NCBI GenBank assembly: GCA_937944245.1
Contig: CALDYY010000066.1
Coordinates: forward strand, 1-39,376
DNA: 39,376 bases
Direction: 5' to 3'
Source of the DNA: an uncultured Saprospiraceae bacterium
GTDB taxonomy: Bacteria > Bacteroidota > Bacteroidia > Chitinophagales > Saprospiraceae
How positions within the stretch are numbered: position 1 is the stretch's first letter; each line of letters begins with the position of its first letter. Both the position numbers and the translations under genes were made by a program. This document shows, one piece after another, positions 1-39,376 of the stretch. Below the pieces are notes generated by a model. That model saw only the letters and a program-made list of their open reading frames with translations. It made no database searches and was not told the origin of the DNA.

Positions 1-1
1 C

Positions 2-3000
2 GACAAAAGTAGTTTAAATTTAACAACATTGGAATATGAGGAAGAGAACTACAACGATGAGGAAGGTTTCTTTGGCGATTGGTATGGTATTAATGGCTAC
101 TACAATGAATATCGTTGGGAGCACAGAGAAGACCCTTGCCAACCAGCCTATTACAACTATGAAAGATTTGTTCGTAGAAATGTAATTAGTTCCAATTTAG
201 GTTTAATTGCTAAAAGTGGTAAAGATGGTTCGATGTCCGTTTTTGTTACAGATTTATTAAATACAAATCCAGTAGGTGGCGTAAATTTAGATTTCTATGA
301 TTACCAACAACAAAAAATAGCTACTACACAAACCAATTCATCAGGAATAGCTAATTTAATGCTACCGAGTGAAGTGTTTGCTGTGATAGCCACTCAAAAT
401 AATCAAGTAGGTTACTTGAAGTTAGAAGATGGAAACTCAATTTCTTTAAGCCGATTTGATGTTTCTGGCGCGATTACTCAGAGAGGGATAAAAGGCTTTA
501 TCTACGGAGATCGTGGTGTTTGGCGACCAGGTGATTCCCTTTACTTGAACTTTATTTTAGAGGCACAAGAAAAGAATTTACCAAAGAACTATCCTATCAC
601 TTTTGAACTGTACGACTCAAGAGGACAACTTCAACAAAAACGAACCATCGCTCAAAGTGTCGGCAACATTTATGCCTTACATACTGCTACCGCACCTGAT
701 GCACCTACGGGAAATTGGATGGCGGTAGTAAAAGTGGGCGGCGCAAAGTTTGATAAGACCTTAAAAATAGAAACCGTTAAACCGAATCGGCTTAAAATCG
801 CTCTTGATTTTGGAAAGCAAGAGCTGTCTTATGCGGATATACCACTCAAAGCAACGCTTAATGTAGATTGGCTCTACGGTGCACCTGCTCAAAATCTGAA
901 TACGATTGTTGAAATGAATTTGCGCGCTACACCAACTAAATTTGCCAATCTTGATAATTATCTATTTGACGACCCAACTAGAACAATATATAGTGAACCA
1001 AAGGTTGTATTTGATGGAAAAGTAGATGCTCAGGGACGAGCTAATTTTGTTACCAGCATGACTACAAACGAAGTTGCTGCTGGAAAATTAATAGCCACTT
1101 TTAAATCCAGAGCCTTTGAAGCAGGTGGCGACTTTAGCACCAGCACAACGAGTATTCCTTACTCTCCCTACGCTTCTTATGTCGGAATACAAATTCCACA
1201 GAATAAAGAAGGAGAAAAACGATTAGAGATTGGTAAAGATGGAGCATTAAATTTTGTGGCAGTCAATGAAAAAGGACAACCTATTAGTAATAAGAATTTA
1301 AGCATTGGATTGTATCGCGTGGAATGGCGTTGGTGGTGGGATAGAAGCGATGACTACATTTCCCAGTATAGCAGCAGCGAGCACTACGCAGCATTACAAA
1401 CGGGTACAGCAACAACAGATGGCAAAGGATTGGCTAAATTCTCCTTTAAAGTGGAAGAATGGGGTAGATATCTTGTGCGTGTGTGTGATACCCAAAGTGG
1501 ACATTGTGCTGGTGACTTCTTCTATGCTGGCTACCCTTGGTATGACGAAGAAGGAGGCAATCGTTCGGAAGCAGCCATGTTGACTTTTTCAACCGATAAA
1601 CAAAAATACAATGTAGGGGAAACCGTAAAATTGAATGTACCAGCCACTGGAAATGGTAAGGCACTCATTACCATCGAAAACGGTACGAAAATCATTCAAT
1701 CTTTTTGGGAAAATACCAAATCTGGTGAAAACACTTTTATCTTCAAAACCACTGATGAGATGTCGCCGAACGTATATGCACACGTTAGTTTGGTGCAACC
1801 ACATGGTCAAACAGAAAATGATTTGCCAATTAGAATGTATGGTGTCGCTAATGTAACTATTGAAAATCCAGCTACGAGATTAACGCCTGTTGTAAATATG
1901 CCTAAAGAATTGAAGCCTGAAAAATCATTCGTGATAGAAATAAGCGAAAAAAATAAGCAGCCTATGGCTTATACCATAGCTTTAGTGGATGAAGGATTAT
2001 TAGACTTAACTAACTTTAAAGCTCCTCAACCGCACGATATTTTCTACGCTAGAGAGGCTTTGGGCGTAAAAACTTGGGATGTTTACGACTATGTGCTAGG
2101 TGCGTTTGGTGGTGAAATGCAGCGTATTTTAAGTATCGGTGGCGACGTGGAAATTGATGCCTCCAAAGCAAAAGAACAAGCCAACCGTTTCAAACCTGTG
2201 GTGAAGCATCTTGGTCCCTTTTATCTCGAAAAAGGTAAAACAGCAAAACACGAAATTGCAATGCCTAACTATGTGGGTTCAGTCAAAACAATGGTGGTAG
2301 CTGCCAATGTTAATGGTGCTTATGGCAATGCGGAAGCGGTAACACCAGTGCGCAATCCGCTCATGGTATTGGCTACCTTGCCTAGAGTGTTAGGGATAAA
2401 GGAGCAAATTCAACTGCCAGTATCTGTGATTACAACAGATGCTAAAATCAAAAATGTAACACTTACTGTGGAGGAAAGTAGTGGATTAATTAAATGGAAT
2501 GGTGGTAAATCCAAAACCATTAACTTTGCTAAAGCAGGGGAACAAATAGTCATGTTTGATTTAGAAGTGCTTGAAAATCAAGGCATAGCTAAATTTAAGA
2601 TAACTGCCAACGGCAATGGTGAATCCGCAAGCCAAACTATTGAAATTGACGTGCGCAACCCTAATCCATACATTACTGATGTGCAAGAAATTGTGGTTGA
2701 AAGTAATAAAGCGCATACTTTTCAATTTACGCCGATTGGTTCAAGAGGAACAAATACAATTACGCTTGAAGTATCTAATATCCCGCCCATCAATTTGGAT
2801 AAGCATATGAGATATTTGATTCAATATCCTCATGGTTGCGTGGAACAAATTGTTTCAGGAGCATTTCCACAACTTTTCTTAGCCAATTTGACGGAGCTAT
2901 CCAAAACTCAACAAGAAGCCACGCAACGCAATGTAGTTGCTACCTTAGAAAAATTGAAACAATATCAAACCAATGAAGGTGGCTTTGGTTATTGGCAAGG

Positions 3001-4210
3001 TAGTGAAGATGCAGGTGCGTGGGTATCCAACTATGTGGGACATTTTATGCTGGAGGCGCAGAAAAAAGGTTATGCTGTCCCTCAAGGAATGCTCAACAAG
3101 TGGAAGCAATTTCAGAAAAATAGAGCCAACAATTGGACAAAACCTGCCATCACTAGCCCTTATGGTACTGAGGATTTAGACCAAGCCTATCGCTTGTTCA
3201 CGCTTGCTTTGGCAGGCGATGCTGCACAAGGCGCAATGAACAAAATGAGAACTACAAACAACCTTTCCGTACAAGCCAAATGGCGACTGGCGGCGGCTTA
3301 TGCGCTCACAGGAAAATTGGAAGTGGCTCAAGCGTTAATTCAAAATGTTGGTACAAACATTGCGCCTTATCAAGAACTAGCCTTTACATACGGCTCTGAC
3401 TTACGCGACCAAGCTATGATTGTAGAAAGTATGCTTTTGATGAACAACAAAACAGCAGCAGCACCTATCATTAAAAGCATTAGCGAAGAATTGAGCGGCA
3501 ATGAATGGATAAGTACCCAAACTATGGCATATGCACTCCTAGCAGTCAGTCAATTTGTAGGTAACGATGCGAGCGGCAAATCCTTTAAATTTACATATCA
3601 ACTTGGCAATGGGCAAGCCGTAAATGCTGGTGCTAATACGCCAATAGTTCAAGTGAATGTTCCTGCCAATGGAGGACAAAACCAAACCGTTCGCTTTGAA
3701 AACAAACATACGGGCATCCTTTATGCTCGATTGATTATGACAGGTCAGCCAGTGATTGGCGATCAAACTTCGGCGGCTCAAAATTTGACCATGCAAGTTC
3801 GATACACCAACAAACAGGGTAATCCAATTGACATCAGCAGTCTAGCGCAAGGTACTGACTTTGTGGCAGAAGTAAGCATTACTAATCCGGGAACAAAAGG
3901 CATCAATTACGATGAAATGGCGTTATCACAGATTTTCCCATCGGGTTGGGAAATCATCAATAGCCGATTGGATGGCTTCTCGGGCGTCACTTCTTCTGTT
4001 CCTGAATACCAAGATATTCGCGATGATAGGGTTTACACTTATTTTGATATTCGCAAAGGTACAACTCAAGTATATCGCATTCAACTAAATGCCGCCTATC
4101 AAGGACGTTTCTATTTGCCGAGCATCAGCTGCGAAGCCATGTATGATAATTCCATCACAGCACGCACACCAGGTCAATGGGTACAAGTAAACGCTAGAGA
4201 AAATATGTAA
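2..4210 (+). CDS. alpha-2-macroglobulin family protein, 5'-truncated by window edge
   Basis: The reading frame is open from base 2 with no start codon, so the N-terminus lies outside the window; about 1402 residues are visible. Bacterial alpha-2-macroglobulins are large exported, usually lipid-anchored proteins that trap attacking proteases through an internal thioester. Visible landmarks are an MG2-like stretch with GVWRPGDS near residue 172, the central A2M domain near 680-710 (DIFYAREALGVKTWDVYDYV), and the thioester motif CVEQ with Cys at bases 2837-2839 (about residue 946), inside YPHGCVEQ. An alpha-helical thioester domain follows, with the Tyr/Phe-Gly-Tyr-Trp type segment GGFGYWQG, and then the C-terminal receptor-like domain. 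The thioester Cys and Gln are both present, so the protein should be reactive. The usual E. coli-type partner pbpC is not in the window. The gene ends at a strong hairpin terminator. Family assignment is secure; the bait sequence and anchor cannot be judged. Confidence 0.93.
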   Translation, partial: DKSSLNLTTLEYEEENYNDEEGFFGDWYGINGYYNEYRWEHREDPCQPAYYNYERFVRRNVISSNLGLIAKSGKDGSMSVFVTDLLNTNPVGGVNLDFYDYQQQKIATTQTNSSGIANLMLPSEVFAVIATQNNQVGYLKLEDGNSISLSRFDVSGAITQRGIKGFIYGDRGVWRPGDSLYLNFILEAQEKNLPKNYPITFELYDSRGQLQQKRTIAQSVGNIYALHTATAPDAPTGNWMAVVKVGGAKFDKTLKIETVKPNRLKIALDFGKQELSYADIPLKATLNVDWLYGAPAQNLNTIVEMNLRATPTKFANLDNYLFDDPTRTIYSEPKVVFDGKVDAQGRANFVTSMTTNEVAAGKLIATFKSRAFEAGGDFSTSTTSIPYSPYASYVGIQIPQNKEGEKRLEIGKDGALNFVAVNEKGQPISNKNLSIGLYRVEWRWWWDRSDDYISQYSSSEHYAALQTGTATTDGKGLAKFSFKVEEWGRYLVRVCDTQSGHCAGDFFYAGYPWYDEEGGNRSEAAMLTFSTDKQKYNVGETVKLNVPATGNGKALITIENGTKIIQSFWENTKSGENTFIFKTTDEMSPNVYAHVSLVQPHGQTENDLPIRMYGVANVTIENPATRLTPVVNMPKELKPEKSFVIEISEKNKQPMAYTIALVDEGLLDLTNFKAPQPHDIFYAREALGVKTWDVYDYVLGAFGGEMQRILSIGGDVEIDASKAKEQANRFKPVVKHLGPFYLEKGKTAKHEIAMPNYVGSVKTMVVAANVNGAYGNAEAVTPVRNPLMVLATLPRVLGIKEQIQLPVSVITTDAKIKNVTLTVEESSGLIKWNGGKSKTINFAKAGEQIVMFDLEVLENQGIAKFKITANGNGESASQTIEIDVRNPNPYITDVQEIVVESNKAHTFQFTPIGSRGTNTITLEVSNIPPINLDKHMRYLIQYPHGCVEQIVSGAFPQLFLANLTELSKTQQEATQRNVVATLEKLKQYQTNEGGFGYWQGSEDAGAWVSNYVGHFMLEAQKKGYAVPQGMLNKWKQFQKNRANNWTKPAITSPYGTEDLDQAYRLFTLALAGDAAQGAMNKMRTTNNLSVQAKWRLAAAYALTGKLEVAQALIQNVGTNIAPYQELAFTYGSDLRDQAMIVESMLLMNNKTAAAPIIKSISEELSGNEWISTQTMAYALLAVSQFVGNDASGKSFKFTYQLGNGQAVNAGANTPIVQVNVPANGGQNQTVRFENKHTGILYARLIMTGQPVIGDQTSAAQNLTMQVRYTNKQGNPIDISSLAQGTDFVAEVSITNPGTKGINYDEMALSQIFPSGWEIINSRLDGFSGVTSSVPEYQDIRDDRVYTYFDIRKGTTQVYRIQLNAAYQGRFYLPSISCEAMYDNSITARTPGQWVQVNARENM

Positions 4211-4238
4211 AACAGAGATTAGTAAGAATTTAGAAAAG

Positions 4239-4270
4239 AAAGAGCAATGTTCTTAATGTTGCTCTTTTTT
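4239..4270 (+). terminator. bidirectional intrinsic terminator
   Basis: AAAGAGCAA (4239-4247) pairs perfectly with TTGCTCTTT (4259-4267) across an 11-nt loop, giving a 9-bp stem followed by a T run at 4265-4270. On the minus strand the same stem is followed by TTTCTTTTC. It can therefore end both the alpha-2-macroglobulin transcript and the convergent transcript from 5783. Confidence 0.85.
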
Positions 4271-4307
4271 ATTGTTTACTTGGTGTTATCTATCTATTTA
4301 CAACCAC

Positions 4308-5783
4308 CTACCTCATTTGCCTCTGAGGCTTAGCATTTCGTTGGATGGCTTCACATTTACTAATGATCCAACTTTGAGCGTAAATATTTTCCGTTTCTCT
4401 TAGTTTGGTGTTGAGTTCAAGCAGTTTTTTCTCTAATTCTACATTGGGCATGTAGGGGGCTTCAATAGTGAGTTGTACCATTTTTTTGGCGTACCGAATA
4501 AAATTTTTGTATCCTTTTTTTTCGTTGACATTCATGCGTTTGCTGCGCATAATGTAGATTCGCATACTTTCGAGTAAGGAAAAAAGCGAATCGTAATTTT
4601 CTTGTTCGTAATAGGTGCGAATCAACAAAAGATTGCCGCCAAGATGGTATTGTGTTTCTGTAAATTCGACTTCTTGCAGCAAACTTTGCGCCTCTTTGTG
4701 GTTTTTGGTGCTTAGGTAATAATAAGCCAAGCTGTATTTATAAACGTTTTCTTTATTTTTATCCGAAACTTTTTCTTTGTAATCTTCGATAAAGTCTTTT
4801 GTCCATTCATAATCCTTTAAATGACAGCCTAATGTAACAATATTTTTATAAACCCAGCTATCTATTTTTTCATCTTTTAGCAAGGAGCCATTTTGTACAG
4901 CTTGTTTATAAATATTCAACAATTCTTGTTCATAGATTTTATCGCCAATATTGATTCTACGGACGCAATAGTTACTCGCAAAATTGTACAATTCACTTAA
5001 ATCCGCTTGATGAATGTAAGTAGCGGATTCTTGAAGTAGGTTTTTGAGTGCTTGATAAGCCTGCTCGCTATTTTCTTCTTTAATGATTCTGATAGCCATG
5101 TAATATCCAATAATGGTAGGGTGTTCGGCATAAGTAGCCAAATTGTTTTTCACGTACTCCATTATTTCATCTAGTAAATCAAAGCGGTACTCAATATTGG
5201 CAATCATTTGATGTGCAATAAGCAATGCGCCATACTTTAACTTTTCACAGATGTAAAAATGGTCGAGATGATCCATTGTGCTTTGTCCAGTAGTTTGGTC
5301 TGTTCGGCTAACATGGTTGACGGTATATTCCCTAAGCAAATCCTGATATTGATGCTGTAATAAATAGTAGGCACTATCTCGTTTGGTGTATTTTTGTAAA
5401 TTTTTTTCTAGCAACTTAGACCTGTTGGTAAATACCTCTAAATTATTGGTTTTGAGTGCTTTATGTACGGTATGGAGTTGTTCGGCTATTTCTTGTTCTT
5501 CAAAATTTTGGATAGCTAGAAAACGATGATACAAACGCATCAAGTAAGACATAGTATTTTGCAGTTTCTGCTCCTCGTAAATTTCTTTGGGAAAGAGTTT
5601 TTTAAACACCTTTTCTTTCTCTAAATTAGGATGAATCTTATCTATTTCATCAAAAATGATGTTCAGTAATTCTATTGTTTTTTGGTGCTGATTGAAATAA
5701 GGTGAGATGACAAATTGCTTGAATAACTCCTTTTCACGACCATTTAGCTGCTCCAATACTTTAATCAACCGACTACTTTGCAT
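4308..5783 (-). CDS. conserved helical protein of unknown function
   Basis: The 491-residue product starts at a clear ATG and has no signal peptide or membrane segment, so it is probably cytoplasmic. It is predicted almost entirely helical, rich in Leu, Lys, Glu and Tyr, with repeated helix pairs of about 35-40 residues (for example around LAYYYLSTKNHKEAQSLL) that suggest TPR-like scaffolding repeats. I recognise no catalytic motif. The opening MQSSRLIKVLEQL and the segment on stopping at FVISPYFN suggest a conserved N-terminal domain, but I cannot name a family. It stands alone between two plus-strand genes. A promoter-like box lies 43 bases upstream, and the shared terminator at 4239-4270 lies downstream. 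The function is unknown; a protein-protein interaction role is inference from the repeat pattern only. Confidence 0.85.
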   Translation of the reverse strand: MQSSRLIKVLEQLNGREKELFKQFVISPYFNQHQKTIELLNIIFDEIDKIHPNLEKEKVFKKLFPKEIYEEQKLQNTMSYLMRLYHRFLAIQNFEEQEIAEQLHTVHKALKTNNLEVFTNRSKLLEKNLQKYTKRDSAYYLLQHQYQDLLREYTVNHVSRTDQTTGQSTMDHLDHFYICEKLKYGALLIAHQMIANIEYRFDLLDEIMEYVKNNLATYAEHPTIIGYYMAIRIIKEENSEQAYQALKNLLQESATYIHQADLSELYNFASNYCVRRINIGDKIYEQELLNIYKQAVQNGSLLKDEKIDSWVYKNIVTLGCHLKDYEWTKDFIEDYKEKVSDKNKENVYKYSLAYYYLSTKNHKEAQSLLQEVEFTETQYHLGGNLLLIRTYYEQENYDSLFSLLESMRIYIMRSKRMNVNEKKGYKNFIRYAKKMVQLTIEAPYMPNVELEKKLLELNTKLRETENIYAQSWIISKCEAIQRNAKPQRQMR

Positions 5784-5825
5784 ACGACTTTGATAATTTT
5801 TATTCTAAAAATAGAAAATGCCTTT

Positions 5826-5854
5826 CAAATGTAATTCAAAAAATTGAAATTCAG
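5826..5854 (-). promoter_or_regulatory. candidate Bacteroidota promoter for the 4308-5783 gene
   Basis: On the minus strand, 5833-5826 reads TACATTTG, a full match to the Bacteroidota -7 consensus TAnnTTTG. CTG, one mismatch from the -33 TTG, lies 18 bases further upstream (5854-5852). The predicted start near 5819 gives a leader of about 36 nt. The call is from motif and position only. Confidence 0.45.
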
Positions 5855-5921
5855 ATAATTAAGTAGGATAAAATATTTTTTAGGCATACAGAAAAGCGTA
5901 GTAATGTACTAAATTCATTGG

Positions 5922-5929
5922 TATTTTTG
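5922..5929 (+). promoter_or_regulatory. candidate -7 box upstream of the amylase leader
   Basis: TATTTTTG matches TAnnTTTG exactly, but I see no TTG at a 17-23 base spacing upstream. A second near match, CATCTTTG, lies at 5933-5940. Either would start transcription near 5935-5947, giving a long leader that contains the hairpin at 6046-6070. Confidence 0.3.
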
Positions 5930-6045
5930 ATGCATCTTTGTATTGTAGAAGGAATATAAGTAAAACATAATCCACTGTAATCCTAGTCAATACATAAAAA
6001 ATACGACTTACTATTGGCAATTAATTAATCTCATGGACATTGTAT

Positions 6046-6070
6046 AGGGCATCCAATTAGGATGCCTTTT
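6046..6070 (+). terminator. terminator-like hairpin in the amylase leader
   Basis: GGCATCC (6048-6054) pairs with GGATGCC (6060-6066) around the loop AATTA. One A-T and one G-U pair can extend the stem outward, and TTTT follows. The stem is GC-rich in very AT-rich surroundings. It sits 45 bases before the amylase start, so it could be an attenuator or the end of a small RNA. Confidence 0.5.
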
Positions 6071-6114
6071 CTACGTTATGTACTTATCTTAGTTTCACTT
6101 TAGGTCTATTTTAT

Positions 6115-8625
6115 ATGAAAAAAATATTCATATCTACGCTTTTACTTTGCTTTGCTTATTTAGCAATTGCTCAAGTTAGTGTTATACCATCACATCCAGT
6201 AGTGGATAGCACAATTACCATCACTTTTGATGCGACAAAAGGCAATAAAGCATTAGCGAACTTTACTGGAGATATTTATTGCCATACTGGTATTCTGACA
6301 GACAAGAGTGTAAACAATGAATGGCAACGCATACAGGGAAAATGGGGTGAATCGGATGAGCGCGTAAAAATGATGCGACTAGGGGAGGGGCTGTATCAGA
6401 TTAGTTTCAACGTTCGATCTTTTTACAATATTCCTGTTGGTGAACAGGTGTTTAAGTTGGGTTTTGTTTTCAGAAATGCCAATGGTTCAATCGTTGCTCG
6501 CAATGTGGACAATCGTGATTTTTATGTAGAAATATTTCCAACACCTTATCAAAATGGCTTAAATTACTTGGCTAATGGCAATTTGCTATTTCAACTCTTT
6601 GCTCCTAACAAGCAAGAAGTGCATTTAATTGGTAGCTTTAATAGCTGGCAAACGCTACCCAATTTTCAGATGCAACGCCAAGCGGATGGAGCGACCTATA
6701 CTTTAGAGGTCAGTGGACTTGACCTCGCTCAAAATCACACTTATCAATATTTGATAGATAGAACATTAAAAGTTGCTGACCCATACAGCGAATTAGTGCT
6801 GGATGAGTCCAATGATTCTTTTATACCGACAGTTACTTTTCCCAATCTACTTCGCTACCCATTCGGGCAAACAAGGGGAGCAGTCAGTTGGATACGCCCA
6901 AAAACTAATTTTAATTGGCAAGTCAATGATTTTCAAGCACCTAAGAAAACAGATTTGGTCATTTATGAATTGCTCTTGCGAGATTTTATTGCTCGCCACG
7001 ATTATCAAACACTCACGGACACGTTGGATTATTTGCAACGTTTGGGTATTAATGCGATTGAATTAATGCCTATTAATGAATTTGAAGGTAATATTAGTTG
7101 GGGCTACAATCCTTCATTCCACCAGGCTTTGGATAAATACTATGGTACGCCAGAAGCGTTTAAGCAATTCGTAGATGAGGCGCATCGCAGGGGCATGGCA
7201 GTCATTGTGGATGTAGTGTTTAACCATGCTTTTAGCCAAAGTCCTTTGGCGCAAATGTATTGGAATCAGGCAAATTTTAGACCTGCACCTAATAACCCTT
7301 GGTTAAATGTTGCACCTACTCATCCCTTTAATGTTGGTTACGACTTTAACCATGAAAGTCAAGCTACTAAAGCATTTACTAAACAAGCACTAGCTTACTG
7401 GCTTAAAGAATATCGCATTGATGGTTTTCGATTTGACCTTTCCAAAGGTTTCACTCAAGTTAATTCAGGTAATGATGTGGGCAGATGGAGTGATTATGAT
7501 GCTTCGAGAGTGGCTATTTGGAAAGAATATGCCGATTATCTTTGGCAAGTGAAAAACGATGCCTTACTTATTTTAGAGCATTTTGGCGGACTTCGCGAGG
7601 AACGCGAATTGGCAAATTATCGCAATGGAATGATGTTTTGGAACAATATGAATTTTCAGTACAACGAAGCCACAATGGGTTACAACAATGACCTTTCTTT
7701 GACTAATTATCGTTCTAAAGGTTTTGATAATCCTGATGCAGTAACTTTTATGGAAAGCCACGACGAGGAACGATTGATGTATAAAAATCTACAATTTGGT
7801 AATTCCAGAGGAAACTATAGTGTTAAAAACCTACGAACAGCATTGCAGCGTGTGGAATTGGCGAGTGTATTTTTTTATGTAGTGCCTGGTCCGAAGATGC
7901 TTTGGCAATTTGGAGAGCTAGGCTATGAATTTTCCATTAATTATTGCCCGAATGGTACGATTTCAGAAAATTGTCGGGTGGATGTGAAGCCAATTCGCTG
8001 GGAATATTTTCAAAACGAAGATAGAAAACGCTTATATGATATCACTAGCAAACTCATTGCATTCAAAACTAAATATGAAGTAACGGAAACGCGAGATTAT
8101 CGAGGCGATTTATTTTCGAGTATTCGCAAGACTTTTCAGTTAAATCATCCAGAATTTTTAACAACGGTACTAGGAAATTTTGATTTAGCACCTCAAGAGT
8201 TTTTTCCAGGTTTTCAGCAAACGGGATGGTGGTATGAGTATTTTACAGGCGATAGCTTGCAGGTCACAAACGTCAACCAATCCATTATTTTACAGCCAAG
8301 CGAATACCGACTTTATACTTCCAAAAATTTGAACCAAAAAGAAGTAATTTCCAGCACTTTTGACCTGCGTGCCGATTATCAATTACAATTATTTCCCAAT
8401 CCAACTCGTGAAGAAATTAATCTTATTTACACGTTAAAGGAAAGTGCTTCAGTGGATATAGCTGTATTTGATTTGAATGGAAAGTTGCTTCAACAATTGG
8501 ATTTAGGGCAAATGCCTAATGGAACTTTTCAACAACGAATAGACTTGAATTTATCTTCGGGTGTATATTGGCTGAAACTGGCAACAGAAAAAGGACAGCA
8601 GTTTTTGAAATTCGTCGTGCAATAG
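6115..8625 (+). CDS. secreted GH13 alpha-amylase with T9SS sorting domain
   Basis: The 836-residue enzyme is predicted to hydrolyse (or transfer) alpha-1,4-glucans outside the cell. In order there is a signal peptide (MKKIFISTLLLCFAYLAIAQ); an N-terminal beta domain resembling the DUF4961 type found on SusG-like amylases (about 21-145); a CBM48-like E-set domain around LIGSFNSWQ (about 150-245); and the GH13 barrel (about 275-650). All conserved regions are seen: DVVFNH at 366-371, GFRFD with nucleophile Asp441, ILEH with acid/base Glu488, and SHDEE with Asp550. The catalytic triad is therefore intact. The last roughly 85 residues, beginning at LFPNPT and ending VYWLKL..., form a type A T9SS tail, implying export by type IX secretion and surface attachment or release. 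No SusC/SusD genes are adjacent. Substrate (starch or glycogen) is inferred from the family. Confidence 0.93.
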   Translation: MKKIFISTLLLCFAYLAIAQVSVIPSHPVVDSTITITFDATKGNKALANFTGDIYCHTGILTDKSVNNEWQRIQGKWGESDERVKMMRLGEGLYQISFNVRSFYNIPVGEQVFKLGFVFRNANGSIVARNVDNRDFYVEIFPTPYQNGLNYLANGNLLFQLFAPNKQEVHLIGSFNSWQTLPNFQMQRQADGATYTLEVSGLDLAQNHTYQYLIDRTLKVADPYSELVLDESNDSFIPTVTFPNLLRYPFGQTRGAVSWIRPKTNFNWQVNDFQAPKKTDLVIYELLLRDFIARHDYQTLTDTLDYLQRLGINAIELMPINEFEGNISWGYNPSFHQALDKYYGTPEAFKQFVDEAHRRGMAVIVDVVFNHAFSQSPLAQMYWNQANFRPAPNNPWLNVAPTHPFNVGYDFNHESQATKAFTKQALAYWLKEYRIDGFRFDLSKGFTQVNSGNDVGRWSDYDASRVAIWKEYADYLWQVKNDALLILEHFGGLREERELANYRNGMMFWNNMNFQYNEATMGYNNDLSLTNYRSKGFDNPDAVTFMESHDEERLMYKNLQFGNSRGNYSVKNLRTALQRVELASVFFYVVPGPKMLWQFGELGYEFSINYCPNGTISENCRVDVKPIRWEYFQNEDRKRLYDITSKLIAFKTKYEVTETRDYRGDLFSSIRKTFQLNHPEFLTTVLGNFDLAPQEFFPGFQQTGWWYEYFTGDSLQVTNVNQSIILQPSEYRLYTSKNLNQKEVISSTFDLRADYQLQLFPNPTREEINLIYTLKESASVDIAVFDLNGKLLQQLDLGQMPNGTFQQRIDLNLSSGVYWLKLATEKGQQFLKFVVQ

Positions 8626-8639
8626 ATTTGTAAGTGTTT

Positions 8640-8696
8640 ATTGGTTGAATTGTTTAGCTATTGACTATAATAGTATTACTAAACAATTCAACCAAT
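8640..8696. repeat. perfect 18-bp inverted repeat between convergent genes
   Basis: ATTGGTTGAATTGTTTAG (8640-8657) is the exact reverse complement of 8679-8696. The 21-nt spacer contains a further 5-bp stem, CTATT/AATAG (8658-8662 and 8668-8672). No T run follows on either strand. It lies between the 3' ends of the amylase and prolyl oligopeptidase genes, so a bidirectional transcript-ending or stabilising structure is the likeliest role. Confidence 0.8.
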
Positions 8697-8700
8697 GAGC

Positions 8701-8715
8701 TAGCATTATATGCTA
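8701..8715. repeat. short hairpin across the prolyl oligopeptidase stop codon
   Basis: TAGCAT-TAT-ATGCTA is a perfect 6-bp stem with a 3-nt loop. It overlaps the minus-strand stop codon (8706-8708) and begins four bases after the 18-bp inverted repeat. It probably forms part of the same 3'-end structure. Confidence 0.5.
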
Positions 8716-10847
8716 ACATTCAAATTATAAAAAGTAAATGCCCATTTATCGGCTTGTTCTTCAATAATTTTCGTCGTGGATTTTCCGGCACCGTGTCCAG
8801 CGTTGGTATCAACACGTATGAGAGTTGGTTTTTCGCACTTCTGAACTGCTTGCAAGCGGGCAGCAAATTTAAAGGAATGCGCTGGCACGACCCTGTCATC
8901 GTGGTCAGCAGTAGTAACCATGGTGGCAGGGTAGCAAGTCCCTTCTTTGACATTATGTAACGGTGAATAGCCCATCAAATAGTCAAACATTTCTTGACTT
9001 TCTTCTGCTGTACCATAATCATATGCCCAACCTGCGCCAGCAGTGAATTTGTTATAACGCAACATATCCAGTACGCCTACCGCAGGTAGTGCAACTTTTA
9101 TCAAATCAGGGCGTTGCGTCATGGTTGCACCCACCAATAGTCCACCATTTGATCCACCCGATATAGCTAATTTTTCTGAAGAAGTATAGCCTTGCGCAAT
9201 TAAATATTCGGCAGCAGCAATAAAATCATCAAATACATTTTGCTTTTTTGTTTTTGTGCCTGCAATATGCCATGCTTTGCCATACTCACCGCCACCTCTC
9301 AGATTGGGTACAGCGTATATGCCACCATTTTCTAACCAAACGACATTAGACACACTAAAACTAGGCGTTAGGCTGATGTTGAAGCCCCCATATCCATATA
9401 GCATAGTTGGATTTTGCCCATTCAGTTGCAATCCTTTTTTGTGGGTAATCATCATTGGAACTTTTGTTCCATCCTTTGAAGTGTAAAACACTTGATTCGA
9501 CTCGTAGTCATCTGGGTTGAATTGAACGCCATCTTGTTTATATACTTCAGATTTGCCAGTTTCCACCTCATATTTATAAATTGTTCTCGGCATAATGTAG
9601 CTGGTGAAGGCATAATATAACTCCTTTTGTTCCCATTTTCCACTAAAACCACCAGCAGAACCATTGCCCGGTAAATCTACTTTTCTAATTACATTGCCTT
9701 GCAAATCAATTTGTTCCACATAAGAAAGGGCATCTTTTAAGTAGGTGGCAAAGAAATAGCCTCCACCTGTGGAAAGAGAAAGCGGTTCTTTGCGCTCAGG
9801 AATTACATCTACCCAATTTTCAATAGAAGGATTGTTGGCTTCTACCTTGACTAATCTTTTATTAGGTGCATTCAAATTTGTTACAATATAAAGTGTATTC
9901 CCTTCTGTATGAGCAACATAGTGGTCATTATCAAAGTTTTTTACTATCGGAACAATAGGTGCATTAGGTTTGGTTAAATCTTGAAGGTACAATTCATTTC
10001 CAGAGGTTGACGTTGCAGCAGTAATAACCAACCAATGCTCATCTTCTGTCACGTAACCACCTACATACCTGCGTGGCATTTTTTCACCACCAAAAATAAG
10101 TTTGTCTTGACTTTGTGGTGTACCAAGTTGATGAAAATACAATTTATGCACCTGCGTCATACCCGACAATTCACTACCGTCTTTAGGTTTATCATAAGAG
10201 CTATAATAAAAACCGCTTGTTCCTTTCCAAGAAACACCTGAGAATTTAACATCAATTAAGGTATCCTCTACTACGGCTTTGGTTTCAGCATTGAGGACAA
10301 TAATTTTACGCCAATCAGAACCTCCCTCTGAAACACTGTAGGCTGCTAATTTACCATCTTTGGTAAAATTAATACCCGCTAGAGAAGTAGTCCCATCAGC
10401 AGAAAACAAATTTGGGTCGAGAAAAACTTCTGGGGCATTTTCTCCTTTCTGGCGATACAGCACAGACTGGTTTTGCAAGCCATCATTTTTGTAGAAGTAA
10501 GTATAATCTCCTTCTTCAAATGGTGCACTGTATTTTTCGTAATCCCAAAGTTGGGTTAGGCGCGTTTTAATTTTTTCTCTAAATGGAATTTGGGCTAAAT
10601 AGGCAAACGTCAAATCGTTTTGAGCTTTTACCCACTGTTCCGTTTCTGCTGAACGGTCGTCCTCCAGCCAACGATAAGGGTCTTGTACTGCTTTACTAAA
10701 ATATTCGTCTTGTTGCGCTACTTGTTTTGTACTAGGGTAGCTCACCTGAATAACAGGATAATTCGTCATGGTATCAGTTGCTATATTTTTGCAATTTGCC
10801 ATCAATAATAATGCCAAAATGCTAATCAGTGGCAATAGTTTTTGCAT
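8706..10847 (-). CDS. prolyl oligopeptidase family serine peptidase (S9A)
   Basis: The 713-residue peptidase should cleave short peptides after proline. An N-terminal hydrophobic segment is followed by MANCK, which could be a lipobox (Cys19) although Asn at -1 is unusual; periplasmic location, possibly lipid-anchored, is inferred. The N-terminal segment with YRWLEDD is the classic start of the family, followed by the seven-bladed propeller (about 75-435) and the alpha/beta-hydrolase domain (about 470-713). The catalytic residues are present: Ser566 in GGSNGG, Asp650/Asp651 in HDDRVVP, and His685 in AGHGAGK. Length matches the roughly 710 residues of typical family members. The upstream minus-strand gene ends 68 bases before this start, so cotranscription is possible but not shown. 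The family call is secure. Confidence 0.94.
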
Positions 10848-10915
10848 AAAATCTAATTTTCTGTTTTATAAGACTGCTATCACTTCTAGGAAAATTCCTT
10901 TAAGAAATAAAACTA

Positions 10916-11662
10916 CTACAATTCTGGATATAAAACAAATGGAGATGCTTTGCCTAATTCTTCATAGCTATTGGCAGATTTTAAGTTCGTAATTTTTATT
11001 TTAGCACCACCGATTTCATGCGATGTGGCTATTTTAGCTCCACCTGTTAGTGCAGCCCAATCAGACCAAGTAGATTCTAAACCACCAATTGGTATAATTT
11101 TTACCCACATTTTCCATGCAATAGGTAAACCGGACTCATCCAATATCCAAACATAACTGTCGCCAGGCGTAACCCCACCAGAGGTGTAAGTAACCATTAA
11201 GCCTTGTCTGCCATCTTTCAATGTAACGATACTTCGCTCTGTGCCAGCATCGAGTACCTTCGAGGGTGCATTAAGCCAAAAAGAATCGTTGCAGAACGAA
11301 CTCCATGCAGTGCGTACCAATTTATCTGCTCTTTTACCCGATTGTTCCACACCTTTTACAAAGGCTTTTCCCGAAATGGTATTAGGATTTAATAATACTA
11401 AATGTTTACCCCATTCTACTGCTACTAAATGTTGTGCTTTATCCCAAATAAAGTGATTTCTTCCTGCAAAAGTCCATGCTACAATTCCAGTAGAATCCCA
11501 AGCGGCTTTATCAATCGCTTTTAGCATTTGTTGAGCCATTTCATCTGCTGCTGCACTAGGCTGACCATCAGGTTTTTTTTCACTTAACAGCGCAACGACA
11601 ACTACTCCGATGACTAATAAACTACCCAATACTATTCCAATCCACTTAATTATTTTTGACAT
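10916..11662 (-). CDS. membrane-anchored protein of unknown function
   Basis: From the ATG at 11662 the product has 248 residues. A TTG at 11686 would add eight residues and has GAGG five bases before it, whereas the ATG has GGAAGG directly abutting it, so the start is unsettled. A single N-terminal transmembrane helix (KWIGIVLGSLLVIGVVVVALL) is followed by a soluble domain, probably periplasmic. That domain contains aromatic-rich beta segments (TFAGRNHFIWDKAQHLVAVEWG, SYVWILDESGLPIAWKMW) that look like a lipid-binding or lipoprotein-localisation type beta fold, though I cannot assign a family. It lies upstream of the prolyl oligopeptidase gene on the same strand and diverges from the UDG-like gene. 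No function is proposed. Confidence 0.8.
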   Translation of the reverse strand: MSKIIKWIGIVLGSLLVIGVVVVALLSEKKPDGQPSAAADEMAQQMLKAIDKAAWDSTGIVAWTFAGRNHFIWDKAQHLVAVEWGKHLVLLNPNTISGKAFVKGVEQSGKRADKLVRTAWSSFCNDSFWLNAPSKVLDAGTERSIVTLKDGRQGLMVTYTSGGVTPGDSYVWILDESGLPIAWKMWVKIIPIGGLESTWSDWAALTGGAKIATSHEIGGAKIKITNLKSANSYEELGKASPFVLYPEL

Positions 11663-11671
11663 CCTTCCACT

Positions 11672-11706
11672 TTTGTTTTCAAACAAACCTCGTTTTCCTA
11701 CTTTTG
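11672..11706 (+). promoter_or_regulatory. candidate promoter for the UDG-like gene
   Basis: TACTTTTG (11699-11706) is an exact TAnnTTTG match. TTTG at 11672-11675 supplies a -33 element with a 23-base spacer. The predicted start near 11711 lies only a few bases before the TTG start codon at 11718, implying a nearly leaderless mRNA. It overlaps the 5' end of the divergent gene. Confidence 0.4.
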
Positions 11707-11717
11707 TTGATAAAAAA

Positions 11718-12302
11718 TTGAAACTTATTCATCATTTACAATCAGAAATAAAAAATTGCACGCACTGCTCATTGCATTTGCCTTTTGGGGCGAATCCAAT
11801 TTTTAGTTTTTCCGAGCAATCAAAAATTGTGTTGATTAGCCAAGCTCCAGGTATTTTGGCGCATCAAAAAAGCATTCCTTATCAAGATAAAAGTGGGGAA
11901 CGCCTCAGAAGTTGGCTGGGTGTATCAGATGAAGTTTTTTATAATCTTGATAATTTTGCTATTTTACCGATGGGCTTTTGCTATCCAGGCAAAGGAAAAT
12001 CAGGTGATTTGCCTCCAAGAAAAGAGTGCGCTCCATTATGGCATAATTTAGTTTGGCAACAGTTGAATCATGTGCAATTAACGATTTTAATAGGTCAATA
12101 TGCACAGCAATATTATTTAAAAGAGCCTAGTTCAAGTAATTTAACAGCGCGCGTTCGGGCGTATGAAAATTATTTACCTCAATTTTTTCCTCTGGTGCAT
12201 CCCTCGCCATTGAATCAAGGTTGGATGAAGAAGAATGAATGGTTTGAGGAAGAAGTATTGCCTGTTCTTAGAGAAAGAATACAAGTAATTTTAAAGCAAT
12301 AG
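11718..12302 (+). CDS. uracil-DNA glycosylase superfamily protein
   Basis: The 194-residue product belongs to the uracil-DNA-glycosylase-fold family and may excise damaged bases. I chose the TTG at 11718 because family similarity begins around LQSEIKNCTHC. No ATG lies nearby, and the longer frame from 11610 overlaps the divergent gene. Two cysteines (CTHC) near the N-terminus plus two later ones (FCYPGKG and KEC) could bind an Fe-S cluster, as in family 4 and 5 enzymes. The first active-site loop reads SQAPG followed by HQKSIPYQDKSGERLR, and the second reads HPSPLN. The hallmark GEAPG-x-x-E/D is altered, so real glycosylase activity is uncertain. ILPMGFCYPGKG and DLPPR are recognisable family blocks. 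It converges with the Pif1 gene, 16 bases away. Confidence 0.8.
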   Translation: MKLIHHLQSEIKNCTHCSLHLPFGANPIFSFSEQSKIVLISQAPGILAHQKSIPYQDKSGERLRSWLGVSDEVFYNLDNFAILPMGFCYPGKGKSGDLPPRKECAPLWHNLVWQQLNHVQLTILIGQYAQQYYLKEPSSSNLTARVRAYENYLPQFFPLVHPSPLNQGWMKKNEWFEEEVLPVLRERIQVILKQ

Positions 12303-12318
12303 GAGATAGAAAATAACA

Positions 12319-13602
12319 TCAAAAGTTTTGTTCATAAAATTCTATAATTTTTGGGTCGGTTAAAATATCGCTAGGTTTAAGTGGCTGGCTCAGGACAATG
12401 CCTTCCAGCGAGCGGCAGCGACTAAGTGCTACATAAGTTTGACCATATTCAAAAGCTCCTTTATCTAAATCTATAATCACTCGGTCAAAAGTTTTTCCTT
12501 GTGCTTTGTGAATGGTTACCGCCCAAGCTAATTTTAACGGATATTGAGTGAAAGTACCTATTATTTCAGTTTCTATTTTGTGAGGATCATTTTCTGCTTG
12601 TTTATACCTCGATATTTCCCAATCTACTGGCTGCACATTGATATAACGTTGAGTACCACCTTGTTCTTCAATCATCACTGTTATATTTTCCGCTTCCAAC
12701 TTGACTACCTTACCAATTGTTCCGTTCACGAACTGTTTTTCGGGGTCATTTCTCAGGAACATCACCTGTGCATTAAGTTTTAAACGAAGTGCTAACTCAG
12801 TTGGAAATAAGCTAGGGTTAAAATCCCCTTTCACTTGTCCGTAATAAATTTGGTCGGGAAGTGGAATATCTCTTAGGGCTTGATTGTTGATTCTATCCAC
12901 TGTGGTGTTTCGAGCGGAGAGTGTAATGTAAAATTCTTTACTATTAAAATCGGGAACGTATCTTTCATTCAAATCTTCTAAATCATCATGGTCTATTCTA
13001 TTGGTTCTTACCGCATCAAGCAGCCTTATAAAATATCGAGCCTCCTGGCGATATATTTTTTTTAACGCTATCATACTCATAGAAAATTCTAAAAATACTT
13101 TAGCAGAAAAAAAATAGGGGCTGTCATAATAATTCATAAAAAACTGCTTCTCCACTTCATTGGAAAGTACAGGCGGGAGTTGGAACAAATCACCAAAAAA
13201 TACCACTTGAACGCCACCAAAAGGGTGAGGATTATCTCGATTGAGTCGCAGAAAATAGTCAATATTATCTAACATATCTGCTCTTACCATAGAGATTTCA
13301 TCAATGATGAGCAAATCAATATTTTGATATAATTTTCTGTTTCTATGTTTTCTAATATCTTTAGTGGTTATAAATTTTGGTGGAAACCCAAAAAAGGAAT
13401 GAATGGTTTGTCCACCTACATTGAGTGCAGCAACACCTGTAGGTGCTAACACTACATTTCGTTTTCTAGTTATATTTTTTAGAAGCTGGAGCAGTGTAGA
13501 TTTTCCCGTCCCAGCTCTTCCTGTTATAAATACACTAGTGGTTGTTTTTTCGATTAAATCTAATACGTATTTAAAATCTTCATTTAATTCTAAAACTTGC
13601 AA
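12319..13602 (-). CDS. Pif1-like SF1B DNA helicase
   Basis: The 427-residue ATPase should unwind DNA 5'-3', perhaps at G-quadruplexes or stalled forks. Walker A is GRAGTGKST (about 27-35), Walker B LLIIDEISM, and the C-terminal helicase motifs include AWAVTIHKAQGKTFD and YVALSRCRSLEGIVL. It is a minimal Pif1/RecD2-like core without additional domains. The start is a TTG (13602): an in-frame stop lies two codons upstream, and no ATG occurs before Walker A. The stop of the preceding endonuclease gene lies 14 bases upstream, so the two genes are very probably cotranscribed and the weak start may rely on translational coupling. The helicase call is firm; its cellular role is inferred from the family. 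Confidence 0.9.
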   Translation of the reverse strand: MQVLELNEDFKYVLDLIEKTTTSVFITGRAGTGKSTLLQLLKNITRKRNVVLAPTGVAALNVGGQTIHSFFGFPPKFITTKDIRKHRNRKLYQNIDLLIIDEISMVRADMLDNIDYFLRLNRDNPHPFGGVQVVFFGDLFQLPPVLSNEVEKQFFMNYYDSPYFFSAKVFLEFSMSMIALKKIYRQEARYFIRLLDAVRTNRIDHDDLEDLNERYVPDFNSKEFYITLSARNTTVDRINNQALRDIPLPDQIYYGQVKGDFNPSLFPTELALRLKLNAQVMFLRNDPEKQFVNGTIGKVVKLEAENITVMIEEQGGTQRYINVQPVDWEISRYKQAENDPHKIETEIIGTFTQYPLKLAWAVTIHKAQGKTFDRVIIDLDKGAFEYGQTYVALSRCRSLEGIVLSQPLKPSDILTDPKIIEFYEQNF

Positions 13603-13616
13603 AATTTAGGCTGTTT

Positions 13617-14645
13617 TTATAATCGCTTTACTAAAAATAAATATACTGGAAAGTGATCGCTGTATCCATCTAAATAAGTATCTCCAGCATGAGTGCGCAA
13701 AGGATAACCTTTAAATTGACCTTCTTTTTGCACCATATAAGGTTGATTGAATATTTGTGCTTTATAAAATTGATAGCCACCATTTGGTTGAACCAAGCCC
13801 GAAGAAATAATCAACTGGTCAAATAAATTCCAGGCATCCTGATAAGCCAAAGTGCCAATACCTTTCTTGTAAAAATCTTCCATTGGATTATATAAATCTC
13901 CTTCTTTTATTTTTGCAATATCTCTTTTTGATTTAAGCACTTTTTTTATGCTGGAACTAATAGGGTCATCATTCAAATCACCCATTATAATAATCTTAGC
14001 ATTGATATTTTGATTCATCAAGGAATCAACTGCTGACTTTACTACTCCTGCGGCTGTTTCTCTTAATGAACGACTTGCTGCCTCACCTCCTCTGCGCGAT
14101 GGCCAGTGATTGACCAAGACATGCAGCGTATCACCATCAAAAATACCTGAAACCAACAGGACATCTCTAGTGTAAATTCTAGAGCCATCTTCATTATAAA
14201 TCAAGACAGGTAGGGCTCTGCTATTGGTAACTGTAAAATACTTAGGTTGATAAAGCAACCCCACGTCTATCCCTCTCAAATCAGGTGAATCATAATGAAT
14301 GATATTATAATTTTGTTTTGCTATTTCAGGTTGCTTCACCAAATCTTCTAGTACTCTTTTGTTTTCTATCTCGGCAACTCCCAGAATGGCGAGTCCATCA
14401 GGCGTTACTTCTTTGCCTATTTGCGAAATAATAGTGGACATGTGAGTGAGCTTTTTTTGATACAATTCCTCTGTCCATAATTTTGAACCCGTTGGGGTGT
14501 ATTCACTATCATTAATAAGAGGATCGTCCTCCGTATCAAAAAGGTTTTCTAAGTTATAGAAACCAATACAACCTACCTTGGCTTGCTGCTGCGCTAAAGT
14601 GCTTAGTGCAAAAAATAATAAACACAATAATAGCGTGAATCTCAT
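13617..14645 (-). CDS. secreted endonuclease/exonuclease/phosphatase family protein
   Basis: From the ATG at 14645 the product has 342 residues; a TTG at 14657 is the alternative start. A signal peptide (MRFTLLLCLLFFALSTLAQ) directs export. The mature part shows the EEP fold: GFYNLENLFD near the N-terminus, GVAEIEN with the metal-binding Glu, GIDVGLLY, NHWPSRRGG, MGDLNDDP with the catalytic Asp-x-Asn, and YSDHFPVY with the closing Asp-His. All active-site positions are therefore present. Members of this family cleave nucleic acids or phosphoesters; a periplasmic or extracellular nuclease used for phosphate or nucleotide scavenging is the reasonable guess. It is the first gene of a pair with the Pif1-like helicase. 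The substrate is unknown. Confidence 0.9.
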   Translation of the reverse strand: MRFTLLLCLLFFALSTLAQQQAKVGCIGFYNLENLFDTEDDPLINDSEYTPTGSKLWTEELYQKKLTHMSTIISQIGKEVTPDGLAILGVAEIENKRVLEDLVKQPEIAKQNYNIIHYDSPDLRGIDVGLLYQPKYFTVTNSRALPVLIYNEDGSRIYTRDVLLVSGIFDGDTLHVLVNHWPSRRGGEAASRSLRETAAGVVKSAVDSLMNQNINAKIIIMGDLNDDPISSSIKKVLKSKRDIAKIKEGDLYNPMEDFYKKGIGTLAYQDAWNLFDQLIISSGLVQPNGGYQFYKAQIFNQPYMVQKEGQFKGYPLRTHAGDTYLDGYSDHFPVYLFLVKRL

Positions 14646-14750
14646 GGTTGATAACAATTAGGATAAAATCAGGTATTCAATTGGTTAAGATAAAATCAAA
14701 AGAACTAGGTTGAATAACCGGTAAACTCATCCAACCTCGTTTATTTTTGG

Positions 14751-15620
14751 TTAAGAGCCTAAATAATTTTTTAGTAACTTGCTTCTATTAGCGGTACGAA
14801 GTTTATTGATGGCTTTGTCCTTTATTTGGCGAACGCGCTCGCGTGTGAGTCCAAATTCTTCTCCAATATCTTCCAACGACATCGGATGTTCGTAGCCAAT
14901 ACCAAAATAAAGTTTGATAACACTCGCTTGTCTTTCTGTTAATGTGCTCAAGGAACGTTCAATCTCTCTTCTTAAGGACTCACGGTACTCCAGTTCTTGG
15001 TCAGTTTTTGGTGTTGAGCTATTTTCCAATACATCTAGCAAAGAATTATCTTCACCTTCTACAAACGGTGCGTCCATAGAAACGTGTCTAGCGGCAACCC
15101 CTAATGTTGTTTCTACTTCTTCTGTTGGTATTTCTAGCAATTCCGCTAGCTCTTCAGCGGAAGGCTCACGCTCAAACTCTTGTTCCAACTCTGAGAATGC
15201 CTTATTAATTTTATTGAGTGAACCAACCTTATTCAAGGGCAGACGAACAATTCTAGACTGCTCCGCCAATGCTTGAAGTATGGATTGACGAATCCACCAT
15301 ACGGCATAAGAAATAAACTTGAATCCTCGTGTTTCGTCAAAACGCTGTGCTGCCTTTATCAAACCAAGATTACCTTCATTAATCAAATCACTCAAAGAAA
15401 GACCTTGATTTTGATATTGTTTTGCCACAGATACCACAAACCTTAGGTTGGCTTTGGTTAGTCTTTCTAAAGCAATGGGGTCTCCCTGCTTAATCCGCTT
15501 TGCTAGATCTACCTCTTCTTCCGGGGTAAGCAAATCTACTTTCCCTATTTCCTGTAAATACTTTTCAAGAGATTGACTTTCTCTGTTCGTAATGGATTTA
15601 GTAATCTTTAATTGTCTCAT
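14751..15620 (-). CDS. rpoD: RNA polymerase primary sigma factor
   Basis: The 289-residue protein is the housekeeping sigma of Bacteroidota, which lacks region 1.1 and the non-conserved region and is much shorter than E. coli RpoD. Region 1.2 ([15 protein letters not shown]), region 2 ([48 protein letters not shown]), region 3 ([10 protein letters not shown]) and region 4 ([38 protein letters not shown]) are all intact. It should direct transcription from the TTG/TAnnTTTG promoters seen elsewhere in the window. A promoter candidate lies about 110 bases upstream, and the leader contains a small 6-bp hairpin at 15673-15696 (AGAACC/GGTTCT). The downstream endonuclease gene begins 105 bases away. 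Confidence 0.97.
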
Positions 15621-16019
15621 GCAATTTTAATCATTTAAAAAACAATAACTTACATTTAAAAATATACTATTAAGAACCACTTGTAAAGCAGGTTCTAATT
15701 GTAAATGGCAAAAAATTCATGGGAAGCTAACACAAAATTAATCGAATTTACCTCAATATTCAGTTGAATGTTAACAACACAATAACTAAATTTCTTGTAT
15801 CGTAGTATAGTTCAATCAGAATGCAAAGATTTATGAATAAGACGTAAAAAACACTTATTAGTTGCTCATGAAAGAGAACAAAATTTATACGTTAGGGATT
15901 TTTGTTAAACATGGATGATGTAGATTCTATTTAAAGTAATGAATTCACACTTCATTTTTAACGTTAGTAAATTCAAATAGATTATTACACTATTGTGAAA
16001 AAAATACCTGCTGTGCATT
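15621..16019. other. 399-bp divergent intergenic region
   Basis: Very AT-rich. It holds the rpoD leader with a weak hairpin (15673-15696), an rpoD promoter candidate (15733-15763), and an AT-only hairpin followed by five Ts at 15938-15959 (AATGAA/TTCATT). No convincing promoter for the WG-repeat gene was found; GATTTTTG at 15897-15904 is a one-mismatch -7 box without a -33. There is no coding frame and no RNA gene I recognise. Confidence 0.65.
15733..15763 (-). promoter_or_regulatory. candidate rpoD promoter
   Basis: The minus strand reads TAATTTTG at 15740-15733, an exact TAnnTTTG. CTG (15763-15761), one mismatch from TTG, sits 20 bases further upstream. The predicted start near 15726 gives a leader of about 105 nt. 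Confidence 0.4.
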
Positions 16020-19000
16020 ATGAAAAATATATTTTTATTGTTGTTAGCATTAATAACAACTCGTTTAGATGCTCAAGTTTTACTGCCAGTCAAGCAAAAC
16101 GGAAAATGGGGGGTGATTAACTCCGAAGGTAATTTAAAGATTTCACCCATTTACGATGCACTAGATATTTATAACCAACATGGCTATATCGTAGCACAGA
16201 AAAAAGATAAACTAGGATTAATTAACCATGAAGGTAAACAAATATTACCTATTATTTATGATGAAATTAATATAATAAATCAATATTTTTTTGAAGTATC
16301 TAGTTATAAAAAATGGAAATTAGTAAATCAACTTGGTAATGTTTTACTAGATAGTTATGAGGACTTAACATTACTGAATAATGACTTACTTGCATTTCAG
16401 CAGGACAAATACTGGGGGTGTATTAATCAAAAGGGTAAAACAGTAATCACTCCAAAATTTGACTCTTTAACATACGAAAAAGATTACATTATTACTTATC
16501 AATCCAACAAACTAGGACTATGTTCATTACGAGGGAAATATATATTGGATAATATTGCCACACAAATAAAATTTATTAGTGAAAATCTTATTTTATTTAA
16601 ATCTAATAATAAATGGGGAGGGATAGACGGAAATGGTAATGTATTATTTCATCCTTCATTCCAGTATTTTAACTTTAGCTCGCCCTATCTTATAGAATTG
16701 GGAAATGAAAACACTATATCAGTCTATTCTCTACTAGACAATACACTCACTAGTATCAACAAAATTAAGGGAAATAAAATAGAACCTTTTTCAAAGGACT
16801 TATTCCTGCTAAGGAAAGACACCTATTGTGGTTTAATAAATAAAAAAGGTGATATTGTTGTACCTGCTCTGTATGATGAGATATTATATTTTTCTGAACA
16901 GTTGTTTAGATTTAAACGCCTTGATAAATGGGGACTTATTGATGATGTAAACAATGAAATATTTAACTTGGAACTAGATTATATTGCTCCATTACAAAAA
17001 GGAATAAGTTTTATTAAAAAGAATAATAAATATGGATTATTGGATGGTATGGGTAAGTTTTTGTTAACACCTGATTACGATAAAATTCAACTAGAAGATA
17101 ACAAAATAAAGGCTTATCGTGAAGAGGGAATAGAACTTTTTTTTTTACAAGCTGATGGAAAAATCATAGATGCTAATACAAATATGGAGGAACATTATAC
17201 CTTTAGTATTAACACAAACAATATAAACATACAAACAGAATGTCAAAATAGGCAATTAAAACAACATGAATGGTTTTATAATGCAACTACTCAAAAATGG
17301 GGTCTTCGAGGTCTAAATGATGGTTATAATTATATCTTACCACAATTTGATTATATTGAGGTTAAACCAGAAACAGGATTTACATTAGTAGGTGTAAAAA
17401 AGAACAGTAAATATAGATTTGGTCATACACAATATAATTTTGAAATGGTCTATGGGCTGGTTAATAATGATATTGGTAAATTAGTAACACCGATTGACTT
17501 TTTACATATTTATTTTACCGATTTTGACAATAAATCACCTTTGGCAAGATGTATTTTCTCTAATGGAACTTTCGGATTAATTGATACTATTGGTAGAATT
17601 GTGATGAAGGATATTTCTTTCATTGACGAATTTAAAGATGGAAAAGCAGCTATTGGATTCGGTGGAAAACTTTCAGGGGCATTAAAACCAAAATGGAGAA
17701 TAGAACAACTGTCCTCTTTTTTAAAAAAATTAACTTCTTTTTATTATACTATTAGTCATACGGAAGATGATCAATATTTTGATGAAAATGCTTGGTTGAT
17801 TTGCGAAAACTGTACTTGGGGTTATATAGATAAATTTGGAAAAATAGTCGTAGCACCAATTTATGACTTCGTAAAAGATTATAAAAAGGGAGTAGGATTA
17901 GTGTGTAAAGATGAAAAATGGGGAGCTATTGATAGAAAAGGTAACCACTTTTTAGATTGTGAATACAGCGATATAGAATTTATTGGCAATGCGGAGATGT
18001 TAATAGTACATCATCAACTGATAAAATATGGCTTGATAGATACGATTGGAAGAGTTGTTATTCCTGCCGAATACGATGAAATTGAAAACATAAACCATAA
18101 TTATGTTTCTATCAATCTCAATAACAAATGGGGTTTTGCTGATAAAAATGGTAACCTTATTATTCCGCCTCAATACGAAGCCGTTAATCCATTTAACCAA
18201 GATTTTGCTTCGGTGAAATATAATGGAAAATGGGGTTTAATAAATATTAAAGGGAATATTGTTATCCCATTTAAGTATATTAAAATGGGTAATTTTAAAG
18301 AAGGACTTATTTGGGTAAAAAACGGAAATGAATACTGTTATATTAATGAATATGAAGAAGTGCAATTTTGTATAAATGTTAGTTTGGTTAACGATTTTGA
18401 ATATGGTGTCGCAAGAGTTATAGAACAGGGTAGATGGGGGCTAATTAACACGTCAGGAACTTATGTGGCGCGCCCAAAATTTAATAATATTCATCCGTTC
18501 GATAGCAATAAACTTGCGGTAGTGCAGTATGGTGATTCTAATACAAGATTTGGTGTAATTAATGTTAAAGGAGAACTAATTATACCAACAAATTATAACT
18601 ATATATATTCTTTCTCTGAAGGATATGCTGCTGTAAAATATAAGGACAAATATGGGTATATAAATACAAGCGGACAACTCATAATACCCACCATATATAG
18701 CAGAGTTTCACCTTTTAGAGAAGGTAGAGCTGCTGTTCAGCGAGATGGCTTTTGCGGTTACATAAATTATAATGGTGAAATTATAGTTAATTTGGAATAT
18801 TCTAAATGTTTGGAGTTTAAAGATGGCAAAGCAGTAGTTTACAAAGGCTACCAGAAGGGTGGGGTAGTGGAGAGAAATGGTACACAAATAATAGCGCCAA
18901 GTTTAAATCGCCTATTAAATTTTGAAGAAGGTAGAGGGCTTGTAAGAGATGCCCAACATCGCTTTTACTATATTACAGAAGATACTACTTTATATAATGG

Positions 19001-19316
19001 CTATTATGAGGATGCTACTTTTTTTCAGAATGGTGTTGCAATCGTTAAATCAAAACAACAATGGGGAATTATTAATTACAAGGGACTAAATATAGTTTCT
19101 ACAAAATATGATTATATCTATCCGTTTGTGAACGCTTATGCAAAAGTGAGAATAAGAGGCACTTATGGATTAGTTGGCTTGGATGGTAAAACGTGCTTGC
19201 CTAGCGAATATGAACAGATAACCTATTTAGGTGAAGGGATTTATAAAGTTGAAAAAAACGAAGAAATTGGCTATTTTAGTCAATCTGGAAAATGGATATG
19301 GAGTATTAAGCATTAA
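16020..19316 (+). CDS. secreted WG-repeat protein
   Basis: The 1098-residue exported protein begins with a signal peptide (MKNIFLLLLALITTRLDAQ). It then consists almost wholly of WG (KWG) beta repeats of about 40-45 residues. Each has the core K-W/Y-G-x-I-N/D, then x-x-G-x-x-I-x-P-x-Y-D/E. I count about 23 copies, some degenerate (DKLGLIN, KWKLVN, YCGLIN, FCGYIN). The best are in the C-terminal half (KWGAID, KWGFAD, KWGLIN, RWGLIN, KYGYIN). A non-repeat insertion lies around residues 380-430. No enzyme motif, T9SS tail or membrane anchor is visible. WG repeats are presumed interaction modules and this protein's role is unknown. Codon use is noticeably AT-rich. The last 11 bases overlap the convergent maf gene. 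Confidence 0.93.
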   Translation: MKNIFLLLLALITTRLDAQVLLPVKQNGKWGVINSEGNLKISPIYDALDIYNQHGYIVAQKKDKLGLINHEGKQILPIIYDEINIINQYFFEVSSYKKWKLVNQLGNVLLDSYEDLTLLNNDLLAFQQDKYWGCINQKGKTVITPKFDSLTYEKDYIITYQSNKLGLCSLRGKYILDNIATQIKFISENLILFKSNNKWGGIDGNGNVLFHPSFQYFNFSSPYLIELGNENTISVYSLLDNTLTSINKIKGNKIEPFSKDLFLLRKDTYCGLINKKGDIVVPALYDEILYFSEQLFRFKRLDKWGLIDDVNNEIFNLELDYIAPLQKGISFIKKNNKYGLLDGMGKFLLTPDYDKIQLEDNKIKAYREEGIELFFLQADGKIIDANTNMEEHYTFSINTNNINIQTECQNRQLKQHEWFYNATTQKWGLRGLNDGYNYILPQFDYIEVKPETGFTLVGVKKNSKYRFGHTQYNFEMVYGLVNNDIGKLVTPIDFLHIYFTDFDNKSPLARCIFSNGTFGLIDTIGRIVMKDISFIDEFKDGKAAIGFGGKLSGALKPKWRIEQLSSFLKKLTSFYYTISHTEDDQYFDENAWLICENCTWGYIDKFGKIVVAPIYDFVKDYKKGVGLVCKDEKWGAIDRKGNHFLDCEYSDIEFIGNAEMLIVHHQLIKYGLIDTIGRVVIPAEYDEIENINHNYVSINLNNKWGFADKNGNLIIPPQYEAVNPFNQDFASVKYNGKWGLINIKGNIVIPFKYIKMGNFKEGLIWVKNGNEYCYINEYEEVQFCINVSLVNDFEYGVARVIEQGRWGLINTSGTYVARPKFNNIHPFDSNKLAVVQYGDSNTRFGVINVKGELIIPTNYNYIYSFSEGYAAVKYKDKYGYINTSGQLIIPTIYSRVSPFREGRAAVQRDGFCGYINYNGEIIVNLEYSKCLEFKDGKAVVYKGYQKGGVVERNGTQIIAPSLNRLLNFEEGRGLVRDAQHRFYYITEDTTLYNGYYEDATFFQNGVAIVKSKQQWGIINYKGLNIVSTKYDYIYPFVNAYAKVRIRGTYGLVGLDGKTCLPSEYEQITYLGEGIYKVEKNEEIGYFSQSGKWIWSIKH

Positions 19317-19887
19317 TAAAATGTTGAAGATATTTATAAATTAAATCAGTTGGTAATCCTACAATATTTGTATAACTACCTTCTATTTTTTCCACTTTAC
19401 AAATTCCTATCCAGTCTTGGATACCATAAGCGCCAGCTTTATCATATGGTTTATAGGTATTAATATAATATTCTATTTCTTCTTCATTTAGTGGATTCAT
19501 CCAAACGTTAGACACAACTGAGAAAGTAATACTTTTTTTCAGAGAACAGATGCAAACACCTGTAATTACTTGATGTTTTCGACCAGATAGCAATTTTAAC
19601 ATCACTTTTGCTTCATACTCGTTTTGGGCTTTCTCTAGAATTTGATTATTGATGATTACTACAGTATCAGCAGTAATTAATATCTCATCATCTTTTATTT
19701 TTGAAAAAGCAGCCTTAGATTTTTTGTTAGCTAAATATTCTGGCACTTTTTCTTTTGCCAAATCTGTTGGGTAATTTTCTTCAACATCTATTAATATTAC
19801 ATCAAAAGAAAATCCCGCATCCTTCATAAGTTGTTGTCTTCTAGGAGATTTTGAGGCTAATAATAGTTTTTGTTCTAAAATTTTCAT
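19306..19887 (-). CDS. maf: Maf family nucleoside triphosphate pyrophosphatase
   Basis: The 193-residue enzyme hydrolyses non-canonical or surplus nucleoside triphosphates to monophosphate and pyrophosphate. Members with this length and motif set act on dTTP/UTP (YhdE type) or m7GTP. The family blocks are all present: LLASKSPRRQQLM at the N-terminus, ILITADTVV with the catalytic Asp, SGRKHQVITGV, YDKAGAYGIQ, and the C-terminal GSYTNIVGLP. The last gene of the five-gene minus-strand unit, it starts 16 bases after the ABC ATPase gene. Its 3' end overlaps the WG-repeat gene by 11 bases, so the two transcripts converge with no spacer. The YhdE-type substrate is inferred from the family. Confidence 0.93.
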   Translation of the reverse strand: MKILEQKLLLASKSPRRQQLMKDAGFSFDVILIDVEENYPTDLAKEKVPEYLANKKSKAAFSKIKDDEILITADTVVIINNQILEKAQNEYEAKVMLKLLSGRKHQVITGVCICSLKKSITFSVVSNVWMNPLNEEEIEYYINTYKPYDKAGAYGIQDWIGICKVEKIEGSYTNIVGLPTDLIYKYLQHFINA

Positions 19888-19903
19888 GTGAAATAATTAA
19901 AAA

Positions 19904-21553
19904 TTAAATAGACATTGATGATAAAAGTTGCTGCGTATAGCTGTCTTTAGGACGATTGAAAAGCTCCTCTGTATTTGCGCGTTCAACTACTTTCCCTTCC
20001 TGCATCACCATAATATCATCACTCATAAATCTAATAACAGATAAATCATGAGAAATAAATAAATAGCTTAAACTTAATTTTTCTTGTAAGTCTTTTAATA
20101 AATTTAAAATCTGTGCTTGTGTAGATACGTCTAAAGAAGATACACATTCATCACATATAAGCAATTTAGGATTTGTGGCTAACGCTCTAGCTAAACAGAT
20201 ACGTTGTCGCTGACCACCAGAAAACTCATAAGGTAGCCGATAAAAATAGTCTGCTTTTAAACCTACTATTTCTAATAATTCAATGACCTTATCCTTAGAG
20301 GAATCTATTTTGTATTGTCTCATAGGCTCTGAGATAGCAGTTCCAATAGGTATTCTAGGATTGAGTGATGCGTAGGGGTCTTGAAAAATAATTTGTATCT
20401 CTTTTCTAATATTTCTCATATCAATAGAAGATAATTTTAGAATATCTTTATTTTTAAAGTAAACTTCACCTGAGTAAGGTTCTATTAATCGAAGAATAGA
20501 ACGTCCCAATGTAGTTTTTCCACTACCACTTTCACCAACAACACCTAATGTATTTCCTTCTTTTAAATCAAAACTTACATTTTGAATAGCTTTTACATAA
20601 GATTTCTTTTCAAAAATAGATTGTTTGTTTTTTAAAAACCAAGTATTCAATTTTTTAACTTCTAATATATTATTATTGTTTTGACTTTTATTTGGAACTT
20701 CATTTTTTATATTTTCTACTGAAATCGTTGGTAAGCGATGAATTTTCTTATGAATTGGAGGTTGAGCCATCATAAGTGCCTTTGTGTAATGTTGTTTAGG
20801 ATGTTCAAAAATAGATTGTTGACTACCGCTTTCTATAATCTTTCCCTCTTTTATAATAAAGATACTATTAGCTATCTGTGCTACCAATGGTAAATTATGG
20901 GAAATAAATAAAATAGATAAATGTTGATTTTTTTGTAGTGCTTTAAGCGTTTCTATGATTGATTTTTGTGTAGTTACATCTAGGGCAGTAGTTGGTTCAT
21001 CCGCAATTAGCAGACGTGGATATGAAGCCATAGCCATTGCTATCATTACCCTTTGTCGCTGTCCTCCCGAAAGCTGATGTGGGAAAGAATAGAATATTCT
21101 TTCTGCATCAGTTAATTGTACTTTTTCTAACCAATCCAAAGTTAATAGTATTGCTTCTTTTTGCGAAACGTTATAATGTGATTTTATAACTTCGGTAATC
21201 TGATAACCACATCGCATGACTGGATTAAGGGCGGTCATCGGCTCTTGAAAAATCATACTGATTTCTCCACCTCGAATTTCTATAATTTGTTGAGTAGTTA
21301 AATTTAATAAATTAACATATTTTCCTTCTTTAGTTTGATAAATAATTTCACCACTAATTTGGGCTTGCTTAGAAACTAATTGAAGGATAGATAATGCTGT
21401 AATAGATTTCCCAGAACCTGATTCACCAATTAATCCAACAATTTCACCTTTTTTTATTTTTAAATTTATGGTATCAACTACTTTTGTATTCTCTTGATGA
21501 GGATTAAACTGAATACTTAGATTTTTTATGCTCAGTAAATAATCTTGTCCCAT
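19904..21553 (-). CDS. fused OppD/OppF-type ABC transporter ATP-binding protein
   Basis: The 549-residue protein holds two ATP-binding domains of the peptide/nickel/glutathione import class in one chain, equivalent to OppD/DppD plus OppF/DppF (as in YejF and GsiA). Domain 1 has GESGSGKSITAL (about 39-50), LSGGQRQRV and LLIADEPTTALD. Domain 2 has GESGSGKTTLGR, FSGGQRQRI and LLICDECVSSLD. The signature, Walker B Glu and H-loop (ISHNLP, ISHDLS) residues are present in both, so both sites look catalytic. The linker (about 265-310) is Asn/Lys-rich. No permease or binding protein is adjacent, so these must lie elsewhere. The gene lies between RNase D (24-base gap) and maf (16-base gap). Confidence 0.93.
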   Translation of the reverse strand: MGQDYLLSIKNLSIQFNPHQENTKVVDTINLKIKKGEIVGLIGESGSGKSITALSILQLVSKQAQISGEIIYQTKEGKYVNLLNLTTQQIIEIRGGEISMIFQEPMTALNPVMRCGYQITEVIKSHYNVSQKEAILLTLDWLEKVQLTDAERIFYSFPHQLSGGQRQRVMIAMAMASYPRLLIADEPTTALDVTTQKSIIETLKALQKNQHLSILFISHNLPLVAQIANSIFIIKEGKIIESGSQQSIFEHPKQHYTKALMMAQPPIHKKIHRLPTISVENIKNEVPNKSQNNNNILEVKKLNTWFLKNKQSIFEKKSYVKAIQNVSFDLKEGNTLGVVGESGSGKTTLGRSILRLIEPYSGEVYFKNKDILKLSSIDMRNIRKEIQIIFQDPYASLNPRIPIGTAISEPMRQYKIDSSKDKVIELLEIVGLKADYFYRLPYEFSGGQRQRICLARALATNPKLLICDECVSSLDVSTQAQILNLLKDLQEKLSLSYLFISHDLSVIRFMSDDIMVMQEGKVVERANTEELFNRPKDSYTQQLLSSMSI

Positions 21554-21577
21554 AGATTGTTGCTATTGATAACTGAA

Positions 21578-22750
21578 TTATTCTCGTATGCTTATACTCA
21601 AATCATCTGCTTTTATTATTAAATTATTTCGATTTTCTAAACAATTTAATAACTTTTCTCCAAGTATTTCTCTTTTCCAGCCCGACTGTAAGCTTTCCTC
21701 TTTATAATACTCATCGTTTTTAATTTTTTTAAAAATATTTCTGGATATAACAAGTTCGGGTGCAATTTTTTGCTGTAAACATTGATATTGAATGAAATTA
21801 TAAAGTAACTCTAATTTTATGTCTTCTAATGGAGGAATATCATTAATTTGCATAATATCATTTAAAATGGCTATTTCTTCTTTAGAGCTTTCTTTATTAT
21901 ACATTTTTAACATTTCGTCGCCGTACTTGAGTATAAATTTTTCAGAAATACGGCGATTATTTTTTAAACCTTCTATTCCCATACCCATACTTTTTACAAT
22001 AGGAGTGATGTTTTTTGTAGCTAATATCATCTCCTTAGAGTGATTTCGCTCCTCTGCTTTTTTTCTCCTCCATTCGTATAAGCGCAATAAGAAAACTTGT
22101 TCTTTTAATGAAAAAATATTTAGCTGTTTATGTGAAAGTATTTCTTTGTGTGGCTCTTTTTCATAATAATCTACTTGCTTCAACTTATTAAATTCCTCTT
22201 GTACCCAGTCTAACCTAGCTAATAGTATTATTTTCTTTAAAAGAGCTTGATATAAGTTATATAGATTTATAACATCTTCCAAAGCATATTGAATTTGTCT
22301 GTTTTTTATAGGTCTTTCTTCCCAATCTGTTACTGTTTGGCTTTTACCGAGTTTGATATTTAGTTCATCTTCAACCAGTTTTCTTAAAGAGGTAGGGTAT
22401 TTATAGCCCACAAACCCCGCCGCTATTTGTGTATCAAAAATATTATCTGGTATTATATGATATAACTCATAAATCAGACGATAATCATTTTCTCCTGCAT
22501 GAGTAATGACTAAAACTTTTGGGTCAGTAATAATTTTAAGCAGTGGTTGGATATGAGGTAATTTTAAAACGTCAAATATAAAAAGCCCTTTTTCGCTAGC
22601 TACTTGTACGATACATAGTAAAGTTTGATAACGCTTTTCACCTATAAATTCTGTGTCCAAACTTATCCACGGAATGTTTTGATGAAGTGTTTGAAAATAA
22701 GCTAAATCAGCTTCTGTTTCTAAGAGATGATATTGTTCTATTGGAGGCAT
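21578..22750 (-). CDS. rnd: ribonuclease D, 3'-5' exonuclease
   Basis: The 390-residue enzyme trims the 3' ends of tRNA and other structured RNAs. The DEDDy exonuclease core is complete: Asp32 and Glu34 in LDTEF, Asp89 in GENDYRLI, and Tyr155 plus Asp159 in YALED. The C-terminal region from about 205 (LRLYEWRRKKAEERNHS...) is an HRDC-type helical domain, and a further helical tail reaches to 390. Length agrees with bacterial RNase D (about 375). It starts six bases after the stop of the 605-residue protein gene, so translation is almost certainly coupled. Its position directly behind a SNF2-related gene pair is discussed in the findings. Confidence 0.93.
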   Translation of the reverse strand: MPPIEQYHLLETEADLAYFQTLHQNIPWISLDTEFIGEKRYQTLLCIVQVASEKGLFIFDVLKLPHIQPLLKIITDPKVLVITHAGENDYRLIYELYHIIPDNIFDTQIAAGFVGYKYPTSLRKLVEDELNIKLGKSQTVTDWEERPIKNRQIQYALEDVINLYNLYQALLKKIILLARLDWVQEEFNKLKQVDYYEKEPHKEILSHKQLNIFSLKEQVFLLRLYEWRRKKAEERNHSKEMILATKNITPIVKSMGMGIEGLKNNRRISEKFILKYGDEMLKMYNKESSKEEIAILNDIMQINDIPPLEDIKLELLYNFIQYQCLQQKIAPELVISRNIFKKIKNDEYYKEESLQSGWKREILGEKLLNCLENRNNLIIKADDLSISIRE

Positions 22751-22756
22751 ATTTTT

Positions 22757-24574
22757 TTAATTGGTGATGAAATAACCAAATTCTTGTAACCTTTTTTTGA
22801 ATTTACTGTAATTTTCTTTTGATATAAGTACATGGTAACCTTCTGCTTTTGTCACAAGTTTTTTTAATAATTGGTCTCTAGCTATTAAATGGACTAGTTT
22901 AGTATTTGTTTCTGGTATTTTAAATATCCTTATTTCTTGTAATTCTTCTAATGGATCAATTTTTTGTCCCAGTTCTACAAAAAAATTCTCCCAAATTAAG
23001 GGGAGTTCACTGCCTATAAACTGTTGAAAAAGTTTAATTTTGGTGTTTAATTCTTCTTTTGATCGGCATTCTTTTAAAAATAATCTAAAATCAGTTTGAA
23101 ATCTAGTGGGGCTAATACGTTCTGCATAGGGACTAATAAGTGCACTAAGCATTTCATCATCCTCATTGATGAGTATAGAAAGAGAATCTTCCGATAGCTT
23201 TATTTCGTATTTTCCTATATTCTTTGGTGGAATATAGCTTCCTGTAATGCCTAAAACATAATCTCCCAGAGGAGTTCTCCTAATTGACTTTAATCCATCG
23301 TAAGGTGAAAATGAAGTCACACCAAGTGTGCTTACATCAGGTACATCGTATCCTATATCTACTAGCCCAAATGATGCGTAAAGAAAAAAAGTACCCTTTA
23401 CAAACGATTCAACAATGGCTCTTTTATATTTTCCTGACCGAATATAATGTTTATCATTATAATATTTAGATTCAGGGTCAACATATTGATAATATAATTT
23501 ATCTGCTACAGTATGTTCTAAAATAGGTTTTATTTCAATAACATTATAGAGCATGTAATCTTCTATATTTTTTATACTAACCCAAGATTTCTCGGGAAGT
23601 CTTTGCAATATTTTAAGCATAGTAGATTCTACCGCTGGCAAGCTATCACCATCTATATACCCAATTCCTTTTAAATAATGCAATACTAAAGTAGCTGTTT
23701 CTACAGAGTTTAAATAATGATGCCTAAATAAAATAGACCGCATTATCTCGGGAAATTCAAGTGATTGATTAATTAACTTATTTTTTACACCTAATATCAT
23801 TCCCACAATCAGGGTAGAACGGATATTTTTTAGCGTTTTATCTACATCATCACTATTAAAAAATTCTTTTAGATTTAGTTTGCGCTGCATTTTATTAATA
23901 GATGCAATAGTTGGGCGACCTTTAGCTGTTGTCGCTAATTGATCCTGATTCAGGTAGGTAATTATCCTCGCCCATTCCATCTGGATATCTTGTTCTCCTG
24001 TCACATAGAGGTAACTTACATGGGGGATAGTTTCTAATGCTATAATTTCTGCACTCTTGGGTTTCTCATAATATTGAGCTAAAACTCTTCTTAAAGATGG
24101 AGGAAGAGAAAGTAAAAGTTCTGGTTTTTGAGCATACCATCCAGCCGAATTTTCTACTCTAAAAATTAAAAAATCTTTTTTTATTGTATATTGAGCTTCT
24201 ACGTGATTCCCCCATGTTTTTTTTTCTGTAATATCATATATTCTTATATTCATTTTTTGCTCAATTTCGTCTTGGTGGAGACGTTCTGTCCAAATTAGAG
24301 CATCCATTATTTGTTGAACCTCTTCAATTAAAGACTCTCTAAATTTAAAATATATTTCTTTGTTGGCAAATGGAATAGCACACATACTTGCTATCTGCTC
24401 TTTTTGATAGGCTTTTAACTTGATTAAATCTAACTCCATTCTAGATATGCGCTGTCCAAGAAGAAAATCATAGTTATTGGCTATAAATATTCTAGTTGTC
24501 GTTTTAAATGCGATTTCTAATTCGTTTTTATTATATGACTCACTTAGTATTTTAGCGACAGTCACTAAATTCAT
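22757..24574 (-). CDS. 605-residue protein resembling a free-standing helicase-associated module
   Basis: I chose the ATG at 24574. A TTG at 24607 would add 11 residues and overlap the helicase gene by 11 bases. No signal peptide, membrane helix or catalytic motif is visible. The middle and C-terminus resemble the helicase-associated (Helicase_C_3/XPB-Ssl2-like) layout: several winged-helix-like blocks, then RRTPLGDYVLG, then a beta segment YEIKLSEDSLSILINEDDE, a helical stretch ISPYAERISPTRFQ, and a terminal beta-alpha-beta unit (ETNTKLVHLIARDQLLKKL ... YHVLISKENYSKFKKRL). The helicase motor itself is absent. The SNF2 gene lies directly upstream (22-base gap) and RNase D six bases downstream, so a protein that works with the SNF2 enzyme is a reasonable inference. 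The family assignment is from pattern recognition only. Confidence 0.75.
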   Translation of the reverse strand: MNLVTVAKILSESYNKNELEIAFKTTTRIFIANNYDFLLGQRISRMELDLIKLKAYQKEQIASMCAIPFANKEIYFKFRESLIEEVQQIMDALIWTERLHQDEIEQKMNIRIYDITEKKTWGNHVEAQYTIKKDFLIFRVENSAGWYAQKPELLLSLPPSLRRVLAQYYEKPKSAEIIALETIPHVSYLYVTGEQDIQMEWARIITYLNQDQLATTAKGRPTIASINKMQRKLNLKEFFNSDDVDKTLKNIRSTLIVGMILGVKNKLINQSLEFPEIMRSILFRHHYLNSVETATLVLHYLKGIGYIDGDSLPAVESTMLKILQRLPEKSWVSIKNIEDYMLYNVIEIKPILEHTVADKLYYQYVDPESKYYNDKHYIRSGKYKRAIVESFVKGTFFLYASFGLVDIGYDVPDVSTLGVTSFSPYDGLKSIRRTPLGDYVLGITGSYIPPKNIGKYEIKLSEDSLSILINEDDEMLSALISPYAERISPTRFQTDFRLFLKECRSKEELNTKIKLFQQFIGSELPLIWENFFVELGQKIDPLEELQEIRIFKIPETNTKLVHLIARDQLLKKLVTKAEGYHVLISKENYSKFKKRLQEFGYFITN

Positions 24575-24596
24575 ATTGTAGTAAATATTTTGTATT

Positions 24597-27437
24597 TTAG
24601 TTACCAAACTCTAAATTACCTCCCAAAATGAAGCTGATATCATCCTCTGTCAAGGATTTTAACGCACTGCCATCCGTCGTAATTATATTGTCGAATAACT
24701 CTTTTTTTAATTGTTGTAGTTGTAGAATTTTTTCTTCTATTGTATTTTGTGTAATCAGTTTATAAGCAATTACTTTATTCATTTGTCCAAAGCGATGCGC
24801 TCTATCAATAGCCTGATTTTCGGCAGCTACATTCCACCACGGATCAAAAATAAAGATGGTATCAGCAGCCGTTAAATTCAATCCTGTTCCTCCTGTTTTT
24901 AGGGTCATTATAAATACTTTACAATCATCTTCATTTTGAAATTTATCTACTAATTGTTGTCGGTCTCTTGTTGCACCAGTCATACTCACATAATTGATTC
25001 CTGCCTCGTTAAGTACTTCGCCGATAAGCTCTACGGCAATTAAGTAGTTAGCAAATACCAGTGCTTTATGCCCATTAGCGATAGTATCTAGTAGCTGTTC
25101 TTGAAGCAGCTCGCGCTTGGGGGAAATTACTTTTCCATCTGAAACGTGTTCGGGAATGGATGCGATTTGGCGTAATTCATTAAGTGCTTGGAAAATAAAG
25201 AACTGTGCGCCTTGTACTCCTTTTTTAGCAATTTGAGAACCTATCGCGGACTGATAAAAATTCCTTCGCTGCTCGTATAATTTTCTTTGTTCATCCGACA
25301 TCTCTACATATAATGTCTGTTCTATTTTATCTGGTAGCTCTTTAAGCACATCTTTTTTTAATCTGCGTAACACGAAAGGATATATTTTTTTCCTTAAATG
25401 TTCCATTGCTATTTTATCATTATATTTTTGTATTGGTGTTAAATAGTCTCTATTAAACTGATTTACAGAGCCAAACATAGTTGGGTTCAAAAAGCGGAAT
25501 AAAGAATATAACTCTCCAAGATTATTTTCTACTGGTGTTCCACTTAGTGCCAATCGGTGTTTTGACTTCAATAGCATTACTGCTTTGGTTGTTAAGGCAT
25601 TAACATTCTTGATGTTTTGCGACTCATCTAAAATGATGTACAAAAAATCAATTTCTTTCAATATTTCAATTTCATTTCTAGCAATAGAATATGTCGTTAA
25701 TATCAATTTTGCCTTTAATGCTATTTCCAAGTCTCGGTCATTACCATGAAAAATATAGGTAGAAAGTTGAGGCGCAAACTTTTTAACTTCCCTTTGCCAG
25801 TTATATAATAAACTTTTAGGCATTATGATTAAAGAAGGTATATCTGATTCTTCTTCATAAATATCTGCTAATAGAGTTATAGTTTGAAGCGTTTTACCTA
25901 AGCCCATATCATCCGCCAAGCATCCACCTAATTGGTGGTCTTGCATATAATGAAGCCACTTATAACCTTGTTCTTGATATGGACGAAGTGTAGCATCAAC
26001 AAATGGGTTTTTAATGTTATAATGTTCTAAGTTTGATAAGCCTTCGTAAAATTCTTTAGGCTTTTTAAAAATTTCTTGGTTGGTCTTTTCTTCAATAATT
26101 TCTTCAACTATGGGGAGGTCAAAAAAGGAAACTTTAGCATTATTATCTTTACCTTTTTTAAAAATACGCTCTAATTGACGCATGTATTTTTCATTGACCA
26201 CAGCTTGCGTTCCATCACTTAATTGGATGTAACGGTTCTTGTTAAATTGATTAAGAACATCAAATAAATTCAGTTCTTCTCCCTCAAAATTTAAAGTTAC
26301 TTCTCCCTCAAAGAAATTAATGTTATGGGACAGATTTAAAGAAAGTTTTGGCGTAGTTGTTGTAACTTTATAAGATTTTAACTTCTCCGCTCCAAATAAT
26401 TGATATTTAGTTAGTAATCCAGGAAGCTCATTATAAATAAAATTAGCAGCAATATCTTTAGGGATAATAAATAACTCATCCTCTTTAATAACTTGGCTTT
26501 TTACGCCCTCCTTTGATTTTTTTGGTGTTTGTTGTTTAAGTAATTGTTCTATTTCTTTGATAACTTGTTCAATAGGTTCTCGTTCTATAAATTTAACAGT
26601 AATTATTTTTTCTAATTCATTAATTTCTGCCAGCCTAAATAGTTCAAATTGATCCATTACTTCCATGCCAACTTCTGGTAAACTTTGTCCGACACGCATC
26701 AAGAGAGCGTCATCGGCATCAATCTTTTCAAAAATTAGACTTGGAATGGCGTGTACTTTATCTGGAGTTAACTTAACAGTATAATTTCTAAAACTTACTT
26801 TTTCTACATTTTCAATATTAGAAAAAAATAAGGATAAAAATACCACTAACTCATTCTGTGATATAATAGTATCGAAATAGGGCAAGCTATTATATTGGCT
26901 TCCTAAAGGCTTTACATTTACTATTTTATTATTAATTAAAATATATTGGTCGCTTAGTAATTTTATGTTTTCAAATTGCTGGTCAGCTATTTCTATAATT
27001 ACCTGACTTCTGAACCGTTCTACATTTGCTTTTTCACCCTCGATAGGTTTTATCAATAACCTTAATACAGCATTTTCTGATGTAAATTGAAGCGGCTGCA
27101 TGTTTTCATCAACGATGTTGTTACAATGTTTCAATTGCTCGATTAGATGTTCATGCGCCGATAAATAAAGAAAATCAGTAGGCTTTTCCCAGTCAATCAA
27201 GAAACTGTTTTTATCTTGGATCTGGTCAATCAGTCGAAGAACATGACGCTCTGCGCCACCATGGTTAAGGTAATTTACCTCTACCTCAATTCCATGCTTG
27301 TTTACCACTTTGAGGTATGCTCCGAAAGCATCAAAGAGTAGCTGAAAAAAAACTTCATCTACTTTTTGAAAAGAGTTCCTCGCTTGTTCTGATTGTTTTC
27401 TGAAGTGATCAAAGATATTTGTAGGCTGTTTCATCAT
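24597..27437 (-). CDS. SNF2-family DEAD/DEAH-box helicase (ATP-dependent translocase)
   Basis: The 946-residue protein has a long N-terminal region (about 1-440) without a recognisable zinc-binding SWIM motif, then a complete SNF2 motor (about 490-930). Motif I is ADDMGLGKTLQ, Ia IIMPKSLLYNW, II LDESQ, III LALSGTPVENNLGELYS, IV around ALVFANYL, V TGGTGLNLTAADT, and VI QAIDRAHRFGQ. These enzymes translocate on double-stranded DNA and remodel DNA-protein complexes. The bacterial class (HepA/RapA and SNF2-related) is poorly characterised; some members act in DNA repair or defence. The protein is cytoplasmic. It is the first gene of the five-gene unit, with a promoter-like box about 24 bases upstream. 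The start is the first of two adjacent ATGs. Confidence 0.95.
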   Translation of the reverse strand: MMKQPTNIFDHFRKQSEQARNSFQKVDEVFFQLLFDAFGAYLKVVNKHGIEVEVNYLNHGGAERHVLRLIDQIQDKNSFLIDWEKPTDFLYLSAHEHLIEQLKHCNNIVDENMQPLQFTSENAVLRLLIKPIEGEKANVERFRSQVIIEIADQQFENIKLLSDQYILINNKIVNVKPLGSQYNSLPYFDTIISQNELVVFLSLFFSNIENVEKVSFRNYTVKLTPDKVHAIPSLIFEKIDADDALLMRVGQSLPEVGMEVMDQFELFRLAEINELEKIITVKFIEREPIEQVIKEIEQLLKQQTPKKSKEGVKSQVIKEDELFIIPKDIAANFIYNELPGLLTKYQLFGAEKLKSYKVTTTTPKLSLNLSHNINFFEGEVTLNFEGEELNLFDVLNQFNKNRYIQLSDGTQAVVNEKYMRQLERIFKKGKDNNAKVSFFDLPIVEEIIEEKTNQEIFKKPKEFYEGLSNLEHYNIKNPFVDATLRPYQEQGYKWLHYMQDHQLGGCLADDMGLGKTLQTITLLADIYEEESDIPSLIIMPKSLLYNWQREVKKFAPQLSTYIFHGNDRDLEIALKAKLILTTYSIARNEIEILKEIDFLYIILDESQNIKNVNALTTKAVMLLKSKHRLALSGTPVENNLGELYSLFRFLNPTMFGSVNQFNRDYLTPIQKYNDKIAMEHLRKKIYPFVLRRLKKDVLKELPDKIEQTLYVEMSDEQRKLYEQRRNFYQSAIGSQIAKKGVQGAQFFIFQALNELRQIASIPEHVSDGKVISPKRELLQEQLLDTIANGHKALVFANYLIAVELIGEVLNEAGINYVSMTGATRDRQQLVDKFQNEDDCKVFIMTLKTGGTGLNLTAADTIFIFDPWWNVAAENQAIDRAHRFGQMNKVIAYKLITQNTIEEKILQLQQLKKELFDNIITTDGSALKSLTEDDISFILGGNLEFGN

Positions 27438-27460
27438 AAAGTTCTAAACTCCGTAAAGCG

Positions 27461-27468
27461 CAAATATA
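27461..27468 (-). promoter_or_regulatory. candidate -7 box of the SNF2 operon
   Basis: The minus strand reads TATATTTG at 27468-27461, a full match to TAnnTTTG, but no TTG lies 17-23 bases upstream. Transcription from near 27454 would leave a short leader carrying GGAG about 12 bases before the start codon. Confidence 0.3.
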
Positions 27469-27581
27469 GCAAAAAACAAACTCTTGACTGAATATTTATG
27501 TTCTTACATTTATCGAAATAATTTTTTATCGTTGTACAACTGAAATATAAATTTAATCGTATTAGTAAAAAATACTGTTTT

Positions 27582-30500
27582 ATGAAGAATCTTTTGAAGA
27601 AATCAGGCTTGTTTTTGCTTATTTTGTTTTCATTGATGCTATTGGCAGCCTTCTTAATTCCGGTTATCTACAAGGAACGAATTACAGATTTTGCAAAGAA
27701 CAAGATCAACGAAAATATAACTGCTGTTGTAGATTTTAAATCTGCTAGCATATCTTTTTTTCGGAGTTTCCCAAATCTGAATTTCAGGTTAACTGATTTT
27801 TCGGTGGAAGGTAGAGATGAATTTGAAAGTATTACTTTGGCGGCAGGTAAAAACTTAGATATTTCAGTTAATCTTTTTTCAGCAATATTTCCTCCGTTAA
27901 AAATAAAATCTGTTCGATTACAGCAACCCGAATTAAATATTTTTGTGCTGAAAGATGGAAAGGCGAATTATGATATTTTTATGCCCACTACTGGTGAAAC
28001 AGCTACTACAACAGATTACAATATTGAATTAGCTTCTTACAAGATTGAAAATGCCAACGTAAGTTATGTTGATAAATTATCGGGAGTCAAAGCATTATTG
28101 ATAGGTTTGAATCATAGTGGAAAAGGGGATTTTACAGCAAGTGTTTTTGATCTGAACACCAAAACAAATATTGATAAGGCAACTATAAAATATGATGGTG
28201 TTACTTACCTGAGCAAAGCTAATACACAACTAAATGCTATTATAAATGCAGATATTATTAATCAAAAGTACACATTGAAACAAAATAATTTGTCTATCAA
28301 TACCTTAGAGTTTAATCTTGATGGCTCTTTGCAATTAAATGAACAAGATATAGATGTTGATTTTTCGTTTAATACACCGAAAAATCAATTTAAAAATTTA
28401 TTATCTATTTTGCCTAATGCCTACACACAAGATTTTGCTAAGGTAAAAGCGGATGGCAATTTTGATTTTAACGGTACTGTGAAAGGAAAGTATATTGCAG
28501 CCGAAGAGTTGTACCCAAGTTTTGTGTTAAATCTAAATATTGATAATGGCAATTTTAAATATCCTGATTTGCCTGTAGGCATTACCGGCATCAATATAAA
28601 AACAAACATCAGAAATCCTAGCGGTAGCTTAGATGCAACAGTTATTGATGTATCGCAGTTTGCATTGAAAGTGGATAATGACCCTGTGGAGGGATTTTTA
28701 AAATTGACCAATCCAGTTTCTGATCCAAATATAGATAGCCGTATCAAAGGTAATTTGAATCTTGCGAATTTTGCCAAAGCCTATCCTTTGGAAGGCGTAA
28801 AAGAGTTGGCAGGTCTTGTAATAGCGGATATAACAGCCAAGGCGAAACAATCAGATATAGAAAAAGAGAATTATAATAATGTTAATGTTAATGGGCAAAT
28901 AAATCTACAAGATATTTTATATGTAACCAGTTATATGCCAGTTATAAATTTAAAAAATTCTTTAATACAATTTTCCCCTCAATCCGTTAACATTGATCAA
29001 TTCAATGCTCGTTTAGGCAAGAGTGATGTTTCTATGAACGGTAAAATTTATAATCTATTAGCTTATTTTTCTGATAATAAAATAGTTCGTGGTGATTTGA
29101 ATGTTGCTTCTAATTATTTTTTGGCGGACGAATGGCTATTGAGCGAAGAGGATAATACTCCTGTAAGTAGTCAACCTAAGAAAGATGAGTCAGTTGGTGA
29201 TCAATATAATTTTAATGTCAATGCTGATTTTAAAAAGTTGGATTATGATACTTACAAGTTAAATGATTTAAAATCAAGGTTTAATATTACAGCAAATAAT
29301 TTTAATCTTGAAAATTTTTATACCAGAGTAAATGGTAGTGATATTTCAGCAGTGGGTCGAGCGAGTAATTTGTATAACTTTGTTTATAATAATGGGGTAC
29401 TAATTGGGGATTTTCAACTCAATGCTAATGTGTTTGATTTAGACAAACTAATGGCAGTAGAAGAAAATAACGAAACTACTCAAACTGTTGCTACTCCTAT
29501 TCCTGAATATCGTTATAATATTAATGCGAATTTAGAAGCTAAAAAGGTAATTTATAGCCCTTATGAATTAACTAATCTAAAGGGTAAAGCTAATATTACA
29601 GAGAAAACGGTGGATATAAAATCCTTCAGTATCAATATTTTTGATGGTGATTTATCCGGTTCGGGTAAAGTAAATAATTACTTAGCTTATGTTTTTGCAA
29701 ACGATACCATTATTGGTGATTTTAATATACAATCTAAGTTTTTTAATGTAAATGCAGTGTTAGCTTCTCCCGAATATACAGCAAATACAGGAAACACATT
29801 GACAACAGTAGCACAACCGGAAGATTTAGAAGCATATATTCTACCTGCAAATTGGGATTTTAGATTTGAAGGTAATCTGGACAAAGTGCTCTATACAGAT
29901 ATGAATATTCAGCGCATGACAGGCGATATTATCATTCAAGATGGTAGATTACTTTTTGAAAATGTTGCAGGTGATTTATTGGGGGGGAAAATTACAGTAA
30001 CTGGAGGTTACGATACTTCTAATCCTAATGAACCTAGAATGGATATAAAGCTAGGATTAAATGAAATAGCTATATCTTCAGCGTTTAGTACATTCAACAC
30101 CTTTAAATTACTTGCTCCCATTGGTGGATTCTTAGATGGTAAACTTAATACAACACTAATTTTTTCAAGTGTTTTAGGTAAAGACATGATGCCAGATCTA
30201 TTTACCATTAATGCAGAAGGATTTATACAAACGTTTAATGCGGTTATAAAAAATTTTAAACCATTACAAGAAATTGGGAATCAATTACAGGCGGATATTT
30301 TTCAGGAAATTCCAATCAATGATACTAAGAATTGGTTTACGATTAAAAACGGTATGGTATCATTAGAGGATGCCACTATAAATACGAAAGATATTAGTAT
30401 GAAGATTAGTGGTACGCATGGATTAAATCAAGAAATGAATTATAAAATTATTGCGCTTGTGCCTCGTGATAAAATAGGAAAAGCTGCTAATAAAGGTTTG

Positions 30501-30920
30501 AGTTTGTTAGAAGCTAAAGCACAGCAATCAGGATTAAATATTTCTGCGGGTACACATATTAGAATGCAAATTAATCTTTCAGGGAGCGTATTAAATCCCA
30601 AAGTAAATATTATTCCATTAGGAAGTGAAACTGGGGGTTCATTAAAAGAAGTGGTCGAGGAAACTGTACAGCAAAAAGTAGATGATTTAAAACAAGAGGC
30701 AAAAGATGAAGTGAATCAAAGAATAGCGCAAGAACGAGCAAAAATAGATACTTTAGCAACTAAAGCAATAGACTCTGTAAAAACAGTTGTACGTCAACAA
30801 GTAGATTCGGCTAGAAATGAGGTAAAAAATCGTGCTAAAGAAGTAATTGACGATAAAACAAAGGAAATACAAGAAAATATTGATAAATATAATCCTTTTA
30901 AGCGCAAAAAGGGAAATTAA
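27582..30920 (+). CDS. AsmA-like membrane-anchored protein
   Basis: The 1112-residue protein carries an N-terminal transmembrane helix (SGLFLLILFSLMLLAAFLIPVIY) and then a very long run of beta-rich repeats typical of the AsmA/TamB/YhdP group. These proteins bridge the periplasm and are thought to carry phospholipids to the outer membrane. The conserved AsmA opening is seen around INENITAVVDFKSASISFF. The C-terminal block near 890-1010 (GGFLDGKLNTTLIFSS, IQTFNAVIKNFKPL, SGTHGLNQEMNYKI) is the AsmA-like C-terminal domain. The final roughly 95 residues are a highly charged helix with heptad-like spacing, a probable coiled coil. It diverges from the SNF2 operon. A 10-bp palindrome, GTTGTACAAC, lies at 27531-27540 upstream. 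Family is well supported; the transport role is inferred from homologues. Confidence 0.9.
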   Translation: MKNLLKKSGLFLLILFSLMLLAAFLIPVIYKERITDFAKNKINENITAVVDFKSASISFFRSFPNLNFRLTDFSVEGRDEFESITLAAGKNLDISVNLFSAIFPPLKIKSVRLQQPELNIFVLKDGKANYDIFMPTTGETATTTDYNIELASYKIENANVSYVDKLSGVKALLIGLNHSGKGDFTASVFDLNTKTNIDKATIKYDGVTYLSKANTQLNAIINADIINQKYTLKQNNLSINTLEFNLDGSLQLNEQDIDVDFSFNTPKNQFKNLLSILPNAYTQDFAKVKADGNFDFNGTVKGKYIAAEELYPSFVLNLNIDNGNFKYPDLPVGITGINIKTNIRNPSGSLDATVIDVSQFALKVDNDPVEGFLKLTNPVSDPNIDSRIKGNLNLANFAKAYPLEGVKELAGLVIADITAKAKQSDIEKENYNNVNVNGQINLQDILYVTSYMPVINLKNSLIQFSPQSVNIDQFNARLGKSDVSMNGKIYNLLAYFSDNKIVRGDLNVASNYFLADEWLLSEEDNTPVSSQPKKDESVGDQYNFNVNADFKKLDYDTYKLNDLKSRFNITANNFNLENFYTRVNGSDISAVGRASNLYNFVYNNGVLIGDFQLNANVFDLDKLMAVEENNETTQTVATPIPEYRYNINANLEAKKVIYSPYELTNLKGKANITEKTVDIKSFSINIFDGDLSGSGKVNNYLAYVFANDTIIGDFNIQSKFFNVNAVLASPEYTANTGNTLTTVAQPEDLEAYILPANWDFRFEGNLDKVLYTDMNIQRMTGDIIIQDGRLLFENVAGDLLGGKITVTGGYDTSNPNEPRMDIKLGLNEIAISSAFSTFNTFKLLAPIGGFLDGKLNTTLIFSSVLGKDMMPDLFTINAEGFIQTFNAVIKNFKPLQEIGNQLQADIFQEIPINDTKNWFTIKNGMVSLEDATINTKDISMKISGTHGLNQEMNYKIIALVPRDKIGKAANKGLSLLEAKAQQSGLNISAGTHIRMQINLSGSVLNPKVNIIPLGSETGGSLKEVVEETVQQKVDDLKQEAKDEVNQRIAQERAKIDTLATKAIDSVKTVVRQQVDSARNEVKNRAKEVIDDKTKEIQENIDKYNPFKRKKGN

Positions 30921-30931
30921 AATAATACTGA

Positions 30932-31444
30932 TTAAAAATCTTGAAGATGTCGTATGATACTTTTTACGACATCTTCTGATTCAGTGGATAAAGTAATTAT
31001 AAAATCTGCCTGATTATAAATAGGTATTCGTTCCTCTAATTTATGTTGAATGTAACAACGTAGTTCTTCGGTTGATTTCCCTTTCAGTAAAGGGCGGTGC
31101 GCAGTTTTAGTCAACAATCTATGTAATAAAATATCAACAGAAGGATTTAAGAAAATACTAATTCCATTTTCTTTTATCCATTGCATATTATCTGAAAAAC
31201 ATGGTGCGCCACCACCTGTGGAAACAATAATATTATCAAACTGCACCGTATTTTTTAAGCAGGTTTGCTCTAGATTTCTGAAATAAAATTCTCCTTCTCG
31301 CTCAAAAATTTGTGCAATACTCATTTGGGCTTTTTCTTCAATAACATCATCTAAATCAATAAAACTGTAACTTAATGCTTTGGCTAATCTTTTTCCATTA
31401 TGACTTTTGCCACTTCCCATAAATCCTATCAAAAAAATGCGCAT
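30932..31444 (-). CDS. aroK: shikimate kinase
   Basis: The 170-residue enzyme phosphorylates shikimate at the 3-hydroxyl with ATP, the fifth step of the chorismate pathway. It has the P-loop GFMGSGKS (7-14), Asp30/Asp32/Asp33 in FIDLDDVI for metal and shikimate, an FRNLE Arg, the glycine-rich TGGGAP, and a lid Arg in HRPLL. Length is typical. The residue following the P-loop Ser is His15, where E. coli and mycobacterial enzymes carry Thr; the Ser14 metal ligand is kept. The last codons lie inside a perfect 12-bp hairpin shared with the convergent asmA-like gene, 11 bases away. The gene diverges from miaA, with a 61-base gap. Confidence 0.95.
   Translation of the reverse strand: MRIFLIGFMGSGKSHNGKRLAKALSYSFIDLDDVIEEKAQMSIAQIFEREGEFYFRNLEQTCLKNTVQFDNIIVSTGGGAPCFSDNMQWIKENGISIFLNPSVDILLHRLLTKTAHRPLLKGKSTEELRCYIQHKLEERIPIYNQADFIITLSTESEDVVKSIIRHLQDF
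30943..30976. repeat. 12-bp perfect hairpin inside the 3' end of aroK
   Basis: GAAGATGTCGTA (30943-30954) is the exact reverse complement of 30965-30976, with a 10-nt loop. It lies 23 bases after the asmA-like stop codon and within the last codons of the convergent aroK gene. No T run follows. It may end the asmA-like transcript or protect both 3' ends. Confidence 0.75.
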
Positions 31445-31450
31445 TTCTGT

Positions 31451-31458
31451 TAACTTTG
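31451..31458 (+). promoter_or_regulatory. candidate -7 box for the miaA operon
   Basis: TAACTTTG matches TAnnTTTG exactly, 47 bases before the miaA start. No -33 TTG is seen at the expected distance, because that region is aroK coding sequence. Confidence 0.35.
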
Positions 31459-31505
31459 TTTCTGAATAGTGGTATGAATATGCTGCAAATGATTGAAATT
31501 AACAA

Positions 31506-32438
31506 ATGATACCAAAAAAATATTTGATTGTTTTGGGTGGTGCTACCGCAAGTGGAAAAACAGATGTGGCGATTAGTTTGGCAAAACATTTTGATACTGT
31601 AATTCTTTCTGCGGATAGTCGGCAATTTTACAGGGAACTTTCGATAGGAACAGCTAAACCTCTACCCGAGCAATTGAAAGAGGTAAAGCATTATTTTATA
31701 GACAATTTGAGTATTCACGAATCGTATAGCGTGGGCGATTATGAAGAAGATGCTTTAAAAACATTGCAAGAGATTTATCAAAAGAAATCGGTGGCTGTCC
31801 TGACAGGAGGTTCCGGTTTATTTATTCAAGCAGTCTGTGAAGGATTAGATGCCTTTCCAGAGGTATCTCTAAAAATAAAATACGAACTGGAAAAAAAATA
31901 TACAGAACAGGGAATTAAAGCCTTGCAAGAGGAATTAGCTACATATGATCCAGACTATTACAAGAAAGTAGATTTACAAAATCCTCATCGTTTGATGCGA
32001 GCTTTGGGCGTTATAAGGGCTAGTCATCAGCCTTTTTCTAGTTTTTTAAATCATCAATCTCAACAGCGCCCATTTTTACCAATTTATATTTTGTTAGATT
32101 TGCCAAGGGAAGAGTTATATGAAAGAATTAATAAAAGAGTAGAAGAAATGATGGATAATGGCTTGGAAGCGGAAGTAACTCAACTGCGTGCCTACGAACA
32201 TCTAAATGCTCTACAAACAGTGGGTTATCAAGAGTTTTTTGACTATTTTCATGGATTGATTAGTAAACAAGAAGCCATAGAGCTTATAAAGCGAAATTCA
32301 AGGCGATACGCCAAACGGCAAATGACGTGGTTCAGAAGGAATGATGAGTGGCAAGCATTTCATCCATCAGCAATTAGGGAGATGATTGATTATATCGAAA
32401 GTAAAATGAACATCTCAAACCAATCAATAGAAAATTAA
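31506..32438 (+). CDS. miaA: tRNA dimethylallyltransferase
   Basis: The 310-residue enzyme transfers a dimethylallyl group to N6 of adenosine 37 in tRNAs that read UNN codons. The P-loop GGATASGKTD (11-20), the substrate loop SADSRQFYRELSIGTAKP, the DPP-binding VLTGGSGLF, the NPHRLMRALGV helix, and the C-terminal TVGYQEFFDY and RRYAKRQMTWFRR blocks are all present, and the length is standard (about 300). It starts with ATG 61 bases from the divergent aroK gene. The thioesterase gene follows after nine bases, so the two, and probably the next gene, form one transcript. Assignment is secure. Confidence 0.97.
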   Translation: MIPKKYLIVLGGATASGKTDVAISLAKHFDTVILSADSRQFYRELSIGTAKPLPEQLKEVKHYFIDNLSIHESYSVGDYEEDALKTLQEIYQKKSVAVLTGGSGLFIQAVCEGLDAFPEVSLKIKYELEKKYTEQGIKALQEELATYDPDYYKKVDLQNPHRLMRALGVIRASHQPFSSFLNHQSQQRPFLPIYILLDLPREELYERINKRVEEMMDNGLEAEVTQLRAYEHLNALQTVGYQEFFDYFHGLISKQEAIELIKRNSRRYAKRQMTWFRRNDEWQAFHPSAIREMIDYIESKMNISNQSIEN

Positions 32439-32447
32439 ACATAATTT

Positions 32448-32882
32448 ATGCGTATCTGGAAAAAAGAATTTACCCTTGAAGGTATTAACAACATTATAGA
32501 ACCTTGTATGCCATACTATTTAGGTATTGAATTTATTGATATTGGCGATGACTTTCTTGTGGCTAGAATGCCTGTAAATGAACGAACTAAGCAACCAATG
32601 GGACTACTACACGGAGGCGCATCAGTAGTTTTGGCGGAAACCATAGGAAGCGTTGCTGGTATATTGTGCGTTGAAGAAGATAACAAAACAGTTGTTGGTG
32701 TTGAAATAAACGCCAATCATCTTCGTTCCATTAGTAAGGGCGATGTTTTTGGTACGGCAAAGCCTATTAAAATTGGAAAAACACTTCAAGTTTGGAATAT
32801 TGAAATTAAAGATGGTGAAGATAAAATGATTTGTATTAGTCGTTTTACTGCTGCGGTAATTGATTTGCAAAAGAAAATTTGA
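32448..32882 (+). CDS. PaaI/MenI-like hotdog-fold thioesterase
   Basis: The 144-residue protein is a single hotdog domain that hydrolyses acyl- or aryl-CoA thioesters. The signature block QPMGLLHGGASVVLAETIGS contains the oxyanion HGG and the catalytic Glu, as in YdiI/MenI and PaaI. YLGIEFIDIGDDFLVARMPV is the typical N-terminal strand pair. A menaquinone-pathway role (1,4-dihydroxy-2-naphthoyl-CoA hydrolase) is possible because Bacteroidota use menaquinone, but no men gene is nearby and other CoA substrates are equally open. It lies nine bases behind miaA, and its stop nearly touches the next gene's start, indicating cotranscription. Confidence 0.9.
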   Translation: MRIWKKEFTLEGINNIIEPCMPYYLGIEFIDIGDDFLVARMPVNERTKQPMGLLHGGASVVLAETIGSVAGILCVEEDNKTVVGVEINANHLRSISKGDVFGTAKPIKIGKTLQVWNIEIKDGEDKMICISRFTAAVIDLQKKI

Positions 32883-32884
32883 TT

Positions 32885-34480
32885 ATGATGAGAAGAATTT
32901 TGATTGTATCTTTTTGTTTTTTTACCTCAATTTTATCATCACACGCGCAACTAAATAGTGAATTGGTGGCTCATTTTCCGTATAATCAAAATGCAAATGA
33001 TGTATGGGGATGGGTGGCTGAAGACGGTACGGAATATGCTTTAATGGGCTTAAGAAACGGCATTTCTATTGTAAGTTTAGCACAACCTGCTCAGCCTATT
33101 GAGGTTGCGTACATACCTGGACCTAATTCTATTTGGCGCGATTTAAAAACGTGGGGCAACTATGCATATGTTACACATGACAACACACGCGAGCAGCCTA
33201 TTGGCTTACACATTATAGATTTGTCTTTTTTGCCCGATAGTGTAGTGGTTACGAATTGGATGCCTAATTTGGAAGGGTTGGGTGTTTTAAGTAGATGCCA
33301 TAATTTATATATTGATGAATTTGGCATAGCCTATTTATCGGGTTGTGATGTAAACAACGGTGGCGTTGTCTTTGTAGATGTTGCTTCTGAACCGGGTAAG
33401 CCAAAATACGTTGGAAAAGCAAATGCTCGCTATTCACATGATGCTTATGTGAAAGACAACAGGTTATTTTCTTCAGATGTTTATGACGGCAACTTGTCTA
33501 TTTTCGATGTAACGGATAAATCTAATCCTATTCTGCTTGCTTCCCAGAGAACACCGTTTGCATTTACACATAATGCGTGGGCAACACCAGACAATAAATA
33601 TGTTTTTACCACTGATGAAAGAGCAAATGCTCCAGTAACGGCTTACGATGTGTCTGATTTAGACAATATTAAACCACTAGACGAATTTAGACCACAAGCT
33701 ACACTAAATCAAGGAGTAATACCACACAATGTCCATGTAATTGACAACTATTTAGCCATTTCTCATTACACAGATGGTTTGGTTATTGTTGATGCCTCTT
33801 ATCCTAAAATACTGGTAGAAGTAGCTAATTATGATACTTTTAGAGGACAAAGTGGTGGATTTAATGGCGCGTGGGGAGCATATCCCTTTTTACCTTCGGG
33901 TTTGGTACTGGTTTCAGATATTACCAATGGTTTATTCGTTGTTCGACCTCAATACAAAAGGGCTTCCTTTTTAGAGGGTAAAGTAACAGACGCAAGCACA
34001 GGAGAGGTGATAGCAAATGTACGGATACTAATAAGGAAAGACGATATTAGAACCCTTTCTAGCGACTTAAAAGGAGAATTTGCCACAGGTTTTGAAGCTG
34101 AAGGAAACTATACTGTAACTTTTCTTGCAGAGGGGTATGTTGCTCAAACTGTACCAGTATTGCTAGAAAGTGGAAAGATTAAAACACTCAACGTAGCATT
34201 AGAAAGCCGTTTAACGAACACAAAAGATATTGAAAATTCTTTGTTTAGCTTACAAATTGCACCTAATCCATTTCAACATAATACTTTTATAACAGTAAAT
34301 TCAGAAAATCAGCATTTGCCATTTACCATTAGCATACGCAACATTTTAGGACAAACGCTGCTGCAAGTAAAGAACAATCAACTGAATATTCAAGAAAACG
34401 ATTTGCCAAAAGGATTTTATGTCGTGGATGTAGAATTAGGTGGTCGTTTGGTAGCTCGACAAAAAATGGTGAAGGAATGA
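32885..34480 (+). CDS. secreted choice-of-anchor-B protein with T9SS sorting domain
   Basis: I chose the ATG at 32885 (tandem ATGs); a TTG at 32879 overlaps the thioesterase stop. The 531-residue product has a signal peptide (RRILIVSFCFFTSILSSHAQ). A choice-of-anchor-B/LVIVD propeller follows (about 25-360), with blocks NDVWGWVAEDGTEYALMG, CHNLYIDEFGIAYLSGCD, HDAYVKDNRLFSSDVYDG, THNAWATPDNKYVFTTDE and PHNVHVIDNYLAISHYTDG. A carboxypeptidase-regulatory-like beta domain (about 363-435, LEGKVTDASTGEVIANVRILI) precedes a type A T9SS tail (about 445-531). The regularly placed His and Asp residues in each blade suggest metal binding, which is unproven. It is a surface protein of unknown role, and its coupling to miaA and the thioesterase looks positional rather than functional. 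A strong terminator follows. Confidence 0.9.
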   Translation: MMRRILIVSFCFFTSILSSHAQLNSELVAHFPYNQNANDVWGWVAEDGTEYALMGLRNGISIVSLAQPAQPIEVAYIPGPNSIWRDLKTWGNYAYVTHDNTREQPIGLHIIDLSFLPDSVVVTNWMPNLEGLGVLSRCHNLYIDEFGIAYLSGCDVNNGGVVFVDVASEPGKPKYVGKANARYSHDAYVKDNRLFSSDVYDGNLSIFDVTDKSNPILLASQRTPFAFTHNAWATPDNKYVFTTDERANAPVTAYDVSDLDNIKPLDEFRPQATLNQGVIPHNVHVIDNYLAISHYTDGLVIVDASYPKILVEVANYDTFRGQSGGFNGAWGAYPFLPSGLVLVSDITNGLFVVRPQYKRASFLEGKVTDASTGEVIANVRILIRKDDIRTLSSDLKGEFATGFEAEGNYTVTFLAEGYVAQTVPVLLESGKIKTLNVALESRLTNTKDIENSLFSLQIAPNPFQHNTFITVNSENQHLPFTISIRNILGQTLLQVKNNQLNIQENDLPKGFYVVDVELGGRLVARQKMVKE

Positions 34481-34488
34481 TGTTATTT

Positions 34489-34525
34489 GGATTTCGTAAA
34501 TTAGTAAAGATTTGCGAAATCTTTT
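34489..34525 (+). terminator. intrinsic terminator of the miaA operon
   Basis: GATTTCGTAAAT (34490-34501) pairs with ATTTGCGAAATC (34510-34521) with one G-U pair, around an 8-nt loop, and TTTT follows. It begins nine bases after the stop codon of the choice-of-anchor-B gene. Confidence 0.85.
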
Positions 34526-34669
34526 CCTCCCCCAACCATTCCCAAAAACAAAACGCCACTTCCACGCTCAATACCTTCCGTTTACGTATCTTAACTTTAC
34601 TTCATGCGTTTTCTAGCCTAACTTGCGCTTAATTAAGTACAAAAAACTGTGCTGAAAACCGATTAAAGT

Positions 34670-37381
34670 ATGACACACACACTACGCCTACGGCTCTTGG
34701 CAACTGCGTTTGCCTTCATTTTTTACAATGCGCTTTTTTCGCAAATTCCAACTATTCAAGATTGTTTGGGTGCTATTCCAATTTGTGAACCCATTTACAG
34801 AGAGGATAAAGTGCCAAATGGAATGGGAAACTACCCCGATGAAATTGACCGTACTATCTCTTGCTTGGAGGATGAACGAAATGCAATTTGGTACACTTTC
34901 ACCGTAAATGAAACTGGAAATTTTGGTTTTGTATTGATTCCCAACGACATAAGAGATGATTACGATTGGGCATTATACGACTTAACTAATGCACGATGTG
35001 AGGACATTCGCACAAACCCTAACTTACTCGTGAGCTGTAATGCAGCGGGGCAGCAGGGCAATGACATGACTTGCATCGGTAGAACAGGTGCTACTGGGGA
35101 AACCGAATTTAGCATTCAAGGAGCAGGCTGTAACAATGCAATGCCGACTTTAAGGCGAGGTGGCACACCATTAAATGCTTTAGTGCCAGTGCAAAAAGGA
35201 AATATTTACGTGCTGGTAGTATCGAATTGGTCGCGCTCGACTAATGGTTACACCATTGATTTTAGTGTTTCGGCAGGTATCGGTATTTTCGACCAAGAAG
35301 AACCTAAAGTCACTAATGCTACTTTTCCAAAGTCTTGCGGCGATGATGCTGTTTCTATTGAATTTAACGAAAATATACAATGTGCTACGGTCAATAATTT
35401 CAACTTCGTTTTGGAAGGTCCAGGCGGTCCTTATCAAGTGCGTTTGCTTTCGCCTGTATGTGATTTAGGTGGACGATATACCAAATCCTTTGATTTATTA
35501 ATTGAACCTGCTATTACGACAGCAGGAACATTTTTCCTTAAATTAGACGGTAATCGTGCTACCGAAGTCTTAGATTTGTGCAACAATCCTGCCATTAATA
35601 CCGAATTTAATTTTGAAGTCGTTATAAATGACCAAATTCAAGTGGAGTTAGGCGAGGATGTTACTGCTTGCCCTAACACTGAAGTAACGTTGGATGCCAC
35701 AGTAGCTTCACCAACAGCTACCTATGTATGGTCAAATGGTGCAACTACGCCCATTATTTCTGTTACCCAAGAAGGTGTTTATGCTGTTACGGTCATGGAT
35801 GGATGTAGGGTAGGGCGCGACCTTATTACCATTATGTACGCAGAAGGTAATAACCTGCAAGTAAATCTAGGTAGCGATAGGCAGCTTTGTGAAGGAGAAA
35901 CTTTATCGTTAGATGTTACACAACTTGGGGCAAATTATATTTGGAATACAGGTAGCACTGCCCCTATATTAACGGTGAATGAACCTGGAACTTATGCTGT
36001 TACTGTATCTAACGCTTGTGGTTCGGCTAGTGGAGCAATAAATATAACTGCCATACCTGATTTTACAGTTAGTTTGGGCGAAAATCAGCAACTTTGTGAA
36101 GGGGAAACGCTTGAATTATTAGTCAACCTAGAAAATGTTAATTTCCGTTGGCAGAATGGTCATTCAGGTAATTCCATTGCCGTTACTCAATCTGGTATTT
36201 ATTGGGTGGAAGTAAACAATACTTGTTTTACGCGAAATGATTCTGTTACTATCAATTATCTTTCACTACCAACGATAGATTTGGGAGAAAATAAAACGCT
36301 ATGCGAAGGTGAAACCATACTTTTGGATGCCCAACAAGCAGGAGCGAATTACGAATGGCAAGATGGTAGCAATCAAGCTACTTTTGAGGTAAATTTGGCT
36401 GGTGTTTATACCGTAACTTTGAGCAATCGCTGTGGCACTGCTAGCGATGACGTTACTGTTAGTATCATTAATGATTTTGAGCTGAATTTAGGTGAAAATA
36501 TTCGCCTTTGCGAAGGGGAATCGCAGCTATTGGAAGCCAATGTAGAAGCAGCAAATTATCGTTGGTCGAATGGACAAACTAATCGTCAACTTAATGTTAA
36601 TCAAACAGGTATTTATTGGTTGGAAGCGAAAAATGAATGCTTTATGCATCGAGATACTGTAGAGGTAACTATGGAGTTTTTACCAAATTTAGATTTGGGA
36701 GTAAACCAAACCATTTGCCCCGACGAAACTTTAGTGCTAACACCAAATGTAGAGAACGTAACTTATCGTTGGCAGGATGGTAGCGCCAGTTCTAGTTTTG
36801 AAGTTCGAGCAGCAGGTGTTTACACTTTAACGGTAGCGAACGATTGTGGCACAGCAATAGATAGCGTTACCGTGAATCAAGTGGAGCGATTGGCACTTGA
36901 TTTAGGAGAAAACCAAATTATTTGTAATGGGCAAAGCCTAATTTTAAATGCTGGGCAACAAGCAGCCACTTACCAATGGCAGGATGGCTCGGATAAATCC
37001 CAATTGGAAATCAAAGAGGCTGGTCGCTACTTTGTGACCATTCAAAATGAGTGCGAAGCGATAACTGATGAGGTAATTGTGGCAGAATGTCAACGCTGTG
37101 ATATATACATTCCAGACGTTTTTTCACCCAACGCTGATGGAGCGAATGATGTATTTAGACCCTACCCAAATTGTGATTTAATTCGCTACGACCTTCAGAT
37201 TTTTGACCGCTGGGGAACGCTTGTTTTTCAATCCAATAATTTAGAACAAGGTTGGAGCGGTTTTGTCAAGGGGCAGTTTGCTACCAATGGAGTGTATGTA
37301 TGGCATATCCGCTACACTGTAACGGAGGATGGTAATGAACGCAACGCTTTTGACATGGGCGAGTTGGTGTTGCTGAAGTAG
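34670..37381 (+). CDS. large exported repeat protein with CHU_C (gliding-motility-associated) C-terminus
   Basis: The 903-residue protein has a signal peptide (LLATAFAFIFYNALFSQ). An N-terminal Cys-rich beta domain (about 25-205, CLGAIPICEP, IWYTFTV, DYDWALYDLT) is of the kind seen on such surface proteins. An Ig-like/SbsA-like domain follows (about 210-325), then seven tandem Ig/PKD-like repeats of about 70 residues (about 326-815), each opening L-x-L-G-E-N-x-x-x-C and containing Y-x-W-x-x-G and G-x-Y-x-V/E. The type B sorting CHU_C domain ends the protein (about 820-903, IYIPDVFSPNADGANDVF, IFDRWGTLVFQS, GVYVWHIRY). It should be exported by the T9SS and displayed on the surface, likely as an adhesin. 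Repeats alternate between two classes (see findings). Confidence 0.92.
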   Translation: MTHTLRLRLLATAFAFIFYNALFSQIPTIQDCLGAIPICEPIYREDKVPNGMGNYPDEIDRTISCLEDERNAIWYTFTVNETGNFGFVLIPNDIRDDYDWALYDLTNARCEDIRTNPNLLVSCNAAGQQGNDMTCIGRTGATGETEFSIQGAGCNNAMPTLRRGGTPLNALVPVQKGNIYVLVVSNWSRSTNGYTIDFSVSAGIGIFDQEEPKVTNATFPKSCGDDAVSIEFNENIQCATVNNFNFVLEGPGGPYQVRLLSPVCDLGGRYTKSFDLLIEPAITTAGTFFLKLDGNRATEVLDLCNNPAINTEFNFEVVINDQIQVELGEDVTACPNTEVTLDATVASPTATYVWSNGATTPIISVTQEGVYAVTVMDGCRVGRDLITIMYAEGNNLQVNLGSDRQLCEGETLSLDVTQLGANYIWNTGSTAPILTVNEPGTYAVTVSNACGSASGAINITAIPDFTVSLGENQQLCEGETLELLVNLENVNFRWQNGHSGNSIAVTQSGIYWVEVNNTCFTRNDSVTINYLSLPTIDLGENKTLCEGETILLDAQQAGANYEWQDGSNQATFEVNLAGVYTVTLSNRCGTASDDVTVSIINDFELNLGENIRLCEGESQLLEANVEAANYRWSNGQTNRQLNVNQTGIYWLEAKNECFMHRDTVEVTMEFLPNLDLGVNQTICPDETLVLTPNVENVTYRWQDGSASSSFEVRAAGVYTLTVANDCGTAIDSVTVNQVERLALDLGENQIICNGQSLILNAGQQAATYQWQDGSDKSQLEIKEAGRYFVTIQNECEAITDEVIVAECQRCDIYIPDVFSPNADGANDVFRPYPNCDLIRYDLQIFDRWGTLVFQSNNLEQGWSGFVKGQFATNGVYVWHIRYTVTEDGNERNAFDMGELVLLK

Positions 37382-37431
37382 GAGGACGCTAAAGATTATT
37401 ATTTTTGCCTTCTGGAATTAGTTATTTTTAT

Positions 37432-37475
37432 GGAATAAGCCTTTTGAAATTTCAAAACTTCAAAGGGCTTGTTCC
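37432..37475. terminator. 17-bp dyad between convergent genes
   Basis: 37432-37448 (GGAATAAGCCTTTTGAA) pairs with 37459-37475 along 17 bp with two G-U pairs and a 10-nt loop. It lies 50 bases after the CHU_C gene stop and 17 bases beyond the stop of the convergent NTF2-like gene. There is no strong T run, so it is a bidirectional 3'-end structure rather than a textbook terminator. Confidence 0.75.
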
Positions 37476-37491
37476 AACCTATTTTAATCGG

Positions 37492-37941
37492 CTATTGTGG
37501 CTGATAAAAATGTACCGACATCCCAACAATCTTCCACGTACCACCAATTTTTTCCAAGATGCGCATTTCGTGTGAGAACGTTTTACTCCCATTTTTTTCT
37601 GTGTTCACTTGATCATGAGATGACCAAGCCATATCGCCCTTTACACTAATCAGATAATTGGTATTCGTAGAAGTGGCTCCAGTTGGTGTAAGTGGTTGTA
37701 AGTTTTTCATCATTTCGGCAGACAAATCATAATGTGCGCCACCTCCTGCTGAAATAATCGCACGAGAATAGGCTTGAACTTGCCAACAAGCCATTTGGGC
37801 TTTCAAATCGCCAGCGTGCCAAGCTGCAGTTTCAGCTTCGATTACTTTTTTGATGGCTGCTTCATCGGCACTTTGTGCGAAAACAGCAGTAAGGCTCAGG
37901 AGCATAAAGCTCGCGAACAAGAAAAAGGATTGAAATTTCAT
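37492..37941 (-). CDS. secreted NTF2-like (DUF4440/SnoaL-type) protein
   Basis: The 149-residue product has a signal peptide (SFFLFASFMLLSLTAVFAQ). The mature domain has the cone-shaped NTF2-like pattern: the helix DEAAIKKVIEAETAAWHAGDLKAQMACW, middle strands YLISVKGDMAWSSHDQV, and closing strands THEMRILEKIGGTWKIVGMSVHFY-like. Such small domains bind ligands or act as enzymes of widely varied function. No conserved catalytic pair can be assigned, so no function is proposed beyond export to the periplasm. It faces the CHU_C gene across a shared dyad. Confidence 0.85.
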   Translation of the reverse strand: MKFQSFFLFASFMLLSLTAVFAQSADEAAIKKVIEAETAAWHAGDLKAQMACWQVQAYSRAIISAGGGAHYDLSAEMMKNLQPLTPTGATSTNTNYLISVKGDMAWSSHDQVNTEKNGSKTFSHEMRILEKIGGTWKIVGMSVHFYQPQ

Positions 37942-38025
37942 AAATTTGAATTTAAGGTTAAAGAAATAAAGATTGTAAATAAATAAACGTTAATTTTTTA
38001 TATATTTAAAATAATGTCATAATTT

Positions 38026-38115
38026 TTAGTTTGTTACTCTTCTTCGCTCTTCATCCGACCCTGTGGCACGCTGGCGACTGCTTTTCAGGATGTTATTACC
38101 AAAATAATTTACACC
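38026..38115 (-). other. GC-rich fragment with short start-less open frame
   Basis: Bases 38041-38089 are about 59% G+C in a strongly AT-rich spacer. On the minus strand a 29-codon frame bounded by stops (TGA at 38118-38116, TAA at 38028-38026) has no ATG. Its second half reads KSSRQRATGSDEERRRVTN, a dense, charged, non-random peptide. It could be the tail of a displaced gene, a recurrent intergenic element or chance. Confidence 0.3.
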
Positions 38116-38160
38116 TCAACGAAATAAGCATCTCATTGATAAGTGGCGATATACTAAATT

Positions 38161-38195
38161 TTGTAAGTCATAGGTAATACAATATTTTAAATTTG
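38161..38195 (+). promoter_or_regulatory. plus-strand promoter-like pair antisense to the flanking genes
   Basis: TTG at 38161-38163 and an exact TAnnTTTG box TAAATTTG at 38188-38195, spaced 24 bases (one beyond the usual range). It points toward the 3' end of the response regulator gene, where no plus-strand gene exists. A transcript would meet the palindrome at 38267 after about 65 bases. Confidence 0.25.
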
Positions 38196-38266
38196 ATTAG
38201 CTTAGGCTTTATTTAGTTGGCTTTTACTTATAAATACAAAACTACATCTAAATTTTCAATCATACA

Positions 38267-38284
38267 ATCCCGAATATTCGGGAT
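38267..38284. repeat. perfect 18-bp palindrome downstream of the response regulator
   Basis: ATCCCGAATATTCGGGAT is fully self-complementary with an AATATT centre. It ends seven bases from the response regulator stop. No T run follows on either strand. It could be a protein-binding site or a 3'-end hairpin. Confidence 0.75.
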
Positions 38285-38291
38285 GCGATGT

Positions 38292-38912
38292 TTAGATTAG
38301 ACCTTCTTTTAGGGCTTTTGCTACGGCTTCTGGACCGCAGTTGACGTGTAATTTGATAAAAATGTTTTTAAAATGGGTCTTAACAGTTTCTAGCGTGATG
38401 TTGCATTGTGCAGCAATCATTTTGTAGCTTAGTCCTTCTGATAGTAGTTTTAAAATTTCTGTTTCTCGTTTGGAGAGGGTGTAAATGGATTTGGGTTTGT
38501 GAAAATGGGCAAGCACTCGGCGAGCAATACTCGGTGAAAATGGCACACCTCCTTCCATCACCTCTTTTATTGCTTCTACTAATTTGGTGAGTGAATCTTT
38601 TTTTAGCAAATAACCATTTGCACCAGCGCATAAGGCTTGGAATAAATTTTGGTCATCTTCAAAGACGGTGTGCATCAAAATATATGTAGTTGGCTTTGCA
38701 GATTTAACTAATCTAACTCCTTCTATACCAGAAAGTTCTGGCATGTCAATATCCATGATTACCACATCAGGGTTAGTTTTTTTTATGATTTCATCAGCTT
38801 GTTTACAATGCGCGTAAGACCCTTTTACGAAAAAAAAAGGTTCACTATTGAGCAACATTTCTAAGGACTGTCGAAATTCATTGTTATCGTCAAAAATTAC
38901 TATACCTATCAT
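38292..38912 (-). CDS. NarL/FixJ-type LuxR-family response regulator
   Basis: The 206-residue DNA-binding regulator receives phosphate from the adjacent histidine kinase. The receiver domain (1-120) has acidic Asp8/Asp9, phosphoacceptor Asp54 in VIMDIDMPE, the switch Thr in ILMHT, and Lys in YLLKKD, all intact. A LuxR-type helix-turn-helix follows (about 140-206), with LSKRETEILKLLSEGLSYKMIA and LETVKTHFKNIFIKL. The gene lies 63 bases after the kinase gene on the same strand, so it is the output of a two-component system. No target gene is identified. The palindromes at 38267 and 38966 flank the gene. Confidence 0.95.
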   Translation of the reverse strand: MIGIVIFDDNNEFRQSLEMLLNSEPFFFVKGSYAHCKQADEIIKKTNPDVVIMDIDMPELSGIEGVRLVKSAKPTTYILMHTVFEDDQNLFQALCAGANGYLLKKDSLTKLVEAIKEVMEGGVPFSPSIARRVLAHFHKPKSIYTLSKRETEILKLLSEGLSYKMIAAQCNITLETVKTHFKNIFIKLHVNCGPEAVAKALKEGLI

Positions 38913-38965
38913 AACATATCAAGTTAGGATTTTCTGTGAAGGTAAAGGCAAATATTTAGTTTTTA

Positions 38966-38985
38966 TATCCCGATTTTAGGGGATA
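38966..38985. repeat. ATCCC-containing hairpin between kinase and regulator genes
   Basis: TATCCC (38966-38971) pairs with GGGATA (38980-38985) around an 8-nt loop. The stem spans the kinase stop codon and shares its ATCCCGA-...-GGGAT half sites with the palindrome at 38267-38284. Confidence 0.5.
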
Positions 38986-39376
38986 GCTAGTTGGATTTTT
39001 ATTAAAGTGCCTGACTTTTTTTTGTCCGAAAACACTTCGAATATGCCTTTCCATTTTTCTATGCGCTGTCGCATATTTTTCATGCCACTCCCTATTGCGC
39101 TATTTTCACTGCTGATTCCTTTTCCATTGTCCTCAACTGTTAGATGAAGCATATTTCGATGAAGTTCCATGCTGATGTTTACTGCACTTGCTTCAGCGTG
39201 TTTATAAATATTGGTGATTATTTCTTTGAACACCAAGAATAAGTCTTGACGCTTTTCGGTATTCATTTTTAAATCCTTTAGGTTGGAGGACATGTCTATT
39301 TTTAGCTGAATGTCAAGTGGCTCAAGGGTTTCGATAGCATAGCTGGTTAGTTTTATCGCAATTTGTTCCAATTGAT
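38976..39376 (-). CDS. two-component sensor histidine kinase, C-terminal part (window edge)
   Basis: The frame runs open off the right edge, and the apparent TTG start at 39371 is not the real one. The visible part, about 133 residues, is the ATP-binding (HATPase_c) domain of a NarX/HisKA_3-class kinase. The N box is EIITNIYKHAEAS, the G1 box is VEDNGKGIS, and the G2 box is GSGMKNMRQRIEKWKG. All nucleotide-binding elements are present. The phosphoacceptor His region and the sensor lie outside the window. It precedes the response regulator gene on the same strand and is its probable partner; the signal sensed is unknown. Confidence 0.92.
   Translation of the reverse strand, partial: QLEQIAIKLTSYAIETLEPLDIQLKIDMSSNLKDLKMNTEKRQDLFLVFKEIITNIYKHAEASAVNISMELHRNMLHLTVEDNGKGISSENSAIGSGMKNMRQRIEKWKGIFEVFSDKKKSGTLIKIQLAIP

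Follow-up and report, generated by a model that had tools for sequence, protein, structure and literature searches.

A motorless protein with a predicted p52/Tfb2-like fold is encoded beside an SNF2-family translocase in diverse bacteria

The gene pair and its SNF2 motor

Two minus-strand open reading frames (ORFs) occupy positions 22757-27437 of the window, by which we mean the whole 39,376-nucleotide stretch analysed here, from an uncultured Saprospiraceae bacterium. The first to be read encodes an SNF2-family translocase and the second a motorless partner that we call P605 (Table 1). A preliminary description of this DNA had reported an SNF2 motor followed 22 nt later by a 605-residue protein lacking a catalytic motif, and both points hold: the ORFs lie as described, with SNF2-rel_dom (E 4e-70) and Helicase_C (E 3e-20) in the motor, and the partner has no family match above cut-off in Pfam, NCBIfam or PADLOC. 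Down to E ≤ 1, the three collections give P605 a single match, to Pfam ANAPC3 (E 0.12, under its cut-off). It is 605 aa long when read from the ATG at 24574 (22757-24574, minus strand), 22 nt past the SNF2 stop, and 616 aa long when read from a TTG that overlaps the last codons of the SNF2 gene; residues are numbered here from the TTG, not from the ATG. The pair is accompanied in the window by an RNase D-like gene 6 nt downstream, which has no counterpart in the compared neighbourhoods of relatives, by a peptide-type ABC transporter and by an AsmA-like protein. The region is not richer in promoter-like sites than shuffled sequence.

Table 1 Features of the SNF2-P605 locus (positions in the window)
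Feature	Position	Strand	Basis
SNF2-family dsDNA translocase, 946 aa	24597..27437	-	ORF; SNF2-rel_dom E 4e-70, Helicase_C E 3.2e-20
SNF2 N-terminal region, residues 1-482	25992..27437	-	Conserved within subfamily, alignment A5 of 72 sequences
Walker A DMGLGKT, residues 510-516	25890..25910	-	Invariant in 72/72 sequences
Walker B/DExx DESQ, residues 604-607	25617..25628	-	D, E and Q in 72/72 sequences; S in 70/72
P605, motorless p52/Tfb2-like partner	22757..24607	-	ORF; AlphaFold pLDDT 91.0, pTM 0.85; p52 top structural match
P605 residues 89-464, predicted winged-helix/helical region	23216..24343	-	Aligns with p52 ~44-305; VIA 8ebs_D, 7lbm_Z, 6tru_B
P605 residues 465-552, predicted clutch (p52 HubA / XPB-NTD fold)	22952..23215	-	VIA
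P605 residues 553-616, predicted C-terminal p8-like/p52-CTD-like domain	22760..22951	-	VIA

The motor is an SNF2 translocase by its SNF2_N and Helicase_C domains and its Walker A, DExx, SGTP, V and VI motifs, and these motor motifs are intact; SGTP is unchanged in all 72 aligned sequences, the window included. By sequence, the closest solved chain is the snf2/rad54-family helicase 1z63_A (E 4.3e-98). Only SNF2-rel_dom, Helicase_C and ResIII exceed their Pfam cut-offs in the motor, and the RapA-specific accessory domains, for which Pfam has models, are absent from the matches above cut-off. The Pfam scan also gave no SWIM zinc finger in either window protein. SNF2 proteins are held to move along double-stranded DNA with the strands kept together, and the SWIM module is known with prokaryotic SNF2 ATPases, according to passages of PMC5512222. 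The pair resembles SWIM-associated SNF2 ATPases of the SsoRad54 type in having a related motor (1z63_A) and in the N-terminal SWIM finger of one of 73 P605 members (locus L134), whereas the window proteins lack SWIM and the partner is p52-like.

One alternative reading sees in the pair a factor that recycles RNA polymerase in the manner of RapA/YwqA and has a distinct subunit for binding polymerase or DNA, the p52 likeness described below being incidental. Among bacterial SNF2 proteins, RapA/HepA and YwqA have RNA polymerase as a target or interaction partner (passages in PMC5512222 and PMC7385302), and the SWIM-bearing P605 relative carries a module of prokaryotic SNF2 ATPases. However, the motor has no accessory domain above the Pfam cut-off and nothing in the present data links the pair to RNA polymerase; we regard this reading as improbable.

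Pairing of SNF2 and P605 across genomes

A first scan of genome contigs, queried with the window protein alone, gave no confirmed relative. In the P605-led survey, the share of genomes with a match was 6 of 61 in the window's family, 6 of 198 in its order and 7 of 296 in its phylum, each count including the window's genome, and 4 of 10 in one further family. A full-length SNF2 orthologue is adjacent in 17 of the 19 non-redundant genomes with a P605 match (the window's own included). Locus L018 holds an intact orphan P605 with no SNF2 inside the 16 kb examined, and in L016 P605 is reduced to a 177-residue C-terminal remnant. Within the window's family, an SNF2 match at E 0 and a full-length P605 occur in exactly the same five genomes; the other SNF2 matches (E ≤ 1e-100) belong to distinct and mostly longer proteins, whose alignment starts only at residue 313 or beyond.

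A motor-led survey of a species-level genome collection used profile A3 (motor residues 318-478) and kept the best 80 of 163 relatives, 8 of which are apparently already in the P605-led set. P605 lies downstream of SNF2 on the same strand in 71 of the 73 testable loci from these best 80, where a P605 truncated by a contig end is scored positive and seven loci whose contig ends at or shortly past the SNF2 gene are counted as untestable; among these, L104 still has 510 nt of contig, with no P605 match, and its inclusion gives 71 of 74. The tight gene order remarked on in the preliminary description is therefore a conserved neighbourhood. P605 is the next gene of at least 100 aa after SNF2 in 70 of the 71 loci, with a 317-aa ORF between the two in L134, and its stop-to-stop frame opens before or at most 100 nt past the SNF2 stop in 59 of the 71. 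SNF2 stands without an adjacent P605 in L102 and L119, the genome of the latter having P605 on another contig (L169). Eight loci hold two P605 genes, either in tandem (L081, L087, L117, L126), flanking the motor (L103, L120, L127) or divergent (L123).

The motor-led loci span Bacteroidota, Ignavibacteria/Kapaibacterium, Desulfobacteraceae and other Deltaproteobacteria, KSB1, SAR324, Nitrospira, Omnitrophus, Kiritimatiellae and Fusobacteriales, among others, and the same adjacent pair is present in Fusobacterium vincentii (L171). Pairwise distances of motor and P605 are correlated over 56 loci (r 0.88; none of 999 permutations as high), which indicates co-inheritance of the two proteins, not contact. 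P605 evolves faster than the motor, with a mean identity of 26% versus 52%. The pairing of SNF2 and P605 is real and not due to chance. In the neighbourhoods compared, no third gene is kept with the pair beyond lineage-level synteny.

Predicted fold of P605 and its relation to p52 and XPB

In the human transcription and repair complex TFIIH, XPB is brought in by p52 by way of a pseudo-symmetric clutch dimer, and p52 and p8 together both stimulate and limit the XPB ATPase, as set out in parts of PMC6422496 and PMC7708078. The p52 clutch, the p8-binding C-terminal domain (CTD) and the control of XPB are described in passages of PMC6422496, PMC9557730 and PMC7708078, and the first two of these place the clutch of human p52 at residues 306-399/400 and the p8-binding domain at 400-462.

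An AlphaFold2 model of P605 was built from a 73-sequence alignment (scores in Table 1) and compared with solved structures by Foldseek. The top 11 rows are TFIIH or pre-initiation-complex entries in which the matched chain is p52/Tfb2, an assignment that rests on titles, chain letters and VIA ranges, with 8ebt_D and 7o4i_2 named p52/TFB2. The best row is 8ebs_D (p52; E 2.8e-5, probability 1.00); XPB chains come next, and p8 stands lower in the list with E above 5. In VIA-align, which re-aligns Foldseek's own ranking, model residues 90-614 are placed on 45-462 of 8ebs_D (Z 11.0, 371 residues, rmsd 19.2 Å), and the N-terminal half of p52 (6tru_B) gives Z 8.1 over 216 residues at 14.0 Å. XPB N-terminal domains (NTDs) match model residues 465-554 with Z 8.3-9.0 at 3.0-3.4 Å, including yeast XPB 7o4l_7 (Z 9.0, 3.2 Å, 86 residues) and 8byq_0 (Z 8.5, 3.0 Å, 84 aa), while the first row outside TFIIH reaches Z 4.4. 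The archaeal regulators 1ub9 and 2p4w match within residues 46-181 (Z 3.7 and 3.5), and the last 60 residues are matched by p8 (2jnj, Z 3.6; 1ydl, Z 2.8) and, in the full-length rows, by the p52 C-terminus.

Set beside the layout of human p52, these ranges indicate that P605 repeats the order of winged-helix region, clutch and p8-like domain, an order found in the predicted model only. The preliminary description had suspected an XPB-like helicase-associated fold in the later part of the protein, and the model agrees, in the clutch match to 7o4l_7; the data go further than that claim, since p52 is matched over the whole subunit and not in a helicase-associated tail alone. Residues 455-616 have a mean column identity of 32%, compared with 21% for the whole protein. 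The whole-chain superposition on p52 is loose (TM 0.28/0.35 in Foldseek), and the rmsd of 19.2 Å means that the domains of P605 and p52 are arranged differently. This is expected of flexible domains, yet it leaves the likeness of the modelled N-terminal half to p52 weak. Among 72 full-length relatives, 14 exceed 800 residues, and four of eight such long proteins scanned have HEAT-repeat matches in the N-terminal part, one of them above cut-off.

Comparison with PF13625 (Helicase_C_3, the family of the XPB NTD), which the preliminary description had named as a check, gave matches for some relatives but not for the window protein, which has none in the Pfam scan. Only three of the 73 aligned P605 members match at E ≤ 1, all weakly (best E 0.011). 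Against a curated cut-off of 34.2 bits, distant relatives score 45.3 (L170, Rhodococcus), 32.0 (L153; 35.0 in the genome search), 31.5 (L173) and 24.3 (L172). The matches mapped for L153, L170, L173 and L133 (the last weak, E 0.03) all fall on window residues 501-584.

Profile comparisons connect the family with XPB. We used profiles of the SNF2-linked P605 (A4), of a second branch of relatives (A10, seven sequences), of the bacterial XPB NTD (A7, three sequences) and of the classical motorless neighbour of XPB (A11, three sequences). A4 and A10 align over 547 columns (E 8e-42). A10 matches the XPB NTD at E 1.1e-5 (best of 60 column shuffles 0.15) and, at the clutch region, the classical XPB neighbour at E 6e-7 (best of 60 shuffles 0.037). 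The C-terminus of the SNF2-linked P605 matches the XPB NTD weakly (E 9e-4, probability 23, best shuffle 0.0086). A profile match of the SNF2-linked P605 with the classical XPB partner was not borne out, at E 0.12 and with 5 of 60 shuffles reaching as high a score for its C-terminal part. Searched against 177,635 PDB sequences, the A11 profile ranks XPB at the top (E 0.011) and also picks up yeast TFB2 (E 0.13), in each case at the clutch. Nor could P605 be tied directly to p52 by sequence: the profiles of P605 and of the second branch hit no p52 chain in the PDB. The Tfb2 profiles PF03849 and TIGR00625 give no match to the window P605 at E ≤ 1 and only weak ones (E 0.054 and 0.13) in L161, an XPB partner of another family. 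Since the Tfb2 profiles do not match and the window's motor is not XPB, we call P605 p52-like and not p52.

P605 could instead be only a generic winged-helix DNA-binding adaptor whose likeness to p52 is convergent and uninformative on motor control. Winged helices are common, the whole-chain superposition is loose, p52 is not matched directly by sequence and the search of the SNF2 N-terminal region gave no clutch. These points are opposed by the clutch, whose matches to XPB NTDs (Z 8.3-9.0, about 3 Å) are followed by a gap down to Z 4.4, by the profile match of the second branch to the XPB NTD (E 1.1e-5), by the PF13625 matches of four relatives on the same residues and by family members that stand beside XPB. 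On this balance a mere adaptor seems unlikely.

The motor itself was examined for a clutch in its N-terminal 482 residues, modelled on their own (pLDDT 90.4), in a run that also serves as an internal negative control for the structure matching of P605. Foldseek finds no solved structure at E ≤ 0.001 and the best VIA match is Z 3.7; a clutch fold was not found in this region, although the absence of a match is no proof of a different fold. By profile, the region compares with the P605 C-terminus at E 0.72 and with the XPB NTD at E 0.0033, the latter over 34 columns only, with probability 9.6 and no shuffle control. The XPB-p52 interface can thus not simply be transferred to this pair, and the result from the modelled N-terminal region counts against a clutch-clutch interface homologous to that of p52 and XPB.

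Genomic surroundings and a possible role

The second branch, made up of relatives of L153, was followed in ten loci, with plasmid records taken in part. XPB adjoins the P605-type gene in three of the ten: in L173, a Gloeocapsopsis dulcis plasmid, a gene annotated 'DNA repair helicase XPB' starts 1 nt after it; in L174 the two matches are ~50 nt apart; and in L153 XPB comes first, at a distance of ~1 kb. An apparent p52-XPB fusion in L174 was discarded as an ORF-caller artefact, the two matches lying in different frames. XPB was not seen in the other seven loci examined. Three Cupriavidus loci have, after the P605-type gene, a gene group annotated as Wadjet (L175), with JetA by Pfam (L172) or with like-sized ORFs (L178), and neither XPB nor SNF2 was seen as a neighbour in Rhodococcus (two loci), Shewanella (one) and Polaromonas (one). 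The annotation of one of these Rhodococcus proteins reads 'helicase-associated domain-containing protein'.

Three known arrangements offer a comparison. P605 shares with TFIIH p52/Tfb2 the domain order of the model and the position of a motorless subunit beside a superfamily-2 double-stranded DNA translocase, but it is bacterial, its motor is SNF2 instead of XPB, a clutch was not found in that motor, and its sequence does not match p52 significantly. With the XPB NTD and PF13625 it has in common the predicted fold of residues 465-552 (Z 9.0), and one relative exceeds the PF13625 cut-off, although the P605 clutch sits on a separate motorless protein and the window P605 is unmatched. Bacterial XPB with a motorless PF13625 neighbour (L160, L161), an arrangement we take to be that of Mycobacterium Rv0861c/Rv0862c, likewise combines a superfamily-2 motor with a clutch-bearing neighbour, but the motor is another one and the partner has a weak WYL-like tail; the clutch of this classical partner aligns with the second branch (E 6e-7), whereas the window's branch does not align convincingly (E 0.12).

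Such surroundings also bear on a possible role of the pair in defence against phages or plasmids, as a two-gene system whose SNF2 motor would track on invading DNA while P605 would recognise it or signal, a reading compatible with a p52-like mechanism. The spread of P605 is patchy within family, order and phylum and across phyla, with no fixed context; the best PADLOC match of the motor is the DpdE model (E 2e-133); and second-branch relatives on plasmids adjoin Wadjet genes or lie near Hachiman. However, it is chiefly the SNF2 core of the motor that resembles PADLOC models, and all the NCBIfam defence equivalogs score far under their cut-offs (ZorD 246 of 1500 bits, DrmD 122 of 950, DpdE 50 of 500). 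Scanning 117 flanking proteins (116 of 126 picked flanks plus one other ORF, with flanks above 900 aa left out), we found 135 PADLOC models that match at least one at E ≤ 1e-10, a raw count without a background rate, among them DpdF, mad3, mad6, mad8, PtuA and SspH. With so many models spread over the set and no PADLOC family in more than three of the 117, the flanking genes do not single out defence, and 8 of 10 larger flanks scanned singly have no match at 1e-10. The window neighbours (RNase D-like, peptide-type ABC transporter, AsmA-like) also speak against defence, as do phage records, none of which matched P605. Carriage by viruses or phages was not borne out either: SNF2 profile A3 found no relative in viral contigs, and no P605 fold match reached E 0.001 in BFVD. 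Altogether, we consider a defence system rather unlikely.

We favour as probable that the pair makes up one machine, in which an SNF2 double-stranded DNA translocase works with P605 as a separate p52-like regulator, the motor being exchanged within the family. The SNF2-type ATPase would track along double-stranded DNA, and P605, by analogy with TFIIH p52, would be its separate regulatory and anchoring subunit, most likely gripping the motor with its clutch and p8-like C-terminal domains, while the winged-helix region may contact DNA or a further partner. P605 would couple or limit the SNF2 ATPase, as p52 does that of XPB. Docking in a physical complex could take place through the motor's unmatched N-terminal region or by pairing of two P605 clutches, the latter being permitted by the loci with two P605 genes. 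A motor swap would then account for a family that pairs with bacterial XPB too and, in the window's branch, with SNF2.

The patchy cross-phylum spread and the changing surroundings fit an accessory, horizontally moved function. Hence, we tentatively suggest, as one rather uncertain role for such a machine, an accessory and horizontally moved genome-maintenance translocase that would clear or remodel protein-DNA complexes, for example stalled RNA polymerase.

Passages of a 2012 study of bacterial XPB state that, among TFIIH subunits, only XPB and XPD had clear homologues known from bacteria (PMC3353954). Among open-licence PMC articles, searched by titles and the starts of abstracts, we found no paper on a bacterial p52-like protein or on an SNF2-P605 pair. 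The finding bears on the origin of TFIIH: it is quite conceivable, if slightly short of an even call, that p52 stems from an old family that acts in bacteria as a motor-exchanging module, with an SNF2 branch, an XPB branch and some members beside SMC-type Wadjet, so that TFIIH would have inherited a p52-translocase unit ready-made. If so, the XPB branch would be p52-XPB in its minimal form, in organisms other than eukaryotes. A widespread protein family that neither Pfam nor NCBIfam names here gains a partner and a testable mechanism, and a p52-like bacterial subunit beside two motors offers a small expressible system for its effect on a double-stranded DNA translocase. Together, the results suggest that the kind of motor-regulating subunit typified by p52 exists in bacteria too.

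Gene neighbours of P605

The RNase D-like gene of the window starts 6 nt past the gene for P605, the motorless partner of the SNF2-family motor with a predicted p52/Tfb2-like fold, and this linkage was not seen in any of the relatives compared. At one locus from elsewhere (L134), P605 bears a SWIM zinc finger at its N-terminus (E 1.5e-7), and a 317-aa ORF lies between it and the SNF2 gene. A single genome, Desulfococcaceae bacterium HSG8, holds an SNF2 gene without an adjoining P605 (L119), a P605-type gene linked to XPB (L153) and, on a separate contig, a full-length P605 match (L169).

Coordinates of the genes and loci discussed
Feature	Sequence	Position	Strand
RNase D-like gene	window	21578-22750	same as P605
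SWIM-bearing P605	L134	10056-12425	
Orphan P605-family gene and neighbours	Polaromonas plasmid pPNAP01 (L177)	7545-14154	
P605-family gene and Wadjet genes	Cupriavidus plasmid (L175)	7728-17072	
XPB and motorless gene	L160	3267-6756	
XPB and motorless gene	L161	3658-7312	

Plasmid-borne P605-family genes

The orphan on pPNAP01 adjoins a DEAD/DEAH helicase gene and another that carries a Hachiman HamA annotation. On Cupriavidus plasmids, P605-family genes precede Wadjet genes annotated as JetA, DUF4194, SbcC/MukB-like and JetD (L175), a JetA gene assigned by Pfam (L172), and a group whose ORFs are similar in size to these (L178).

XPB with a motorless neighbour

In L160 and L161, bacterial XPB is followed by an overlapping gene without a motor, which contains PF13625 (Helicase_C_3) and a weak WYL-like tail; one of the two also gave a weak Tfb2 match (E 0.054). 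This gene represents a related XPB partner that is possibly undescribed.
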